Of a stretch of DNA of 64,000 bases, positions 1-64,000 are shown in pieces (the first letter of the stretch is position 1; each line of letters starts with the position of its first letter). The position numbers and the translations under genes are program-made. The notes below the pieces were generated by a model. The model did not search any database. It was given only the letters and a program-made list of their open reading frames with translations, and was not told the origin of the DNA. Location: NCBI RefSeq assembly GCF_014696435.1, contig NZ_JACJQG010000047.1, positions 1-64,000 of the forward strand, written 5' to 3'. Origin of the DNA: Calothrix anomala FACHB-343 (GTDB lineage: Bacteria; Cyanobacteriota; Cyanobacteriia; Cyanobacteriales; Nostocaceae).

Positions 1-87
1 CTGCCCGGTTGGCAGACCTTATGGCGAGGCTGGTTGCGATTACAGGATATGTGTTGGGCTGCTGATTTGATTACCCAATCACTTTAA
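1..87 (+). CDS. C-terminal end of an unidentified protein (partial)
   Basis: Reading from base 1 gives 28 codons ending in TAA at 85-87. The peptide is rich in Trp and Leu (it starts LPGWQTLWRGWLRLQD). The gene begins outside the window. The Trp-rich tail faintly resembles the ends of some cyanobacterial transposases, but this is only an impression. No domain can be assigned from so short a piece. Confidence 0.3.
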   Translation: MPGWQTLWRGWLRLQDMCWAADLITQSL

Positions 88-163
88 AAGATGTTGGTAA
101 TGACAAGCCCTTATAGGGTGAGGGCGTTTTTGCACATTTGGGATGCTCCCCTTACCAAGTCGG

Positions 164-236
164 TAACTTGTAAGGGCGGGGTCACCCCGCCCCTACAATT
201 TGGGATAATTTATTTTTGGATTTCCCTAACAACAAA
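164..236. repeat. Truncated copy of the AGGGACTTCC miniature element
   Basis: The block holds a GC hairpin (GGGCGGGGTCACCCCGCCC) followed by ATAATTTATTTTTGGATTTCCCTAA. It matches the right half of the element at 9125-9243 almost base for base. The matching left terminus is not visible upstream, so this copy seems broken. The rest of 88-360 shows no gene. Confidence 0.6.
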
Positions 237-360
237 TCCGTAGGCGTAACCCAACCTAGACATCGCTAAAAACCACAAAGCGTAGCTACACAAGTGTTTA
301 TTGTCAAACATGGCAATTTTTGCGCCAGCAATATACCTTTTTACCTGCGGAAAACACTAA

Positions 361-675
361 AATGAGTGCGTGATTTACCCAAATGAGTAGGTGAAATGGC
401 TTTTCACTTGCGGAAAACACCAAAACGAGTACGCGATTTACCGAAACGAGTAGGCGATATCGCTTTTTGAGTAGGTGAAATGGTATTTCACTTGCGGAAA
501 ACACAATAATGAAAAAGCAAAAAGCCTTACTGAGAAGGTGAAATGGCTTTTTGCTTACTTAAAACAGGAAAATGAGTACTTGATTTTGATAAATGAGAAA
601 GCGAAATGCTTTTTTGTTTATGAAAAATTTAAAAATGATTATTGAATATGTGTAAATGATAAAGCTGGCGCATTT
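361..675. repeat. Tandem array of about fifteen degenerate 21-bp units
   Basis: Cut every 21 bases from 361, the sequence lines up in register: nine of fifteen units begin AATGA or AACGA, and the best units read AATGAGTAGGTGAAATGGCTT. Some units are diverged (TTCACTTGCGGAAAACACCAA occurs twice, 84 bases apart). Because 21 is a multiple of three, the minus strand can be read as a short seven-residue-periodic peptide, but there is no start context and the plus strand has stops. Divergence increases to the right. The role is unknown; protein-binding iterons or a decayed coding repeat are both possible. Confidence 0.8.
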
Positions 676-803
676 TGTGCATACATGAGGATAGCCAACG
701 AATGCGATCGCCTGAGCGCGAAATATTTTAAAATTGAATAGGGACGAGAAAACTTTAGCCCCAAATGCGTTCGCTGCAATTAAAGTTGTAATTTCGCTTG
801 TTA

Positions 804-1466
804 ATGGTAGAATCCTTGGAAAATCGACTCTTAGTGAAAGAAAAATTACAAGCCAAGCTAGAGCAGCTGCAAACCAAAAGCAAAGGCTCACCTGTTACTA
901 ATTTAAAGCTAGACCAAGCCGTAGCCGCAGAAGTTGAACAACTGACGGTGGAACTAGAAAGCCTCAATCCCAATCCTTCCCCCCTGCTGAATGCAACTGC
1001 ATTATTAAATGGTGCTTGGCAATTGCAATATTCTACAGCCAGAGAGATTCGCGCTTTAGATTCATTGCCCTTTGGTTTAAAGGTAGGTACAGTTTATCAA
1101 GTAATTGATGTTGCCAATAAAGCATTTTTTAATCTGGCTAATGTCAAACATCCCCTGGGGATAATTTCTGGCTTTGTCAAAGTTACCGCTAGCTTTGAAC
1201 CAGCACCGGAAGATGTATCGCCACCAGCAAATAAACGCATCAATGTTTATTTTGATAAGCGTTACCTAGCAATTGAGCAAATCGTCGGGATTAACACGCC
1301 CAAACTCAATCCTTTTAAGGTAGTTTCCGCAAATAATCCGCAAAATCGAGTTGCTAGCCTTGACATTACCTACCTGGATGAAACCTTCAGAATCGGTAGG
1401 GGTGGTGATGGTAGTTTATTCGTTTTGCGTAAAGCTGATGATGTTGTTGATACTATCAAATCTTAA
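804..1466 (+). CDS. PAP/fibrillin family protein
   Basis: The protein (about 220 residues) belongs to the plastid-lipid-associated/fibrillin family, lipid-binding proteins associated with thylakoids and plastoglobule-like bodies. Seen: an N-terminal helical Lys/Glu/Gln-rich segment (residues 1-50), then the family core NGAWQLQYSTAREIR near residue 70, a central FFNLANVKHPLGIISGFVKVTASF stretch, and the C-terminal LDITYLDETFRIGRGGDGSLFVL that closes the lipocalin-like barrel. An upstream in-frame TTG exists at 798, but ATG 804 is the natural start. It stands alone, between the 21-bp array and a patch of miniature elements. The exact ligand cannot be told. Confidence 0.85.
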   Translation: MVESLENRLLVKEKLQAKLEQLQTKSKGSPVTNLKLDQAVAAEVEQLTVELESLNPNPSPLLNATALLNGAWQLQYSTAREIRALDSLPFGLKVGTVYQVIDVANKAFFNLANVKHPLGIISGFVKVTASFEPAPEDVSPPANKRINVYFDKRYLAIEQIVGINTPKLNPFKVVSANNPQNRVASLDITYLDETFRIGRGGDGSLFVLRKADDVVDTIKS

Positions 1467-1525
1467 TGATTTATGTACATTTACTATATCTATCATTTGT
1501 CATTTTTTAAATGGTTCTGTTGGTG

Positions 1526-1660
1526 ATACCAATTCTCTGTAAACTTGCACTTAATACTTGCTTCTGTTCTCTTGGCGTACTTGGCGTCTTCTCTGCGAGA
1601 CGCTACGCGAAGGCGGTTCATTAAATAAATATTAAGTGCATCATCATAGTGAATTGGTAT
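1526..1660. mobile_element. Miniature inverted-repeat element, TACCAATTC ends
   Basis: The 135-bp block begins ATACCAATTC and ends GAATTGGTAT, and the inner parts also pair (TTGCACTTAATA against TATTAAGTGCA). It encodes nothing. A degraded copy in reverse orientation lies at 14842-14950, sharing CTCTGTAAACTTG and TTAATATTTATTTAATG. The ends resemble those of the element at 1755-1852. Confidence 0.65.
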
Positions 1661-1680
1661 GAATAGGTGAATATTTCTGA

Positions 1681-1890
1681 CTTACCCGACAAACCGCCGT
1701 CACCCTCAAGGGTGCGGCTAACGGTACAAAGTCTGCCTCCGCAGGCTTAATTTATACCAATTTGAAAAAAGAATGCGACAGATGGTAGGGGCATGGCATT
1801 GCCATGCCCTCTAGAATAGATTGATGTGCCACAAACACTATTTAAATTGGTATTAGCCCACAAAGGTGGGCTTTGTAACGATAGCCCCAG
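1681..1890. repeat. Dispersed repeat, copy 1 (interrupted)
   Basis: It starts CTTACCCGACAAACCGCCGT and runs through short hairpins (CACCCTCAAGGGTG, GCCTCCGCAGGC) to GCCCACAAAGGTGGGC and a run ending AGCCCC. The same series occurs uninterrupted at 2075-2182. Copy 1 is split by a 98-bp miniature element at 1755-1852. Confidence 0.65.
1755..1852. mobile_element. Miniature element inserted in a repeat, TACCAATTT ends
   Basis: The 98-bp insert starts TACCAATTTG and ends AAATTGGTA. It is flanked by TTA on both sides (1752-1754 and 1853-1855). The uninterrupted copy of the host repeat (near 2136-2146) carries a single TTA at that place, so the window shows both the filled and the empty site. The inside contains a GGGGCATGGCATTGCCATGCCC hairpin. 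TA/TTA duplication is typical of elements moved by IS630/mariner-type transposases; that link is inference. Confidence 0.7.
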
Positions 1891-1950
1891 GTTTCAACCT
1901 GCGGGCGATATATCGGGTAGGCGATGTGTCAAAATATGAAGATTTACCAC

Positions 1951-2078
1951 TTAGGGACTTACAAAAAATAAATTACCCATATTCCGTAGTGCGAGCATCT
2001 TGCTCGCTGTTGTTCTAAAGCGAGCGAGACGCTCGCACTACAAATTGATTGGGTATTTAAAAAATTGGATGTCCCTTA
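1951..2078. mobile_element. Miniature element of the AGGGACTTCC family
   Basis: The left end reads TTAGGGACTTACAAAAAATA and the right end, read on the other strand, GTAAGGGACATCCAATTTTT. These imperfect inverted ends match the elements at 9125-9243 and 36246-36363. Inside is a long hairpin built from AGTGCGAGCATCTTGCTCGC and its counterpart. Confidence 0.6.
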
Positions 2079-2182
2079 CCCGACAAACCGCCGTCACCCT
2101 CAAGGGTGCGGCTAACGGTACAAAGCCTGCCTCCGCAGCCTTAATTTAGCCCACAAAGCTGGGCTTGCTAACAATAGCCCCA
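2075..2182. repeat. Dispersed repeat, copy 2 (uninterrupted)
   Basis: It repeats the hairpin series of 1681-1890 without the inserted element and overlaps the right end of the miniature element before it. It ends just downstream of the HIT gene and could act as a bidirectional 3' barrier, but no U-tract is seen. Confidence 0.6.
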
Positions 2183-2195
2183 TGCCCCATAATAA

Positions 2196-2567
<372 letters not shown>

Positions 2568-2601
2568 CTAGAGATTTTAAAGGTTTATTCTTATATAAGA
2601 A

Positions 2602-4140
2602 ATGCTAGCTAGAGTCTGGAGTGCATCAATTGTTGGCATCGACGCCGTTAAAGTAGGTGTGGAAGTCGATGTATCAGGGGGATTACCAGGAATTGTATTA
2701 TTAGGACTTCCAGATTCAGCCGTGCAAGAATCCAAGGAAAGGGTAAAAGCAACTTTAAAAAATGCGGGTTTTGCTTTTCCTCAACGAAAGATTGTCATTA
2801 ACTTAACGCCTGCTGATTTACGTAAGGAAGGCCCCAGTTTTGATTTACCTATCAGCGTAGGCATTTTAGCAGCTTCCGAGCAAGTTAACGCCGATTTACT
2901 GGGTGATTTTTTATTCTTAGGCGAAGTTTCCCTGGATGGTAGTTTAAGGGCTGTTGCTGGCGTACTCCCCATTGCAGCCACAGCGCAAAAAATGGGAATT
3001 GCAGGTTTAGTTGTCCCCATTGATAACGCCCAAGAAGCAGCAGTAGTAGAAGGTTTAACTGTTTACGGCTGCAAAAATTTATCTGAGGTGGCTGATTTAT
3101 TAAATCGTCCTTCCGCCTACAAACCAGTAAAACTTGATGAAACTATTAAAACTGGTGAAAATCCAGGACTACATTTTGCTAATGTAGATTTACAGGATGT
3201 GAAAGGACAAGCTCACGCGCGTCGTGCTTTGGAAATTGCTGCTGCTGGCGGACATAATTTAATCTTTGTCGGCCCTCCCGGAAGCGGTAAAACCATGTTA
3301 GCAAGACGATTACCGGGTATTCTGCCGCCGCTAAGTTTTGCGGAAGCTTTAGAAGTGACGCGGATTCATTCGGTAGCTGGGTTATTAAAAAATCGTGGTT
3401 CCTTAGTACGCGATCGCCCTTTTCGCAGTCCTCATCATTCGGCTTCTGGCCCTTCCCTTGTCGGTGGTGGTAGTTTTCCCCGTCCTGGCGAAATCTCCTT
3501 ATCTCACCGGGGTATCTTATTTTTAGACGAATTAACCGAATTTAAACGGGATGTCTTAGAATTTCTCCGCCAGCCTTTAGAAGATGGCTATGTGACGATT
3601 TCCCGCACTAGACAATCAATTACCTTACCAGCACAGTTTACCTTAGTAGCGAGTACTAATCCTTGTCCTTGCGGTTTCTACGGCGATACAATTCAACCAT
3701 GTACTTGTTCGCCTCGACAAAGAGAAAGTTACTGGGCGAAACTTTCCGGCCCTTTAATGGACAGAATAGATTTACAAGTAGCCGTGAATCGCCTGAAACC
3801 AGAAGAAATTACCCAACAACCCACAGGGGAATCATCGATATCAGTAGCCAAACGAGTCCAACAAGCACGCGATCGCACCTTGTCTCGCTTTCAAGGTGAA
3901 CCAAATCTGCGTTGTAATGCCCAAATGCAAAGTCGCCACTTACAGAAATGGTGTAAACTCGATGATACTGCCAGGAATCTATTAGAAGCAGCCATTAGAA
4001 AATTAGGCTTATCAGCCAGAGCAAGCGATCGCATTCTCAAAGTAGCACGTACCATTGCAGATTTAGCGGGCGAAGATGAGTTGCAAGCTCATCATGTAGC
4101 CGAAGCAATTCAATATCGGACAATCGATCGAATGCAGTAA
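2602..4140 (+). CDS. YifB/ComM-type Mg-chelatase-like AAA+ ATPase
   Basis: The 512-residue protein has the full-length YifB/ComM architecture: an N-terminal ribosomal-S5-like domain (residues 1-170, with VDVSGGLPGIVLLGLPDSAV), an AAA+ core with Walker A GPPGSGKT near residue 225 and Walker B LFLDELTEF near 310, the cysteine cluster NPCPCGFYG...CTCSP near 355, and a C-terminal helical domain. In other bacteria ComM is a hexameric helicase that promotes branch migration in natural transformation; by homology a role in DNA uptake/recombination is likely. It is not a magnesium chelatase of chlorophyll synthesis despite common database names. Start ATG 2602 fits the conserved MLARVWSASIVGI. Confidence 0.92.
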   Translation: MLARVWSASIVGIDAVKVGVEVDVSGGLPGIVLLGLPDSAVQESKERVKATLKNAGFAFPQRKIVINLTPADLRKEGPSFDLPISVGILAASEQVNADLLGDFLFLGEVSLDGSLRAVAGVLPIAATAQKMGIAGLVVPIDNAQEAAVVEGLTVYGCKNLSEVADLLNRPSAYKPVKLDETIKTGENPGLHFANVDLQDVKGQAHARRALEIAAAGGHNLIFVGPPGSGKTMLARRLPGILPPLSFAEALEVTRIHSVAGLLKNRGSLVRDRPFRSPHHSASGPSLVGGGSFPRPGEISLSHRGILFLDELTEFKRDVLEFLRQPLEDGYVTISRTRQSITLPAQFTLVASTNPCPCGFYGDTIQPCTCSPRQRESYWAKLSGPLMDRIDLQVAVNRLKPEEITQQPTGESSISVAKRVQQARDRTLSRFQGEPNLRCNAQMQSRHLQKWCKLDDTARNLLEAAIRKLGLSARASDRILKVARTIADLAGEDELQAHHVAEAIQYRTIDRMQ

Positions 4141-5284
4141 TTTTTATATCTCAGTTAGAGACAATGCAACAAATTGTAGGGGCACTGGCACCGCCATGCC
4201 CTCTAGAATATATTAATGTATCGCCAAAATTATTTAAATTATGATAATTTTACAGCAATTTTTAGGTAAATAGACCACACTGTAGGGGCACGGCATCCAC
4301 AATCTTCTCATATATACAATAATCTTACTGGTGCCGTGCCCCTACTACGATTGTGGTTCAAATGCATGAAACCTGCTGTAAATTTTCAACTTCTCTTAAT
4401 ACCATGAATTTACTTCATCCCTGAATTCATTGATGGTTTATACCCAGTCCGTTAATACGACAAATTGTAGGGGCACTGGCACTGCCATGCCCTCTAGAAT
4501 ATATTAATGTATCGCCAAGATTTATTATCAATTCTTTATTATTAATGTATTATTAGAGCAGATTTAATTAGATTTTTGCCAAACGTAATCAATTTATCTG
4601 TTTGCAAACTCTAAATATGAATCAATAAAGATATAAATTAAATTTTATCCACTCGCTACCAGGAAATTAAAGATTCTAATGCGATGCACTGAGATAGCGA
4701 AAATGCTGTTTAATTATTGAATAGCAGAATAATAAACCTCGTCCATTTTGAAACCAGGAGTAGTGCGGGCATCTTGCCCGCTACTACTAACAGGGAGCAA
4801 GATGCTCCCACTACTTTTAAAACTATGGTTCTCAAAATAGATGTGGTTTTATGTATTCATAATTAAAAACCAATTATAAATAACAACAAATATATCTCTT
4901 ATCATCCTTAAATAAATTTTTTCAAATTACTAAATCACCATTAAATAGCACTTACACAAGTTAGCAAATAAAAATTAAAGTTATTTGCTTGTAGTCAATC
5001 TATTAGTTCTGATTATGAGAAATAAAATCCTCTCTACGAAACCGAGATGATATGCCAGTTACGTTACTCCTGTCAAGAATACTGCGATGCAAATAACAAA
5101 AGAAAAATATCAGTATTAATTTCAGTGCGTCTACTGCCTAATCTCTGCCATAAGTATATTGTGTAACAAGGGAGTAAGGAAACAAACTGAAAAAAACAAA
5201 GTAAATTTTATCTCCTTCCCAATCCTTTGTCAGACTCCAAAACTAGTTGAATTTTTAGCCAACAAATAAAAAAGGTGACACTTC
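4141..5284. other. Long intergenic stretch with dispersed repeats, no gene seen
   Basis: The 1.1-kb gap has stops in all frames. It holds two direct copies of an AAATTGTAGGGGCACTGGC block that each run on to ATATTAATGTATCGCCAA (about 4171-4220 and 4463-4513), an inverted pair GTAGGGGCACGGC/GCCGTGCCCCTAC (about 4281-4345), and a TAGTGCGGGCATCTTGCCCG hairpin series at about 4760-4815. From about 4850 it is AT-rich and probably contains the promoter of the L,D-transpeptidase, but no definite boxes are assigned. Confidence 0.5.
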
Positions 5285-5800
5285 ATGCAAAGTAGAAATC
5301 AAAGTAATTGGTTACGATACTCAAGAAATTTCTGTACAAGTACAGTTTTAAGCTTGGCAACTTTGTTATTTTGCTTACCACCAGTTACAGTTGACTCCAA
5401 CTTTGCCAAAGCCAACGCAGCCTCCCCAGAAAATCAGCAAAAATCCGCGCCTCGTTGGATTGAAATTGATCTATCAGAACAACGGTTAATTGCTTGGGAA
5501 GGTAAAAAGCGCATCTATTCATACCGCATTTCCACTGGTAAGCGTACAACTCCCACACCCAAAGGTAAGTTCTGGATTAATTCTAAATATCGCTCTCACC
5601 GAATGCGGGGTCAAGATTACGACATTCCCGATGTCCCCTATGCTATGTACTTTTACGGGGCTTATGCAATTCACGGTGCTTACTGGCACAACAAATTTGG
5701 CACACCAGTTAGTCACGGTTGTGTAAATTTGCGCGTCAAACAAGCCCGTCAACTTTACAACTGGGCAAAAATTGGGACTTTGGTTGTAGTACATAAATAA
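5285..5800 (+). CDS. L,D-transpeptidase (YkuD domain), exported
   Basis: This periplasmic enzyme (171 residues) would form or edit 3-3 peptidoglycan crosslinks or attach proteins to the wall. Residues 1-46 form a long signal peptide with a hydrophobic core (VLSLATLLFCLPPVTV) and an AKANA cleavage site. The YkuD domain follows: IEIDLSEQRLIAWEG, STGKRTTPTPKGKFWI, and the catalytic motif IHGAYWHNKFGTPVSHGCVNLR, with the nucleophilic Cys in SHGCVN near residue 148. All catalytic residues are present. It is monocistronic, followed at once by the palindrome at 5804-5827. A dead fragment of a second L,D-transpeptidase occurs at 59720-59798. Confidence 0.92.
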   Translation: MQSRNQSNWLRYSRNFCTSTVLSLATLLFCLPPVTVDSNFAKANAASPENQQKSAPRWIEIDLSEQRLIAWEGKKRIYSYRISTGKRTTPTPKGKFWINSKYRSHRMRGQDYDIPDVPYAMYFYGAYAIHGAYWHNKFGTPVSHGCVNLRVKQARQLYNWAKIGTLVVVHK

Positions 5801-5803
5801 GTC

Positions 5804-5827
5804 AGAGACGCGATTAATCGCGTCTCT
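5804..5827. repeat. Perfect 24-bp palindrome after the L,D-transpeptidase
   Basis: AGAGACGCG-ATTAAT-CGCGTCTCT is a perfect palindrome. A near-identical ACGCGATTCATCGCGT occurs near 20522. It may serve as a transcription end, though the following bases (ACAAGAGTC) give no U-tract. Confidence 0.6.
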
Positions 5828-5925
5828 ACAAGAGTCATTTGTCTCCCTTCCCTTCCACTATGTACGCCACGGCTCATTCTCATCTAAAATCTAAAAGCTC
5901 AAGTTTAAAACTGGCAGTGTAGGAT

Positions 5926-7314
5926 ATGGCAAAAGGTGACAAAATTAATTTCTCTACCCCAAGCGGGTTTCCTGAGTTCCTCCCTAGCGAGAAACGTTTA
6001 GAAGTATATTTGCTTGATATTATCCGCAGAGTTTTTGAAAGTTACGGCTTTACGCCCATCGAAACACCTGCTGTAGAACGCTTAGAAGTACTACAAGCAA
6101 AAGGCAACCAAGGTGATAACATCATTTATGGTATCGATCCCATCCTGCCACCAAATCGGCAAGCCGAGAAAGACAAAGCCGGGGAAACAGGTTCAGAAGC
6201 TAGGGCCTTAAAATTTGACCAAACAGTACCTTTAGCAGCATACATTGCCCGTCACCTCAACGAATTAACCTTTCCCTTTGCGCGTTACCAAATGGACGTT
6301 GTATTTCGGGGCGAACGGGCAAAAGATGGAAGATTTCGCCAATTTCGCCAGTGTGATATTGATGTCGTAGCGCGGAATCAACTCAGCTTGCTTTATGATG
6401 CGCAAATGCCCGCAATTATCGCTGAAATATTTGAGGCTATTAACATCGGTGATTTTGTTATCCGCATCAATAACCGCAAAATTCTTACTGGATTTTTTCA
6501 ATCTTTAGGTATTGCCGAAAATCAAATTAAATCTTGTATCGGCATCATTGATAACTTAGAAAAAATTGGCGAAGCTAAAGTCAAACAAGAATTAGATAAA
6601 GAAGGAATTTCCCCAGAACAAACCCAACAAATTATTGATTTTATTAACATAGATGGTACTGTTGATGAAGTATTAGATAAACTCAAATACCTATCACAAA
6701 ATCTCCCCGATGCCGAACAATTTAATTTAGGTGTGAGCGAAATCGAAACAGTAATTGCAGGTGTGCGGAATTTAGGCGTTCCCGAAAAGCGTTTCTGTAT
6801 TGATTTATCTATAGCTCGTGGTTTAAATTACTATACTGGCACTGTTTACGAAACAACTCTCATCGGACATGAAGCTTTAGGCAGTATTTGTTCTGGTGGT
6901 AGATACGAAGAATTAGTAGGCATGTTTATTGGTGAGAAAATGCCTGGTGTTGGCATTTCCATCGGCTTGACTCGCTTAATTAGTCGCTTACTCAAAGCAG
7001 GTATTCTCAATACCTTAGCGGCTACACCTGCACAGGTAATGGTTGTGAATATGCAAGAAGATTTGATGCCGACTTATTTAAAAGTGTCACAAAATCTGCG
7101 TCAGGCGGGAATTAATGTAGTGACAAATTTTGAAAAACGCCCTTTAGGTAAACAATTCCAAGCAGCAGATAAACAGGGAATTAGATTTTGTGTCATTATT
7201 GGTGCTGATGAAGCAGCAGCACAAAAATCATCACTCAAAGATTTGCAAACAGGCGAACAAATAGAAGTAGCGTTAGCAGATTTGGCTGAAGAAGTGAAAC
7301 GGAGGCTTCAGTAG
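5926..7314 (+). CDS. hisS: Histidyl-tRNA synthetase
   Basis: The 462-residue class II synthetase charges tRNA-His. Motif 1 lies in the N-terminal region (FTPIETPAVE), motif 2 is VVFRGERAKDGRFRQFRQCDID near residue 125-145, the histidine-specific loops are RGLNYYTGTVYE and CSGGRYEELVGMF near 300-330, and motif 3 is GVGISIGLTRLISRLL. The C-terminal anticodon-binding domain ends in a short Glu/Lys helix. Length agrees with a variant lineage slightly longer than the roughly 425-residue E. coli form. The start ATG 5926 follows a 125-base gap after the L,D-transpeptidase, and no leader element was recognised. Confidence 0.95.
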   Translation: MAKGDKINFSTPSGFPEFLPSEKRLEVYLLDIIRRVFESYGFTPIETPAVERLEVLQAKGNQGDNIIYGIDPILPPNRQAEKDKAGETGSEARALKFDQTVPLAAYIARHLNELTFPFARYQMDVVFRGERAKDGRFRQFRQCDIDVVARNQLSLLYDAQMPAIIAEIFEAINIGDFVIRINNRKILTGFFQSLGIAENQIKSCIGIIDNLEKIGEAKVKQELDKEGISPEQTQQIIDFINIDGTVDEVLDKLKYLSQNLPDAEQFNLGVSEIETVIAGVRNLGVPEKRFCIDLSIARGLNYYTGTVYETTLIGHEALGSICSGGRYEELVGMFIGEKMPGVGISIGLTRLISRLLKAGILNTLAATPAQVMVVNMQEDLMPTYLKVSQNLRQAGINVVTNFEKRPLGKQFQAADKQGIRFCVIIGADEAAAQKSSLKDLQTGEQIEVALADLAEEVKRRLQ

Positions 7315-7534
7315 TTAAACTGAGTGGGAAAAGAAGGGGATAGAGAATCTTTTCCCCAAAAATCAACACTCAGGTTAATCAGTTTATTGAAGATAAGTTT
7401 ATCTTGTAGCTTTAGCGATCGCGTAATATTTGACACTTACTGAGAAAATTTTAACTTTGCTTGCACGAAAATAAAAAAAGCGATCGCATCCTTGGATTGT
7501 TACTGAGTAATGCGAATATCTACATATTGTCTAA

Positions 7535-7684
7535 TTTTTAAGTAATTATTACCAAAATGGTGTAAATAAAAGGAGTGCGATCGTTACTTCCATCCCAGAA
7601 GCAATACTAGTTCTGGTTCGTTATCAAGGAAATGGCGTAGATACTTCTAGTATTGTTGAGATGTTGGCAGTAATGAGAGCGTAA
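7535..7684 (+). pseudogene. Possible coding remnant upstream of the RidA-like gene
   Basis: An open frame without an ATG start ends at TAA 7682-7684 and reads protein-like at the end (VTSIPEAILVLVRYQGNG, then VDTSSIVEMLAVMRA). It contains a HIP1-like site. It may be the 3' end of a lost small gene or chance. The remaining 7315-7735 sequence shows no gene. Confidence 0.2.
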
Positions 7685-7735
7685 AGAATTATGTTCGGTG
7701 AAAATTTTCAGTTGAAAAAGTGTGGAGTTACTTAG

Positions 7736-8191
7736 ATGGCGAACACTCGTGAAGTCATAATTCCCAAAGGGATGGAAATCTTATATGAAAAGTATCACTA
7801 TTGCCCTGGCATTAAAGTAAACAATACATTATATATCTCAGGGCAGGTGGGACGCGATGAAAATTTACAGGTAGTAGAGGGAGTAGAAGCCCAATTTGTC
7901 CAGACTTTCGAGAATGTGAAAAAGGTACTGACAGCAGCAGGAGCGACTTTTGATGATGTGGTAGAGATGATTACTTACCATGTGACAGGAGTGAATCTTG
8001 GTAATTTACAAGTTCAGTCTGCTGATGCTTCACAACAGCAGTTTACCATTCCACACCTGCCACTGTTTATGCAAGTAAAAGATCGCTATTTCACTAATAA
8101 CTTTCCTACTTGGACGGGATTTGGGATCAGTGCTTTATCTACACCAGGACTAATTGTAGAAATTAAGTGTACAGCAGTCCTAGAAAATTAG
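7736..8191 (+). CDS. RidA/YjgF-family protein
   Basis: A 151-residue RidA-superfamily (YjgF/YER057c/UK114) protein. Family members deaminate reactive enamine/imine intermediates, or in the Rut pathway (RutC) act on an aminoacrylate-type compound. Seen: the opening strand LYEKYHYCPGIKVNNTLYISGQVGRD and the helix QFVQTFENVKKVLTAAGATFDDVVEMITYHV. The usual substrate-contacting Arg of the R(N/T)xVG...P type end is not clearly present (the C-terminus is LSTPGLIVEIKCTAVL), so this is likely a divergent subgroup and not canonical RidA. A GGAG 9 bases upstream of ATG 7736 supports the start. It converges on the alpha/beta-hydrolase gene with only 8 bases between stops. Confidence 0.85.
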   Translation: MANTREVIIPKGMEILYEKYHYCPGIKVNNTLYISGQVGRDENLQVVEGVEAQFVQTFENVKKVLTAAGATFDDVVEMITYHVTGVNLGNLQVQSADASQQQFTIPHLPLFMQVKDRYFTNNFPTWTGFGISALSTPGLIVEIKCTAVLEN

Positions 8192-8199
8192 CGGCTGAA

Positions 8200-9021
8200 C
8201 TATTGTGAATCGTTAAGAAAGTTGACGACTACCTGCCCTACTTCTTCAGCTATCTGATTCATCATGCAAATTGTTCCTTGTGGAAATTCCACGACTTTTC
8301 CATGAGGAATTGCTTGTGAAAGAAAATAGCGATCGCTAGCTTTTGCTAAACTCAGTTTCTCAAATTCTTTGACATCATCAATTCCCCAGATAATCAGAGT
8401 TGGACAATTGATGGCACGAAATCTTTCTGGTGCATCTAGACAGTAATTACCTACAGCCCAAACTGCGTACAAAGGATGACCAAAACATTTTAAATCGTCT
8501 ACAACCCAACGATGATTTAATTCGGCAGAGCCGACGTATCGAGAACGGGCTAACCATCTTTCCATCAGATGAGAGCCATCTTCTTGGATTTTAAATCCTT
8601 CGTCAAATCTTCTAAATAGTTCTGCTTGTCCGCCTTCACCAAAACCAGCTACGTTACCTAAGATTAGTTTATCAACGCGATCGCTATAGGTTGCTGCGAT
8701 TTCCCCAGACACAAAAGCACCAGTATGGTTTCCCATGATACTGGTTTTTTCTATACCTAATTCATCTAAAAGTGCGATCGCTGTTTTCGCGTAATCGGCG
8801 ATTGTATACATTCTCGGTGGTTTATCTGAATCACCAAACCCCATCAAATCCATTGCGATAACTCGCCTATGTTGCGCCAGGATTGGCATGAGTTCGCGAT
8901 ATTCATCACTACTGCGGGGGTTCATGTGCAGTAAAAGTATGGGTTCACCTTCTCCACCGATGCGGTAAAGAATTTGTCCATCTTCTGTGTCTAAAAAAGC
9001 TCGTTTAATTTTTTGATTCAT
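8200..9021 (-). CDS. Alpha/beta-hydrolase-fold protein with degenerate catalytic site (copy B)
   Basis: The 273-residue protein has the alpha/beta-hydrolase fold: oxyanion-region strand PILLLHMNPRSSDEY, the DLMGFGDSDKPP loop, and a nucleophile elbow at IMGNHTGAF. The elbow reads G-N-H-T-G, so His occupies the place of the usual Ser, and the C-terminal segment where GGH is usual reads FPQGTICMMNQ. The acid-region strand LIIWGIDDVKEF is kept. It may use other chemistry or act as a binding protein. It is strongly similar along its whole length to the protein at 10359-11177 and is last in a minus-strand series of five. A miniature element lies between it and the BKACE gene. Confidence 0.85.
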   Translation of the reverse strand: MNQKIKRAFLDTEDGQILYRIGGEGEPILLLHMNPRSSDEYRELMPILAQHRRVIAMDLMGFGDSDKPPRMYTIADYAKTAIALLDELGIEKTSIMGNHTGAFVSGEIAATYSDRVDKLILGNVAGFGEGGQAELFRRFDEGFKIQEDGSHLMERWLARSRYVGSAELNHRWVVDDLKCFGHPLYAVWAVGNYCLDAPERFRAINCPTLIIWGIDDVKEFEKLSLAKASDRYFLSQAIPHGKVVEFPQGTICMMNQIAEEVGQVVVNFLNDSQ

Positions 9022-9124
9022 TTTTTTGTACTGAATTAACAGTTACCCTGTACACACAAGTTTAGTCACTATTTTGCACTCAGTACAAAGATATGTATAC
9101 ACGGTAGCCTTTACAAAAGGAGGG

Positions 9125-9243
9125 TAAGGGACTTCCAAATAAAAAAAATATTCCAATCATTAACTTACCAAACCCGCAACTCGTAGGGGCGGGGTTACCC
9201 CGCCCCTACAATTTGGCATAATTTATTTTTTGGAGTTCCCTAA
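9125..9243. mobile_element. Miniature element of the AGGGACTTCC family
   Basis: It starts TAAGGGACTTCCAAATAAAA and ends in TTTTTTGGAGTTCCCTAA; the ends are inverted repeats of about 30 bases with mismatches. Inside is a GTAGGGGCGGGGTTACCCCG hairpin. It sits in the spacer between two genes of the metabolic cluster and could end or weaken read-through. Confidence 0.7.
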
Positions 9244-9262
9244 GTCCTAACTTATTGTCTGG

Positions 9263-10189
9263 TTACTTAGCAGTTACCTGTAACTTTTCAGGCAAAGATA
9301 CTCGTGGTTGCATCTTTAGAATCTCGCGCGCCTGCGCTGGCGTTGCAACTTCCCGACCTAGTGTATGCGCCATCTTCGCAACCTTTTCTACTAACTCGCC
9401 ATTGTGCGGCTTGCCAAAACGGATATAGGGATCGTCTCCCAGCCCAATGCCGACATGTCCGCCAAAGGTAATTGCCCAGGCTGCTAAATGCATCACATCC
9501 CCATTCCAGCACATCACTAGCCAAGGAGCGCCTGCAGGAATCGCATCCACCATTGCCTGTAAACCAGAGACTGTCCCTAGCGCACCAGTGGGCATAATTT
9601 CTCCAGTAAAGACAAACTCCCAGAACGTATTTTGTGAAAGAAGTCCCATCTCTTGAAAGCAGCGTGCTGTCCTAATCTGTCCTATATCCCAACAAGCACA
9701 ACTAACGTAGATGTTATTTTCCGTAAGTATCTTGAGTACATCCTGAATATGAGCGCGGGAATTGGCATAAACTTGGTCATAAGTTTTGAATTGCTTTGTC
9801 TGTGGGTCCCAGAAGTCCACATTTAAAGAACCGAACTCCAAAGGCACCATGTCAACTCCCAAAGTTGGATTGGCATTTGCTGCCAAAATATGACTAACAC
9901 GATCCTCTACATTATTTTGTGTAGTAATGTAACCAAGTGTAGGGTCTACGATCAGATCGGTCTTTTCCCGGATACCTTCGATGACTTCGAGATATAATTC
10001 CATATCGTTAAGCCACTTCCCGCTTATGGGATCGCGTCCATGCCAATGAAAGATTGAGGCTCCCGCTTCCCAAGCACGAACCGCTTCTTGGATTATCTCC
10101 TGTGGACTGTATGGGAAATTGGGATTTTCCTTGCGGTAGTCCATATCGTTGCAGCGACACTCAATGATCAGTGGTAGTTGAGCATTCAT
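9263..10189 (-). CDS. BKACE-family beta-keto acid cleavage enzyme (DUF849)
   Basis: The 308-residue TIM-barrel enzyme belongs to the BKACE family, whose prototype (3-keto-5-aminohexanoate cleavage enzyme, Kce) condenses a beta-keto acid with acetyl-CoA in a zinc-dependent reaction to give acetoacetate and a new CoA ester. Seen: IIECRCNDMDYRKENPNFPYSPQEI, the zinc ligands in SIFHWHGRD near residue 48, GTVSGLQAMVDAIPAGAPWLVMCWNGD, and the C-terminal GGHVGIGLGDDPYI...NGELVEKV typical of the family. The second substrate varies between subfamilies and cannot be read here. It is flanked by paralogous hydrolase-fold genes on the same strand. No lysine-fermentation partners are nearby, so a fermentative role is unlikely. 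Confidence 0.88.
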   Translation of the reverse strand: MNAQLPLIIECRCNDMDYRKENPNFPYSPQEIIQEAVRAWEAGASIFHWHGRDPISGKWLNDMELYLEVIEGIREKTDLIVDPTLGYITTQNNVEDRVSHILAANANPTLGVDMVPLEFGSLNVDFWDPQTKQFKTYDQVYANSRAHIQDVLKILTENNIYVSCACWDIGQIRTARCFQEMGLLSQNTFWEFVFTGEIMPTGALGTVSGLQAMVDAIPAGAPWLVMCWNGDVMHLAAWAITFGGHVGIGLGDDPYIRFGKPHNGELVEKVAKMAHTLGREVATPAQAREILKMQPRVSLPEKLQVTAK

Positions 10190-10358
10190 ACAGTTTCTCT
10201 TAAGTAGGTAAGCAAATTTATTTGTATCTTTAAGCTAGCAGTTATCAACCCGGAAACCACAGTGAAACACTTTGATGTTATGTTGAGCGATCGCAAATAA
10301 TTTTTGAATCTGGGGGTATCCCTGTTTCCCCCTGTTAATACTGATTTAGCTCAAGTAC

Positions 10359-11177
10359 TTACTGCTGCTCTAAAAAATCAATTACTACTTTAAATACTTC
10401 TTGCGGCATTTGATTGATCATCCACAGGGTTCCGCCTTCTAGTTCAACACTTTGACTATGAGGAATGGCTTCCTGAGTCCAAGATTGATTTTCAGCTTTA
10501 GCTAAAGCATATTTTTCTAAGGGTTCTAACGCTTTTTCTGCTGACAAAATCAAAGTCTGACAATTAATCAAACGAAATCTTGCTGGGGCAGAAAGACAAT
10601 AGTTTGCTACTGCTAAACCAGGATATATAGGAGAGCCAAAGGACTTCAAATCATCTAAAACACAACGGTGATTTAACTCTCCATTTCCGACGTAATTGAC
10701 GCGAGACAACCATTGTGGCATCAAATGAGAGCCATCTTCTTTAATTTGCGATCCTTGAGAATATCTCTTGAGGATTTTTGCTTGTTCTTCTGCGTCAAAT
10801 CCAATTACATTGCAGAGAATAAGTTTGTCAACTCGTTCTGGATAGGCTGCTGCAACTTCTCCGGCGATATAGCCTCCTGTGAGACTGCCGAAAATGCTGG
10901 TTTTTTTTATGCCTAATTCGTCCAAAAGTGCGATCGCAGTTTTAGCATAATCTGCAACAGAATAAACTCTTGGGGGTTTATCAGAATCACCTAACCCCAT
11001 TAAATCCATTGCAATGACTAATTTTTTGGCAGCCAACAGAGGCATCAATTCTTTAAATTCATCACTACTGCGGGGAGTCATGTGCAGTAAAAGTATGGGT
11101 TCACCTTCTCCACCTATACGGTAAAGAATTTGTCCATCTTCTGTGTCTAAAAATGCTCGTTTGATTCGTTGGCTCAT
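10359..11177 (-). CDS. Alpha/beta-hydrolase-fold protein with degenerate catalytic site (copy A)
   Basis: The 272-residue paralogue of the protein at 8200-9021 shares nearly the same first 35 residues (IKRAFLDTEDGQILYRIGGE). The nucleophile elbow reads G-S-L-T-G (SIFGSLTGGY), with Leu in place of Ser, and the usual C-terminal His site reads LEGGTLWMINQ. The pair therefore lost both ends of the catalytic triad in parallel, with different residues at the nucleophile position. The fold itself looks intact, so the genes are probably functional. It lies 45 bases downstream of the reductase gene at 11223, consistent with an operon, while 169 bases separate it from the BKACE gene. Confidence 0.85.
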   Translation of the reverse strand: MSQRIKRAFLDTEDGQILYRIGGEGEPILLLHMTPRSSDEFKELMPLLAAKKLVIAMDLMGLGDSDKPPRVYSVADYAKTAIALLDELGIKKTSIFGSLTGGYIAGEVAAAYPERVDKLILCNVIGFDAEEQAKILKRYSQGSQIKEDGSHLMPQWLSRVNYVGNGELNHRCVLDDLKSFGSPIYPGLAVANYCLSAPARFRLINCQTLILSAEKALEPLEKYALAKAENQSWTQEAIPHSQSVELEGGTLWMINQMPQEVFKVVIDFLEQQ

Positions 11178-11222
11178 TTTTTATACACCCTACCTGACTA
11201 GAGTTTAGATCTAGATTTGAGA

Positions 11223-12197
11223 TTACGGAACTACAATAATTTTCCCGTTCAAATCTCGATTTTGTATTTTGATCAGTGCGCCAGACACCCCTTCTAGATT
11301 AACTATCTCATCAATTGTGGGCTGTATCTTTCCCTGCGCAACTGCGGGAATCACTAAATTCCGAAGTGTCGCCAAACTTGAGTGATAATCGCTGTTATAC
11401 CAAAGAGCGATGCCGTAAACTGTAATATTGCGCCCCAGCAGTTTCCCCAGAGGCAGGGCAGCATCTAGGCCAGTTGTAGTGCCATAGCTGATAATACATC
11501 CATTATTGGCGATCGCTTCTAAACAATCAGCAAATGTTACTTTTCCCGCACCATCAAGTGCCACCTCTACCCCTGAATTGTCAGTAATTCTCCGCACCTC
11601 GGAAGCTACATCTTGAATACTATAATCAATTCCATGTAATGCACCTAAATCGAGTAATCGCTGTACCTTTGCTTGATTCCCCGCAGTCGCGATCGCTCGC
11701 GCTCCTAGCAGATGCGCCAGTTGAATTGCTGCGGTACCAACACCGCCGCTACCTGGATGTATCAAAACCCATTCTCCCGGCTGGATATTGGCTTTGTGAA
11801 TCAGTGCCATCCCAGCAGTTAGATAGACGATAGGCAAGCTGGCTGCTACTGTATACGATACTTCATCAGCCAGAGGTAACAACTCAGTTGCCAGACCATA
11901 TGCCATTTCTGCAAACGCACCCCTCACACGTCCAACTACACGCATTCCTGGCACAAATTCCTTCACTCCCAATCCCACAGCATCAACCTCACCAGCTGCT
12001 TCTTGACCCAGGATACAGGGTAGTTCTTGATTACGGTATGCTTGATAAGTTCCATAGGTTGTCTGTAAGTCAGAATTGTTAATTCCCGCCGCCTCTACCC
12101 GAATTCTGACTTCACCGGGGCCAGGTGGCAAAACTTCTACCTCATCTATCTGCACAGCAGTTGCACCACTGTACTCATAAATACGTGCTGCTTTCAT
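11223..12197 (-). CDS. Quinone-oxidoreductase-like MDR enzyme
   Basis: A 324-residue zinc-free medium-chain reductase, probably NADPH-dependent, of the quinone oxidoreductase/enoyl reductase type. The N-terminal GroES-like domain has VRIRVEAAGINNSDLQT and CILGQEAAGEV. The Rossmann domain has HPGSGGVGTAAIQLAHLLGARAIATAG near residues 145-170, which follows the AxxGxxG nucleotide-binding pattern. No structural-zinc cysteine cluster is present. It sits 11 bases after the amidohydrolase stop and before hydrolase copy A, so the three are probably co-transcribed. The substrate is unknown; an alpha,beta-unsaturated carbonyl is the usual type. Confidence 0.88.
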   Translation of the reverse strand: MKAARIYEYSGATAVQIDEVEVLPPGPGEVRIRVEAAGINNSDLQTTYGTYQAYRNQELPCILGQEAAGEVDAVGLGVKEFVPGMRVVGRVRGAFAEMAYGLATELLPLADEVSYTVAASLPIVYLTAGMALIHKANIQPGEWVLIHPGSGGVGTAAIQLAHLLGARAIATAGNQAKVQRLLDLGALHGIDYSIQDVASEVRRITDNSGVEVALDGAGKVTFADCLEAIANNGCIISYGTTTGLDAALPLGKLLGRNITVYGIALWYNSDYHSSLATLRNLVIPAVAQGKIQPTIDEIVNLEGVSGALIKIQNRDLNGKIIVVP

Positions 12198-12208
12198 CTT
12201 ATGAACAC

Positions 12209-13708
12209 CTATGGTTTTATTCCCGAATGGGAGCGTTTTAAATAACGTCCTGTAGGTGAACCTAATACCTGTCCGTTGTGGTAAATTAGGTTACCGCGTA
12301 AAAATGTACTCTTGACTTTTCCGGTTAATTCTACACCCTCAAATGGTGTATAGCCTTGTTGTGACTCTGATTCAGCCGCTTTTACTATAAAGCTTTCATG
12401 GGGATTTACTAATACTAAATCAGCATCATAACCAATAGCGATATCCCCTTTTTGTAATACACCAAAACGTCGCGATGGGTTCCATGATAATAATTTAGCC
12501 ATCTGGTTGTAAGACATTCCTCGCTTACTTCCTTCACTTAATACCCCAGAAAGTAAATATTCTGTACCGCCAAAACCAGATTTTGCTAACCAAATATTAT
12601 CTGGGTATTTTGCACTGCGTTTTTGTTCAGCAGAACAGCAAGCATGATCGCTAACTATCCAATCTACTTGATTATTGAGTACTGCTTGCCATAAATATTC
12701 CACATCAGCACGTGGGCGAATTGGCGGATTGACTTTTGCCCAAGTACCATTAGGAGTATCAATATCTAATAATAAATGTCCAACGGTAACTTCACGCCGA
12801 AAATTAATGTGAGGAAAAGCAGTTTGCATTGTCAAAGCTGCTTCCATTGCTTTGCGCGAACTCAGATGCAATAAATTTATATTGGCACAATTTGTTTCAT
12901 GGGCTAAATAAGAAGCAATACATATTGCTAATCCTTCAGAATGGGGTGGACGCGCTGCACTATAAGCTTTTAGTCCGCTAAGACTGGAATCATTTTCGAC
13001 AATTTTTGTATAAGCGTTGAGAATTTCTGCAATTTCACAATGCAAACTTAAGCTAATAGTTTCTCTCGCTTCTGGATGCGCTTCTATTAAACGTGTTAGA
13101 CTGCGCATAATAAATTCAAAATGGGCGAAATCATACCTCTCTTCTTTATTTATCATTAAAAAGAGGTTTTGTTGGTCTGATAAACCATGTAACCCATAAC
13201 CGCCATAAAACATAAATATTTTAAAGGAAGATACACCAAACTGTTCATAAAGTAGGGGGATTTCTTCAATATGCTGACTGGCTATAGGTGCGATGTGATA
13301 ACTGTAATCAACAAAAAAGTTACCTACAGATAAGGCTAATACTTCTGGGAAAAAATCTTGATAGGAGCCGCCTTTGTTGAGATAATATTGCCCAGTACGG
13401 ATGTAATTGAGGCTGGTAGTCACACCTCCCATTGCAGCTGCTTTACTTTCAGTAACTGCATCTTTATCTAAGGGTTGATAGATACCGATGTGCATGTGAG
13501 CATCTACCACCCCAGGAAAGCCTAGCAGATTTTGAGCATCAAATACTTCTTTGGCTTGCTCTGGGCTAATATTAGGCGCAATTTGGGCAAATTTGCCATC
13601 CTTAATGCCTAAATCTAGTAGTTCGACAGTATCATTATGGGGACGAACTACGCGGACATTCTTGATAATTTTATTTAATAGAGAGGATTCAGTCACAGTA
13701 GACTTCAC
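12209..13708 (-). CDS. Dihydropyrimidinase/hydantoinase-like amidohydrolase
   Basis: The 499-residue metal-dependent amidohydrolase resembles D-hydantoinase, dihydropyrimidinase and allantoinase, which open cyclic amides. Metal ligands are visible: DAHMHIG near residue 70, a Lys in SSFKIFMFYGGYG near 160 (the carbamylated lysine), His in SLHCEI and LLHLSSRKA, and the Asp in IVSDHACC near 355. The last beta-sandwich part is GYDADLVLVNPHESFIV. It is the first gene of the minus-strand series and divergent from the hydroxylase-like gene, with a palindrome in the shared promoter region. The substrate cannot be told; pyrimidine breakdown is one option but no other reductive-pathway enzyme is present. 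Confidence 0.88.
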   Translation of the reverse strand: MKSTVTESSLLNKIIKNVRVVRPHNDTVELLDLGIKDGKFAQIAPNISPEQAKEVFDAQNLLGFPGVVDAHMHIGIYQPLDKDAVTESKAAAMGGVTTSLNYIRTGQYYLNKGGSYQDFFPEVLALSVGNFFVDYSYHIAPIASQHIEEIPLLYEQFGVSSFKIFMFYGGYGLHGLSDQQNLFLMINKEERYDFAHFEFIMRSLTRLIEAHPEARETISLSLHCEIAEILNAYTKIVENDSSLSGLKAYSAARPPHSEGLAICIASYLAHETNCANINLLHLSSRKAMEAALTMQTAFPHINFRREVTVGHLLLDIDTPNGTWAKVNPPIRPRADVEYLWQAVLNNQVDWIVSDHACCSAEQKRSAKYPDNIWLAKSGFGGTEYLLSGVLSEGSKRGMSYNQMAKLLSWNPSRRFGVLQKGDIAIGYDADLVLVNPHESFIVKAAESESQQGYTPFEGVELTGKVKSTFLRGNLIYHNGQVLGSPTGRYLKRSHSGIKP

Positions 13709-13732
13709 ACTAAAATGAGTGTTAAAGGTGTT

Positions 13733-13758
13733 GTAGTCAGGACTTTAATCCTGACTAC
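13733..13758. promoter_or_regulatory. Palindrome between divergent cluster genes
   Basis: GTAGTCAGGA-CTTTAA-TCCTGACTAC is a perfect 26-bp inverted repeat in the 132-base region between the amidohydrolase and the hydroxylase-like gene. It could be an operator, but similar palindromes are common between cyanobacterial genes, so this is only a candidate. Confidence 0.35.
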
Positions 13759-13840
13759 GAACAAACATAGTAGCGAGATGCTGGCGAAATTTGCTGGTAA
13801 TGTAACAGTTTTTTATTAAAACGGCTTGAGGAGAAAATTT

Positions 13841-14641
13841 ATGTCAAGTTTTAATGAGTATCATCTTAATCCTGAAGAGTTTCCTTTTCTCAAAACTTTT
13901 CAAGCAAAATGGCAGGTAATTAGAGATGAGTTTACCAGATTTAACAAACAAGCTTCTGAGGAAGAATTAAAATTTACTTATGATGTGCTAGGGCCTAAAA
14001 GTAAAACTATCAAAACTAAAAGTAATTGTAAATATAGTGCTTTTGGGATTTTGTTTCAAGGTTTGTTTATTGAAGAATATATTCAGCTTCATCAAATACA
14101 ATATCCTGATTACGGAACTGATGAAGCAGCACAAAAGGCACTGCTTTTAAGAAAGAAATATTTTCCGAATCTAGCTGATTTGATTGAGCAAGTAAATTTA
14201 ATTGAAGATTCTGTAATTAGAAATGTCTATTTTGGGACATTTCATCCAGGATTAGATATTAAATTGCATGTAAATTATAATCCGCACATGAATCGTGGCT
14301 ATTTAGGTTTGATTGTGCCTGAGGGAGATATTGCGATGAAAATATGTCACGATAAGCTTTATTGGCATGAGGGGGAATTTATGGTTTTAGATCATAGCTA
14401 TCCCCATTGTCCGCATAATTACACTAATTATAATAGAACGGTTTTGGTTGTAGACTTTTTTAAAACAGATAAGCCGAGAGAAGAAGTCAGACAATTTGAA
14501 CAAGAGCAAGTTGCAGAAAGGATGCAAGATAATCCTTATAGTTTAGGTGTTTTTGGTAAGAGCGATCAAGCGCAAGAATCGGATTTTATTAAGTATGGTT
14601 TGGCTCATCAGTTAGAGTGGGATAAGGCTTTGTCAAGTTGA
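13841..14641 (+). CDS. Aspartyl/asparaginyl beta-hydroxylase-like protein
   Basis: About 266 residues; residues 130-215 resemble the double-stranded beta-helix of aspartyl/asparaginyl beta-hydroxylases (2-oxoglutarate/Fe(II) family): HPGLDIKLHVNYN, LGLIVPEGDIAMKI, WHEGEFMVLDHSYPHCPHN and NRTVLVVDFF. The second iron-binding His (DHSYPH) is present, but the place normally occupied by HLGL reads YLGL, so the first iron ligand may be missing or moved to a nearby His. The frame opens at a TTG 15 bases upstream; ATG 13841 preceded by GAGGAG is chosen. It is divergent from the amidohydrolase and may modify a product of the cluster. Confidence 0.75.
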   Translation: MSSFNEYHLNPEEFPFLKTFQAKWQVIRDEFTRFNKQASEEELKFTYDVLGPKSKTIKTKSNCKYSAFGILFQGLFIEEYIQLHQIQYPDYGTDEAAQKALLLRKKYFPNLADLIEQVNLIEDSVIRNVYFGTFHPGLDIKLHVNYNPHMNRGYLGLIVPEGDIAMKICHDKLYWHEGEFMVLDHSYPHCPHNYTNYNRTVLVVDFFKTDKPREEVRQFEQEQVAERMQDNPYSLGVFGKSDQAQESDFIKYGLAHQLEWDKALSS

Positions 14642-14841
14642 GATCTTTTCAATCATGAATGAGGAAAAAGTAGGATAAAAAATTAAGTTAAGCAGAGAAT
14701 ACTGGCGTGTCTAGGCTAAAATAGTGCATTAGTAAAAACCGAAAATCTTGCTTTTTAAAATGAGCAGTTCAAAAATCTATTGCAACATTTTAGATTAGAC
14801 AGGCTAATACGGTGCGTTACACTTCGTGATAACGCACCCTA

Positions 14842-14950
14842 CATATAATACATGCACTATGATGTGCAATTAATATTTATTTAATGCACCACCAAGAATT
14901 TCAAGAGAAAAGAAGCAATTATTATGTACAAGTTTACAGAGAATAGGTAT
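14842..14950. mobile_element. Degraded reverse copy of the 1526-1660 element
   Basis: TTAATATTTATTTAATG, AGAGAAAAGAAGCAA and CAAGTTTACAGAGAAT match the reverse strand of the element at 1526-1660. The central part is shorter and the left terminus is lost. Just upstream, 14812-14840, lies a GGTGCGTTACACTTCGTGAT / AACGCACC hairpin. The rest of 14642-14996 shows no gene. Confidence 0.6.
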
Positions 14951-14996
14951 AGGTCATAATATTTTTGAGAAAGTAAGTTAAATACAATATTAAAAA

Positions 14997-16004
14997 ATGA
15001 ATCAAAAGAAATATAAAAAGTTAGTAGCGAAGCAATTTAATGAAGATTTTAAATCTGCTATTGAAATTGTCGAAGTTACTCTGACTCAACCTGCTGGTAA
15101 TCAACTTTTAATTCAAAACAAATTCGCTGGGGTGAATGGTGGCTTTGATACTTTAGTTTGTCGTGGTGATGTTCCCTATGTGAATTTAGTTACTCCCTTT
15201 GATTTGGGTGTGGAAGCGGTAGGAAATGTTGTGGCGATAGGTGAAAATGTCAAAGGTTTTCAAATTGGTGATGCTGTTATTACTACGGCGCGTGGTGGTG
15301 GTTATCGAGAATATCAAGTTGTGGATGCAAATTTAGCGGTGAAGGTACGCCAAGCCACGCCAGAATTGTTGACGCTGATGCCTACTGGTATATCAGCTTT
15401 GGTGGCATTGGAACAAGTGGGGGAGATGAAAAGTAATGAAGTGGTGTTGGTGACAGCAGCTGCGGGGGGGACTGGCCATATTGCGGTACAGTTAGCGAAG
15501 TTAGCTGGTAATCATGTGATTGGTACTTGTAGTTCTGAGGGGAAGGCAAATTTACTGAGAGAATTGGGATGCGATCGCATTATCAACTATCGTCAAGAAA
15601 ATCTCAACGCTATCCTCAAGTCAGAGTACCCCAAGGGAATTAATTTGATTTTTGACTGTGTGGGTAAGCAGGTTTTTGATACTTGCGTTGATAATTTGGC
15701 TGTACGGGGACGTTTAGTGGTGGTTGGTTTCATCTCGGAATACGCTAAGGAGATAGAACAAATTACCCAATCGCGAATTTATCACCAACTATTTTGGAAA
15801 GCTGCTTCTGTACGCGGCTTTTTGATGCCTCATTATCAAGAGTATATACCAGAGGCACGCGATCGCCTGTTAAATCTGTTTTACACTGGTAAACTGAAAG
15901 TTGCTGTCGATTCTACTCAGTTTCTAGGTTTAGAGTCTATTCCTGAGGCTGTTCAATATCTCTTAAGCGGTCAAAATAGCGGTAAAGTAGTCGTCAGATT
16001 TTAA
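14997..16004 (+). CDS. Zinc-independent MDR oxidoreductase
   Basis: A 335-residue medium-chain reductase, close in pattern to the prostaglandin-reductase-3/ZADH2 type enoyl reductases. The N-terminal domain has FAGVNGGFDTLVCRGDVPYV and PFDLGVEAVGNVVAIGENV; the Rossmann part has LVTAAAGGTGHIAVQLAKLAGNHVIGTC, giving the AAAGGTG nucleotide loop. It lacks zinc-binding cysteines. It follows the cluster in the same direction as the hydroxylase-like gene, after a 355-base gap, so its membership in the pathway is uncertain. The next gene, an RNase D-like exonuclease, begins 26 bases downstream. Confidence 0.87.
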   Translation: MNQKKYKKLVAKQFNEDFKSAIEIVEVTLTQPAGNQLLIQNKFAGVNGGFDTLVCRGDVPYVNLVTPFDLGVEAVGNVVAIGENVKGFQIGDAVITTARGGGYREYQVVDANLAVKVRQATPELLTLMPTGISALVALEQVGEMKSNEVVLVTAAAGGTGHIAVQLAKLAGNHVIGTCSSEGKANLLRELGCDRIINYRQENLNAILKSEYPKGINLIFDCVGKQVFDTCVDNLAVRGRLVVVGFISEYAKEIEQITQSRIYHQLFWKAASVRGFLMPHYQEYIPEARDRLLNLFYTGKLKVAVDSTQFLGLESIPEAVQYLLSGQNSGKVVVRF

Positions 16005-16030
16005 GATTTTCGTCTAATTAATATTACCTC

Positions 16031-16945
16031 ATGCCTTACTTGACTGATGCCAGAAAAATTCAGGCTAAAATCGCTGAATATAGCCAAGCTCAAATTTTAT
16101 GGATAGATACGGAAGTTGCTGATTATAAAAGTCGGAATCCTCGATTATCGCTTATTCAGGTATTAGATAATCCCCAAGATATGAGTGGCTCTGATATTTG
16201 TCTTTTAGATGTGTTAGAGCAACCGGATATTATCGAAGAATTTATTACCCAAATTATGCTGAATCCGGAAATTGAGAAGGTATTTCATAATGCTAGTTAC
16301 GATTTAAAGCTATTGGGTAATAAAAAAGCTAAAAATGTGACTTGTACTTTAGAAATAGCTAAAACTATTCCTTACTATTTATTACCTTTACCTAATTATC
16401 AACTCAAAACTTTAGCCGCAGTACTTTGTAATTTCCATAATATCGATAAACAAGAACAAACTAGTGATTGGGGAAAGCGCCCTTTAGCTGAAGAACAGAT
16501 TGATTATGCCTATTTAGATTGTATCTATCTGGCGCAAGTGCATTTAAAATTGTTAGAATTGCAAGCAAAAATTAATCCCGATCCGACAACAGAAGATTTA
16601 GTTTTACTTGGTGCTAGGTATACTGAAGTTGAGCAACAATCTCAAATTATTAATTCAGAATTAGAACACCTGCAAGAACGGATTAAAAAAGCGATGCAGG
16701 CTCAAAATGTATCGGAAACATCGTACTGTAAACTTACTAGTTACCAGCGTCAAACGGTGAAGGTTGCGTTTGCTGAATTAGTCAGGTTAGTAGAAACTCA
16801 AGGTATAAATTTAGATTTCCCGATTACCTTAACTCAGAAGATGCAAAAAGATTTAGGTGAGAATTTAGAACAATTATCTGTAGATGTTGATGAAACTACT
16901 GCTTGGCGTTTGACTGCTAAAAAGCCAGATGGTGATAATTCGTAA
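16031..16945 (+). CDS. Ribonuclease D-type 3'-5' exonuclease
   Basis: A 304-residue DEDDy exonuclease. ExoI reads ILWIDTEVADY (Asp and Glu) near residue 24, ExoII reads VFHNASYDLKLL near 92, and ExoIII reads IDYAYLDCIYL near 158, with the Tyr of the DEDDy class. RNase D trims the 3' ends of structured RNAs such as tRNA precursors. The C-terminal 100 residues are helical and Gln-rich and do not show a clear HRDC domain, so the protein is shorter than E. coli RNase D. It is probably co-transcribed with the MDR gene 26 bases upstream. Confidence 0.85.
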   Translation: MPYLTDARKIQAKIAEYSQAQILWIDTEVADYKSRNPRLSLIQVLDNPQDMSGSDICLLDVLEQPDIIEEFITQIMLNPEIEKVFHNASYDLKLLGNKKAKNVTCTLEIAKTIPYYLLPLPNYQLKTLAAVLCNFHNIDKQEQTSDWGKRPLAEEQIDYAYLDCIYLAQVHLKLLELQAKINPDPTTEDLVLLGARYTEVEQQSQIINSELEHLQERIKKAMQAQNVSETSYCKLTSYQRQTVKVAFAELVRLVETQGINLDFPITLTQKMQKDLGENLEQLSVDVDETTAWRLTAKKPDGDNS

Positions 16946-17091
16946 TTCGTAATTATGTAATATAAATTACATGAGCAATAAGAGGATGTTTTAAAGGTTC
17001 TATCGTTGTAGCAAAACCTTGTAGGGGCGGGGTAACCCTCATTGGTGTAAACTTAAGCTAAAAATAGCCTCACTCTTAGCTTTGTCGCCCG

Positions 17092-17207
17092 CCTGAGAAT
17101 GAATTCTCAGGCTCATAGCCCAAGTCTACTAAAGTAGACTCAAGATTTGGAGGATATTTAGTCATCTTTAGATGACTTTGGCTATTAGCAAGGAACTTCA
17201 GTTCCTT
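17092..17207. repeat. Four palindromes in a row
   Basis: CCTGAGAATGAATTCTCAGG (17092-17111), AGTCTACTAAAGTAGACT (17123-17140), AGTCATCTTTAGATGACT (17160-17177) and AAGGAACTTCAGTTCCTT (17190-17207) follow one another. Each is an almost perfect hairpin of 7-9 bp. Such series are known as interspersed repeats in cyanobacteria; the element at 62375-62545 has a similar series. Confidence 0.7.
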
Positions 17208-17706
17208 GCGGTAACTCACGTATGGGTTACCCCTCCCCTAAGAATTGCGGGATTGCTACGTTAATTATTAGGATATTTTTTTATTTGGAAATACTTAAAG
17301 GGATTTGTCATGTTTTAGGTAGGTAATTATTATTGATTACTTATCTTGTTTTGATTCGCTTACTCAGTAGCGATGATTCAGTATTAGCTTGTAGCCTCCT
17401 AGAGAAAACTTTATCTTTATGAAGATTTTGCTAAAATAATTAAAATTATTATTTTAATAGAGTTTAAAAAGTATAATTAAAAGCGGCAAAAATAGAGTAT
17501 TGTTGCCTAGAATATCAGTTTCAATAAGAGAAAAACTCACCAGATAAATCAGGATAAATTGCAGTTTTTATACTTCAATCTAGGCTGTAACTATCTAATC
17601 TCTGTCTTTGACGGTATTCTGAGGGTTTATTTATGACAATAACTCCAGGTGATATCTACCCGCTTCACATTAATAGTAGACATAATCGTTAATTAAACCT
17701 AGAGGA

Positions 17707-17793
17707 TATAGCAACCCTAAATGATTCCGTGAAATCTTTTTATTATTGGCAGTCGGTTAACAGCATGATTTCCATAAATCAGATAGGATTGCC
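17707..17793. mobile_element. Miniature element, TATAGCAATCC family
   Basis: It begins TATAGCAACCCTAAATGATT and ends near AGATAGGATTGC. It matches the elements at 25453-25566 and 50817-50933 at both ends. It carries no coding capacity and lies 72 bases before the TPR gene. Confidence 0.55.
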
Positions 17794-17864
17794 GGATAAA
17801 CTTCAAGCCCAAATTCATTAAAGGAATAATTTTATCTAGGTATAATGGCGGTTTAGAACAACTT

Positions 17865-18707
17865 ATGAAACTGCAATTGTTTAAGCAAGAGTGGATACCA
17901 ATAGGCAGAGCATTAATTATAGGTTTATTAACTATATTGAGTGCAACTACTAACCTTTCATGTAGTAAACAAAGCGATGTTTTAGTAACAGAAATTGGTG
18001 TGAGTCCCCCTAATCGTCGTTCAGCGAGAACATCGAGGGCGGAGGAATTTTATTTGCAAGGTAAAAATCAACACGCTAAAGGTGATTCGCAAGCAGCGAT
18101 CGCATCTTATAGTAAAGCTATTACCCAGAATCCCCGATATAGTGCAGCTTACAAGGCTAGGGGGCTGGCTTACTTTGATGCGGGTAATAAACAAGCCGCG
18201 ATCGCAGATTATAATGAAGCTCTGAAACTCAATCCCAATGATGCGGAAGCTTTCAATAGCCGCGCTAATGCTCGCGCTTCTCAAGGGGATAATAAAGGCG
18301 CGTTAGAAGATTATAACGAAGCCATTCGCCTTGCACCCAGCTATGCCGAAGCCTACAATAACCGAGGTAATGCCCTGGCGGCTACTGGGGAGCAAAATCG
18401 GGCGCTAGAAGATTTTAACCAAGCGATTCGCCTAGATACAAGATATGCGATCGCCTACAATAACCGAGGTAATCTCCTAGCTGCTAGAGGCGATAACAAA
18501 GCAGCCATCACCGATTACAATCAAGCCATTCGCATCAATCCTAACTTTGGCGCTGCGTATAATAACCGAGGTAATGCCCGCGCAGCCCAAGGAGATAAAC
18601 CCGGCGCACTCAAAGATTTACAAAAAGCTGCTGATATCTTTCAAAATCAAGGCAATAAAGATTTGTATCAGCAAGTAATGAATAATATCAAAGAACTGGG
18701 ACAGTAG
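17865..18707 (+). CDS. TPR-repeat protein, membrane-anchored or exported
   Basis: The 280-residue protein starts with an N-terminal hydrophobic segment (ALIIGLLTILSATTNLSC), which looks like a signal peptide or anchor; Cys33 could be a lipidation site, but the lipobox (NLSC) is weak. Residues 60-265 are about six tetratricopeptide repeats of 34 residues with the recurring AYNNRGNALAA and DYNQAIRxNP patterns. TPR arrays bind partner proteins. The gene is isolated: the preceding 900 bases are non-coding and the following gene is on the other strand. The partner is not evident. Confidence 0.88.
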   Translation: MKLQLFKQEWIPIGRALIIGLLTILSATTNLSCSKQSDVLVTEIGVSPPNRRSARTSRAEEFYLQGKNQHAKGDSQAAIASYSKAITQNPRYSAAYKARGLAYFDAGNKQAAIADYNEALKLNPNDAEAFNSRANARASQGDNKGALEDYNEAIRLAPSYAEAYNNRGNALAATGEQNRALEDFNQAIRLDTRYAIAYNNRGNLLAARGDNKAAITDYNQAIRINPNFGAAYNNRGNARAAQGDKPGALKDLQKAADIFQNQGNKDLYQQVMNNIKELGQ

Positions 18708-18762
18708 GGTAGGGGACAAGGGGGACAAGGGAGACAAATGACTATTGACTATTGACCAATGA

Positions 18763-20265
18763 CTATTGACTAACCCTGTTATCTATTTGGGCGCGTTGTA
18801 AGGTGCCGGAGAAGTCAACATAAACACTTTTCCATTCAGTGAAAACATCTAAGGCTGTAGTGCCAGCTTCTCTGTGACCGTTGCCTGTATGTTTAACGCC
18901 GCCAAAGGGTAAGTGTACTTCGGCACCAATAGTAGGGCCATTAATATAAGTGATACCCGCTTCAATGTCGCGCATGGCTGTAAAAGCTCGGTTGATATCG
19001 CGGGTGTAAACTGAGGATGATAAACCGTAGTTGGTATCGTTGAGAATTGCGATCGCTTCTTCAAATGAGCTAACCTCAATTAATGCCACTACAGGCCCGA
19101 ATATCTCCTCACGCGCCACCCGCATATCGGGAGTGACATTATCTAAAATCGTTGGCTGAAAGAAGTTACCGTTTTTTAGTTCCCCTTGGTTCGCAATTTC
19201 TCCACCGATTAAAATCTTTGCTCCTTCCTCACGAGCAATTTGCATATAATTATTTACCCGTTGCAGTTGGGATTCATTAATTAAGGGGCCAATCTCTGTA
19301 TTGGTATCTGTACCTGCCCCTAAGCGTAACTTAGTGGTACGCTCATAAAGCATGGCAGTAAATTTTTCTTTGATATCGCGGTGCAAAATTAGGCGACTAG
19401 TTGCTGTACATCTTTGTCCAGTTGTGCCAAAAGCTCCCCAAACAGCGCCATCTAACGCCAGTTCTAAGTCTGCATCTTCCATAACTACTTGGGCATTTTT
19501 ACCGCCCATTTCTAAGCAAACGCGCTTGTGAGTGCGTCCGCAAGTAGCGCCAACAAATGCACCTGTTTCTGAGGAACCGGTAAAAGAAACTAAATCCACA
19601 TCAGGATGCTCAACTAAAGCTTTTCCAGCTTCTTCTCCAATACCATGCACTAAATTAATTACCCCTGGTGGTAAACCAGCCTCAGCAAAAATCTCAATGA
19701 GTTTAGTAGCACAGGCGGGAGTATCTTCTGCGGGTTTGAGGATGACTGTATTACCACATACCAGTGCTGGCATCGCTTTCCAGCAAGGAATCGCTACAGG
19801 AAAATTCCAAGGAGTAATTAAAGCACATACTCCTATAGGCATTCTCACGGTCATGGCGAATTTATTCGGCATTTCCGAAGGTGTAGTTTGCCCAAATAAC
19901 CGCCGCCCTTCACCAGCGCTGTAAAAAGCACAATCAATTCCTTCTTGAACATCGCCTCTGGCTTCAGTTAAGGGCTTACCCATTTCTCGGCTAATTAACT
20001 GAGCCAGTTCTTCTTTATGTTGGAGTAATATTTCCCCAACACGGAAAATATATTCTGCTCTGGCTGGGGCTGGTACTTTTCGCCAACTGCGGTAAGCTTG
20101 GCGGGCGGCTTTTACTGCTGTATTCACATCATCTGCTACCGAACGGGGGAAAGTAGCAACCACTTCATGTTTATCAGCAGGGTTACGGCTTTCTAAAGTA
20201 GCTTCTCCGCCAGCATTCAACCATTGACCATCAATATAATTACGGCAACTAAGCACAGTAGTCAT
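18763..20265 (-). CDS. Aldehyde dehydrogenase (NAD(P)+)
   Basis: A 500-residue ALDH-superfamily enzyme that oxidises an aldehyde to the acid. Seen: [22 protein letters not shown], cofactor-binding [10 protein letters not shown], the catalytic Glu in [12 protein letters not shown] near residue 260, the catalytic Cys in [14 protein letters not shown] near 294, and [12 protein letters not shown]. The frame opens at a TTG two codons upstream, but ATG 20265 has GGAGG eight bases ahead and is chosen. The end ([17 protein letters not shown]) resembles the succinate-semialdehyde/aminoadipate-semialdehyde side of the superfamily; the substrate is not certain. It is convergent with the TPR gene. Confidence 0.92.
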
Positions 20266-20271
20266 CTTCAA

Positions 20272-20714
20272 GACCTCCAGCTTTTATCCACTGGAACTTT
20301 CGTACTAATTTTGGCGTGCTTTACAGCTTACCGTCAAGTCTGGGGCAGGGGGCAGAGGGCAGGGGGCAGGGGGAGAAGGGAGACAAGGGAGAAATAACTA
20401 ATGACAACTGATACAGCAGATTCGATGTTTATGAGGTACAGCAACTGAATCAGATTCAAAGTTTAAAAAGCATCCCTAAAGTTGGTGTACCTCACTTACC
20501 TCAAAAGCGCTGTACTTGTACAGACGCGATTCATCGCGTCTCTAAAGTCTCTAAAGATTAACCAAACATCAATTTTTATCGGAAAAAGTTAGGTTTAAAA
20601 CTTCGCCCCTAGTGGGCGAAAAAATCCTTGTTTCGCAAGGTAGGTAGAAACCCCACTCCTTGTGGGTAGCTGTCTTTAATTTTGAATTTTGAATTTTGAA
20701 TTTTGAATTGATTT
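20272..20714. other. Intergenic, low-complexity repeats
   Basis: Contains a G-rich GGGGCAG tandem (about 20341-20390), an ACGCGATTCATCGCGT palindrome near 20522, and TTTTGAA heptamers repeated about four times at 20680-20709. Such heptanucleotide repeats are typical of Nostocales. The promoter of the next gene must lie within it. Confidence 0.6.
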
Positions 20715-21317
20715 ATGGCTTATAGCGATTTCAAACTTGCTGAGATTATTGATGCTTTTGGTTTAACTATCCAAGAGTCATCGGGAATGTTTGCCAGCGT
20801 ACAGGAGCAAGAATGTAGTGATTTGTTATCTACTATTTTGCAAGAAAATGTTGATTTAGCTGTAGCTATTAGTTCGGAAAAAGCTCGCAGCGAAATGATA
20901 ATTAGCCCAATTTTATTAGAAATTAGGCGTAAATTTAATTATAAAATCAGCTTTTTTTCTGGAGTTGATTTTACAGTTGATAGCCAACGCGGATTAAATG
21001 GTTTTTGTGATTTTATTTTAAGTTTATCCTCAGAGCAGTTGCTGGTACGCAGTCCGGTAGTTGTTCTCGTAGAAAGCAAAAATGAAAATTTAAGGTCTGG
21101 TTTAGCACAGTGTATTGCCGAAATGGTAGCTGCTCAATTATTTAACGAGCGACATCAAAATCCAATCAAAACTATATATGGTGCTGTGACTATTGGTACT
21201 ATCTGGCAATTTCTCAAGCTGGAAGGAAATGTAGTTGCGATTGATTTGAGCGAGTATTATATCAAGGATATTAAAAAGATATTAGGTATTTTGTATAGTG
21301 CGATCGCGGAAAATTAG
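20715..21317 (+). CDS. Conserved protein, possible PD-(D/E)XK nuclease fold
   Basis: A 200-residue soluble protein. No family name is certain. Residues 75-145 show a pattern seen in restriction-endonuclease-like folds: VDFTVDSQRGLNGFCDFIL (a candidate Asp), VVVLVESKNEN (an E-x-K motif near residue 118) and a following helix with QCIAEMVAAQLF. Relatives without known function are widespread in filamentous cyanobacteria (from memory). It starts right after the heptamer repeats and ends 119 bases before the HAD gene. The nuclease idea rests on motif order alone. Confidence 0.7.
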   Translation: MAYSDFKLAEIIDAFGLTIQESSGMFASVQEQECSDLLSTILQENVDLAVAISSEKARSEMIISPILLEIRRKFNYKISFFSGVDFTVDSQRGLNGFCDFILSLSSEQLLVRSPVVVLVESKNENLRSGLAQCIAEMVAAQLFNERHQNPIKTIYGAVTIGTIWQFLKLEGNVVAIDLSEYYIKDIKKILGILYSAIAEN

Positions 21318-21436
21318 TCAATAGTCATTAGTCATTCGTAATTAAACTGGGGTTAGAGAAAGTGACCTGTAGGCGAAAAACAATGTAAACTATAATGTCG
21401 GTAAAGTAACATTTATTTACATAAAATCTAAAAGCC

Positions 21437-22114
21437 ATGCTAGCTGCTATTCTCTTTGACCTAGACGGTACGATTGTCAACACTGACCCGATACATTACC
21501 TAGCTTGGCAGCAAAAGCTGGCTAGTTATGGCATAGAAATTGATGAAGCGTTTTATAAATCTCGCATTAGCGGGCGACTGAACCCAGAAATTGTCAAAGA
21601 CATATTACCGCAATTATCACCTGCAGAAGGACAAGTATTTGCAGATGAGAAAGAAGCGCTATTCCGGGAAATGGCGGCAAATCTCCAACCTTTGAATGGA
21701 TTTGCAGAATTAATCGCCTGGACAGAAGCGCATCAGCTAAAACGTGCTTTAGTTACCAATGCTCCTAGATTAAATGCCGAATTTATGCTTGAGGTTTTGG
21801 GCATTAAAGAAGCATTTCAGACAGTTGTTTTAGCTGAAGACTGTATAGCAGGTAAACCAGACCCCACACCTTACCAGGTGGCCTTAAATCAGTTGGGGAT
21901 TCAAGCCCAAGATGCGATCGCGCTAGAAGATTCCCCCTCTGGAATTCGTTCTGCTGTAGCTGCTGGTATCCGCACCATTGGTATAGCTTCTACTCACGAT
22001 TCTAAAGTGCTGCTAGAAGTTGGCGCTTTTATCGCCATCCCCGATTTTACAAATCTGCAACTCTGGACATTACTCAACTCCATGAGCGAACAAGATTTGA
22101 GTACTATTTCTTAG
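21437..22114 (+). CDS. HAD-superfamily phosphatase, beta-phosphoglucomutase-like
   Basis: The 225-residue cytosolic protein has all four HAD motifs: DLDGTIVNTD near residue 8 (the nucleophile Asp and acid Asp), LVTNAPR near 115 (motif II, Thr), the Lys in GKPDPTPY near 140, and ALEDSPSGIRSA near 162. The cap inserted between motifs I and II is helical, as in the beta-phosphoglucomutase/phosphoglycolate-phosphatase subfamily. The substrate is likely a small sugar phosphate, but cannot be fixed from sequence. Confidence 0.9.
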   Translation: MLAAILFDLDGTIVNTDPIHYLAWQQKLASYGIEIDEAFYKSRISGRLNPEIVKDILPQLSPAEGQVFADEKEALFREMAANLQPLNGFAELIAWTEAHQLKRALVTNAPRLNAEFMLEVLGIKEAFQTVVLAEDCIAGKPDPTPYQVALNQLGIQAQDAIALEDSPSGIRSAVAAGIRTIGIASTHDSKVLLEVGAFIAIPDFTNLQLWTLLNSMSEQDLSTIS

Positions 22115-22116
22115 TA

Positions 22117-22204
22117 TGGGGCATGGGGCATGGGGCATGGGGCATTGGGCAGAGAAACAATTTTGAATTTTGAATTTTGAATTTTGAATTTTGAATTTTG
22201 AATT
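22117..22204. repeat. Heptanucleotide repeats GGGGCAT and TTTTGAA
   Basis: Two runs of seven-base units follow each other: about four of GGGGCAT at 22117-22150 and about six of TTTTGAA at 22161-22204. They lie between convergent genes. Confidence 0.8.
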
Positions 22205-22229
22205 GTTTGTCCCCCTGCTCCCCTAGTTC

Positions 22230-23291
22230 CTAATTTTCCTTCTTGTCCTTCTTGTGCCTGAATACAGACTTTCCTTTGGCTAATAAACCAATCCCAATCA
22301 AAGAACCTAGCACTGTTGAGGGTTCAGGTACGTCTGTTGCTGGCCCTCTCCCTTGTGGCTTGGGTAACTCTGGAATAAAGGCTTCCTTTTTGACGTGATT
22401 CACAATTGGATTGTAAGCAGGATTGCTGGTGTCACCACCACCGCCAATACCACCAATACCGCCACTACCACCACTACCACCACCACCAAGCAGTGATAAA
22501 AGTCCGGCGAAGGGAAGGGCACCACCTAATATACCCCCTGCACCGCCACCGCCACCGGCTGCTGCAACTGGTAATATACGGGATTTTTTTAACTTGCGGA
22601 CAGACCAAGACTCTATTCCAGTACCAGCATTATTAAATTTGGAGAATAAATAAACATATTGCTGATCTTTTTCACCTTTTTGATTGTCTACAAAAAAGCT
22701 GTTGTTGATATAGACAAAGTAATCATGGCTACCAATCTCTTTATCCGCGTTGATATCTTCTAGCTCAACTGTATTTGGCTCTAAGTCGAACCTTTTGGTA
22801 GCACGACCTTTGAAGATGGGATAATTCGTTAGATCGGGAGAATTTCCTAAAAAAACTTGCAACTGTTCTAAGACAATCTTTGCTGTCTCCTGATTGGTAC
22901 TGGTTTTAACTGTCTGGTTTGTTTCGTTAATAGTTAAGATAAACTCCCGGTAGTCTGTACCGCCTATGCTGACGATGGGTACATCACTTAACTTTAATGA
23001 ACGGGATACTTGGGATTTTTTACGTGTATCTAATTTAACTACAAAGGAATCTGTGTTATAGCCTTGTTTTGTGGCAGAGTTGCTTGAAGGTTCAATTTGC
23101 AAAAATGTATTGACTTCATCTAAGTTTTTGAGGGTGTCACTGCCAATTTTTTTGATGCAAGCATCCTGACCTTTGACACAAATAGACTCACTGGGATTAA
23201 TCAGACTGATTCTGGTTGCAGAAGCGCGATCGCTTGCAATAGTAGTGAAGAAAATTACATCAGATAGAGCTATTAAACCTATTTTTCCCAT
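22230..23291 (-). CDS. PEP-CTERM sorting-domain protein
   Basis: About 353 residues. The N-terminus (GKIGLIALSDVIFFTTIASDRASA) is a signal peptide and the C-terminus has the PEP-CTERM tripartite signal: VPEPSTV, a hydrophobic helix (LGSLIGIGLLAKG) and a basic tail (RHKKDKKEN). Such proteins are processed by an exosortase and displayed outside the cell or in the exopolysaccharide. The middle is beta-rich (residues 40-220), followed by a striking Gly-rich region near residues 245-290 with repeated GGGG/GGIGG. The frame extends 27 codons further upstream; ATG 23291, preceded by AGGAAT, is chosen because it starts the signal peptide. No exosortase is in the window. Confidence 0.82.
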   Translation of the reverse strand: MGKIGLIALSDVIFFTTIASDRASATRISLINPSESICVKGQDACIKKIGSDTLKNLDEVNTFLQIEPSSNSATKQGYNTDSFVVKLDTRKKSQVSRSLKLSDVPIVSIGGTDYREFILTINETNQTVKTSTNQETAKIVLEQLQVFLGNSPDLTNYPIFKGRATKRFDLEPNTVELEDINADKEIGSHDYFVYINNSFFVDNQKGEKDQQYVYLFSKFNNAGTGIESWSVRKLKKSRILPVAAAGGGGGAGGILGGALPFAGLLSLLGGGGSGGSGGIGGIGGGGDTSNPAYNPIVNHVKKEAFIPELPKPQGRGPATDVPEPSTVLGSLIGIGLLAKGKSVFRHKKDKKEN

Positions 23292-23372
23292 AATTATTCC
23301 TAATTTTGGTAATCGTAGGTTTTTTCGGCAGCTTACATCCCACACTTTATGTAAAAAAAACAACCCCAACAT

Positions 23373-23717
23373 TTCTAGTAATTACTCCGACAGTATAATT
23401 TAAAGTCTTTATATAGCCTTGCTCTTGGGAATTACCAATGTATTCTACAAGTTATCATTACTAAGATAAATTGATACGTTTTTTATACAATCTTTATATA
23501 GCTTACTTAAGTGCTAACTTTTAATGAAGCCCTTGCAAGTCTGAGGAAGCGATCGCCAAATCAACTCAGTAAAAATTACGAATAAACACTGAGAAATAAA
23601 TCTACTTTTGAAAATCCTTATAAATTACCGATCCCCAAATCTACCCACCACTTGCTTTTTCTTGCGATAATTCCCAAGGGGCATGAGCTTCTAAACTGGT
23701 TAATCAAGGGAAGGTAG
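23373..23717. other. Intergenic promoter region, no gene
   Basis: AT-rich, with one HIP1 site (GCGATCGCC near 23549). It separates the divergent PEP-CTERM and CPBP genes and must hold both promoters. Nothing else is recognised. Confidence 0.5.
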
Positions 23718-25292
23718 ATGAGCATCAAACGGTTGGGTTTAATTGGGCTGACGCTGATCTCGTTAGTCTTGTCCGGCTTGTCTTTATTCAGCAGTTGGCA
23801 AGAACCTCAATTTCAAAGTCGCCTAGAACTTTATCAAACAAATCTGGCGCTACAAGCCCAAGCTTGGGAACCAGAGGATAGTTCAGAGGAGAATTTTTCG
23901 GGGGTGAGGGATGCCATACTGGGCGATAAACCCCTAGAAAATGCTGCCCAGCAATATCAACAAGCGCAGAAATCGGTGCAAACCAATTTGGATCAAGCCA
24001 AAAATCAACTAGCAAAACTGCGTTCTTCAGCAAATACTGCGCCTGCACCGGCTAAACCCTTACCCGCAACTCGTCCTGGAGAAAATCCCTCTAATCAACA
24101 GGAACAGCAGTTACAGCAGTCTATTAACCAGCTACAAAAATTATTGGCTGAATTAGATTTACGTTTGGGAATTTTACAAGCTGCACCAGGTAAGACAGAA
24201 GCAGCAATCTCAACTTGGACTGATTTGCAGCAACGTTCACAAAATAGTCCTGAATTTTCACAAACATCGGCGGCGTTGATTGGTTTGTGGAGCAATCCCC
24301 CACGCCTGTTACCGAATGCGCAGGAACTGATACAAAAGAATTTAGATGGTTGGTTTCGTTCGCAGGCGTTAGTGCAACTCTATGAACTTCAACAAAGAAC
24401 AGAAGCACTATCAACAGTAAAAGCTGCACAACAACAAGCGGCTACCCAAGCTGTAGTTAAGTTAGCGGTGATTGGCATTGTTCCTACCTTAACAGCTTTG
24501 GTTGGTCTGGTACTGCTAATTACTGTGTTGGCACAGCGCTTGGTAAAGGGAAAGTCCGCTCTACTAGCGCAAAATGCCGATCTACCTTGGTCAACACCTT
24601 GGGGTGGTGAAGTCATTTTACAGGTATTTGTCATCGGCTTTTTCTTAATGGGACAAGTGTTTATCCCCCTGTTATTTTCCCTGCTTCCGATCGAATTTGC
24701 GGGTGGTGATGTCCGCTTTCAAGCTTTCTCGGTTTTGCTGCGTTACGTATTGGTAGCCTTGGGAGCGCTATTAGTACTGTACGTATCGATCAAGCGCTTT
24801 TTTCCCTTACCAGAATTTTGGTTTAACTTTAATTTCCGAGGTAATTGGTTTTTGTGGGGATTTGGCGGTTATTGCGCCGCTTTACCAATAGTTGTGGTGG
24901 TGTCTTTGATTAATCAGCAACTATGGCAAGGACAAGGTGGTAGTAATCCCTTACTACAACTGGCGCTAGAAAGCCAAGATTCGGTGGCGCTAGGCTTATT
25001 TTTTGTCACAGCTGCGATCGCAGCTCCATTTTTTGAAGAAATTCTCTTTCGCGGCTTTTTATTACCTTCCCTGACTCGTTTCTTACCTGTGTGGTCAGCT
25101 ATTCTCATTAGTAGCCTGCTATTTGCTGCTGCTCATTTGAGCTTGTCAGAAATTTTACCACTGACAGCCTTGGGGATCGTGTTGGGAGTAGTCTATACGC
25201 GATCGCGTAACTTACTGGCTCCCATGCTATTACACAGCCTTTGGAATAGCGGCACATTACTGAGTTTATTTATCCTTGGTAGTGGCAATTAA
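23718..25292 (+). CDS. CPBP-family intramembrane protease
   Basis: A 524-residue membrane protein. An N-terminal helix (residues 5-25) precedes an extracytoplasmic or lumenal segment (residues 30-240) rich in Gln/Ala coiled-coil-like helices, then about eight membrane helices. The last third is the CPBP (CAAX protease/bacteriocin-processing, Abi) domain: FFEEILFRGFLLPSL near residue 440 has the two glutamates and the Arg, SSLLFAAAHLS carries the first His, and LLHSLWN the second His. Family members cleave prenylated or membrane substrates; the cyanobacterial substrate is unknown. The Gln-rich N-terminal part is an addition typical of cyanobacterial members. Confidence 0.88.
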   Translation: MSIKRLGLIGLTLISLVLSGLSLFSSWQEPQFQSRLELYQTNLALQAQAWEPEDSSEENFSGVRDAILGDKPLENAAQQYQQAQKSVQTNLDQAKNQLAKLRSSANTAPAPAKPLPATRPGENPSNQQEQQLQQSINQLQKLLAELDLRLGILQAAPGKTEAAISTWTDLQQRSQNSPEFSQTSAALIGLWSNPPRLLPNAQELIQKNLDGWFRSQALVQLYELQQRTEALSTVKAAQQQAATQAVVKLAVIGIVPTLTALVGLVLLITVLAQRLVKGKSALLAQNADLPWSTPWGGEVILQVFVIGFFLMGQVFIPLLFSLLPIEFAGGDVRFQAFSVLLRYVLVALGALLVLYVSIKRFFPLPEFWFNFNFRGNWFLWGFGGYCAALPIVVVVSLINQQLWQGQGGSNPLLQLALESQDSVALGLFFVTAAIAAPFFEEILFRGFLLPSLTRFLPVWSAILISSLLFAAAHLSLSEILPLTALGIVLGVVYTRSRNLLAPMLLHSLWNSGTLLSLFILGSGN

Positions 25293-25452
25293 TTTTAAGT
25301 ATTATTACGGTTGCCATATACTGAAAATTTTTGCTTTTATCTGCATATATGGCAACAATTCACTGATTAAACATAGAAATAAATATGAGTAAGTACTATC
25401 TGCAAATTCAATGCGGGTGTTAAAACTCACTCATTAATACTGAGAAGATAAA

Positions 25453-25566
25453 TATAGCAATCCTATTTCATCTGTGAAAAATATCGGTTTTGACTGTTGA
25501 CTGTCAATGGTTAACATTTAACAACTCTACGTGTAATATTTCACCCATAATTTAGGATTACTATAG
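25453..25566. mobile_element. Miniature element, TATAGCAATCC family
   Basis: It begins TATAGCAATCCTATTTCATC and ends TTTAGGATTACTATAG. The ends are inverted repeats, and GTGAAAAATATCGG recurs in reverse in the copy at 50817-50933. The centre contains TTGACTGTTGACTGTCAATGG, a short heptamer-like motif. Confidence 0.6.
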
Positions 25567-25687
25567 CTAAACCTCAGCTTTTGATTTAGTCTAAGTAATC
25601 TTTGCCTGTCTCAAAAGGTAAATTCTTTCACCAGTTTTACTGAACAGGAATAATGAGGAAATTAAATAGCTACAGTTGATAGGATTG

Positions 25688-25792
25688 ATGAAAGTGCTAC
25701 TATTTTTAGCCTTAGCAGTGCTAATCTGTTTCTATCCTATTGAACAATGCCTGTATTGGTACTGTTCAAAACAGATGTCATTATCATCGTAG
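25688..25792 (+). CDS. Possible 34-residue membrane peptide
   Basis: ATG 25688 is preceded by TAGGA and opens a 34-codon frame: MKVLLFLALAVLICFYPIEQ, then a Cys/Tyr/Trp-rich tail. It would form a single hydrophobic helix. Short, isolated and without a recognised family, it may be chance. Confidence 0.25.
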   Translation: MKVLLFLALAVLICFYPIEQCLYWYCSKQMSLSS

Positions 25793-26181
25793 CTATCTGC
25801 AAAACAGTCCGGACATCAAACTCATAGCCTTGTAGAAAGGGTTATTCCAGCATAAGAGTATTTGCTGATTATCAACAGTGAATTCTCCTCAAGAGAAAGG
25901 TGTCACTGAATAATTTACAAAGCTAATATGCTGCAATTACTAACCCTTGTCGCGGATATCGAGCGTTACAGTCTGTAGTTACAGGCGATATTAAATCACC
26001 TCATTTTTTTAATTTCTCCAGCGTTTCCTTAGGAATCGTTGATTTTTGGTTGTCGCTATTTATCAAAGAAATTACTTTTTCTTTGAGAAAGTAAAAATAT
26101 ATTGAGTACGTAAATATATTTACTTTTTTCTGAAATAATCAAGAAAAATTACACTTAATTTACCAAGGAACAAGAATTAAT

Positions 26182-26457
26182 ATGGCAAATCTTAACTCCA
26201 GTCAAAAAAATAGACAACTGATGGCTGCTTACTGTGGCATTATTTTTGGCGGGTTTGGAGTGCATAAATTTACCTTAGGATATTATTCCGAAGGTTTTAT
26301 CATGCTAGTAATTTCTATAGTAGGTGGTACATTTACCTACGGATTTACATTTTTAATTATGCAACTCGTAGGTTTAATTGAAGGCATGATTTATTTAAAT
26401 AAATCACCAAAACAATTTGTTGATACTTACTGTATTAATAAGCAAGGTTGGTTTTAA
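26182..26457 (+). CDS. TM2-domain membrane protein
   Basis: The 91-residue protein has the TM2 pattern: a first helix with YCGIIFGGFGVHKFTLGYY, a short turn, and a second helix IMLVISIVGGTF, continuing to LIEGMIYLNKSPKQF. TM2 proteins have two closely spaced membrane helices with a DRF/VHKF-like turn; their function in bacteria is poorly known. The start is preceded by CCAAGGAACAAG. It stands alone between long non-coding regions. Confidence 0.88.
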   Translation: MANLNSSQKNRQLMAAYCGIIFGGFGVHKFTLGYYSEGFIMLVISIVGGTFTYGFTFLIMQLVGLIEGMIYLNKSPKQFVDTYCINKQGWF

Positions 26458-26471
26458 ATTTTCATTTGTCA

Positions 26472-26593
26472 AACAATTTTGGATTTTAGATTTTAGATTG
26501 ACTCCATGCATCAAGTCAGGGGCTTGTAAAACAATTTTGGATTTTGGATTTTAGATTTTAGATTTACCCCATGCATCAAGTCAGGGGCTTATC
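26472..26593. repeat. Direct repeat with TTTTAGA heptamers
   Basis: A block containing ACAATTTTGGATTTT, TTTTAGATT heptamers and CCATGCATCAAGTCAGGGGC occurs twice in tandem, about 62 bases apart. More TTTTAGA and AAAATCC heptamers continue to about 26705. Confidence 0.7.
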
Positions 26594-26757
26594 ATAAATT
26601 TTAGATTTTAGATTTATTATCCGAATAAATTCGGAGGCTTGTCACCTTGTTAAATTTTCAAGTTTAAATCTTCAATCCAAAATCCAAAATTTAAAATCTA
26701 AAATTCGGTCATTAGTCATTGGTGATTTTTTATAATCAGGACTTACGAATTACTGAT

Positions 26758-26937
26758 ATGTTAACTCTCAAACGTCACAGGCTGACCTTGGTTTTATTTT
26801 TATTACTAGGTATAGGATATTTCTCAGCTATGTCTAGTTTAGAAATTAATTATTTCTTAAAAAGCTTTATAGCTGTTCTCCCCATTCAACTAGCAGTGCT
26901 AGTGTATGTTTCTCAGCCACGCTGGAGTCGTCGTTAA
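26758..26937 (+). CDS. Small two-helix membrane protein, unknown
   Basis: A 59-residue protein with a basic start (MLTLKRHR), one hydrophobic helix (LTLVLFLLLGIGYFSAM), a second (FIAVLPIQLAVLVYV) and a basic end (SQPRWSRR). The frame extends 13 codons upstream but ATG 26758 gives a sensible membrane topology. It lies 102 bases ahead of the copper ATPase on the same strand, so it may be co-transcribed. No known family is recognised. Confidence 0.6.
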   Translation: MLTLKRHRLTLVLFLLLGIGYFSAMSSLEINYFLKSFIAVLPIQLAVLVYVSQPRWSRR

Positions 26938-27039
26938 ATCTGTTTTACATACAGTCTTAGTTGCAGATTTCGCCTACCCTGAAATTAGGGCGCTTTGATT
27001 ATGGCGTCTAATTTGAAGCGAATCTAACTAAACCTTGCC

Positions 27040-29442
27040 ATGCAACTTGTTCCGGAAACTCAACTCCAGCTAGAACCAATCCCCACAACTGAGAAAATAA
27101 TTCTGGATGTTGGGGGTATGAAGTGTGCTGGATGTGTCAAAGCAGTAGAATCACAGCTAACTCAACAGCCAGGAGTTAAGAGTGCTTGTGTGAACTTGGC
27201 GACAGAGGTAGCAGTTGTAGAAGCAGAAACAGGCACAATTAATGCAGAACAATTGGCAACGCATTTAACTGTCAATGGCTTCCCCTCTCAACCGCGCACA
27301 GCCGCAGGATCTATATTTACCAGAGAAGATTTACAAGCAAGACAGCGCCGCGAAATGCAATCTTCTGTGCAGCAATTGCTAGTTGCGGGAATACTGCTAA
27401 TTTTGTCGGGAATTGGACATATTAGTAGTATGGCAGGCTTGACATTGCCATTATTAAATGACATCTGGTTACATTGTGGACTGGCAACTTTAACCATACT
27501 ATTTCCTGGTCGCCCGATTTTAGTTGATGGTTGGCTAGGTTGGCGACGCAATGCGCCAAATATGAATACCCTGGTGGGTTTGGGAACTTTAACAGCCTAT
27601 ACGGCTAGTTTGGTGGCGCTACTGTTCCCACAAATGGGTTGGGAATGCTTCTTTGATGAACCTGTAATGATGCTGGGGTTTATTCTGTTGGGAAGAACTC
27701 TAGAACAACAAGCTAGAGGTAAAGCCGCCGCCGCATTTCGGCAATTATTAGCACTACAGCCGCAAGTTGCACGGTTAATTGCCAATCCAGAGAAAATTGG
27801 GCAAGAATCAGATAAGGTAATTGTGTCGCCTAGCGTGGAGATTCCCGCCGAACAGGTGCGCGTGGGCGAATGGTTACAAATTTTGCCTGGTGATAAAATC
27901 CCCGTTGATGGTGAAGTGCGCTACGGACAAACTACGGTAGATGAGTCGATGCTGACAGGGGAAGTTGTACCCGTAATTAAGCAACCAGGGGATATGGTAA
28001 CAGCAGGGACGCTGAATCAAACAGGCGCGATCGCTATCCAAGCAACTCGTACTGGTAGCGATACCACTTTAGCTCATATTGTCGCCCTGGTAGAAGATGC
28101 TCAAACCCGCAAAGCCCCGGTACAAAAATTAGCAGATACGGTTGCTGGTTACTTTACCTACGGGGTATTAACAGCCGCTTTATTAACTTTTATCTTTTGG
28201 TTCTTCTGGGGTACCCATATCTGGCCAGAGATTACCATGTCTAGCAGCATGGAAATGACTCACCTGCCAACTACCCATCACAATACAGTACCAATTCACT
28301 ATCCACCATTGTTGATTAGTTTAAAATTAGCGATCGCAGTTATGGTAGTTGCTTGTCCCTGTGCTTTGGGGTTAGCTACGCCTACAGCGATTCTGGTGGG
28401 TACTGGCTTAGGTGCAGAACGGGGTTTATTAATTAAAGGCGGTGATGTTTTAGAACGGGTACATCAGTTAAATACTGTGGTTTTTGATAAAACTGGCACT
28501 TTGACTACTGGTAATCCTACAGTCACGGATTGTCTGCCAATTGAGATAGAGTCAGGCGAATCTCTGTTACAGTTAGCAGCAGCAGTAGAAAGCGGCACAT
28601 ACCATCCCCTCGCGAAAGCGATTCAGCAAGCAGCCCAGGATCAACAATTAGCAATCCCAGAAGCCAAAGATTTTCATACCGAACCAGGGCTAGGGGTATC
28701 GGCTGTAGTTGCAGGTAAAACAGTCCTCCTGGGTAATTGGGAATGGTTAAGTTGGCACGGAATTGCTATTAGCGAGGCTGCACAACAGTTGAGTCAGCAG
28801 TTAGCTACAGCAGGGAAAACAGTTGTCTGTGTAGCGGTGGGCGGAACTTTAGCGGGAATTATTGCCGTTAGCGATACCCTGAGATTAGATGCCAAAGCTA
28901 CAGTAGATAAATTGCGACAGATGGGTTTGCGGGTAATGTTGCTCAGTGGCGATCGCCTAGAAGCTGCCAGTGCGATCGGTAAACAGTTAGGATTAGATAG
29001 CGCTGATATTCTGGCTGGCGTTCCCCCCAGTAAAAAAGCCGCCGCCATTCAAGAATTACAAACCCAATCTGCATCAATTGTCGCCATGGTTGGCGATGGC
29101 ATTAATGATGCACCAGCTTTATCTCAAGCCGATGTGGGAATTGCTTTATACTCCGGTACAGATGTGGCTATGGAAACCGCCGCCATTGTCTTGATGCGCG
29201 ATCGCTTGAGCGATGTTGTAGAATCTATTTACCTCAGTCGTGCTACATTCAACAAAATTCGCCAGAATTTATTCTGGGCTTTTGCATATAATACAATTGG
29301 TATTCCCTTAGCAGCAGGTGTGTTGTTACCTAGTTTGGGTTTCATACTTAGCCCATCTGGTGCCGCCGCATTAATGGCCTTTAGCTCAGTTAGTGTTGTC
29401 AGTAACTCAGTTTTATTACGGCATTTAGCTCATCGACCGTAA
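27040..29442 (+). CDS. ctaA: Copper-transporting P1B-type ATPase (CtaA-like)
   Basis: The 800-residue pump has one N-terminal metal-binding domain (GGMKCAGCVKAVE near residue 30), membrane helices, the transport motif CPCALGLATP, the phosphorylated DKTGTLTTG, HPLA and GDGINDAPAL. The single MKCAGC domain agrees with the cyanobacterial CtaA importer, which brings copper into the cytosol for plastocyanin delivery, and not with PacS, whose site is usually CAAC. The choice of name is by this pattern only. An unusual Met/His-rich loop (about MSSSMEMTHLPTTHH) precedes the CPC helix and may gather copper. No copper chaperone or regulator is adjacent. Confidence 0.88.
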   Translation: MQLVPETQLQLEPIPTTEKIILDVGGMKCAGCVKAVESQLTQQPGVKSACVNLATEVAVVEAETGTINAEQLATHLTVNGFPSQPRTAAGSIFTREDLQARQRREMQSSVQQLLVAGILLILSGIGHISSMAGLTLPLLNDIWLHCGLATLTILFPGRPILVDGWLGWRRNAPNMNTLVGLGTLTAYTASLVALLFPQMGWECFFDEPVMMLGFILLGRTLEQQARGKAAAAFRQLLALQPQVARLIANPEKIGQESDKVIVSPSVEIPAEQVRVGEWLQILPGDKIPVDGEVRYGQTTVDESMLTGEVVPVIKQPGDMVTAGTLNQTGAIAIQATRTGSDTTLAHIVALVEDAQTRKAPVQKLADTVAGYFTYGVLTAALLTFIFWFFWGTHIWPEITMSSSMEMTHLPTTHHNTVPIHYPPLLISLKLAIAVMVVACPCALGLATPTAILVGTGLGAERGLLIKGGDVLERVHQLNTVVFDKTGTLTTGNPTVTDCLPIEIESGESLLQLAAAVESGTYHPLAKAIQQAAQDQQLAIPEAKDFHTEPGLGVSAVVAGKTVLLGNWEWLSWHGIAISEAAQQLSQQLATAGKTVVCVAVGGTLAGIIAVSDTLRLDAKATVDKLRQMGLRVMLLSGDRLEAASAIGKQLGLDSADILAGVPPSKKAAAIQELQTQSASIVAMVGDGINDAPALSQADVGIALYSGTDVAMETAAIVLMRDRLSDVVESIYLSRATFNKIRQNLFWAFAYNTIGIPLAAGVLLPSLGFILSPSGAAALMAFSSVSVVSNSVLLRHLAHRP

Positions 29443-29657
29443 AAACCTCTTTTGAGGTAACATTCTCAACTTAATTTCGCTTCTATACTGATTGGACAAA
29501 TTAAAATCAGAATCAGGAGTTATGCATCTACTGAAGCTAGTTGAGAATTTGACTAAAGTTAAACTAACAAAAGTAGAACCGTCCAATTCTACTTTTTAAC
29601 AGACAGCATCCAATTTAATGCTGATTAAAGCAGTACCATAAGCTGTAATAAGTGAGA

Positions 29658-30161
29658 ATGGCAGGAAACTATATTCAACAATTCTTGGTAAGTCACAGTT
29701 CAACCAATGTTAGCAGCGATGCATCAATGGCAGCAGAAACCAATGAAAGTCATCTTCTAATTATTGAAGACGATCAAGGTCGTAAGGAATTTACTCTAGA
29801 AAACCCAGTCTACTCTATTGGTAGAGACCGCGATTGCAATATCCGCTTGGTCTCCCAGTTCGTCTCTCGTCGCCATGCAACATTGGTAAGATTGCCAAGA
29901 GAACACAATAGTCACAGCTTTTATTACCGAATAGTAGATGGTGATGCTAAAGGCAAGCTCAGTTCTAACGGTTTAATGATTAACGGCCGCAAAATCCCAT
30001 CTCACGATCTGAGAAATGAAGATGAAATTATCTTCGGGCCTCAGGTACGTGCCATTTATTACTTGCTACGTAACTCTCAGCGATCGGGGCAAACAGATGC
30101 TAGCGAGTATGATATTACACTCATCAATCCGGGGATGACTGAGGATATGGAAGAAATTTAA
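29658..30161 (+). CDS. FHA-domain protein
   Basis: About 167 residues. The forkhead-associated domain covers residues 50-150: FTLENPVYSIGRDRDCNIRL, then SQFVSRRHATLVR with the phosphothreonine-binding Ser-Arg-Arg-His, and GDAKGKLSSNGLMINGRKI with the Asn-Gly. FHA domains bind phosphothreonine and connect Ser/Thr kinases to targets. The start may be GTG 29652 or ATG 29658. No kinase is adjacent. The acidic C-terminal tail (GMTEDMEEI) is short. Confidence 0.9.
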   Translation: MAGNYIQQFLVSHSSTNVSSDASMAAETNESHLLIIEDDQGRKEFTLENPVYSIGRDRDCNIRLVSQFVSRRHATLVRLPREHNSHSFYYRIVDGDAKGKLSSNGLMINGRKIPSHDLRNEDEIIFGPQVRAIYYLLRNSQRSGQTDASEYDITLINPGMTEDMEEI

Positions 30162-30326
30162 CAACCACAATATTATTAACTTCCACTCTCTTGCTTAAGC
30201 AATATTAAAATCTCAAGTAAGTGTTACTCAACTCTTGCTGATTTCTCAGGTGTTTTGACATGTTGCTTAAGCTAGCTTTGTCATGAAGCTAGCCGCAACG
30301 GACGCCGAAACGAAAAACACTAAAAG

Positions 30327-30674
30327 TTAGCCAGCCAAACTTTCAATGAGATGCCAATGGCGACTGTGTTCAATCGCCTGTTTTACATATTCAAATACTT
30401 GTCGGCAGTGATTATCTAGTTGGAGTGGCAATTCCTCATTTTTAACCACAATACTCAACCTGGTTTCTGTTTCTGTAGCTGTTGATTTATCAATCAGTAC
30501 TTCCACCTTCACAAACTTTGTATAAGGGACAGTACCAGGAATCTCACGCGCCATAATGTAATCGGCATTGTAGTACTGAACATCTAATTCTAAGTCTTGT
30601 AGCAGATCTACAAGCAAAGGTTGAAGATGCTCAATCGGAACAGAAACAATAAATGAACAGGTATAGCGAGCCAT
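30327..30674 (-). CDS. Conserved small protein of unknown function
   Basis: The 115-residue soluble protein begins MARYTCSFIVSVPIEHLQPL and has alternating strands and helices (VKVEVLIDKSTATETETRLSIVV). It looks like a compact alpha/beta domain, perhaps START- or SRPBCC-like, but this is not firm. Homologues appear widespread in cyanobacteria from memory. It is convergent with the FHA gene. Confidence 0.7.
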   Translation of the reverse strand: MARYTCSFIVSVPIEHLQPLLVDLLQDLELDVQYYNADYIMAREIPGTVPYTKFVKVEVLIDKSTATETETRLSIVVKNEELPLQLDNHCRQVFEYVKQAIEHSRHWHLIESLAG

Positions 30675-30866
30675 AATAGCCCCACGCCTTGCAACACTCC
30701 GTCCATCCTATAATACCGAACTATGTAAACTCCAAGTCTTTATAAATTCATTAAAGAAATCTAGTGGAAACTCTACAGCCAAATCTCTTTTATCCAAAAA
30801 GCAGGGGGTGCAGTCAGCAAATTTGATAAAAAACTTTAAAATAAGACTTTGGCAGTGGAGTGCATG

Positions 30867-31787
30867 ATGAAAGTCGCAATTGCTGGAGCAACAGGATTTG
30901 TCGGAAGTCGTTTAGTACAACGGCTGCATCGGGAAGGTCATACTGTGTTGGTGTTAACACGTAATGCTAGTTTTGCCCAAAAGCTTTTTCCCGCCACAGC
31001 TTTTCCTAATCTAGAAATAGCTGTTTATCAACCTACTGCATCAGGTTCTTGGCAAGAGGCCATTGCAGGATGTGATGGTGTTGTTAACCTTGCTGGCGAA
31101 CCGATTGCTGAGGAACGTTGGACAGCAGAACAAAAACAGAAAATTCTTAATAGCCGTAAACTAGGTACCCAAAAAATTGTGGAAGCAATAGTCAAGGCTA
31201 ACCCCCAACCAAAGGTGTTAGTCAACGCTTCAGCTATTGGTTTCTACGGTACTAGTGAAACTGCTACCTTTGACGAAACCAGCCAGTCAGGAAACGATTT
31301 TTTGGCTGAAGTCTGTCAAGCTTGGGAAGCAGAAGCAAATAAAGTTAAAGATGCTAATGTCCGCTTGGTAATTTTGCGTTTAGGTATTGTTTTGGGAATG
31401 GGCGGCGCTTTGGCAAAAATGATTACCCCCTTCAAACTATTTGCCGGAGGCCCCATCGGTAGCGGGCGGCAGTGGTTCTCGTGGATTCACTTAGATGATG
31501 TAGTTAATTTAATTATCCAAGCTTTAACAAATCCAGCGCTAGAAGGTGTATATAACGCTACTGCACCAAATCCAGTACGGATGACAGATTTAACCCAAAC
31601 TATGGGGCAAATTATGCATCGCCCTTCTTGGTTGCCGGTTCCTGCTTTTGCTTTGGAAGCACTCTTAGGAGATGGGGCAACAGTAGTGTTAGAAGGGCAA
31701 GAAGTTCTTCCCAAACGCACCATAGCATCTGGCTTTGAATATCAATATCCCAATTTGCGGGCTGCGTTATCACAGATTTTGGAATAG
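30867..31787 (+). CDS. TIGR01777-type SDR family epimerase
   Basis: About 306 residues of the extended short-chain dehydrogenase fold. Seen: KVAIAGATGFVGSRLVQRL (nucleotide-binding GATGFVG), VVNLAGEPIAEERWT, ASAIGFYG (in place of the YxxxK region usual in other SDRs), and GGPIGSGRQWFSWIHLDDVV. These fit the SDR39U1/YfcH group. In cyanobacteria relatives (Slr1223-like) have been connected with cell division. ATG 30867 (or 30864), with GGAG upstream, is chosen over the TTG at 30849. Confidence 0.9.
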   Translation: MKVAIAGATGFVGSRLVQRLHREGHTVLVLTRNASFAQKLFPATAFPNLEIAVYQPTASGSWQEAIAGCDGVVNLAGEPIAEERWTAEQKQKILNSRKLGTQKIVEAIVKANPQPKVLVNASAIGFYGTSETATFDETSQSGNDFLAEVCQAWEAEANKVKDANVRLVILRLGIVLGMGGALAKMITPFKLFAGGPIGSGRQWFSWIHLDDVVNLIIQALTNPALEGVYNATAPNPVRMTDLTQTMGQIMHRPSWLPVPAFALEALLGDGATVVLEGQEVLPKRTIASGFEYQYPNLRAALSQILE

Positions 31788-31856
31788 GGCATTGGGCATT
31801 GGGCATTGGGCATGGGGCATTGATTTATCCGCGTTAAATCCTCTACTGGCGGGTAA

Positions 31857-32099
31857 TTAATTTGCTGGGAATTTGCGGGAAATCCAACTGATAACACCGC
31901 TAAGAATTGCGCCGCCCATGAGAATGCCAATGGCTGGGTTAAATAGAGGTTGCCAGAGTTGATGCCACAAATCTAATCCGAGATTGATCCCAGAGGCATC
32001 ACCAACAACTGCGATCGCAAACCACCCAAAGCCAAAGAAAACCAAAAATACATCTGCGACTAAAATCAGGTTTAGCCAGTTTAATAATTTCTCTTTCAT
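31857..32099 (-). CDS. Small membrane protein, unknown
   Basis: The 80-residue protein has an N-terminal helix (LILVADVFLVFFGFGWFAIAVVG), a linker with GINLGLDLWHQLWQPLF, and a second helix (GILMGGAILSGVISWI). No family is recognised, but the membrane pattern and clean start (MKEKLLNWLN) suggest a real gene. A GGGCATT heptamer run lies just downstream. Confidence 0.6.
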   Translation of the reverse strand: MKEKLLNWLNLILVADVFLVFFGFGWFAIAVVGDASGINLGLDLWHQLWQPLFNPAIGILMGGAILSGVISWISRKFPAN

Positions 32100-32233
32100 A
32101 GCTGAATAGGGAATAGAGGCTAGAGGCTAGAGGCTAGGGGCTAGGGGAAAAGGCAAGGGGGCAGGGAGCAGGGAGCAGGGGAGGAGAAATTAATTTTCAA
32201 TGCCCAATGCCCAATGCCCAATGCCCCATAACC

Positions 32234-32656
32234 CTAATTATCAAACAGCCAGCCTTTAACTTTTGTCAAACTTTGCCAATCTGGTTTCCTCGTTAAACCA
32301 TCTTCAATGCTGTGTTTGACTTCTTCTTCCCATTCTTTGTTAACAAAGATTAACTGTTGGGCAAAATCAACATGCTCCCGTAGGCCTTTTTGCTTAGTTT
32401 CTAGCATAGCTATAGCCAGGTTAATTCTAGCTTGTGGGTCTTGGGGATTGAGCTTGACTGCTTTTAAAGCGGCTTTATAGGCGAGGTTACCTTTGTTTTC
32501 CAGCAGATACAACCAAGCCAAACAAGTCCAAGCAGAACTGCTTTTAGGAGCGCGATCGCAAATTTCTTTAAATACGGGAATTAAAGTAGCAGCGCTTTCT
32601 CCAGCTTTATAGCGTTCTAAACCTGTATCAAATAGGGATTCAACGGAGTTAGTCAT
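32234..32656 (-). CDS. TPR-containing protein
   Basis: The 140-residue protein has two to three helical TPR-like repeats (SSAWTCLAWLYLLENKGNLAYKAALKAVKLNPQDPQARINLAIAML). Its N-terminal MTNSVESLFDTGLERYKAGE starts the first repeat. Function unknown; it probably binds a protein partner. It is followed by G-rich repeats at about 32155-32185 and GCCCAAT heptamers. Confidence 0.75.
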   Translation of the reverse strand: MTNSVESLFDTGLERYKAGESAATLIPVFKEICDRAPKSSSAWTCLAWLYLLENKGNLAYKAALKAVKLNPQDPQARINLAIAMLETKQKGLREHVDFAQQLIFVNKEWEEEVKHSIEDGLTRKPDWQSLTKVKGWLFDN

Positions 32657-32843
32657 TGGTCAGTTGTCAATGGTCAGTAGGGGTGGGTTTATTGAGAATT
32701 ATCGTTGATCAGTGAGGATATTTGTGAACCCGCCCGTACAGTTGTCAATAGTCAATAGTCAATGGTCAATGACCAAGAGTCAAGAGTGCAGGCTGACTAA
32801 ATTTTGGCCTGTGAACTTGGGACTATTGACTTTAGACTGTTAA

Positions 32844-33212
32844 CTAAACGCCAAATGACTTGCCACAACCACAGGTTTGGTTGGCGTTGGGGTTAGTAAA
32901 TTGGAAGCCACCACCAATCATGGCATCGCTGTAATCTAGCATTAAGCCATAGAGGTATAATAGGCTTTTGCGATCGCAAACAATTTTAAAGCCGTCGTAA
33001 TCAAAAATATCGTCGTGCTCGGTAATCTTGCTGCTGTCTTCAAAATCCATCATGTAAGACATCCCAGAGCAGCCGCCTTGTCTAACGCCGACGCGCAAGC
33101 ATAAATCTTGACCTTGCTTGTCACGGAGGGCTTTTACCTGGCGTAATGCGGCTTCGCTTAACTGAATTCCGCGTTGTTGTGGCTGAGTTGCTTGTGTCAT
33201 CTGCTGTTTCAA
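32844..33212 (-). CDS. Iron-sulfur cluster assembly protein, IscA/SufA type
   Basis: The 122-residue A-type carrier transfers iron-sulfur clusters to apoproteins. The three conserved cysteines are in GGCSGMSY (near residue 48) and CGCG (near 113-115). [12 protein letters not shown] and [15 protein letters not shown] are family hallmarks. Whether it is SufA, IscA or ErpA cannot be decided from sequence alone; the suf operon is not here. A GGAG lies 12-15 bases before ATG 33212 (…CTCCTTAA on the plus strand). Confidence 0.9.
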
Positions 33213-33507
33213 CTCCTTAAGAGGTTTAACCAGTACCCTGGGTTATATTGTGTGTTTTTGTATCCATTCTAGCGACATTGATGTCTCTGATTGGCAAATT
33301 GTAAAGACTCCGCTAAAAGCGGCTAAATATTTTTATTCTAGAATTGAGGGATTCGGTGCGTTTAGAGATGCGCTATTTTGGGAGATTCAGCCTTGTGGCT
33401 AGAAAAATCGCAACCAATCTTCTTTCTTTAGCTCTCGAAAAGTTGATCCGAGGCTAGCCGTTCCCAAAAAGTGATGAGGTTATTGCTTCTTTTAATTAAT
33501 TTACTCT

Positions 33508-35145
33508 ATGACAAGTTTTAATCGCTCTACCAGTCGTCGGTTGAAGAAATTATCCCAAATTCCTTCTGTGTGGGAGGGCGATCGCCGTCCGTTGTCATCA
33601 TCGCAAACCCAGGCCATAGACGCGGAGTCCAAGGGGGACTGCATTCTGTGGGTGGATGGCTCTCAAGGTATTGTCAGAGGTATGGACGTAGTTGCACCGG
33701 ATACTGGCCCGGAAGCAGTAGTTCGCACTCTCATGCGGGCAATGGAACATCCTCATAGTCCGGCTAAACCCGCTCGACCGCAAAGAATTGTTGTGCGCGA
33801 TCGCGAAATCCAATTTTATCTGCGTGGTGTATTGCAAGACTTGGATATTGCGATTGACTACGTACCCGAATTACCTTTGATTGACGAGCTATTCCGCTCT
33901 TTTGGCGAAATCCTCGATAGTCAGATCCCCGATTTACCGCCCCAATTTGCCCAAGCTTTGCAAGAAAAGGCTTTCGCCATTTGGCAAGCCTCTCCTTGGG
34001 AGTTTTTAGAAGAACAACAAATCTTATCTATAGAGATTAATAAATGGGATGTTGGTAAACTCTACGCTTCAATTATGGGAATGTTGGGAATGGAGTATGG
34101 TATTTTACTGTACCGTTCCGAAGAATCCCTGAAGCAGTTTCGCGCTGCGGTGTTACAAGATGAAGATTCTCAAGGACGTTTAGAAGAAGCATTCCTCAAA
34201 CAAGATTGTCTATTTCTTACCTTTGAACAGACTGATGATACAGAAGAATTTGAGGACGAGGACGATTTAGCGGATTTACCATTATCGGAAATTGACCCGA
34301 CTTTTGGGAATATCCATCCGCTAGAAGGATTGCGATCGGTTTTATATGACGAAGAAGCATTAGTAATGTTTGTGGCCTTAGAAAGCCTGAACCGCTTTAT
34401 CCGGGATCACCGTCGCCAACTGTATGCAGACTCCTTCGCCAGCCTTAACCATCGCTATCGCATTACCCTTCCCCAGTCCCAGGAAGCTACTAAAACAGTA
34501 TCTGTGACTGTTTCTACCATGCCAGAGTTAGCAGCAGAATTAGAGCAAATGGCTAGCTTTGATATGGAAGATGAGGATATGGACGAAGCTTCCTCTATGT
34601 TCCGTTCCTTGCGCGATGATTTGATCCCCGATGATTCTTTCCTGAGTTTAGGAGTAGTTTCTTGGGAAATGCTGGAATATTTGCGTCAAGGCGTTAGCTA
34701 TCATCCTGTGGGTGAAATTCCCCAAGTAGGGGATGGTTTACCTGTGATTTTAATTCAAACTTCCCGACCCAGAGCTAAGACGGTAATTGAAAATTTAGAA
34801 GCAGCTGGGGGATTAAAAGCAATTTGCTTTAATCCGGGAGCAGATCCTTTTGATGGAAATAACTACGACTTAGGTTTATTACAAACCCACAATGATGAGT
34901 TGTTCTTGTTTGGGGAATTTTTAGATGACGATCCCGTCCATGTAGAAGCGAGGAAAAAATGGAATCAGCGCTGTAAAAATACTAAAGGCCACTGTGGTTT
35001 AATCATTGCCAAGGGCTTAACAGGTGCTTCTCGCGGTAATCCTCAATTAAAGGATATGATGGCTTTATTTGAAGCGCGATCGCTTGCTCCCAAAGATTTA
35101 GGTATAGGGACTCTACAACTCGTCCCTCAACTGCAATTTGAATAG
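33508..35145 (+). CDS. Large conserved cyanobacterial protein of unknown function
   Basis: A 545-residue soluble protein. A short basic N-terminus (MTSFNRSTSRRLKKLSQIPS) is followed by DCILWVDGSQGIVRGMDVV and, near residue 250, a very acidic stretch (DDTEEFEDEDDLADLPLSEID). The C-terminal third (GHCGLIIAKGLTGASRGNPQLKDMMALFE) looks like a separate compact domain. Nothing indicates a membrane or catalytic role. Homologues appear common in cyanobacteria, but the function is not known to me. It is well separated from its neighbours on both sides. Confidence 0.8.
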   Translation: MTSFNRSTSRRLKKLSQIPSVWEGDRRPLSSSQTQAIDAESKGDCILWVDGSQGIVRGMDVVAPDTGPEAVVRTLMRAMEHPHSPAKPARPQRIVVRDREIQFYLRGVLQDLDIAIDYVPELPLIDELFRSFGEILDSQIPDLPPQFAQALQEKAFAIWQASPWEFLEEQQILSIEINKWDVGKLYASIMGMLGMEYGILLYRSEESLKQFRAAVLQDEDSQGRLEEAFLKQDCLFLTFEQTDDTEEFEDEDDLADLPLSEIDPTFGNIHPLEGLRSVLYDEEALVMFVALESLNRFIRDHRRQLYADSFASLNHRYRITLPQSQEATKTVSVTVSTMPELAAELEQMASFDMEDEDMDEASSMFRSLRDDLIPDDSFLSLGVVSWEMLEYLRQGVSYHPVGEIPQVGDGLPVILIQTSRPRAKTVIENLEAAGGLKAICFNPGADPFDGNNYDLGLLQTHNDELFLFGEFLDDDPVHVEARKKWNQRCKNTKGHCGLIIAKGLTGASRGNPQLKDMMALFEARSLAPKDLGIGTLQLVPQLQFE

Positions 35146-35485
35146 TGGTGTCTCCTTGGGCGATTACTAGTTAATTTCATCATCCATGAATGCACTCTTG
35201 CTCAAATACAAGGGTGTGTTCGCTGGCGATGGTACACCACATAATTTTAGATTTTCAATTACAATCTCTCCAAGAAAGCTGAACAATAATTATCAGGCAA
35301 TAATACAGAAATTTAGCTTAATTATTGGAATAATTACCTTTCCATATCAATGAACACTGGGCAATTTTTACCCCACTTTATATAGCCAAAATTAAAGATA
35401 AATCTCATATTTTGGCAAATTTGCTATTATAACTGATGTCTATAACCCAAACAAACCAGCTTATACAGGGTTTTTAGTTTTCAGC

Positions 35486-35504
35486 GTTACATTTATTTAC
35501 AATT
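35486..35504. promoter_or_regulatory. HLR1 box (RpaB-type) upstream of the hli genes
   Basis: GTTACATTTATTTACAATT fits the cyanobacterial high-light regulatory element 1, a direct repeat of TTACA halves with a ten-base step ((G/T)TTACA(T/A)(T/A)nnTTTACA). In other cyanobacteria RpaB binds this box at hli and photosystem genes. It lies 165 bases ahead of the first hli start. The rest of 35146-35668 is AT-rich and without genes. Confidence 0.55.
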
Positions 35505-35668
35505 ACTTTTTTATCACCATCTTCAGGTAGATATATTCGCTACATTCTCCCTTTAATCTTCATCCACAAGAAGTGGCTATTCTTTGTATCTACAGACAGA
35601 AAGCAATCCATTTATAAATCGTTACATTAAAAGCAAGAAACAACAGAAAACAAATTTTAGGGGAAAAC

Positions 35669-35872
35669 ATGGAAACTCGCTCCTCCAGTGATTTACCACC
35701 AGTTGCTACAGAATATAACGGCGTAGATAGAAATGCTTTTCTGTTTGGCTGGACACCACAAGCAGAAATTTGGAATGGTCGCCTTGCAGCTATTGGTTTT
35801 CTTGCATATTTATTGTGGGATTTAGCAGGCTATAGCGTACTGCGCGATGTACTGCATCTAATTGGTTATTAA
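35669..35872 (+). CDS. hli: High-light-inducible protein (one-helix chlorophyll a/b-binding-like)
   Basis: The 67-residue Hlip/Scp protein has a single membrane helix with the chlorophyll-binding motif AEIWNGRLAAIGFLAYLLWDLAGYS (ExxNGR near residue 34). Hlips bind chlorophyll and carotenoids in the thylakoid and dissipate excess light energy, helping photosystem II assembly. The start has AGGGGA seven bases ahead. A second nearly identical gene follows 56 bases downstream. The N-terminal extension (METRSSSDLPPVATEYNGVDRNAF) is shared. Confidence 0.93.
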   Translation: METRSSSDLPPVATEYNGVDRNAFLFGWTPQAEIWNGRLAAIGFLAYLLWDLAGYSVLRDVLHLIGY

Positions 35873-35928
35873 CAATTAAATAGTCAAAAATCTGCGCAAT
35901 CACTACTCGAAATATAGGAGATAAAAAA

Positions 35929-36132
35929 ATGGAAACTCGTTCTTCTTCCAATGTTCCACCCGTAGCTACAGAATATAACGGTGTAGATAGAAATGCTTTT
36001 CTGTTTGGTTGGACACCACAAGCAGAAATCTGGAATGGTCGCCTTGCAGCTATTGGCTTTTTAGCTTATTTATTGTGGGATTTGGCAGGCTATAGCGTCC
36101 TGCGCGATGTACTGCATCTGATGAGTTACTAG
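35929..36132 (+). CDS. hli: High-light-inducible protein, tandem copy
   Basis: A second 67-residue Hlip that differs from the first at only four positions: Asn-Val for Asp-Leu near residue 8, and LMSY for LIGY at the end. It has AGGAG nine bases before its ATG. The pair arose by recent tandem duplication or is kept alike by gene conversion. It is followed by a strong terminator, so the two form a bicistronic unit under the HLR1 box. Confidence 0.93.
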   Translation: METRSSSNVPPVATEYNGVDRNAFLFGWTPQAEIWNGRLAAIGFLAYLLWDLAGYSVLRDVLHLMSY

Positions 36133-36167
36133 GTCTATTTCCACTTAATTAATCTATAGATTTCGCC

Positions 36168-36201
36168 AAATAGGGTACAAAATATTTTACCCTATTTTTT
36201 T
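36168..36201 (+). terminator. Rho-independent terminator after the hli pair
   Basis: AAATAGGGTA-loop-TACCCTATTTTTTT forms an 8-9 bp stem followed by seven T residues. It lies 36 bases after the second hli stop. Confidence 0.85.
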
Positions 36202-36245
36202 GCTAAATACTGTTAATTAAAACCGGAAATTAACATCTTATGACT

Positions 36246-36363
36246 TAAGGGACTTCCAAGTAAAAAAATATTCCATTGAAATTTTTCACTGTTGACTGTG
36301 AACCGTCAACAGTCAACAGTCAACAACATAAAGCAGAATAATTTATTTTTTGGAATTCCCTAA
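36246..36363. mobile_element. AGGGACTTCC miniature element that ends in a gene's stop codon
   Basis: The element starts TAAGGGACTTCCAAGTAAAA and ends TTTTTTGGAATTCCCTAA, with imperfect terminal inverted repeats like those at 9125-9243. The centre has GTCAACAGTCAACAGTCAAC repeats. Its right terminus (CTA at 36360-36362) provides the TAG stop of the histidine kinase on the minus strand. Confidence 0.7.
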
Positions 36364-37475
36364 TTTTCAGGTCTTAATAAACGGAACCAGAAGCGCGAAC
36401 CACCATCAGGACGAGGTAAATAACCTATCTTACCGCCCCAACGTTCAACTGTAATGCGACAGAAGTAAAGTCCTAATCCAGATCTACCTGATTTTTGCCC
36501 ACCTTGGGTAAATTTTTGAAATAAATTTTTAGCTATTTCTGGTGGTACTCCTGTACCGCGATCGTCAATTGTTACGAGAATAGATGTTTCATCTGGCTGT
36601 AAACCAATTTCTACTGTAGAGTCTGGCGGACTGTGGCGCAATGCATTTTCTACTAAATTTGACATTACCCGATCTAAACGGGAGCGATCGCCTATTACTC
36701 TCCAGTCTGCTGTTACATCAATATTGTTGGCTAGTTGTAATTTGACGTTATTTAGCGTGAAACTTGGACTCAGCAGCTTGATTACCTCTTGCACAGAAGC
36801 TAAAATATTTGGTGCTTGTTCTGGATCGAGGGTAAAGGCTTCAAGCGATCGCATTTCCTCAGAGAATGCATTTAATATTTCCCGAATCAGCGTTTCTTGT
36901 TTAATTGTCTGGTGTCTGCCAATTTCTAGCCTTTCTTGTCCTTTTGGTGTTAAATTTTCAAATTCTAACAAAGCTAGACAACAATTAATACTGCTTAATT
37001 GTCCGGCTATATCATGAATTATACAATGAATTAAAACTTCTTTTTTTTGCTTATCTTTAACTAATTGTTGATACTTTAATTGATTTTCTCTGGCTTTTTG
37101 AATAATATCTTGCTTTTCTATATAAACATCATTTAATAATTCAATTAATAAAAATTTTCTGTTATTTAAGAAAATAGCTGAGGCTTCAAAGTGATATTCT
37201 CTACCAGCTAAATCATTATCAGTCCAGAAGCCAGAACTAAGTTTATTAGGGCTGTTATTTTGCCAAAATTCTTCAGCATCAATCAAAAAGTTTTCTAAAA
37301 AAGGAAACTGTTGTTCGGGAATTAATACCTCTGTACCTGATGTCACCCTGGGATGACAAAAATGTTTTAACCAATTTGGGACTGTACCAGTAATTTTAAA
37401 AGTTCCAGGGTGCAGTCGCTCTAACACTAGAATATTCAAAGCTGCGAATAAGTCGTCTGTGATAGAGTCAGTCAT
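36360..37475 (-). CDS. Sensor histidine kinase
   Basis: A 371-residue cytosolic kinase with no membrane helix. The N-terminal half (residues 1-125) looks like a PAS-type sensor; a coiled-coil (125-145) leads to the dimerisation domain with HCIIHDIAGQLSS (phospho-accepting His154). The ATPase domain shows the N box NLVENALRHSPP, G1 DDRGTGVPP and G2 GRSGLGLYFCR. HDIAGQL resembles the HisKA-type H box with hydrophobic changes. It is last in a series with a PAS-like protein, a small GTPase and an OmpA-like protein; no response regulator is nearby. The stop codon lies in a miniature element, which may have altered the last residues. Confidence 0.9.
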   Translation of the reverse strand: MTDSITDDLFAALNILVLERLHPGTFKITGTVPNWLKHFCHPRVTSGTEVLIPEQQFPFLENFLIDAEEFWQNNSPNKLSSGFWTDNDLAGREYHFEASAIFLNNRKFLLIELLNDVYIEKQDIIQKARENQLKYQQLVKDKQKKEVLIHCIIHDIAGQLSSINCCLALLEFENLTPKGQERLEIGRHQTIKQETLIREILNAFSEEMRSLEAFTLDPEQAPNILASVQEVIKLLSPSFTLNNVKLQLANNIDVTADWRVIGDRSRLDRVMSNLVENALRHSPPDSTVEIGLQPDETSILVTIDDRGTGVPPEIAKNLFQKFTQGGQKSGRSGLGLYFCRITVERWGGKIGYLPRPDGGSRFWFRLLRPEN

Positions 37476-37510
37476 TAGTTTACGCCATTATAAATTAATT
37501 TTTCTCTCAA

Positions 37511-37912
37511 TTACTGCTGAAAAAGTTTGGCTAATTTCTCTTGTAATAAACTAAATTCATTAGCATTCTGTTGAATAAATGCATAATCTCTCTCATCCCT
37601 AGTTGCATCTAACATTAAGATCCAATCTCCTTCTATTGAAGGAAATAGATGAACATCGGCACAAATGCCATATTCGGTTTTTAATCTGGGTAAAAATAAC
37701 GGAAAATCATCTAATGGCAACATACCTTCTAAAAAGAAGACTCTTTCTTTAATTTTTTCTCCTACTTTAAGGTTACTAACTCCGTAAGCAGCTAATTTTC
37801 CTCCCCAAGCGGATAAACAGCCGTCTTTATTGACTAGAAGATAGGCTAAAGACAGTTCTTCTAAAATAAAAGTTAATAGATAAGCAATCACAGGAGTGGG
37901 AACATCTAGCAT
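37511..37912 (-). CDS. PAS-like protein of the GTPase operon
   Basis: A 133-residue soluble protein whose pattern (ELSLAYLLVNKDGCLSAWGGKLAAYG...EGDWILMLDATRDERDYAFIQQNANE) fits a PAS domain: a start helix, a glycine turn and terminal strands leading to a coiled coil. It abuts the GTPase stop codon with no spacing (TAA then ATG), so translation is probably coupled. It might sense a small ligand or act as a partner of the GTPase or the kinase. No family name is certain. Confidence 0.75.
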   Translation of the reverse strand: MLDVPTPVIAYLLTFILEELSLAYLLVNKDGCLSAWGGKLAAYGVSNLKVGEKIKERVFFLEGMLPLDDFPLFLPRLKTEYGICADVHLFPSIEGDWILMLDATRDERDYAFIQQNANEFSLLQEKLAKLFQQ

Positions 37913-38410
37913 TTATTCATCCATTATTTTCTCAGCAATAGTTTGAAAAACTTCTGCTACACCCTGACCAGTTTTTGCACTGGTTTTCATCACAATCCAA
38001 TTTTTTTGTTTAATTGCATCAATTTCTACCGCGTCAATCTCCCATTCATCGGTCAAGTCGCATTTATTCAGCATCATAATAAAAGGAACTTGACCGATAG
38101 TTTCTTCAACTCTACTCTGGAGGTTTAAAGCCTTTTCTAGAGTATTTTTTCTCGTGCCATCTACAACTAATAAATAAGCAGATGAACCCCGTAAATAAGA
38201 CATGCGGACTTTTTGAAATTCATCTTCGCCATAAAGATCCCAAAGAATGAGATTGATGATTTTATCTTGAAAATTGACAGTTTTTTTATCTATTTTTACG
38301 CCCACAGTGGTATGGTAGTTTTCTGAAAAAATACTACTCACAAATCTGGAAACTAAACTAGTTTTACCTGTGGCAAATGCACCTACCATACATATTTTTT
38401 TCTGGAGCAT
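37913..38410 (-). CDS. Ras-like small GTPase
   Basis: The 165-residue Rab/Ras-type GTPase has every G motif: P-loop GAFATGKTS (residues 10-18), switch I Thr in YHTTVGVKI, G3 WDLYGED, G4 NKCDL and G5 TSAKTG. The position of Gln61 of Ras (usually DTAGQE) is replaced: DLYGED, which may lower intrinsic hydrolysis. Bacterial Ras-like proteins such as MglA or the Rup families control polarity and motility or signalling; this one is of the latter, uncharacterised kind. It starts 15 bases after the OmpA-like stop and is directly followed by the PAS-like gene. A partner acting as GAP is not identified. Confidence 0.92.
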   Translation of the reverse strand: MLQKKICMVGAFATGKTSLVSRFVSSIFSENYHTTVGVKIDKKTVNFQDKIINLILWDLYGEDEFQKVRMSYLRGSSAYLLVVDGTRKNTLEKALNLQSRVEETIGQVPFIMMLNKCDLTDEWEIDAVEIDAIKQKNWIVMKTSAKTGQGVAEVFQTIAEKIMDE

Positions 38411-38425
38411 AAACTGATAATTACT

Positions 38426-40270
38426 TCAGCGAGAAGTATCGGTTACGAATACTTTAAAAGATACTTTGCGGTTAGCCGCTTGTGTTGCTTCTGAGTTTAA
38501 AGATAGGTTGGAGCCTACACCCACAGCTTTAAATTTGTTGGTGTTGATTCCTTGGGAATTTAGATAAGATAATATCCTGTTAGCGCGGGCTTGACTGAGC
38601 AAATTATTGATTGGTTCGGTTCCAGTAGCACTAGTGTGTCCTGTAATTTGCAGGCTAATCTCTTTATTGAGATATTTACCAGTAGCTAATAGCTGATTAA
38701 TTGTGTTCGCTAATTTAGCGAGTTTAGCAGCTTCACCTGGAATTAATTCGGTTTTTGCCTCTACAAATAATAGTGTTTCTTGTTCAATTTGCTGTTTATA
38801 TAACTCTAATTGCTTCAGTGCAATATCCTGAAGATTTGTATCGTTAAATTGATGGACACCGGGAATAAAGCGCCATAATTTTCGCGTTTCTAAAATCCAT
38901 TGACGCGGGGCATAACCGGTAGCATGGAGAATGCCATTGTCATCAACTTTTAATGATACTGTTTTTGGTGGTAACAGTAATTTCTCAGATCTTATAGTAA
39001 CTAATTTTGGCTCTAACGATAGGTAAGGTTGCCATTGACCGATTACTTTTTCTGGGTTGAGATTCGCTGACTCGATGAAGGTTTGGGGGTCTACTGCTAA
39101 AGGATCGCGCATTCCCGAAATTACATATTTACCTTGCTGTTGCTTGGTATCCATAACAACAATTCCTGGTTGCGCTGACAGTTTTTGCATATAGGAATGC
39201 CAACGTAATTGTTCTCTGAGGGTGAGAAAACCCCAAATCCCAGCAGCGATCGCTATTGTACCCAAAAATCCCCAGGCATAAGTATAATTTTTTTTACGTA
39301 CAGATTTAACACCATCGACTAAACAAGCCTCTAAATAAGGCTTGCTGGCTGCCATTGTTTCTGTATCGCCGTTAAATGTGTTAATTTCGCTACTTAATCT
39401 TAAATGAATTTTAGCGATCGCATCTTGCAGAGTTAGCCGAAATTCTTGCGGTGCTGTCCCCCTAATAATTGCGGCGATGACAGCTTGTGGTGCTTCTTCC
39501 ACCCAAATCGTTAATTCGCCAAACTGCAAACTGTGTAATCCTTCAGCTTTGTCTACAGTAAAAGAATCTTTGACAAAATCCTGAATCGCCGTCAGCATCG
39601 CTGATACTAAATCTGGATCTTGACTAGTGACTCTCGGCGCTACCAAATGTTGCAGTAATAATCCAGTTTGTTTATGAATTAAAAATACTTGTTCTACACG
39701 ATAAACTAGCGTCCGCAGCAGAATAATTTCGGCAAATGATTTACCTGTTCTTCTTGCTTCTAAACGCCAACGCAAACTTTGAGGTGATAAGCTATGTTCT
39801 AAAGTTTGATTGAGAGATTGCATCATCTCTTCTAGCGCAGTAGAAATTGCTTTGCGCGTAGCTGGCCCCACAATGGGAAAAAAGGCTTCTGAAAGTATAT
39901 TATGGTCTTGCGTGACTGAAGAATGAATAGCTGTTTCCACAGTAGATACTATCGCTTCACCTAATTGTTTATCTTGCTTTGCTCGCAAAATCACAGCTTC
40001 TGGAAGCAAGCGACTAATATCTTCTGCTTGAATTTGGGGATTATTTAATCTTTCGTAGAGTTTATTAAGTTGAGTTGGTTCAACACCCAGTAATAAACTG
40101 CGCAGTATATTTAATTCATCGTTGATTTTTGCTTGATTATTATTTGTTAATATGGGCGAATTGTCTAATTGCTGGTTGTCTTCTATATCTGTAGGGCTGA
40201 CAGTAATTTGGCTACCATTACTTTGCATGAGGGATTCTTTACTTATGCCATTAGTGGATTTTTTATTCAT
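38426..40270 (-). CDS. OmpA-domain protein with cytosolic N-terminal half
   Basis: A 614-residue protein with an N-terminal soluble half (residues 1-330), a single membrane helix (AWGFLGTIAIAAGIWGFLTL), a BON-like domain (about 350-470), and a C-terminal OmpA peptidoglycan-binding domain with ITGHTSATGTEPINNLLSQARANRI. The N-terminal half contains a region (about 60-300) that does not resemble a known family to me. This layout links cytosol and cell wall. Downstream genes are the small GTPase (15 bases), PAS-like protein and kinase, so the protein may be the membrane platform of the set. Confidence 0.85.
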   Translation of the reverse strand: MNKKSTNGISKESLMQSNGSQITVSPTDIEDNQQLDNSPILTNNNQAKINDELNILRSLLLGVEPTQLNKLYERLNNPQIQAEDISRLLPEAVILRAKQDKQLGEAIVSTVETAIHSSVTQDHNILSEAFFPIVGPATRKAISTALEEMMQSLNQTLEHSLSPQSLRWRLEARRTGKSFAEIILLRTLVYRVEQVFLIHKQTGLLLQHLVAPRVTSQDPDLVSAMLTAIQDFVKDSFTVDKAEGLHSLQFGELTIWVEEAPQAVIAAIIRGTAPQEFRLTLQDAIAKIHLRLSSEINTFNGDTETMAASKPYLEACLVDGVKSVRKKNYTYAWGFLGTIAIAAGIWGFLTLREQLRWHSYMQKLSAQPGIVVMDTKQQQGKYVISGMRDPLAVDPQTFIESANLNPEKVIGQWQPYLSLEPKLVTIRSEKLLLPPKTVSLKVDDNGILHATGYAPRQWILETRKLWRFIPGVHQFNDTNLQDIALKQLELYKQQIEQETLLFVEAKTELIPGEAAKLAKLANTINQLLATGKYLNKEISLQITGHTSATGTEPINNLLSQARANRILSYLNSQGINTNKFKAVGVGSNLSLNSEATQAANRKVSFKVFVTDTSR

Positions 40271-40571
40271 AGTTAAAATCCCCTAGTTTATACCTATTAA
40301 TGAATTTTAATATTTTAAATTTTAAGCATTTAACAGCTATAATATTTGTCATAAATTAATAAGATTGAGTAAAGTCTATAATTCTGTTATCGATATCTTT
40401 CTTATAAACCGCAGAGACGCAGAGAACGCAGAGAAAATCAGGGAATATTAGGTCATCTGTGTTGTCTCGTAAATGAGTTTTAATTTTTAAATTGATAATT
40501 TGAAGATATATTTTATTATGAAAATTGAATTTAGCAAGGAGAAGAGGAAAACCTCTCACTCCTTACTTTTA
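40271..40571. other. Intergenic gap, no gene
   Basis: A 301-base gap between the coiled-coil and OmpA-like genes, AT-rich, with an ACCGCAGAGACGCAGAGAACG piece near 40408 that is a common cyanobacterial repeat. It separates the first gene from the tight four-gene unit, so a promoter for the latter may lie here. Confidence 0.5.
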
Positions 40572-41180
40572 TCATGATTTCACATCATTATTCAGCCTAA
40601 TCGCTAGTTCGCTAAATAGAGAAGCTAGCTGAGAACGGTCGGTTTTTTCTCGCCGCAGTTCTTGAGATTCTCGTTCTAGTAACGCTATAATCTCTTCATA
40701 TTTTTGCCTTATATCATCCTGAAGGCTATTAGATTGGTTTAGGAGATGTTCGCGGAGTTCTCTTTGGCTATTAGTAGTTTGTTCATCAAATTGGGCAATC
40801 TTTTTTTCAAGAGAAATAGAAAGGTTTCTATGATCCTCTGCGAGTGCTTTTACACCTGCATCTCTTTCTAATTGCTCATTTTTCAAGCGTTCTGTTAAAG
40901 AATCTATTTCTTTTTTAATATAAGTTTCCAAATAATCTAAGCGTTTTTTTGTCTCATCGCGCAGGTTAGTTAATTCTTTAGTTAGGCGTTCTTCTAACCG
41001 TGCAAATCTTTTGTCAACCTCCCTGACTTGGTTACCAAAAAGAATATCTCTGACTCTATCTAAACTGTTAATTTCGCTAAGATTTGTACCATTGAATTGC
41101 GACTTGTGGATATCAGATGCCGAAACCCCTTGACCTGGCTCTCTCAAATTATTATTGATGTATTCTTCAGGCGGGTTCAT
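40572..41180 (-). CDS. Long coiled-coil protein
   Basis: About 202 residues, highly charged and helical. Residues 45-175 form a continuous coiled coil (FARLEERLTKELTNLRDETKKRLDYLETYIKKEIDSL). The N-terminal region is polar (MNPPEEYINNNLREPGQGVS). The frame extends 22 codons upstream but ATG 41180, preceded by AAGGA eight bases ahead, is chosen. It may scaffold the GTPase/OmpA-like system, a guess based on strand and closeness. Confidence 0.75.
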   Translation of the reverse strand: MNPPEEYINNNLREPGQGVSASDIHKSQFNGTNLSEINSLDRVRDILFGNQVREVDKRFARLEERLTKELTNLRDETKKRLDYLETYIKKEIDSLTERLKNEQLERDAGVKALAEDHRNLSISLEKKIAQFDEQTTNSQRELREHLLNQSNSLQDDIRQKYEEIIALLERESQELRREKTDRSQLASLFSELAIRLNNDVKS

Positions 41181-41405
41181 GGGTTTAATCCTTTTCAGGG
41201 TGTAATTATTTGTACTTATAGTTGTTTTACCAGATTTAGAGAGCAAAAATCTCTCCGTAAGGTAGAATCATTGAATACAAGAAATAGATGCATCCCCCTA
41301 AAGATAGAAATGCATCTGTATACAGATTGACTTTGGTAAATATTAAGTAATAATTAAAAAATTTCTTTCGTGAATTAGGTTTCGAGAATATCCGCCGCTA
41401 AATAC

Positions 41406-42743
41406 TTAGAGTAGAAAGCGAAACAAGACATACAAAGCCGAAGTCACTAGTTGCAGTATCATTACTGGGATACCGTAGTGAAGAAATGTGTTAAAAGATA
41501 TGCGCCGTCCATGCTGTTCAGAGACGCCGGCGGCGACAATATTAGAAGATGCGCCTACTAATGTGCCATTACCGCCCAAGGTAGCACCAAACATCATGGC
41601 GTAAAACAGTGGTAATACCTCTGGCGGAAATTGTCCTTGAAAATCGGATGCGAGAACTGCTGCTGGCGCTAATCCGACGTTAACAACATATTGTTTGAGT
41701 AAGGGAACCATCGCCACGACTAAGGGAATATTGGGGACAACGCTAGATAATATCCCGACAAAAAATATTAAAGTTAGGGAACCGAGAACAATATTTTTTC
41801 CCAATATTGCTGCCAATATACCGGAGAGGCTATTAATTACTCCAGTTTTTTCTAATCCACCAATCAGCACAAAAATACTCATGAAAAATATTAAGGTACT
41901 CCAGTCTACATCTCGCAAGATATTGTTAACTGAATCGATTTTGCTTTGGTGAGATAGGAGTAAAGCTAAACCAGCACCTAATAAAGCAACCGCCGCAGGT
42001 GATATAGGAACTGGTAGAGATTCGCCAATGACAAAAAATAATAATACAAAAGCAATAATCAAGCCGCCAATAAATAAAACGCGGGGATGATTAATTTCTG
42101 GATGTGGAAGTTGCTCTAAATTTTCAAGTTTTGTTCGCCAAATTTTGCGGAATAAAAATGGTAATGTGGCTGTGACTGTGATAACAGCAATGACTCCACC
42201 TAAACTGAGGCGCAATAAATAATCTGTAAAGCTGATATTAATAGCATCACCGACAATAAACGTAGCCGGATCGCCAACAAGTGTTAATAAGCCAGCACTA
42301 TTAGCAACAAATACCATCAAAATTAATAAGGGTACAAAATTAACGCCGATTTCTTGCGCCATTGGCGGAATTAAAGGCGCTAATAACATAACTGTTGTGG
42401 CATTAGGTAATACTGCACAAATCGGTGTGGTAATGCCAATAATACCTAGTAAGAGTCGCTTACCATCACCTTTAGCTAGTAATACCATTTGGGTAGCTAA
42501 GTAATCGAATACTTTGGTAGGTTCAAATGCTCTTACTAGTACCATGACTCCAAAGAATAAACCGAGTGTGCCATGACTATTGCCGATATAACCCACGGCT
42601 TCTTCTAAAGTCATGACGTTGGTAAAAACTAGTAATAATGCTCCTAAAAAGGCTGCAATGGTGAGATGTACCCATTCTGTCATGATGAAGACGATGACAG
42701 ATATAAAAGTAATGATGCTCAGGAGCGCTTGCCAATTTTCCAC
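41406..42743 (-). CDS. SLC13/ArsB-NhaD-type ion permease
   Basis: The 445-residue integral membrane protein has about eleven helices and the repeated pattern of the ion-transporter superfamily: EEAVGYIGNSHGTLGLFFGVMVLV, LLTLVGDPATFIVGDAI and GGNGTLVGASSNIVAAG (the twin hairpin motifs). It could move sodium/proton, arsenite or a dicarboxylate; the residue pattern in these hairpins (NSAG, GGNG) is not enough to choose. It lies downstream of the universal stress protein and a terminator-like hairpin. Confidence 0.88.
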   Translation of the reverse strand: MENWQALLSIITFISVIVFIMTEWVHLTIAAFLGALLLVFTNVMTLEEAVGYIGNSHGTLGLFFGVMVLVRAFEPTKVFDYLATQMVLLAKGDGKRLLLGIIGITTPICAVLPNATTVMLLAPLIPPMAQEIGVNFVPLLILMVFVANSAGLLTLVGDPATFIVGDAINISFTDYLLRLSLGGVIAVITVTATLPFLFRKIWRTKLENLEQLPHPEINHPRVLFIGGLIIAFVLLFFVIGESLPVPISPAAVALLGAGLALLLSHQSKIDSVNNILRDVDWSTLIFFMSIFVLIGGLEKTGVINSLSGILAAILGKNIVLGSLTLIFFVGILSSVVPNIPLVVAMVPLLKQYVVNVGLAPAAVLASDFQGQFPPEVLPLFYAMMFGATLGGNGTLVGASSNIVAAGVSEQHGRRISFNTFLHYGIPVMILQLVTSALYVLFRFLL

Positions 42744-42779
42744 CCTGTCTATCCTCTATTCTTATAACTGCATAATAAT

Positions 42780-42807
42780 GAAAAAAGCCACCTAAGTATA
42801 GGTGACT
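42780..42807 (-). terminator. Hairpin with U-tract ahead of the permease
   Basis: Read on the minus strand: CACCTATACTTAGGTGGCTTTTTT. The CACCTA/TAGGTG stem (loop TACT) is followed by six T. It ends 37 bases upstream of the permease start and 180 bases after the stress-protein stop. It may end the upstream transcript or attenuate the permease. Confidence 0.6.
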
Positions 42808-42987
42808 TGTGGATCTAAAAATCCTATTTGATTTTTGAAATCACTTAAACAGACAGGGAACACAAACCAGGGAACAGGGAAAAGGCAAGTTAGGTATATA
42901 CAAAGTTTTTTCAGCAATCAAATAGGAATATTTAAGAACCTGAGTGAAATGAAGAGGAACTGAACTCAACAGCCTGAATTCTTCAGT

Positions 42988-43647
42988 TTATTCTTCAATA
43001 CAACTAGGTATTCCTAACACTGCGGAAGGGAAATCAGAACCTAGTGCTTTGATAATAGGATGATGAACCGAATGACAACCGATAAATAAAATATCGGCAC
43101 TTTCTAATTCTACAACTTTTCTCAGTTCTGAACCAATTATACCAAAACGCAAATGAGATTTAAAAGAACCTTGCCATTCTTCTGCAAGACTACGTGCTTG
43201 CCAAAGAATTTGGTCTGCTTTTTGGATAACAGCTAAGGATTTTTCTTGTAAATGTGGCGCTACTGCTTGTAGTTTTGGTTGAGTTAAAACGGGGGTGACA
43301 GTTTTCGAGACGTTGCTGGCTGGACATTCTAAAGGAGTAATATGTCTAGTCAAACTAAAGATATCTGAATACTGGCTTTTTTGCTTATCTGCTACCACAT
43401 AAACTGCTTGAACTGTGACTGATGTATTAGTAGCCAAGCGCGTTTGATGGGCAATCCAAAAAGCGATATCTAAGGCGGTATGGCTCTTGGGAGAAGCATC
43501 ATAAGCGACAATTAAGTTTATTGGTTTTGCTGGATCGGCGTTTCTAGAAAGTGTTTTTCTTGGCTCTGGTAGCAATACCATTTGCTCAATTAAGTCATCT
43601 CGACCGATGGTGCTTTGTAGGCGCACTAGCATTGGCTTGATTTTCAC
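42988..43647 (-). CDS. Universal stress protein
   Basis: A 219-residue USP-fold protein. The opening strand INLIVAYDASPKSHTALDIAFWIAHQTR holds the typical Asp and small residues; the end has IIGSELRKVVELESADILFIGCHSVHH. The G-2x-G-9x-G(S/T) ATP motif is only partly kept (GCHSVHHPIIKALGSD). The probable start is GTG 43647. It lies downstream of a ydaO-type riboswitch with a terminator (43859-44004), so its expression probably follows c-di-AMP level. Some USPs bind c-di-AMP or ATP; that is established for other bacteria and not shown here. Confidence 0.87.
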   Translation of the reverse strand: MKIKPMLVRLQSTIGRDDLIEQMVLLPEPRKTLSRNADPAKPINLIVAYDASPKSHTALDIAFWIAHQTRLATNTSVTVQAVYVVADKQKSQYSDIFSLTRHITPLECPASNVSKTVTPVLTQPKLQAVAPHLQEKSLAVIQKADQILWQARSLAEEWQGSFKSHLRFGIIGSELRKVVELESADILFIGCHSVHHPIIKALGSDFPSAVLGIPSCIEE

Positions 43648-43782
43648 AGCTTAACTTCTCTCCCATGAAACAAATGACTAAATGAGAAGCAGGGTAACCA
43701 ACTTTGTCTTTTGTCATTGATCCTTTGTCAGAGACGCGATAACCCTTGTCTGTACATTTGTCAGTTGTCTAGATTTTTTACC

Positions 43783-43826
43783 AGTGACTAATGACTAATG
43801 ACTAATGACCAATGACTAATAACTAA
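43783..43826. repeat. Heptanucleotide repeat TGACTAA
   Basis: About six units of ATGACTA, with small changes, between the riboswitch terminator and the stress-protein gene. Confidence 0.75.
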
Positions 43827-43858
43827 AATCGGTAAAAGAAACCCCAATAACAACTGGT

Positions 43859-43879
43859 ATAAAAGCCAAAGTTTTTGGC
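43859..43879 (-). terminator. Intrinsic terminator of the stress-protein leader
   Basis: On the minus strand GCCAAA-AAC-TTTGGCTTTTAT forms a 6-bp stem followed by TTTT, 14 bases after the 3' end of the riboswitch. A competing pairing is visible: CCTTCCA inside the aptamer region can pair with TGGAAGG just before the terminator. Confidence 0.6.
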
Positions 43880-43892
43880 GGTTCCTTCCACT

Positions 43893-44004
43893 GCCGACGG
43901 AGTTAGCTGACGGGCTAAGACTGGAAGGTGTCTCTCATAAAGATTAGCCCCAAACATTGGTTCCTCCGTTTCAAATTCAGATTTTACCGAATTTGAATTA
44001 GGCT
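43893..44004 (-). ncRNA. ydaO/yuaA-type (c-di-AMP) riboswitch
   Basis: On the minus strand the conserved elements of the ydaO class appear in order: a closing strand AGCCTAATTC, a variable hairpin (CAAATTC/GAATTTG), CGGAGGAACCA, TTGGGGCTAATC, and AGCCCGTCAGCTAACTCCG followed by CGGC that can pair with the 5' GCC. This motif binds c-di-AMP and usually turns genes off. It lies 27 bases downstream of the transporter ATPase stop and 246 bases upstream of the stress protein, and is followed by a terminator. Identification is by motif reading only, but the match is detailed. Confidence 0.88.
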
Positions 44005-44030
44005 ACCCACTAAAAGCATCATAATCTAAT

Positions 44031-44870
44031 TTACTCATCTTGGGTAAAATAGCGATCCAGAAAGTTCAAGGCATGATTGCGCAATTCAAAATATTCTTTG
44101 GAGTTACGCATGGCTGCGCGATCGCGTGGATGGGAAAAAGGTACTTCTAAGATTTCTCCGATGGTGGCGGCGGGGCCATTTGTCATTAAGACGATGCGAT
44201 CTGACATATAAATTGCTTCGTCTACATCGTGAGTAATCATCATCACTGCTTGGCGATGTTTTTCCCAGATATCTAATACTTGTCGCTGCAATTTACCTCT
44301 AGTTAAAGCATCTAACGCCCCAAAAGGTTCATCCATCAGCAACATTTTTGGACGAATTGCTAAAGCTCTAGCAATGCCCACACGCTGTTTCATACCCCCA
44401 GAAATTTCATCGGGATATTTGTCAGCAGCCGCCGTCAAGTTTACCATTGCCAAGTGTTCGTTCACAATGCTAATTTTTTCAGAGCGATTAGCATTTTTTA
44501 GCACTTCATCTACAGCTAACCGGATATTTTCTCGCACTGTTAACCAAGGTAAAAGCGAGTAATTTTGAAATACCATCATCCTTTCTGCACCCGGCTGGCG
44601 AATTTCTTTCCCGTCTAGCCGTACCGATCCAGAAGTGGATGTTTCTAATCCCGCAACAATTTTTAACAAAGTTGATTTACCGCAACCAGAATGCCCAATT
44701 ACTGATATATATTCATCTGCACCAATGGAAAGATTTACACCATCGAGAACGACAAAATTACCTTTATCTGGTGTTGGATATGACTTGACTAAATTTTCAA
44801 TTTCCAGAAATCCAGTACCGGGTATGACTTGGTTATGGGGATTAATAGGTAATGAGGTAGATTTCATCAT
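44031..44870 (-). CDS. ABC transporter ATPase, nitrate/bicarbonate type (NrtD/CmpD-like)
   Basis: The 279-residue ATPase has Walker A GHSGCGKSTLLK, Q loop VFQNYSLLPWL, signature SGGMKQRVGIARAL, Walker B LLMDEPFGALD and switch His in MMITHDVDEAIY. The pattern LTVRENIRLAVDEV is close to nitrate/sulfonate/taurine ATPases. ATG 44870 (GGAG ahead) is preferred over the TTG at 44885. Downstream of the substrate-binding protein (50 bases), it completes the transporter. No second ATPase with a fused binding domain (NrtC/CmpC) occurs, unlike the standard nitrate or bicarbonate operons. Confidence 0.92.
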   Translation of the reverse strand: MMKSTSLPINPHNQVIPGTGFLEIENLVKSYPTPDKGNFVVLDGVNLSIGADEYISVIGHSGCGKSTLLKIVAGLETSTSGSVRLDGKEIRQPGAERMMVFQNYSLLPWLTVRENIRLAVDEVLKNANRSEKISIVNEHLAMVNLTAAADKYPDEISGGMKQRVGIARALAIRPKMLLMDEPFGALDALTRGKLQRQVLDIWEKHRQAVMMITHDVDEAIYMSDRIVLMTNGPAATIGEILEVPFSHPRDRAAMRNSKEYFELRNHALNFLDRYFTQDE

Positions 44871-44920
44871 CAAATGCTCCGGCAAATATTGAGTCGTCAG
44901 TTAATCTTGCTACTGTGAAA

Positions 44921-46363
44921 TTAAGACATATAGAAACGAATAGGAGATTTAGCCCTAATTTCAAAACTATTTAAATAGCCCACAGGATTGCTGGGATCGA
45001 AAGCTTTTTTATCAATGAATACTTCTTTTGATTCAACTTTGTAATCATCTTTTGGGGATTCAATCCCCATTTCTGCGGCTATTTCGCGATAAAGATCTGT
45101 GCGCCAACCTTTGGCGGCTAATTCTTCCGCATTTTTGGGAAATTCTTTAATTTGTCCCCAACGTGCAGCTTGTGTCATTAACCAAATACTGCGCGATCGC
45201 CACAAAAATGTCGAGTGTTCTTTTGGTTGTTTGGGCAAGTTATCCGGGATATCAAAGAAAATCGTATTGTCAGCAGATGTAATGGTGCGGTCTTTACCAT
45301 CAAATCCACCATAGTTATAATTGCCTAAAATTGCTGGCCCGGTAAATTTGGTAATTGGCGCGCCGGGCTTTTTCGGTTTTGCGCCGGTAAAGGATCTATC
45401 TGTAATTAACTCCGCAACTTCTTGGCGATTTTCTGGCTTACTGCAATATTGACAAGCTTCAATCATCGCCTTGATGAGGGAACGATAGGTTTTGGGATAT
45501 TGATTGATGAATGATTCCATCACTCCCAATAACCTATCGGGGTGTCCTAACCAAACTTCTTTACCTTGGGCAAAGGTAAAACCGATACCTTCGTTGCCTG
45601 TAATTGCTCTAGTATTCCAAGGTTCGGCAACCATGTAAGCTTGCATTGCCCCAATCCGCACGTTGGTTACCATTTGCGGTGGTGGAACAATTATGACACG
45701 AAACTCTTTTAAGGGATCGACGCCAGCCGCCGCAGAAATATAACGCACAAAGTATTCGTAGATGGCAGAACTGAGGACTACCGCCCAAACTTTGCGTTCT
45801 GGAGGCTGGTTGTCAAAATAACCGCGAAAATCTCTACCGAAGGCTTCTAAAGCGCCATCGCCATATTTTTCTTGATATTCGTACCAAGGACGTAAGCCAA
45901 AATCCCACATGGCTTTGTTCATCGTCATGGCGTTACCATGACGGTGTATTGTCATACCGGCGCAGAGGGGTGCATGGCGTGCGCCTTCAGCTCCAATTCT
46001 GGCGTTGGTGACTGCACCGGAGACAACAGGCGCAGCATCTAAGCGCCCAAAAATCAAGCCATCGCGGGAAGTCGCCCAACTGGCTTCGCGGTTGAGTCTG
46101 ACGTTTAAGCCATATTTGCGAAAGAAGCCTTTTTTCCAGGCGATCGCAAATGGCGCACAATCATTTACAGGTACGTAGCCAACAGTAATATCTGGCTTTT
46201 CTAAGTCTTGGGATCTAACTACTGGTTCTATGGCTAAGGCTTCTTCGCTGAGTCCTGTAGCGCCAGTATTACCTTTAATAGCACAAGAAGAGAGCGCCAT
46301 TGAGGCGGTTGTTGCTCCCATTCCTAAGATAAAATCGCGTCTAGTCCAGTTATAAGCAGCCAT
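44921..46363 (-). CDS. Substrate-binding lipoprotein, NrtA/CmpA-like
   Basis: A 480-residue exported protein with a twin-arginine start (TRRDFILGMG, Arg8-Arg9) and lipobox LSSC (Cys27). The mature part resembles NrtA/CmpA: EKPDITVGYVPVNDCAPFAIAWKKGFFRKYGLNV, ARHAPLCAGMTIHRHGNAM and YMVAEPWNTRAI. These bind nitrate/nitrite or bicarbonate, but the ligand pocket here cannot be read with confidence. It lies between the permease (81 bases upstream) and the ATPase. It is about 35 residues longer than usual NrtA proteins. Confidence 0.9.
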   Translation of the reverse strand: MAAYNWTRRDFILGMGATTASMALSSCAIKGNTGATGLSEEALAIEPVVRSQDLEKPDITVGYVPVNDCAPFAIAWKKGFFRKYGLNVRLNREASWATSRDGLIFGRLDAAPVVSGAVTNARIGAEGARHAPLCAGMTIHRHGNAMTMNKAMWDFGLRPWYEYQEKYGDGALEAFGRDFRGYFDNQPPERKVWAVVLSSAIYEYFVRYISAAAGVDPLKEFRVIIVPPPQMVTNVRIGAMQAYMVAEPWNTRAITGNEGIGFTFAQGKEVWLGHPDRLLGVMESFINQYPKTYRSLIKAMIEACQYCSKPENRQEVAELITDRSFTGAKPKKPGAPITKFTGPAILGNYNYGGFDGKDRTITSADNTIFFDIPDNLPKQPKEHSTFLWRSRSIWLMTQAARWGQIKEFPKNAEELAAKGWRTDLYREIAAEMGIESPKDDYKVESKEVFIDKKAFDPSNPVGYLNSFEIRAKSPIRFYMS

Positions 46364-46444
46364 AGATTTGGCTCCAGCCGAGGTGATTAATAGGGGGAAA
46401 TAATTCGTAATTCGTAATTCGTAATTAAGAAAGCCAGATTCAAT

Positions 46445-47296
46445 TTATTTAGCAACTGTTGGGCGACGAGTTACTAATTCTTGAAGTTTGGCGACGGCGT
46501 AATCCAAAATTAATCCAGTAATACCAATTACGAATACGGCGAGAAATACTGAACTTAAATTTAAACGGCTCCATTCATCCCAAACAAAGAAGCCGATACC
46601 AATACCACCAGTGAGCATTTCTACAGCAACAATTACTAGCCAAGCAATGCCTAAACTGATGCGCAATCCGGTAAAAATGTAGGGTAGGCTAGCAGGCCAA
46701 ATAATTTTGGTGATTCGTCGCCAACGCGGGATTTCTAAGACTCTGGCGACATCCAAATAATCTTTAGGAACGCTAGAAACTCCTAAAGCAGTGTTAATAA
46801 TTGTCGGCCAGAGGGAGGTAATAAAAATGACGAAAATCGCTGAAGGATCTGCCAGGTTAAAGATAGCTAAAGCAATAGGTAGCCAAGCTAAAGGTGATAC
46901 TGGTTTAAAGATTTGAATGATGGGATTTAAGGCTAACATTGCCGGTTTGGACATGCCAATTAAAAATCCCAAGGGAATGGCTACTATAGCTCCTAATAGA
47001 AAACCTAGCAAGACTCTGCGCAAGCTGGCAATTAATAGCCAACCAATTCCTAAGTTACCTGGCCCTCTTTCATAAAAAGGGTTTAAAATATAGTCCAAAT
47101 TCGCAACTAATGCTTCTGGTGGGGTGGGCATTAATTCATGGTTGAATAGTGCCACAATCCACCACAGTAAGATGATGCCTAAAAATCCTAATGCGGGGAG
47201 GATGACAACATCTTTGACTATGACAGGTTTAGCTTTTTTCCAAGCAGCTTGTCCAGCGATCGCCAAAATCGCCGCTACATTTAGTTGCAAGATCAT
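46445..47296 (-). CDS. ABC transporter permease, NrtB/CmpB-like
   Basis: A 283-residue permease with about six helices and the EAA loop (DVARVLEIPRWRRITKIIWPASLPYIFTGLRISLG). It is the first gene of the transporter operon. ATG 47296 is preceded by GAGG. The order permease-binding protein-ATPase differs from nrtABCD and cmpABCD, where the binding protein is first. It is preceded by the riboswitch at 47401-47551 with 104 bases between. Confidence 0.92.
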   Translation of the reverse strand: MILQLNVAAILAIAGQAAWKKAKPVIVKDVVILPALGFLGIILLWWIVALFNHELMPTPPEALVANLDYILNPFYERGPGNLGIGWLLIASLRRVLLGFLLGAIVAIPLGFLIGMSKPAMLALNPIIQIFKPVSPLAWLPIALAIFNLADPSAIFVIFITSLWPTIINTALGVSSVPKDYLDVARVLEIPRWRRITKIIWPASLPYIFTGLRISLGIAWLVIVAVEMLTGGIGIGFFVWDEWSRLNLSSVFLAVFVIGITGLILDYAVAKLQELVTRRPTVAK

Positions 47297-47400
47297 TTAC
47301 AACCTCAACAGATATCAGCACGGGTACAATAATCCGAGCAGTACCAGCCTTGGACACTGATGAGATTACAAAAATGTTTTCTCTTCAGTCTCCTCTCAAT

Positions 47401-47551
47401 GCCTACGAAGTTAGCTGACGGGCTAGGGCTGAGAGATGCCCCTCTTTTACAGGATGATTTCTCAAGAATGAGTCTCGATCCCGCAAGAGATACGCCCCAA
47501 AATTTGGTTCCTCCGTTCTAGCGTTACCTACTGAAAGCCGCTAGATTAGGC
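47401..47551 (-). ncRNA. ydaO/yuaA-type (c-di-AMP) riboswitch of the ABC operon
   Basis: On the minus strand: closing strand GCCTAATC, a hairpin (CTAGCG/CGCTAG), CGGAGGAACCA, TTTGGGGCG, a long variable arm, and AGCCCGTCAGCTAACTTCG with TAGGC that pairs with the 5' GCCTA. This matches the ydaO class closely and is a clear sister of the element at 43893-44004. The 104 bases to the permease start hold no strong terminator, so control may be at translation or by another structure. The rest of 47552-47905 shows no gene. Confidence 0.88.
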
Positions 47552-47974
47552 TGACTTACTCTAATTGGGCATAATATAACATGCTTTCTCCGTAAAAATA
47601 TCTCTCTCAAGATAAAAGTTGTTGATTTAACTACTCGAAGTCCATAAATATTCTCGGTGTTGAGTAATTGTTAAGTTTTATATACTGAATTAGCAACCGC
47701 ACCAGCAAGACGCTCGTAGGCAGAATTATCCAGCAGCAAAATATTTGAGTATTGGCTATTGTCTCAAGCTCAAGGGTAAATATTATACATTACCCGATGA
47801 TTTGCCGAGCAAGCTATTAAGCAACCACAGCATTTATCAAGATAAAAGCCTCATAATAATATCTATCTTGAGGTAGTGGTCAGTTTTGCTAAGTTTATCC
47901 ATTAAATGCTGCTATTGCTAAACTATTTTCATAGAGAATTTTCGTCATCTATTCTATTTAGAAAATTTAAAATA

Positions 47975-49165
47975 ATGGATTTTAGTCAAGTATTGGCTGA
48001 TAAAACTGATACTATCGCCCAAAAATGGGTATCAGAGGTTCGTAAAGATAAATATATAGAAAGTGCTGATGATTTATCCTACATAGCAATTCAAAATCAT
48101 TTGCCCGATGTGCTAGAAGCAATGGTGACGGTACTTTCCACATCTGTGGGCAATGATGTGAAATCTATTGTAGTTGCTAGTTTACAGCATGGCATTTTAC
48201 GGGCAGAACAAGGTTTTGATCCGGAAGAAATTGCACGAGAATATCATTTATTACGTAGAGTGATATTTGACACTTTAGAGCCAGATTTATTACAGGGATC
48301 GCCAGTAGAAATTGTACGAGCGATGCGTTTAATTGATACTGTGATTGATGAAGCGATCGCGCGATGTTTTAATAGTTATTTTGAAGAACGTTTGCGGGAA
48401 TTACAACACCTGTATAATTCACTCACTCTCCATAATGAGGAACTAAATCGCCTCGTTAATACTAATCAAGATTACCTTAATCAACTAGCACACGAACTGA
48501 AAAGTCCCCTCGCTTCCATTATTGGATACTCAGATTTATTTTTACGCCAACAACGACAACACAATGGTAAAAATAATACGCCAGTAAATTTAGAGCATAT
48601 AGAGCGAGTGCTACGCAATGGCAGACATTTACTGCGAATAATTAATGATATTCTCGAAGTTTCCCGCTACGAAGCAGGTAAAATTCAGCCGGATCTAGAA
48701 TTCACTAATGTGTGTGAATTAATCAACAATGTAGTGGAAATGTTAGCACCGCTAGCGCAAGAAAAAAATTTACCACTAGTGCAAAACTGCAAGATTAATC
48801 CTCATCACATACTCACAGATCCATTTAGATTACAACAAATTGTAACAAATCTTATTAGTAATGCCATTCGTTACACCAATTCGGGCAGCGTTGAGATTAG
48901 CTCTCAGGTAGTGGATAATCAAAAATGGGCGATCGCAGTTAAAGATACAGGAATTGGTATTGCCCCAGAAAATCAAACTCAGATATTTGAGCCTTACTTT
49001 CGCGTAGGTTCTATTCATAAATCCTACGTTTCTGGAAGTACTGGCTTAGGTTTAGCAATAGTGGCGCGACTGGTAAAACTATTGCAAGGGGAAATTAATT
49101 TAGTTTCAAATCTTGGCGTAGGTTCTACTTTTACTGTGACTTTTCCCTTAGACTTGAAAATATAA
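47975..49165 (+). CDS. Histidine kinase with RsbRD-like N-terminal domain
   Basis: About 397 residues, soluble. Residues 10-140 are helical and resemble the RsbRD_N sensor domain (IAREYHLLRRVIFDTLEPDLL). After a coiled-coil come the H box LAHELKSPLASIIGY (His near residue 170), N box QIVTNLISNAIRYTNSG, G1 VKDTGIGIAPENQTQIFEPYF and G2 GSTGLGLAIVARL. The frame extends 23 codons upstream but ATG 47975 begins the natural MDFSQVLADKTD. It is divergent from the ABC operon across a long AT-rich gap. No cognate response regulator is next to it. Confidence 0.88.
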   Translation: MDFSQVLADKTDTIAQKWVSEVRKDKYIESADDLSYIAIQNHLPDVLEAMVTVLSTSVGNDVKSIVVASLQHGILRAEQGFDPEEIAREYHLLRRVIFDTLEPDLLQGSPVEIVRAMRLIDTVIDEAIARCFNSYFEERLRELQHLYNSLTLHNEELNRLVNTNQDYLNQLAHELKSPLASIIGYSDLFLRQQRQHNGKNNTPVNLEHIERVLRNGRHLLRIINDILEVSRYEAGKIQPDLEFTNVCELINNVVEMLAPLAQEKNLPLVQNCKINPHHILTDPFRLQQIVTNLISNAIRYTNSGSVEISSQVVDNQKWAIAVKDTGIGIAPENQTQIFEPYFRVGSIHKSYVSGSTGLGLAIVARLVKLLQGEINLVSNLGVGSTFTVTFPLDLKI

Positions 49166-49252
49166 AATCAGCGATTATATCGGAGTTAGAGTTTTTTTGG
49201 TAAAAAATATTCTCAACTTTTACTAGTCAGATATATATGGAAGTTGTAGCTT

Positions 49253-49915
49253 ATGAATCAAGCCCAAACACAATCACAAACTGAATCAAAATTATATACA
49301 TTTGATGAATTTATTGCCTGGTATCCAGAAAATTCGCCAGTCCGTTATGAATTATATGATGGAGTAATTGTCGAGATGCCTAAACCCAGAGGAAAACATT
49401 CAAAGTTAACAGGTTCTCTGATTGAAAGATTACTGATAACTATTAGAGAAATGGGTAAAGGCGACATTTGGACAATACCCAGAGAATCGATTGTCAAACC
49501 GTACCGCGATAAATCTGGATACGAACCGGACATAATTATTTTGAATGAAGAAACTATCAGTACTGAGACAAGATGGGAAGCTGAATCAGTAATTCAAAAT
49601 GCAAGTTCGGTTAAATTGATAGTAGAAGTTGTGAGTAATAATTGGCAAGATGACTATTACGATAAACGTCGTGACTACGAAGTTATGGGTATTCCAGAAT
49701 ATTGGATTATAGATTATGCAGCTTTAGGTGGACGCGAATATCTCGGTTATCCCAAACAACCGACTATTTTCGTATACGAGTTAATTGATGGGGAATATGT
49801 AAAAACAACCTTTAGAGAAAATGACTCGATTAAATCCCCAACCTTCCCACAATTTAACCTGACAGCGCAACAGATTTTTGATTTGGCTTTGAAAACAGGA
49901 AACGCCGAAGCGTAA
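49253..49915 (+). CDS. Uma2-family protein (DUF820, nuclease-like fold)
   Basis: A 220-residue member of the large cyanobacterial Uma2 family, predicted PD-(D/E)XK nuclease fold. Visible parts are YTFDEFIAWYPENSPVRYELYDGVIVEMPKP, the Asp in GYEPDIIIL, KLIVEVVSNNWQDDYYDKRRDYEVMGIPEYWIID, with the E-x-V form. Their biological role is unknown; they are often numerous. Here it is alone between a kinase and RNase III. Confidence 0.88.
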   Translation: MNQAQTQSQTESKLYTFDEFIAWYPENSPVRYELYDGVIVEMPKPRGKHSKLTGSLIERLLITIREMGKGDIWTIPRESIVKPYRDKSGYEPDIIILNEETISTETRWEAESVIQNASSVKLIVEVVSNNWQDDYYDKRRDYEVMGIPEYWIIDYAALGGREYLGYPKQPTIFVYELIDGEYVKTTFRENDSIKSPTFPQFNLTAQQIFDLALKTGNAEA

Positions 49916-49966
49916 AGGATGAAATCGTAAAAAAAGAAGCTGAAAATTTTTAATTTTAGGTTAATT

Positions 49967-50668
49967 TTATAACCTACCTTGTTGTTTTAATTTAGCTAAT
50001 GCATCTTCAGCCGCAGCTTTTTCGGCTTCTCTTTTGTTACGTCCGTTACCTTCTCCATACTCTTTTCCATCTACAAAAACTTTAGCTAAAAACTCTGGCG
50101 CATGTGATAAACCTCCTATTTGTAGTGTCTCATATACGGGAGGGTTTGGCGTAACGTTACGTTGTACCCATTCTTGAAAGCGATTTTTTGAATCTACATT
50201 AGAACGAATTATAACAACTTGCTCAGGTACAGAATTAAATAGCGGTTCAATAATTGCGCGCACAGCTTCAATATTAGAATTATTATCTAAATAATAAGCA
50301 CCAAGAACAGCTTCAAAAGTACTACTCAGTAAATTGGGATTTTGGTAACCACCATCGCGAATTGCACCTTTTCCAAGTAGCATTTTTGTGTTTAAATCAA
50401 CCTCAATCGCAAATTTAGCTAATTGTTTCTCGTCTACTAATGCTGAACGCCGACGGGTTAATTCATCTTCTCCTTTTTCCGGGTGACGACGGTAAAGATA
50501 GTCAGCGCTTAAATAATTTAGTAAAGCATCACCGAGAAATTCTAAGCGCTCGTTGTGTTCCCCTACTCCAGGGTTTTCGTGAACATAAGAACGGTGAGTT
50601 AACGCACAGCGTAAAAGTTTTTCATCACGGAATTTTAAAAGTTGATGCATTTTGAGATTTTGTGGCAA
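49967..50668 (-). CDS. rnc: Ribonuclease III
   Basis: A 233-residue dsRNA endonuclease. The catalytic domain has ALTHRSYVHENPG and the signature HNERLEFLGDALLNYLSADYLY, with the acidic residues; the second metal site is STFEAVLGAYYLD. Residues 155-230 are the dsRNA-binding domain, which ends GNGRNKREAEKAAAEDALAKLK. It processes rRNA and other RNAs. Several cyanobacteria have two RNase III genes. It is convergent with the Uma2 gene. Confidence 0.93.
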   Translation of the reverse strand: MPQNLKMHQLLKFRDEKLLRCALTHRSYVHENPGVGEHNERLEFLGDALLNYLSADYLYRRHPEKGEDELTRRRSALVDEKQLAKFAIEVDLNTKMLLGKGAIRDGGYQNPNLLSSTFEAVLGAYYLDNNSNIEAVRAIIEPLFNSVPEQVVIIRSNVDSKNRFQEWVQRNVTPNPPVYETLQIGGLSHAPEFLAKVFVDGKEYGEGNGRNKREAEKAAAEDALAKLKQQGRL

Positions 50669-50816
50669 AAATTGACTGTTAGGAAATTATGCAGTTGTAA
50701 TTAAATTTAAACAACAGATTAATCTGCTACATCTGCTCCATATTTCTTCTACTCTAAAAGTTATATTGCATTCAACTGCTCAGTTTCATAACTGATTTAA
50801 TTGAGGTATAGCAATT

Positions 50817-50933
50817 CTAAATGATTTGTGAAAGATTACATAAATGATTGTTGACTGTTAACCGTTGACAGTCAACAGTCACCAGTCAACAGCCAAAACC
50901 GATATTTTTCACAACTGAAATAGGATTGCTATA
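50817..50933. mobile_element. Miniature element, TATAGCAATCC family
   Basis: It begins TATAGCAATTCTAAATGATT and ends GAAATAGGATTGCTATA; the ends are inverted repeats. The inner CGATATTTTTCAC is the reverse of the corresponding part at 25453-25566. The centre contains TTGACTGTTAACCGTTGACA. It lies 28 bases before the nagB-like gene and may affect its expression. Confidence 0.65.
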
Positions 50934-50960
50934 TATATTTATTTTCACCTGAGTAAGCAA

Positions 50961-51740
50961 ATGTTAGCCGATACAAAATATTTCCGCGTTGATGAATTGA
51001 CGGTGCAAATTTACAACAATGAAGCCGAAATGGCGCAAGATGTTGCAAAAATTGTCAGTCAATATTTACAGAACTTGCTTCAGCAACAGGATACAGTCGC
51101 AGTCTTGCTAGCTACAGGAAACTCGCAACTAAAGTTTCTCGATGCTTTAATTGCTTTAGGTGGTGTAGATTGGTCACGAATTATATTATTTCATTTAGAT
51201 GAATATTTAGGTATTTCTGGCGATCATCCTGCTAGTTTCCGGCGCTATCTGCGAGAACGTGTAGAGCAGCGCGTGAAACCTCAGCAATTCTATTATATAG
51301 AAGGGGATACTTTGCAACCTCTAGCAGAATGCGATCGCTATAGCAAACTGCTGCAAACACAACCAATTGATTTATGCTGTCTAGGTGTCGGCGAAAATGG
51401 ACACTTGGCTTTTAACGATCCATCTGTGGCTGATTTTCACGACCCTTACACAGTAAAATTAGTCAAGCTCGATGCCATCAACCGACAACAACAAGTAAAT
51501 ACAGGTCAATTCCCTAATTTAGAAACTGTACCCCAATACGCATTTACTGTCACTTTACCTTTAATTTGTGCAGCTAAGAAAATTATCTGCCTTGCGCCAG
51601 AAAAACGTAAAGCACATATAGTTAAGGATATATTGCAGGGAGAGATAAATCCAAAATGTCCAGCGTCAATTCTCCGCCAGCAAGCTCAAGCAACATTATT
51701 TCTTGATAGTGATTCTGCTAGCTTATACCAATTCTCATAA
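50961..51740 (+). CDS. nagB: Glucosamine-6-phosphate deaminase-like protein
   Basis: A 259-residue NagB-family enzyme that would convert glucosamine 6-phosphate to fructose 6-phosphate and ammonia. Seen: VLLATGNSQLKFLDALIAL, the catalytic LFHLDEYLGISGDHPASF (Asp in LDEY), and LCCLGVGENGHLAFNDP. These match NagB better than 6-phosphogluconolactonase. It uses ATG 50961 and is followed by a strong hairpin. No other amino-sugar gene is nearby. Confidence 0.88.
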   Translation: MLADTKYFRVDELTVQIYNNEAEMAQDVAKIVSQYLQNLLQQQDTVAVLLATGNSQLKFLDALIALGGVDWSRIILFHLDEYLGISGDHPASFRRYLRERVEQRVKPQQFYYIEGDTLQPLAECDRYSKLLQTQPIDLCCLGVGENGHLAFNDPSVADFHDPYTVKLVKLDAINRQQQVNTGQFPNLETVPQYAFTVTLPLICAAKKIICLAPEKRKAHIVKDILQGEINPKCPASILRQQAQATLFLDSDSASLYQFS

Positions 51741-51774
51741 TTTTCTCTGCAAATACCAATACATCAATTATTAA

Positions 51775-51802
51775 TTAGGGTACAACTATTGTTGTACCCT
51801 AA
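51775..51802. terminator. Strong hairpin after the nagB-like gene
   Basis: TTAGGGTACAAC-TATT-GTTGTACCCTAA forms a perfect 12-bp stem, 34 bases after the stop. It is not followed by a T-run on either strand, so it may be a barrier or an RNA-stability element. Confidence 0.5.
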
Positions 51803-51879
51803 GCTCTCTATGCCATTTAAAGCTCTATTTTTATATTCAGAACTAAACTAATCCGCTAGCTGTGTTCATGCTATGGCTA

Positions 51880-52098
51880 TTAGTCAATGGTAATTTGTTG
51901 GGGGCCAGAAGCTTTACCATTATTAGCTTCAGTTGTCGCTGAGTTAAAGCTAGTTGAGCCTGTTTGTTTATCCAGCCAGCTTTTAACAGGATCGTCTGCA
52001 AGGTTCAGCCGAAATACACCGGAAAAGAAACCACCCAAAAATGAGACTGGATGTTGGGCGAGTTCTTTAAAGATTGGTGACAATTCATCAATGAACAT
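51880..52098 (-). CDS. Small conserved protein of unknown function
   Basis: The 72-residue protein begins MFIDELSPIFKELAQHPVSF and has GGFFSGVFRLNLADDPVKSWLDKQ, then a polar Ser/Asn/Thr-rich tail. It has the look of a real small cyanobacterial protein with a clean AGGAG seven bases ahead of ATG 52098 (CTCCT on the plus strand). No family is known to me. The 52099-52439 gap is otherwise AT-rich, with one GCGATCGC and no gene. Confidence 0.7.
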   Translation of the reverse strand: MFIDELSPIFKELAQHPVSFLGGFFSGVFRLNLADDPVKSWLDKQTGSTSFNSATTEANNGKASGPQQITID

Positions 52099-52439
52099 TA
52101 AAAGTCTCCTGGCTATGCCTTTGAAAATTATTACTTCTTTACTAATCGTAACGCGGAAACTAATATCAAGTTACTTGTAACTAAATATACATAATATTGT
52201 TGAGATTTACTGCGGTAGAAATTTTTCAGCTAGACATAATCAAGAAAAGGCGATCGCACTTATTACCTGAATCTGTTAAGTTATAATGACTTGATTTATG
52301 TAGCAGTTAAAATTACCCCTTATGGCTGTTTGCCCTATAGGCAACTGTGGATAAAAGTGCATAAGCGAGCAATTTTTGCAATTATATATTAAAAGTTTAA
52401 ATTTCGCAAGCATTTAAAATTATAAATTTGTTCACAAGG

Positions 52440-54527
52440 ATGATAAACCTTCCAAGGCTAAAATTTTTGCAAAGCCTTCAACTCAAAATTTTAGTTTTTA
52501 CATTTGGCGCATCTTTATTACCAGTTTTAGTTTTGATTAGTGTAGTTTGGAAAATACTCGAAAAACCGCTCATTGAACTCGAAAAAACTCGACTAGACGA
52601 CCAAGTTTTAGCTTTTCGGGGTTACGAATCAGCAACAGAAAAGGGACTAAAAAATTTAATTTCTAGTTATGCTAATTGGACTGATTTATACAATGCAGTG
52701 CAAACTCCTAATCCTGCATGGGTAAAAAAAGAAGTATCCGATCAACTATTATTTACTACTGACATCGATATAGTTAGAGTAATTCAGTCAGCGAATGAAA
52801 AGATTATTGGGGAAGCAGGCGGTAATATATTAACTCTACCTTTAGTAGAAAAAAATATCCAAGCTTTAAGCAAGAAAGATAAATCATCTCAATATTTAAT
52901 AGATACAGGAAAACAAGAGTTAGTATTGTTAGCAGGTTCGCCAATTTATCGCAGTGATGGTACAGGAAAATCTGCTGGAACTTTAATTGCAGGACAGTTA
53001 CTAGACCAAGTATGGCTAAAACAATTTTTAAATTATTCTCAGCCGACAACCAGAGTAGAAATAATTTCTTTAAAAGGCAAGGTTTTTGTTTCTAGTAATT
53101 CTGATGGGAAGCTAGATGTTTGGGAAAAAGATTATTTCACTTCCGAAATTTTAGCAAAAATATCACAAAAACGTTCAGTCTATCATATTCAACCAGAACT
53201 AGGATTAAATACCATTTATGCTCCTCTCTATTCTGGAAATCAGCCGATTGCGATTCTTAAGCTGCAAATTGTCGCCACATACTTTCAGCAGGCTAGGTTA
53301 ACACTTACCAGATTAATTGTACTTGTCTTAACTTTAGTATTGCTGCTTTCTGTATTAATCGCTCATTTTCTAGCTAAACAAATTAGTCACCCAATTATTC
53401 AACTTGCAAAGCGGAGTAAAACTTTAGCCTCTGGAGATTTGACTAGTCCTATTCCTAGTATTCAAAATGGTGGGGAAATTGGACAGTTAGCCAATGCATA
53501 TCAAGAAATGGCTAATTCCCTCTCTACTTTAATCAACAATTTAGAACAACTAGTAGCACAACGCACGCAAGAATTAGAACTAGCCCGTCAAACATTAGAA
53601 GAACGAGTAGAAGAGCGGACATTAGAGCTTTTACACAAAAATCAAGAATTAGAAATTAAAACTGAACAATTACACGCAGCATTACATAATTTAAAAATGG
53701 CTGAATCTCAGTTAATTCAAACAGAAAAAATGTCTTCTTTAGGGAATCTCGTGGCTGGTATCGCCCATGAAATTAACAATCCTATTAATTTTATCTACGC
53801 TAATATTAGTTATATAGAAAACTATACTCAAGATTTATTCAATCTCATAAAACAATATCAGCAACGCTATTCCGATGCAGAAATTCAAAGCTATGCAGAC
53901 AGAATAGAACTTGATTACTTAATTCAAGATTTACCGAAACTCATAGCTTCGATGGATACAGGTGCTACTCGCATTAAGGATATTATTTCTTCTTTAAGAA
54001 ATTTCTCTCGTCATGATGAAGCTGAAATTAAAAAAGTCAATCTTCATGAAGGAATTGATAGCACTTTAGTCTTGCTGCAACATCGTCTCAATCCTCATCA
54101 TAATTCTCCAGTCATTCAGGTGATTAAAGAATACGATAATTTACCCTTAATTGAATGTTATTCTCGCCAAATAAATCAAGTCTTTATGCATATTTTAGTC
54201 AATGCTATTGATGCTCTTGAATTACATCAAGAACGGGTTGATAAAAAAATTATTATTCAAACTAAAAATAACCAAGATAAAACTATAACTATTAAAATTA
54301 TTGATAATGGTATCGGTATAGATAATAAAAATATTTCCCAAATATTTGACCCATTTTTTACAACTAAATCTGTGGGTAAAGGTACAGGTTTAGGTTTAAG
54401 TGTATGCTATCAAATTATCCAAAATCATCAAGGTAATATTCAAGTTGTTTCGCAATTTAAGAAAGAAACACAAGTTATTATACAAATACCATATTTACTA
54501 AAAAATCATATTTCTCATATCAGTTAA
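52440..54527 (+). CDS. Membrane sensor histidine kinase (CHASE4-HAMP)
   Basis: About 695 residues: an N-terminal helix (LKILVFTFGASLLPVLVLISVVW), a periplasmic CHASE4-like domain (residues 40-280; SYANWTDLYNAV), a second helix (LTLVLLLSVLIAHFLA), HAMP (residues 310-365), a long coiled coil (LEERVEERTLELLHKNQELEIKTEQL) and a kinase core with GNLVAGIAHEINNPINFI (H box), QVFMHILVNAIDAL (N box), IIDNGIGIDNKNISQIFDPFF (G1, F) and GKGTGLGLSVCYQII (G2). The H box matches the HEINNP group. The frame opens at a TTG at 52428; ATG 52440 is more likely. The C-terminal coding end is duplicated downstream. Confidence 0.9.
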   Translation: MINLPRLKFLQSLQLKILVFTFGASLLPVLVLISVVWKILEKPLIELEKTRLDDQVLAFRGYESATEKGLKNLISSYANWTDLYNAVQTPNPAWVKKEVSDQLLFTTDIDIVRVIQSANEKIIGEAGGNILTLPLVEKNIQALSKKDKSSQYLIDTGKQELVLLAGSPIYRSDGTGKSAGTLIAGQLLDQVWLKQFLNYSQPTTRVEIISLKGKVFVSSNSDGKLDVWEKDYFTSEILAKISQKRSVYHIQPELGLNTIYAPLYSGNQPIAILKLQIVATYFQQARLTLTRLIVLVLTLVLLLSVLIAHFLAKQISHPIIQLAKRSKTLASGDLTSPIPSIQNGGEIGQLANAYQEMANSLSTLINNLEQLVAQRTQELELARQTLEERVEERTLELLHKNQELEIKTEQLHAALHNLKMAESQLIQTEKMSSLGNLVAGIAHEINNPINFIYANISYIENYTQDLFNLIKQYQQRYSDAEIQSYADRIELDYLIQDLPKLIASMDTGATRIKDIISSLRNFSRHDEAEIKKVNLHEGIDSTLVLLQHRLNPHHNSPVIQVIKEYDNLPLIECYSRQINQVFMHILVNAIDALELHQERVDKKIIIQTKNNQDKTITIKIIDNGIGIDNKNISQIFDPFFTTKSVGKGTGLGLSVCYQIIQNHQGNIQVVSQFKKETQVIIQIPYLLKNHISHIS

Positions 54528-54594
54528 TAAAAAAGCAGTGGTATTTAATTTTAACCACTGCTGTTAATCGTACAAAAAATTTCCGAGAAGCTTA
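54498..54594. repeat. Direct duplication, copy 1 (kinase end and terminator)
   Basis: TAAAAAATCATATTTCTCAT, AAAAAAGCAGT, the hairpin ACCACTGCTGTTAAT and GTACAAAAAAT.TCCGAGAA recur at 54706-54815. In copy 1 the left part is the last codons of the histidine kinase. A 104-base GTAGGTTGGG element lies between the copies. Confidence 0.75.
54527..54562 (-). terminator. Terminator hairpin, minus-strand direction (second in series)
   Basis: On the minus strand AGCAGTGGTT-loop-ACCACTGCTTTTTTATT has a 9-bp stem and T-run. It is the second of two duplicated terminators below the ribonucleotide reductase. On the plus strand it follows the kinase stop, so it may act on both. Confidence 0.7.
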
Positions 54595-54601
54595 CATAAT
54601 T

Positions 54602-54701
54602 GTAGGTTGGGTTGAGGAACGTAGACGCGGAGCGGCTTCCCGCAGGGTAACCCAACATTTCCAGGGGTTTGTTGGGTTTACACACGGTAAGCCCAACCTA
54701 C
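54602..54701. mobile_element. Small inverted-repeat element GTAGGTTGGG
   Basis: It begins GTAGGTTGGGTTGAGGAACG and ends GCCCAACCTAC, with GTAGGTTGGG as the terminal inverted repeat and an inner GGTAACCCAACA piece. It lies between the two duplicated terminator blocks. Similar AACCCAACCTA text occurs near 249. Confidence 0.6.
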
Positions 54702-54705
54702 GTAG

Positions 54706-54815
54706 CTAAAAAATCATATTTCTCATGTCGTTAGATATAAACAGTATTTACGCAAAAAAAGCAGTAGTTATTGAATACCACTGCTGTTAATTGTACAAAA
54801 AATCTCCGAGAATAT
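54706..54815. repeat. Direct duplication, copy 2 (reductase end and terminator)
   Basis: It repeats the block at 54498-54594 with about 20 extra bases (GATATAAACAGTATTTACGC). It ends at the stop codon of the ribonucleotide reductase. Confidence 0.75.
54753..54786 (-). terminator. Terminator of the ribonucleotide reductase gene
   Basis: Minus strand: AGCAGTGGTATTCAATAACTACTGCTTTTTTT, with an 8-9 bp stem and seven T, 29 bases after the stop. Confidence 0.8.
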
Positions 54816-57800
54816 TAGTTGCTAGTTATGTCACCTGATGGTTGCTGTTCGGGAAACATACATTTATCAGAGTCGCAACCAGAAGGGCCAGCTTCGGCTA
54901 ATTCACCTAAATCATAGCGACTGAGAACTGCACAGAAATCATCTGTAATTCTTCGTGCTTTGACTTCTTGAGTTAATCGCTCGTAGGTGACTTTATCTAT
55001 TGGTTCAAAGGGTAAACGTGGGAATGATTGCAAATCATCAAACCGAGCGAGAAGCGCTGCGGAAATATATCCTTCATCATTCTGAATTGCTTCGTAAATA
55101 CGCTGTCCTAAAATCTCGACTTCATCAGAACGTAGCTCTAAAGTTGCAGAAGTATTGTGAGTGACATAATGCTTCTGAACTTGGAGAACAAAGTCTAATT
55201 GAGCTAAAACAGAGAACTTAGAAACATCAATTTGATCGGCTCCTGGTAAGTCAGCCCAAGGTACAGCTACAGGGATTTCTACTAACCATTCGCTCACACG
55301 AGGATCGAAAGGATCGTTAAGTAAATGACCATTTTCATCTTTATCAGATTGAGAAGGAATAACATTGTAACCATAGTCAATACAAGCTAAGGCTACGGGG
55401 TCATTTTTGCGGAAAGTGATCCGGCGAATAAATCTTTGGGCTTTGGGGGGATGCCAACCGGAACTAGCACCAGTTAATAGTGCTTTAGTACCGCTAGGCT
55501 GGACAGTTGTACAGCGATTAGGGCGTTTAAGATTATGGCGATCGCAATAATTCCAAACTACCCGATGTACAATATCTCTCCAGTAACTCAAATATTTCTC
55601 TTCTTGGCGCTTAAATGCTAATCCTTGTTCCGTAGCCGGTCTTCCCGCTTCCCACCACCGTAACCAATCAACACCAAAAGCATGAACAAAGAAATCAAAT
55701 AAACCAGTGAAAGAAACCCCAACAATTGGGTCTAATTCCCGGCTTTTTTGATAGCGAGGTTCGAGGAATTTATGATTTAAAAGTGAGGCTACAGAAAGCG
55801 CCCCAGCAGTGAAAGCTTCCTCTTGTTCTTTGTAATTATTTGGATCAAGTTGATTTAGGTGAATTTCTGACAAATTACAGTGAAAGTTACTACCAATAAT
55901 TTCACCGCAAGGATTTAATCCGAACCTAGCTAAACGATGTTCTATCTCCTCAATATCCAGATGTGGATACTGTTCTTGCAACCAATCTTTTGCTTTTCCT
56001 TGTTCGTAAGCCTTCAAGAAATCAACTTTTAATGCCGATGTTGTTAGCAAATCAATGTTAGATCTAGCGATCGCTTCACCTGCCCATTGAATTGCGCCTT
56101 CGCCACTATAATATTGTTTGCGTACAGCTTCAATAGATTCTTCTAATGTTGGTTTGCGATGGAATACTCTGGTATGGTTCGCCATCCGCAGAGCATCACG
56201 CTCTGGATCAATTCGCCAGTTACCTTCTGCATCTTGCTGCCATAAATTATCTTTGGCTGTAGCGCCTAATTGATCGTCAGATCTGAATTGGCGCATACCC
56301 GCACTATTATGCGTCAAATAGCCATCGCAGTAAAAACAATGGGCTTCTTCTACTTCAATGTCGTAAGTTTGGACATAATCGTAGCTACCCAAACCTTTGA
56401 CTGTGATGGGAATATCCAGTGAGATATCAGCCTCAGCGATGTAGCGTTCATAGTTAGCATCCACACTACGAGAACCTTGGAATCCCATTTCGCGCATTTC
56501 GCTATAGGTGTAAGCTTCTCGCATGATTGCGCCAGGTACGGTAAAACCATACATCTTTAATCCTTGACGCAGTTGTCCCTTCAAGGAATGAGGCGCAATC
56601 AGGGCGTTATAACGCTCTTTGAGTGCTGGAATTGTCAAGTTATATTTAACTTGCCATCTTTGCTCTTGGGGATGGGTAATAGCAATTCTGCCAGCGATAC
56701 CTAAACTAGATAAAACTGAGCCGACTTGTCTAATAAACGATCTATAGACTGAAGTGACTAAATGAGGGGGTCGGTTGTTAACTGCACCGTCACTATCCAT
56801 TAATCCAGCTAGGTAAGCAGCTCGAATATCTATTGAACCCTGCAAAATAAAACTAGGAACTTCTAGGGGAACATTAGGCTGTTTAATATAGCGATGGAAG
56901 TACTCAGCCAAGCGCATAGACGAACAGATTGACTTAGCTGTGTTTTCACCTTTGGTAACGCTATGAGTAGCTGTCAATCCAAATAATGCTAAAGCAGCAT
57001 CAATCTTAGCTTGGATTTTTGCCGTTAGTTCGGTATCTAAGCTGTTCATTGCCCATTCAACACGGCCATAGGGCTTACCATATTTATTGCGACCGAGCGC
57101 AACATAGCCATCACCGTGAGTAAACCCGATTAACCAAGCCACTTCGGGCGTTAAATCGGGAATAATCAATGGCTTAACGGTTCGGCTTTGAGCAGGTCTA
57201 GATTCTGTAAAATCAGCAGGGAGATGGGTAACTGTTCCAGGGAGTACTTGTGTATTGTGTTGAAGGCGATCGCCTGACGCTAAATTAGCAACTGACTTCC
57301 AAGCAATTCCTCCTTGAGCATCTGCTAAAACTGCTTGTTTATGATTTAAAGTTGCTCTGGGATAGGTAGCATTAGTTTCAATTTCGTAGACATCCTGAAA
57401 TCCTTGGTCGAATTTATCAACAACTCGCCGAAATCCCAGGGGAGTCTGTACTAAGTCACCCACTTGCACATCGCGAATGGGAACAAGACCTTTAGAAGTA
57501 TGAACTAGAGCGTCTTCAGGTAGACAGCGCCGAATGTTGCCCGCAACAATGGTAACAGCAGCTTGGTCAATTAATAGACAGCATTCAACAGAGTTTAATT
57601 GTCTTCCTAAAGCTTTATTCAGGATAGATGCGCAATTTTGGTAAAGTATGGGCAATTTAACCGGATTAGCCACCCCACCAAAGCCATTGAGAGTTTCTCC
57701 AGCTTGACGCACATCACTAATATCAACAAATACTTGAACTTCTCCGTTAAATCTTTCATCTGTAGAAAGTTCTAATAAGGTTTGATAAGATTCAACCCAA

Positions 57801-58396
57801 CCTTCACGGCTATCGCCGACATAGATAGTAACTCGATCGCCCTCTATAGAAATTTCCGTATACTCGCGACGCTGTGGTTTGGGAGTAGCACCAATTTCGC
57901 CCTGTACGGTGACATGAAGGCGATTGCGGATTGGCGGTAGTTGGTTAATATATCTAGGTTCGATGATGGCTCCGGTACCACAGCCCATCATTGCTAAATC
58001 CATCATCAACCCAAAGGCTTTCCAGTCTTGTAGGTTGGTAGAGGTGCAATTGTAAGCCCCAGAAAAGTTTTTTGGTTTGGCTATCCAATCGGTACCGCCA
58101 ACCCATAACCAGCGACCACTGGGTAGGGCTTTCATATTACGCTGCATCTTGTCTAAAATGGCAGCTTCTTCTTGGCTGAGTTTCCCCAATTCTACTAAGC
58201 CTTTAAGGGTGCGATCGCAAACTTCATCCCAAGTTTCTCTTAAACCCGCCGGACTGCGGCGGCTATAGGTTCTGAAAAACACAGGATTAGCTGCGGGGGC
58301 AGTTTCTGGAAACTTTGCACTCTGGCGTTTTCTTTCAAGCTCTCGAACCATAAATCCAGTCTTGTTGCGTGCTAACAGATTAAGACTATAGACCAA
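54815..58396 (-). CDS. nrdJ: B12-dependent ribonucleoside-triphosphate reductase containing an intein
   Basis: The 1193-residue precursor is a class II (adenosylcobalamin-dependent) ribonucleotide reductase, cyanobacterial RTPR type, that makes deoxynucleotides. The host parts (about 786 residues after splicing) include NCTSTNLQDWKAFGLMMDL with a catalytic Cys, LNPCGEIIGSNFHCNLSE (the radical-site Cys and Glu), PSGTKALLTGASSGWHPP and the C-terminal thiol pair CDSDKCMFPEQ. A 407-residue intein interrupts it at residues 291-697, between NIRR and SAGMRQF. The start MVYSLNLLARNKTG shares its DNA with an upstream duplicated copy. The gene is divergent from the PNPO-type gene. No other reductase genes lie near. 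Confidence 0.93.
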   Translation of the reverse strand: MVYSLNLLARNKTGFMVRELERKRQSAKFPETAPAANPVFFRTYSRRSPAGLRETWDEVCDRTLKGLVELGKLSQEEAAILDKMQRNMKALPSGRWLWVGGTDWIAKPKNFSGAYNCTSTNLQDWKAFGLMMDLAMMGCGTGAIIEPRYINQLPPIRNRLHVTVQGEIGATPKPQRREYTEISIEGDRVTIYVGDSREGWVESYQTLLELSTDERFNGEVQVFVDISDVRQAGETLNGFGGVANPVKLPILYQNCASILNKALGRQLNSVECCLLIDQAAVTIVAGNIRRCLPEDALVHTSKGLVPIRDVQVGDLVQTPLGFRRVVDKFDQGFQDVYEIETNATYPRATLNHKQAVLADAQGGIAWKSVANLASGDRLQHNTQVLPGTVTHLPADFTESRPAQSRTVKPLIIPDLTPEVAWLIGFTHGDGYVALGRNKYGKPYGRVEWAMNSLDTELTAKIQAKIDAALALFGLTATHSVTKGENTAKSICSSMRLAEYFHRYIKQPNVPLEVPSFILQGSIDIRAAYLAGLMDSDGAVNNRPPHLVTSVYRSFIRQVGSVLSSLGIAGRIAITHPQEQRWQVKYNLTIPALKERYNALIAPHSLKGQLRQGLKMYGFTVPGAIMREAYTYSEMREMGFQGSRSVDANYERYIAEADISLDIPITVKGLGSYDYVQTYDIEVEEAHCFYCDGYLTHNSAGMRQFRSDDQLGATAKDNLWQQDAEGNWRIDPERDALRMANHTRVFHRKPTLEESIEAVRKQYYSGEGAIQWAGEAIARSNIDLLTTSALKVDFLKAYEQGKAKDWLQEQYPHLDIEEIEHRLARFGLNPCGEIIGSNFHCNLSEIHLNQLDPNNYKEQEEAFTAGALSVASLLNHKFLEPRYQKSRELDPIVGVSFTGLFDFFVHAFGVDWLRWWEAGRPATEQGLAFKRQEEKYLSYWRDIVHRVVWNYCDRHNLKRPNRCTTVQPSGTKALLTGASSGWHPPKAQRFIRRITFRKNDPVALACIDYGYNVIPSQSDKDENGHLLNDPFDPRVSEWLVEIPVAVPWADLPGADQIDVSKFSVLAQLDFVLQVQKHYVTHNTSATLELRSDEVEILGQRIYEAIQNDEGYISAALLARFDDLQSFPRLPFEPIDKVTYERLTQEVKARRITDDFCAVLSRYDLGELAEAGPSGCDSDKCMFPEQQPSGDITSN
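56306..57526 (-). mobile_element. Intein with LAGLIDADG homing endonuclease, inside nrdJ
   Basis: The inserted 407 codons start with Cys (CLPEDALVHTSKGLVPIRDV, block A) and end with His-Asn (YDIEVEEAHCFYCDGYLTHN, blocks F and G) before the extein Ser. Block B is RATLNHKQAVL with its His. The endonuclease motifs are IGFTHGDGYV and LAGLMDSDGAV, both with the acidic residue, so the homing enzyme may be active. All residues needed for protein splicing are present. Inteins at this reductase site are known in several cyanobacteria. Confidence 0.92.
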
Positions 58397-58530
58397 GTAA
58401 ATTTAGGATGAAAGATTGCCAAAAATGACAACTTACCCTTACTTAACAAGAGTACAAAGTGCAACATCCGTCGATAATGTATAATATTGTCTTTCTTGCC
58501 ACAAAATGTCTCTTGCTCCCTGGCGAAGTG
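58291..58530. repeat. 240-bp direct duplication, copy at nrdJ
   Basis: Identical, apart from a few changes, to 58921-59160 at a constant offset of 630 bases. It covers the first 36 codons of nrdJ, the shared promoter region and the first eight codons of the PNPO-type gene. Confidence 0.92.
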
Positions 58531-58547
58531 TTCATCCAGAGTGGTAA
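58506..58547 (+). pseudogene. Orphan start of the PNPO-type gene
   Basis: ATG at 58506 opens the same MSLAPWRS start as the gene at 59136, but the duplication ends there and the frame stops after VHPEW. It is a remnant created by the duplication. Confidence 0.7.
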
Positions 58548-58633
58548 TGAAAAAAATAGCGGTTTGCGAGTAAGTGCATTACACCGCTATATGGCTTGAT
58601 AAAAGACACACAGGATTAAATTTAGCGATTATC

Positions 58634-59026
58634 CTACTTTCTAAGTTCGGGACGTAGTTCTTTGAGATTTTGTCTCAGATGCTCCAGTTTTTGACTGGAT
58701 TCTTTTGTAATTTGAGTACAAAATTTTGTTGAAATTAACCCTATTGCAGTTGTGACGCTTCCCTCGCTTGCTCTACCAGAAATTAGAAGAAATGCGCCAA
58801 TTAAACTCATACCAACGGAAGCATAAATTGCTACCAAACTGAGGTTAAATGTTTGTCGTGCTTGGCGTAGATGTTCTTTTGACACATCTAATACTATTTT
58901 CAAGTATGGATCGTCATTAACTGCGGGGGCAGTTTCTGGAAACTTTGCACTCTGGCGTTTTCTTTCAAGCTCTTGAACCATAAATCCAGTCTTGTTGCGT
59001 GCTAACAGATTAAGACTATAGACCAA
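58634..59026 (-). CDS. Chimeric two-helix membrane protein (nrdJ start fused to CTATMD-like domain)
   Basis: A 130-residue protein. Its first 36 residues (MVYSLNLLARNKTGFMVQEL and on to FPETAPAVN) copy the start of nrdJ with one or two changes. The rest (DDPYLKIVLDVSKEHLRQARQTFNLSLVAIYASVGMSLIGAFLLISG, then a second hydrophobic segment and a coiled tail) resembles the two-helix membrane domain found with TRADD-N in cyanobacterial immunity proteins. The match is by memory of that family. The gene uses the duplicated nrdJ promoter and start. The domain boundary coincides with the repeat boundary (58921), which supports fusion by recombination. Function is unknown. Confidence 0.75.
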   Translation of the reverse strand: MVYSLNLLARNKTGFMVQELERKRQSAKFPETAPAVNDDPYLKIVLDVSKEHLRQARQTFNLSLVAIYASVGMSLIGAFLLISGRASEGSVTTAIGLISTKFCTQITKESSQKLEHLRQNLKELRPELRK

Positions 59027-59160
59027 GTAAATTTAGGATGAAAGATTGCCAAAAATGACAACTTTCCCTTACTTAACAAGAGTACAAAATGCAACATCCG
59101 TCGATAATGTATAATATTGTCTTTCTTGCCACAAAATGTCTCTTGCTCCCTGGCGAAGTG
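58921..59160. repeat. 240-bp direct duplication, copy at the PNPO-type gene
   Basis: Second copy of 58291-58530. Both copies carry the same TATAAT (59110-59115; 58480-58485) ahead of the MSLAPWRS start, and the CTTGTTAAGTAAGGG text that precedes nrdJ. Confidence 0.92.
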
Positions 59161-59723
59161 CGATCGCTCATGCTCTCCATCAAAATCGCAGTCTGGCTTA
59201 TGCCCGTTACCTGCAACTAGCAACAGTAAGGGCAAATGGTATACCTGCCAATCGAACTATAGTTTTTCGTGGCTTTTTAACAGATACCAACCAGCTAAAA
59301 TTTATTACTGATTCCCGCAGTGAAAAAGCTGAACAGATACAGCAACAACCTTGGGCAGAAGTCTGCTGGTACTTCCCCAATTCCAGAGAGCAATTTAGGA
59401 TTACTGGTAGCTTAACCTTAGTCGCAAGCGATAATTCTCAGCCAGAATTAGCATCAGCACGTATTTCTACCTGGCGAGAATTAAGCGATGCAGCACGGAT
59501 ACAATTTGCTTGGCCTCATCCCAGTAAAGCCAGACATAAAGATGAACAAGCTGCTTTTTCTCCTCCCCCACCAGATCCCAGTCAGCCATTACCCAATTTT
59601 TGCTTACTCCTACTAGACCCTACACAAGTAGATCATTTAAAGTTACGTGGTGAACCTCAAAATCGCTGGTTGTACCACCGCAACGAGCATCAGGAATGGT
59701 CTATTGAAGAAATTAATCCTTAA
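59136..59723 (+). CDS. Pyridoxamine 5'-phosphate oxidase-family flavoprotein
   Basis: A 195-residue FMN-binding split-barrel protein of the Npun_F5749/PNPO-related type. Seen: APWRSAIAHALHQNRSLAYARYLQLATVRANGIPANRTIVFRGF and the FMN-region KFITDSRSEKAEQIQQQPWAEVCWYFP, then EQFRITGSLTLV. Typical PNPO proteins oxidise pyridoxamine phosphate, but this subgroup is probably a relative with another or unknown substrate. It is divergent from the chimeric gene. A TATAAT 20 bases ahead of ATG suggests a short leader. Confidence 0.88.
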   Translation: MSLAPWRSAIAHALHQNRSLAYARYLQLATVRANGIPANRTIVFRGFLTDTNQLKFITDSRSEKAEQIQQQPWAEVCWYFPNSREQFRITGSLTLVASDNSQPELASARISTWRELSDAARIQFAWPHPSKARHKDEQAAFSPPPPDPSQPLPNFCLLLLDPTQVDHLKLRGEPQNRWLYHRNEHQEWSIEEINP

Positions 59724-59798
59724 CGAACGATTTCAACCACAGTACCAACTTGTACCCATTGATATAATTCATCTTGTACAAATAGCCTAATACCCTCA
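59720..59798 (-). pseudogene. Remnant of an L,D-transpeptidase C-terminus
   Basis: The minus strand reads EGIRLFVQDELYQWVQVGTV then VEIVR and a stop (TAA at 59720-59722). This is the typical end of cyanobacterial YkuD proteins and echoes the end of the protein at 5285-5800 (LYNWAKIGTLVVVHK). The upstream part, including the catalytic SHGC, is replaced by unrelated repeat sequence. It overlaps the last bases of the PNPO-type gene. Confidence 0.55.
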
Positions 59799-59927
59799 TC
59801 CCCTAACCCATTCTCCCTGGGGAGAAGGAGAATTTACAGCAGATTGCCAGTTGGTGAGGTAGAAACGATGGTTGATTGTAGGGGCACTGGCACTGCCATG
59901 CCCCGAAGCGCGTACCTCGATTTGTGA

Positions 59928-60635
59928 TTATCGCTCAACTCTGTAAAGCAAACGTTCCCTGCTAATACTTACAGAGCTACCAATAAGAGTATTCCAAGGT
60001 TGCTTATCTGGACGAGGTGTTACAAATGCTGACTCAGGAAGTTGAGGAACTATATCTAGCAAAACTTTGCTTATTGCTGCTTTTACTTCCGGTGTTGTTA
60101 AAAAAGCAGCGACTTGTTCATTAACTTTAGCTTCAATTTTGGCACGTATATCTTCAAAATTGCCAATGAAACTTCCTGCTACATCACCTTGTAATTTTGC
60201 TTCAAAACGACCCGATCGCAATTTTAACTCTGGCAATCCACAACCATCATTAGCAATATCAAAAGCAAAGGTAAATTTGGCATTTTTGATATCCCAGTTA
60301 CCAGGGATAAAACTATTGACAGTAACTTTACCATCATTGTTAAAAGGTACAGTAATTTCTAAGCTGTTGTCAGCTAATCGTAACTGTAAATTTCTCTGAG
60401 AATGGAAGTTACTAAACCAAACTCCTAGTTGTGCGCCCAAAGGCCCTGGTGTTTTGAATTCGCCTAAATCTTGAATATTTTCTCTTAATCCGGCTTCAGC
60501 AAGAGACCGAGAAGGTGTAATTTTCAATTCTGTATTGTTAGTTCCAGGTTTGCGGTCAAGGCTGATAGTAGTACCATAAATTGCCAAATTTATTTTAGGT
60601 TGAGATTTATCAGCACAAGGTAAGAAATATCTCAA
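59928..60635 (-). CDS. Probable exported protein of unknown function, uncertain start
   Basis: About 235 residues, mostly beta strand with polar patches (LQLRLADNSLEITVPFNNDGKVTVN). Reading starts at a TTG (60635); the frame is open a little further up to a TAG and reads TIFILVTALRYFLPCADKS, which looks like the hydrophobic core of a signal peptide or a lipobox (FLPC). No ATG covers it. Either a non-standard start is used or the 5' end is damaged. The C-terminal part (VNEQVAAFLTTPEVKAAISKVLLDIVPQLP) is amphipathic and might bind lipid. No family is recognised. Confidence 0.6.
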   Translation of the reverse strand: MRYFLPCADKSQPKINLAIYGTTISLDRKPGTNNTELKITPSRSLAEAGLRENIQDLGEFKTPGPLGAQLGVWFSNFHSQRNLQLRLADNSLEITVPFNNDGKVTVNSFIPGNWDIKNAKFTFAFDIANDGCGLPELKLRSGRFEAKLQGDVAGSFIGNFEDIRAKIEAKVNEQVAAFLTTPEVKAAISKVLLDIVPQLPESAFVTPRPDKQPWNTLIGSSVSISRERLLYRVER

Positions 60636-60765
60636 AGCGGTTACAAGTATGAAAATTGTCTAACTTGTTAGACCGCTTATTAAGATATTTTCGATTCCCG
60701 AATTGATTTAACTTAGGACTTACGCACACTCTACGAATTCTTGGCGTTCTTGGCGTCTTGGCGGT

Positions 60766-61359
60766 TCAATAAATTAAGGTTCTTACTCTTGTTGCTGCTT
60801 TAACATTAGCGCGAGGAATAATAGCATATTGAGCGCTCCAGTTATAAGGAATTTTCTGACCATCATCTCCAAATGTTACCTCTAGTTCATCAGCAATTCT
60901 CCTCACAGCAATTTTTCTAATTTGGTGGTCATCTTTCTCATATTTAAAAGCAAATCCAGTGAGAACAAAAATATGTTGATCGTCACAGCTTAACGGCAGT
61001 TTGGCTGTACAAGTACCTCCAGAACAATATTCATTATTTTTAAATGATGCAGTTCTAACATTAGAGCCTAAGCTGTTGTAACGCAAAGTAAATTTATAAG
61101 GGTCATTGCCATCATTATCTTGGAAATTAACAGCTACTCCAGAAGTACTTTTTAACGCTGTGATTCCCTTAATATGATGGTCGCCATTTGTAAAACCAAA
61201 CCGAAAAGATGTCATTCCGGCATTGTTACTAATGCTAGGTGAAACAAAGCGTGAACCTGTTACTGTAGATGTACCACTCGTAACCAATTGTCCAAAAGCT
61301 GGCGCAGCACTCAATGTGATAAGGGAAAACAGAGAAGCTGCAAATAATATCTTTTTCAT
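60766..61359 (-). CDS. Exported protein with two internal repeats
   Basis: A 197-residue protein with a signal peptide (KKILFAASLFSLITLSAAPAFG, cleavage after AFG). The mature part shows two similar units: GDHHIKGITALKSTSGVAVNF with DNDGNDPYKFTLRY and later DDHQIRKIAVRRIADELEVTF with GDDGQKIPYNWSAQY. Three cysteines lie between them (CSGG-TC, SCDD). It may be a small periplasmic or surface protein. No family is known to me. Confidence 0.75.
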   Translation of the reverse strand: MKKILFAASLFSLITLSAAPAFGQLVTSGTSTVTGSRFVSPSISNNAGMTSFRFGFTNGDHHIKGITALKSTSGVAVNFQDNDGNDPYKFTLRYNSLGSNVRTASFKNNEYCSGGTCTAKLPLSCDDQHIFVLTGFAFKYEKDDHQIRKIAVRRIADELEVTFGDDGQKIPYNWSAQYAIIPRANVKAATRVRTLIY

Positions 61360-61614
61360 ATTTCCTTATGGTAGAAATTACATGATTTTTGCTTTCACTT
61401 TAATCAACAAACTAGAAAGATAAATTATTCCAAAATTCGTTGATTTATTTGAATCGATAATTTTTCAAAAGACAACATCCTTTTAGCCAAAAAATTGAAA
61501 AAGGATAATCTTGTAGAGGCTAACAGCAAATAAATATTGTGTGATATATTTATTAGCGAAAGCCTCTTTGACCTCATGATTTCATCAGGATGATTACTCG
61601 GCGATCGCGAAAAA

Positions 61615-62193
61615 CTAGATTAACCAATTAGGAGTAATCACAAACGTCCAAGCATCAAATCCATGTGAAGCAGTACGAGCATTACCAGTTAAAACAAAAG
61701 TGCTGCCCTGATGACCCCGATAACAAACTAAATTGCTAAGATTTACAGTATTGTTACCCCAAGCATTAAGTACGATTTGCACCCGCCCATCACGATGAAC
61801 ATTTAAAGTAGTTAAATCGGACTTTCCATCTTTACGTCCTGGGAAAACATCTTGGAATTTACCTTGAATTACACTTGCTCCTGTACTGGTTTTCTTAATC
61901 GTAAAACCTTCTTTGTTACCAGCAGCAGTTGTAGAAATACCCTCTCTTGTGGAATAATTTTCTGCCATTGCAAAGGAAGAAAATCCACCGTAACCACGGG
62001 CTGTAATTCTTGTAGCTTTCACATTAAACCAATTTCCTACGCCATATTTATCACCGGGAAATCCCTCAAACATCCCCCGGATATAGCTGCTACAACTAGT
62101 AGATGTTTGGGCAGAAGTAGAAGATATAGGAATAGTTGTTGCTGCTAGGAGTAAACCGAGAATTAAGCCTTTAATTTTGAGATGCTGCTTCAT
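61615..62193 (-). CDS. Exported protein of unknown function
   Basis: A 192-residue protein with a signal peptide (KIKGLILGLLLAATTIPISSTSA) and a polar, Gly/Asn/Thr-rich mature part of beta type (GYGGFSSFAMAENYSTREG, GRVQIVLNAWGNNTVN). Two cysteines (CSSYIRG near the start and LVCYRGH) may pair. It resembles the neighbouring exported protein in general style but not clearly in sequence. Confidence 0.75.
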   Translation of the reverse strand: MKQHLKIKGLILGLLLAATTIPISSTSAQTSTSCSSYIRGMFEGFPGDKYGVGNWFNVKATRITARGYGGFSSFAMAENYSTREGISTTAAGNKEGFTIKKTSTGASVIQGKFQDVFPGRKDGKSDLTTLNVHRDGRVQIVLNAWGNNTVNLSNLVCYRGHQGSTFVLTGNARTASHGFDAWTFVITPNWLI

Positions 62194-62374
62194 AAATATT
62201 TCTCACATTTAATTATTTGCAATTACTAGAGGTGCTTTCTTTTGTCCTCACTTTCAATAACAAGTGGGAAAAACAAATTATTCCGAAATTTCCGAAAAAA
62301 TTTTTGTGGTAATTCTGGTAAGTGTTTTCTCGCCCTGTTAGCCAAGGTGAAATGTGGAGGTGGGAATTAATTAT

Positions 62375-62545
62375 CTAGGGCGTGTTTTCAAACCCCAAAC
62401 GCCTTCAGGCTGAAGCCTGAGGCTATAAAAACGAAGCCCACCTGCGTGGGCTAAAAAGCCTTATTTCTCCTAGTCCGCGCAGGCGGACTTCGTAGAGGTA
62501 GCCGCACCCTTGTAGGGTGACGGCGACTTTGAAAATACGCCCTAG
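62375..62545. mobile_element. Miniature element with CTAGGGCGT ends
   Basis: The left end is CTAGGGCGTGTTTTCAAA and the right end TTTGAAAATACGCCCTAG: an 18-bp terminal inverted repeat with one mismatch. The inside has hairpins such as CAGGCTGAAGCCTG, GCCCACCTGCGTGGGC and CCGCACCCTTGTAGGGTGACGG. No coding capacity. The rest of 62194-62715 holds nothing recognised besides the sigma-factor promoter region. Confidence 0.75.
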
Positions 62546-62715
62546 CCAGGGTGGGTACATAAAAGCTGGCTGTCAAACATATCTGTATGAAAATATTAGG
62601 AGGTAGTGAAATTACTTAAATAATCGGGAACATATATACTCTAAATGAGTCTACCTCACTAATCTGCGATCGCAATCCGCTTTGATCTGCTCCCTTTTAT
62701 ATAAGTTGAGCTAAT

Positions 62716-63363
62716 ATGCTTATGGAGTCCAAAATAGCAGCAGAGTCAGTTACACATTTCATTATTGATGCGGCGCATCAAGAACTAATCGCCAAAATTG
62801 CCCGAAAATACACACAAGGAACTTCTATATCTTGGGAAGATGCAGCACAAACTGCCACAATGAAAGTCTATGAAGCGGTGAAAGCACAAAAGTTTCATCA
62901 GGGAGGAATCGCAGAATTTCAGCGTTGGGCTACAGTTGTAGCACGATATGAGATTCTAAATTTGGTCAAAAAAGAAAGTTTACGAACTCACCAAAGTTTA
63001 GATGCAATTATTGTGGGTACAGATATCTCTTTGATAGAGACGATTCCTGATGAGTTCAACCTCTTAGAATCTGTAGAGAGTGCAGATTTAATTATCCAGG
63101 CAAAACAAGCAATTATTAATTTAGATGGACGTTATCCCAAACGCGACTATCTCAAACTGTGGGAACTCATAGTTGCAGGTAAAAACCAAACCCAACAAGC
63201 CTCGGTGTTGGGAATTAGTCAAGGGGAAGTTTCCAAGCGTTGGAAGGAATTAGTCGGGCGGATCGCTATAGAATTAGGACTACTGCAACCTGAAGCTGTG
63301 AAACGCGAACAACAAATTATTCAAAGCAAATATACTCGCAGACGTTCAAAAGCTAAGTGGTAA
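62716..63363 (+). CDS. ECF-like sigma-70 family factor
   Basis: A 215-residue RNA polymerase sigma factor. Region 2 is visible near residues 22-80 (LIAKIARKYTQGTSISWEDAAQTATMKVYEA and EFQRWATVVARYEILNLVKKE), and region 4 near 150-185 (GKNQTQQASVLGISQGEVSKRWKELVGRI), with the helix-turn-helix. The spacing without region 3 marks it as ECF type. The basic tail (YTRRRSKAKW) is unusual. The following gene at 63482 may be an associated regulator, as it lies 118 bases downstream on the same strand. Confidence 0.85.
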   Translation: MLMESKIAAESVTHFIIDAAHQELIAKIARKYTQGTSISWEDAAQTATMKVYEAVKAQKFHQGGIAEFQRWATVVARYEILNLVKKESLRTHQSLDAIIVGTDISLIETIPDEFNLLESVESADLIIQAKQAIINLDGRYPKRDYLKLWELIVAGKNQTQQASVLGISQGEVSKRWKELVGRIAIELGLLQPEAVKREQQIIQSKYTRRRSKAKW

Positions 63364-63481
63364 CTTTATTAAAATTTGCTTTTGTTAAATATTTAATAAG
63401 TTTATTTTTTCTAGGCATAGAATAATGCACTGATTTGTTAACACTATTAGCCATATCCCGAACCTGAAGAAATACCAACTT

Positions 63482-64000
63482 ATGCTGACAAACTGTGACA
63501 AATCCAATGCTATGCGAAGACCTTACCCAGCGTTACCACAACCAGGAGAAATCTGGGAATTAAGCCGCCAGGTATTATCTCCGATCAAATTTTCACCAAA
63601 TGAAGAAAATAATCTATATTCCAGCGAGGCGCAAAACTTTTTACAAGGTAATGCTCCACCTCGCTATGTCATGATTGTAACGGAACCAGAGACGGAACCA
63701 GAGTTAGATAATGAAACAGAAACAGAATGGAATATTGTTTCTGTCATGGTACTGTCTGTAGAAATCAGCTTTATTTCAGATGTCGATTTACTGATTCCGG
63801 CACATATTTCTGGTTTAACACAAGATTTACTGGCTGAAACTTGGAATGTACAACTAATGCTTGCTTGTAATTTATTACAGCCAGTTGGTAAACGAGTTTC
63901 ACATGAAATTTATGATATATTGCTGACCATAGGAGATTGCGATCGCGGATTAGTAAATCAACCCCCAGAAATTTCTCAGATAGAGCTATTAGGTTTAAAA
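63482..64000 (+). CDS. Uncharacterised protein following the sigma factor (partial)
   Basis: An open frame runs from ATG 63482 (or ATG 63512) to the window end without a stop: RRPYPALPQPGEIWELSRQV, LYSSEAQNFLQGNAPPRYVM, an acidic stretch (EPETEPELDNETETEWN), VSVMVLSVEISFISDVDLLI, and QLMLACNLLQPVGKRVSHEI. The start at 63512 fits better the MRRPYPALPQPGEIW pattern. It looks like a regulatory or partner protein tied to the sigma factor; I recall similar proteins in cyanobacterial loci next to sigma factors, but give no name. Confidence 0.7.
   Translation, partial: MLTNCDKSNAMRRPYPALPQPGEIWELSRQVLSPIKFSPNEENNLYSSEAQNFLQGNAPPRYVMIVTEPETEPELDNETETEWNIVSVMVLSVEISFISDVDLLIPAHISGLTQDLLAETWNVQLMLACNLLQPVGKRVSHEIYDILLTIGDCDRGLVNQPPEISQIELLGLK

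Follow-up and report, generated by a model that had tools for sequence, protein, structure and literature searches.

A small membrane-domain gene following a duplicated nrdJ promoter and start in Calothrix anomala, and related arrangements in the Nostocaceae

The nrdJ locus of Calothrix anomala FACHB-343 raises the question of how a small membrane-domain gene comes to stand between two copies of the 5′ end of an essential gene. The stretch of DNA analyzed, the window, comprises the first 64,000 nucleotides of contig NZ_JACJQG010000047.1. An earlier, sequence-only reading described two near-identical copies at a 630-base offset, and the direct repeat is confirmed with a length of 245 nt, 241 identical positions (98%) and the same offset (Table 1). 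The mismatches are located at 58290, 58344, 58435 and 58459, three of the four inside the 240 nt delimited earlier. Alignment agrees with that reading on the content of the repeat: both copies contain the minus-strand nrdJ promoter and start together with the first 25 nt of the divergent PNPO-type gene, and the orphan 13-codon PNPO start is indeed left behind. A PNPO homolog is found upstream of nrdJ within the fetched stretch at 69 of 160 oriented loci, some genomes being counted twice. An assembly artifact is ruled out by the presence of the arrangement in independent assemblies and on chromosome-size contigs (G001, G012, G048). The ORF list of the 385-nt segment between the copies contains neither a plasmid backbone nor an integrase. 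The only match of the repeat search to an RNA element, at 59198-59243, was sub-threshold and was rejected. Two c-di-AMP riboswitches (RF00379) above threshold are located within 4 kb, at 47385-47562 and 43880-43992 of the window, minus strand.

Table 1. Features of the nrdJ locus in the window, and groups of cargo segments found between nrdJ 5′ copies
Feature	Position	Strand	Remarks
nrdJ, AdoCbl-dependent ribonucleoside-triphosphate reductase	54815..58351	-	TIGR02505 RTPR E=8.9e-222; start ATG 58351
Inner copy A1	58286..58530	.	nrdJ -179..+65, including first 25 nt of PNPO-type gene
nrdJ -10-like box TATAGT	58385..58390	-	conserved in 143/146 family loci; also in 30-row alignment
Orphan 13-codon PNPO start	58506..58547	+	reads MSLAPWRSVHPEW*
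Cargo segment separating A1 and A2	58531..58915	.	385 nt
Chimera, 115 aa from (probable) start ATG	58634..58981	-	21 NrdJ-derived codons, then CyanoTRADDas_TM; PF20712 E=4.1e-14
Outer copy A2	58916..59160	.	chimera downstream on one side, PNPO on the other
Chimera -10-like box TATAGT	59015..59020	-	equivalent position in A2
PNPO-type gene, divergent neighbor of nrdJ	59136..59723	+	PF12766 E=8.2e-32; also PF01243
Cargo group 1			CyanoTRADDas_TM
Cargo group 2			coiled coil with DG..CN tail; G001, G007, G198, NMC-1
Cargo group 3			PILSYGG one-helix; G004, G089, G162
Cargo group 4			two-gene unit, weak PBECR similarity; G048, G068, G169; G196 and G012 by reading
Cargo group 5			one-helix protein with NCGxLHVQLS; G134, G126

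The full ORF of the chimera spans 58634-59026 on the minus strand, and in it the outer NrdJ start continues in frame into PF20712, which upholds the proposed in-frame fusion of a membrane-domain gene to the nrdJ start. The TRADD-N-associated type, suggested in the sequence-only reading, is supported by an HMM search: the CyanoTRADDas_TM profile scores 52.9 bits (gathering score 24.3), with positions 1-67 of 68 covered. Alignment places this predicted gene after a duplicate of the nrdJ promoter, 5′ leader and start codon. The junction coincides with the point where the relative in genome G012 has its own start (MNDKDPY versus V-NDDPY). The hydropathy profile contains one clear membrane segment, the 19-residue mean exceeding 1.2 only in windows within residues 43-72. 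All NCBIfam matches of the chimera are far below cut-off. PADLOC gave no match for it at E≤0.1, and two coiled-coil cargos matched weakly.

The NrdJ-derived part probably amounts to 21 codons, starting at ATG 58981, and not to the 36 of the sequence-only reading, which had placed the nrdJ start at TTG 58394-58396. This TTG lies 3 nt upstream of the TATAGT box, and would precede the transcription start if the box is the -10 element. In 143 of 146 family loci, among which the G049 start is placed at a non-ATG codon, TATAGT precedes the nrdJ start by 21-75 nt, and it also appears in an alignment of 30 chosen rows; its assignment as -10 element rests on this conservation, since a consensus scan found no complete sigma-70 site. 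An in-frame stop is present at most 45 nt upstream of the conserved nrdJ ATG in 122 of 146 family loci, all nine genomes of the genus being among the 24 loci that lack it. The position of the TTG and these upstream stops are the grounds for taking ATG 58981 as the start of the chimera.

The inner copy belongs to nrdJ itself, the frame of which is open. The gene contains an intein-like insert including a LAGLIDADG domain, for which PF14528 and PF05204 are above cut-off and the intein splicing models PF14890 and TIGR01443 below. The interruptions of nrdJ differ among relatives (L020, L022, L025 and L026 were compared): G001 has an in-frame insert at a second site, where a gap of about 320 nt is found in G005 and G008 and one of about 1.15 kb in G002, the open frames of these three ending early.

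Elsewhere, CyanoTRADDas_TM is encoded by a short gene of its own. Seven other such genes were inspected; in six (own-genome loci L002 and L003, L175, and three plasmids) the divergent neighbor is of the AAA/STAND/NACHT type or a pentapeptide gene, and in one of these neighbors TRADD-like_N is above cut-off; the seventh is the array of G012 described below. No adjacent sensor gene (TRADD-N, STAND or NACHT) is found beside the chimera, the immediate neighbors of which are nrdJ and the PNPO-type gene. The link of the 2-helix domain to the bacterial TRADD-N conflict systems (PMC8195603, PMC7159879) comes from the Pfam name and the neighbor genes of the relatives, the domain having no mention in the consulted paper text. 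The window gene shares with these systems the PF20712 domain and, through its relatives, these neighbors; unlike them, it has no such partner and begins with a NrdJ start. Because the relatives do have these neighbors, the chimera looks like the orphan membrane part of a conflict system, lacking the immune partner gene found beside them. The 2-helix SLATT domain is described in the accessible portion of PMC7159879 as a predicted pore-forming effector, and by analogy the chimeric protein probably acts at the membrane, as an effector or modulator in an anti-invader system.

The arrangement was originally regarded as a fresh gene birth, a view that the comparison with relatives does not support. 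An identical-type chimera is present in Tolypothrix sp. FACHB-123 (97% over 115 aa) and in Calothrix membranacea FACHB-236 (G005; 94%), and is common to three species-level genomes. The cargo DNA is 97% identical to that of the window in FACHB-123 and 89% in G005, while the flanks are 97-100% and 88-89% identical, correspondingly; the same chimera between diverged flanks is what the sequence-only reading itself had named as the mark of an old event. The cargo differences between the window and G005 are mainly silent, with dN 0.012, dS 0.189 and dN/dS 0.064, and these 2.5 nonsynonymous and 10.5 synonymous differences indicate that the cargo is under purifying selection. Compared with nrdJ codons 1-270, the cargo has a smaller share of synonymous differences (Fisher p ~0.009, rounded counts). 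A recent one-off birth, to which the four differences among 245 positions of the window copies would be suited, is hardly credible in view of the two other named genomes and their flanks. Judging from these comparisons, the window pair is a conserved example and not a fresh one.

Among nine genomes of the genus, five have the copy-cargo-copy arrangement and four a single copy (G002, G003, G006, G008), so that the state without the insert is present in close relatives. The cargos differ: the window and G005 carry CyanoTRADDas_TM, G001 and G007 a coiled coil ending in NPYSPDGDAICNSD, and G004 a one-helix protein with PILSYGGV. In one 10-kb test, G001 comes out as the closest relative (94-98% in the two longest matches, other genomes mostly 79-82%), and no DNA similarity was detected between its cargo and that of the window. 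Each of the three PNPO sequence groups includes more than one insert state. The PNPO genes of G005 and G008 (L022, L025) are 97% identical mutually and 78-84% identical to those of genus relatives, with the adjoining nrdJ mostly at 89-95%, a contrast that suggests recombination at the PNPO gene.

Over 239 positions, the two copies within a genome are 98.7% identical in the window, 96.7% in FACHB-123 and 93.7% in G005. The G005 copies are 94-96% identical to those of the empty-site genomes G008, G002 and G003 and 88-89% to those of the window, and thus follow the resident lineage. The inner copy of FACHB-123 has 99.6% identity with the inner copy of the window and 96.7% with the outer copy of its own genome, a departure from clean concerted evolution. 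Since the G005 cargo identity to the window (89%) is close to that of nrdJ (90%), vertical descent with losses is a possible reading of this pair.

Partial nrdJ 5′ copies upstream of nrdJ are found in 17 of 149 family genomes, distributed over ten genera (g1, g4, g17, g20, g31, g37, g38, g39, g50, g51). The 149 were examined out of 218 family genomes, one batch being enriched for genomes with a second leader match. In the blastn test, nrdJ -250..+300 was compared with its own upstream stretch at an E cut-off of 1e-3 in a batch of 65 genomes and 1e-5 in a batch of 78, yielding 10 and 3 positives. Six genomes picked on earlier evidence completed the set: G162, positive, was added with G047 and G049, both negative, and G012, G015 and G196 are positive, the last by protein match and sequence rather than by blastn. 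From the 65-genome batch, in which two loci have less than 400 nt upstream, trivial self matches and one 17-nt match in G128 were dropped, and the loci on other contigs L086, L109 and L110 were excluded from the 65. Nine of the 17 genomes have an ORF running in frame from copied NrdJ codons into the cargo, in G134 only the start is common, and the main cargo is out of frame with the copied start in seven (G012, G015, G048, G068, G126, G169, G196).

Of 18 distinct repeat spans (15 plus the three of G012), 17 cover -47..-20 and 17 the ATG, with the coding end varying from -20 to +299. The G169 copy is without an ATG and, with 89 nt at 76%, is no stronger than two weak control matches; it is kept in the count because its cargo matches those of G048 and G068. 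As nearly all spans hold promoter and ATG while their ends vary, the common part is the promoter with the start, and not the leader peptide or a fixed site, and the pattern of the spans favors selection for promoter and start. The leader peptide is ruled out as the functional constant, the NrdJ part ranging from about 2 to 100 codons, and a uniform-placement figure of 5.5e-5 for the repeats was set aside as it assumes their independence. As a control, 238 gene starts from the window and from 400 kb of the sister genome G001 were screened: 11 have any upstream repeat and four have one reaching -20, namely nrdJ, the divergent PNPO gene and two weak cases (43-89 nt, 74-86%); no repeat as long as that of nrdJ was found at the 236 other gene starts. 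Capture of the promoter and start by the membrane gene, as the sequence-only reading proposed, is supported at the sequence level, and recurs with other cargo in the ten genera. Among the titles listed in the literature searches, none is on nrdJ 5′ copies in cyanobacteria.

The repeats might instead be by-products of nrdJ instability, if the inserts attract double-strand breaks and the cargo hitchhikes, with the fusions mostly incidental. Consistent with this are the intein-like insert of the window nrdJ, the different interruptions in relatives, and copies that are eroded or end early (G012, G166, G127, G048). However, such by-products would not account for the promoter being kept in 17 of 18 spans, the cargo dN/dS of 0.064, or the tie of CyanoTRADDas_TM to nrdJ starts, PF20712 being fused to, or next behind, such a start in four genera (g1, g4, g32, g37), and we regard this explanation as rather improbable.

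Comparison by DNA of 16 cargo segments, which include those of FACHB-123 and Trichormus NMC-1 from a separate search, yields five groups (Table 1) and one singleton (G165). In a Pfam search with nine cargo proteins, four have no match at E≤1, three have weak coiled-coil matches, two match RNR_Alpha below cut-off, and one G068 protein matches PBECR1/PBECR3 below cut-off (E=0.002-0.004). PF20712 is not detected in the G165 chimera; its assignment to the small ORFs that follow the nrdJ copies in G020 and G025 was rejected, no Pfam family being above cut-off. The two-gene unit, PBECR-like with a partner of about 120 aa, lies between a nrdJ 5′ copy and nrdJ in five genera (L112, L113, L229, L328, and L307 with L173, in G048, G068, G169, G196 and G012).

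G012, inferred to be Anabaena cylindrica PCC 7122, contains three partial nrdJ copies before nrdJ. The order is PNPO, an eroded copy, an unfused CyanoTRADDas_TM gene, a gene that we take to be of TPR type, the second copy, a presumably Rpn-like gene, the third copy, the two-gene unit and nrdJ. Going towards nrdJ, the copies are 79%, 75% and 89% identical to its own 5′ region; the middle one aligns only over -5..+215, without a detectable promoter. The first unit looks like the state preceding a fusing deletion.

Pieces of the nrdJ 5′ region on contigs other than that of nrdJ are found in seven genomes (G020, G025, G093, G127, G137, G149, G166), coming from 31 genomes in one search or from another, separate search. 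An in-frame fusion of the NrdJ start with a CyanoTRADDas_TM protein (PF20712, 72 bits) occurs in G137, and G093 has a nrdJ fragment with a PF20712 ORF behind it; related units in G149 and G166 appear by eye to be broken. At L109 and L110, in two g7 genomes, the nrdJ promoter with about 50 codons on another contig is followed by a small membrane-protein-like ORF with no Pfam family, beside a gene that we presume to resemble NurA. The 37-kb mobilizable plasmid found in Nostoc sp. UHCC 0302 encodes a 68-aa “hypothetical protein” that starts with MIRELEQKRR, preceded by the conserved leader, and runs on into a hydrophobic segment; a second stretch, nrdJ -150..-45, lies 6 kb off on this plasmid. 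This sole plasmid match to the nrdJ module has a different cargo and shares 85% identity with the nrdJ region of G129 across 101 nt. At L336, two complementary nrdJ-promoter pieces (9487-9593 and 15828-15928), with an 8-nt query overlap, lie 6 kb apart on a Nostoc plasmid; an IS630 transposase gene separates them, and they may be the parts of a single module divided by an insertion. Neither the chimera protein nor a family nrdJ 5′ region had a phage match, and viral contigs gave no match to one exact pattern.

The explanation that we favor, by a modest degree, is that small conflict-type genes use a borrowed nrdJ promoter and start, which double as homology for spread and loss. The copied piece would provide steady, growth-linked expression of the cargo and would also serve as a homology arm, through which a chimera on incoming circular DNA could enter beside nrdJ by a single crossover. 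This would leave copy-cargo-copy and an intact nrdJ; recombination between the copies could then remove the cargo cleanly, and gene conversion may keep them alike. Single-crossover entry would explain the intact nrdJ, the ready-made in-frame fusions, the variable ends, the plasmid and dispersed copies, the arrays and the sharing between species. Support for the borrowed promoter as a whole comes from the chimera in FACHB-123 and FACHB-236, the purifying selection on the cargo and the resident-lineage copies of G005; from the 17 of 149 genomes, the conserved promoter and ATG in the spans, the A. cylindrica array and the plasmid fusion; from the cargo of G001, unlike that of the window, and the several states per PNPO group; and from the link of PF20712 to nrdJ in four genera with the conflict-type neighbors of six of its seven relatives. 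Against it are the lack of a plasmid backbone or integrase in the window, the single circular DNA with the module, which is mobilizable and carries another cargo, the seven of 17 cases that are not in-frame fusions, the A. cylindrica copy without promoter, the weak G169 copy, the unclean concerted evolution in FACHB-123, the few differences behind dN/dS, and the presence of only one clear membrane segment.

The main rival to single-crossover entry is local tandem duplication of a neighboring small gene through the nrdJ start, with later loss of the original gene copy. Promoter capture by this route is documented for laboratory E. coli and B. subtilis in the available part of PMC11111574, where, as described, a silent gene becomes expressed via a copied promoter and a direct repeat is left; a promoter-to-gene junction with a direct repeat is likewise present at the nrdJ loci. 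Several partial nrdJ copies each in G165 and A. cylindrica, and an unfused “PILSYGG” relative 1.1-1.4 kb upstream of nrdJ in G047, are also in line with duplication. Unlike the laboratory events as presented there, the nrdJ case is natural, recurrent at one essential gene and varied in cargo. Moreover, the flanks to the left of the outer copy, 1.7-3 kb long at each of the 16 loci tested, contain no cargo leftover, and the plasmid and other-contig copies are left unaccounted for, which makes duplication unlikely.

Entry by homology would also differ from a cassette that integrates site-specifically at nrdJ and restores the 5′ end of the gene. Integrative elements at the 5′ end of dusA (IMEVchUSA3) or prfC (SXT), as described in the available portion of PMC8409611, are similar in that the gene receives a 5′-end insertion and keeps a promoter and N-terminus. 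They use an integrase and an attachment site; the nrdJ repeat has variable ends and is a true copy of the gene's own 5′ region. As the window contains neither a fixed attachment core with an integrase nor, within the 385-nt segment, any integrase, a cassette of this kind is very unlikely.

Published promoter captures, as far as the consulted portions of these sources go, are mainly laboratory selections, while the copies at nrdJ form a natural series in which a single essential gene is used repeatedly. Living relatives show the site empty, filled, swapped, eroded or arrayed, so that the steps by which small genes acquire expression and become fixed can be compared directly. The series also points to a way in which membrane parts of conflict systems may survive as orphans once their sensors are gone. 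More tentatively, the nrdJ 5′ region may act as an integrase-free docking and expression platform, where mobile chimeras would enter by homology, form arrays, be swapped between species and be cleanly lost, giving strain-variable small conflict genes tied to DNA-precursor synthesis.
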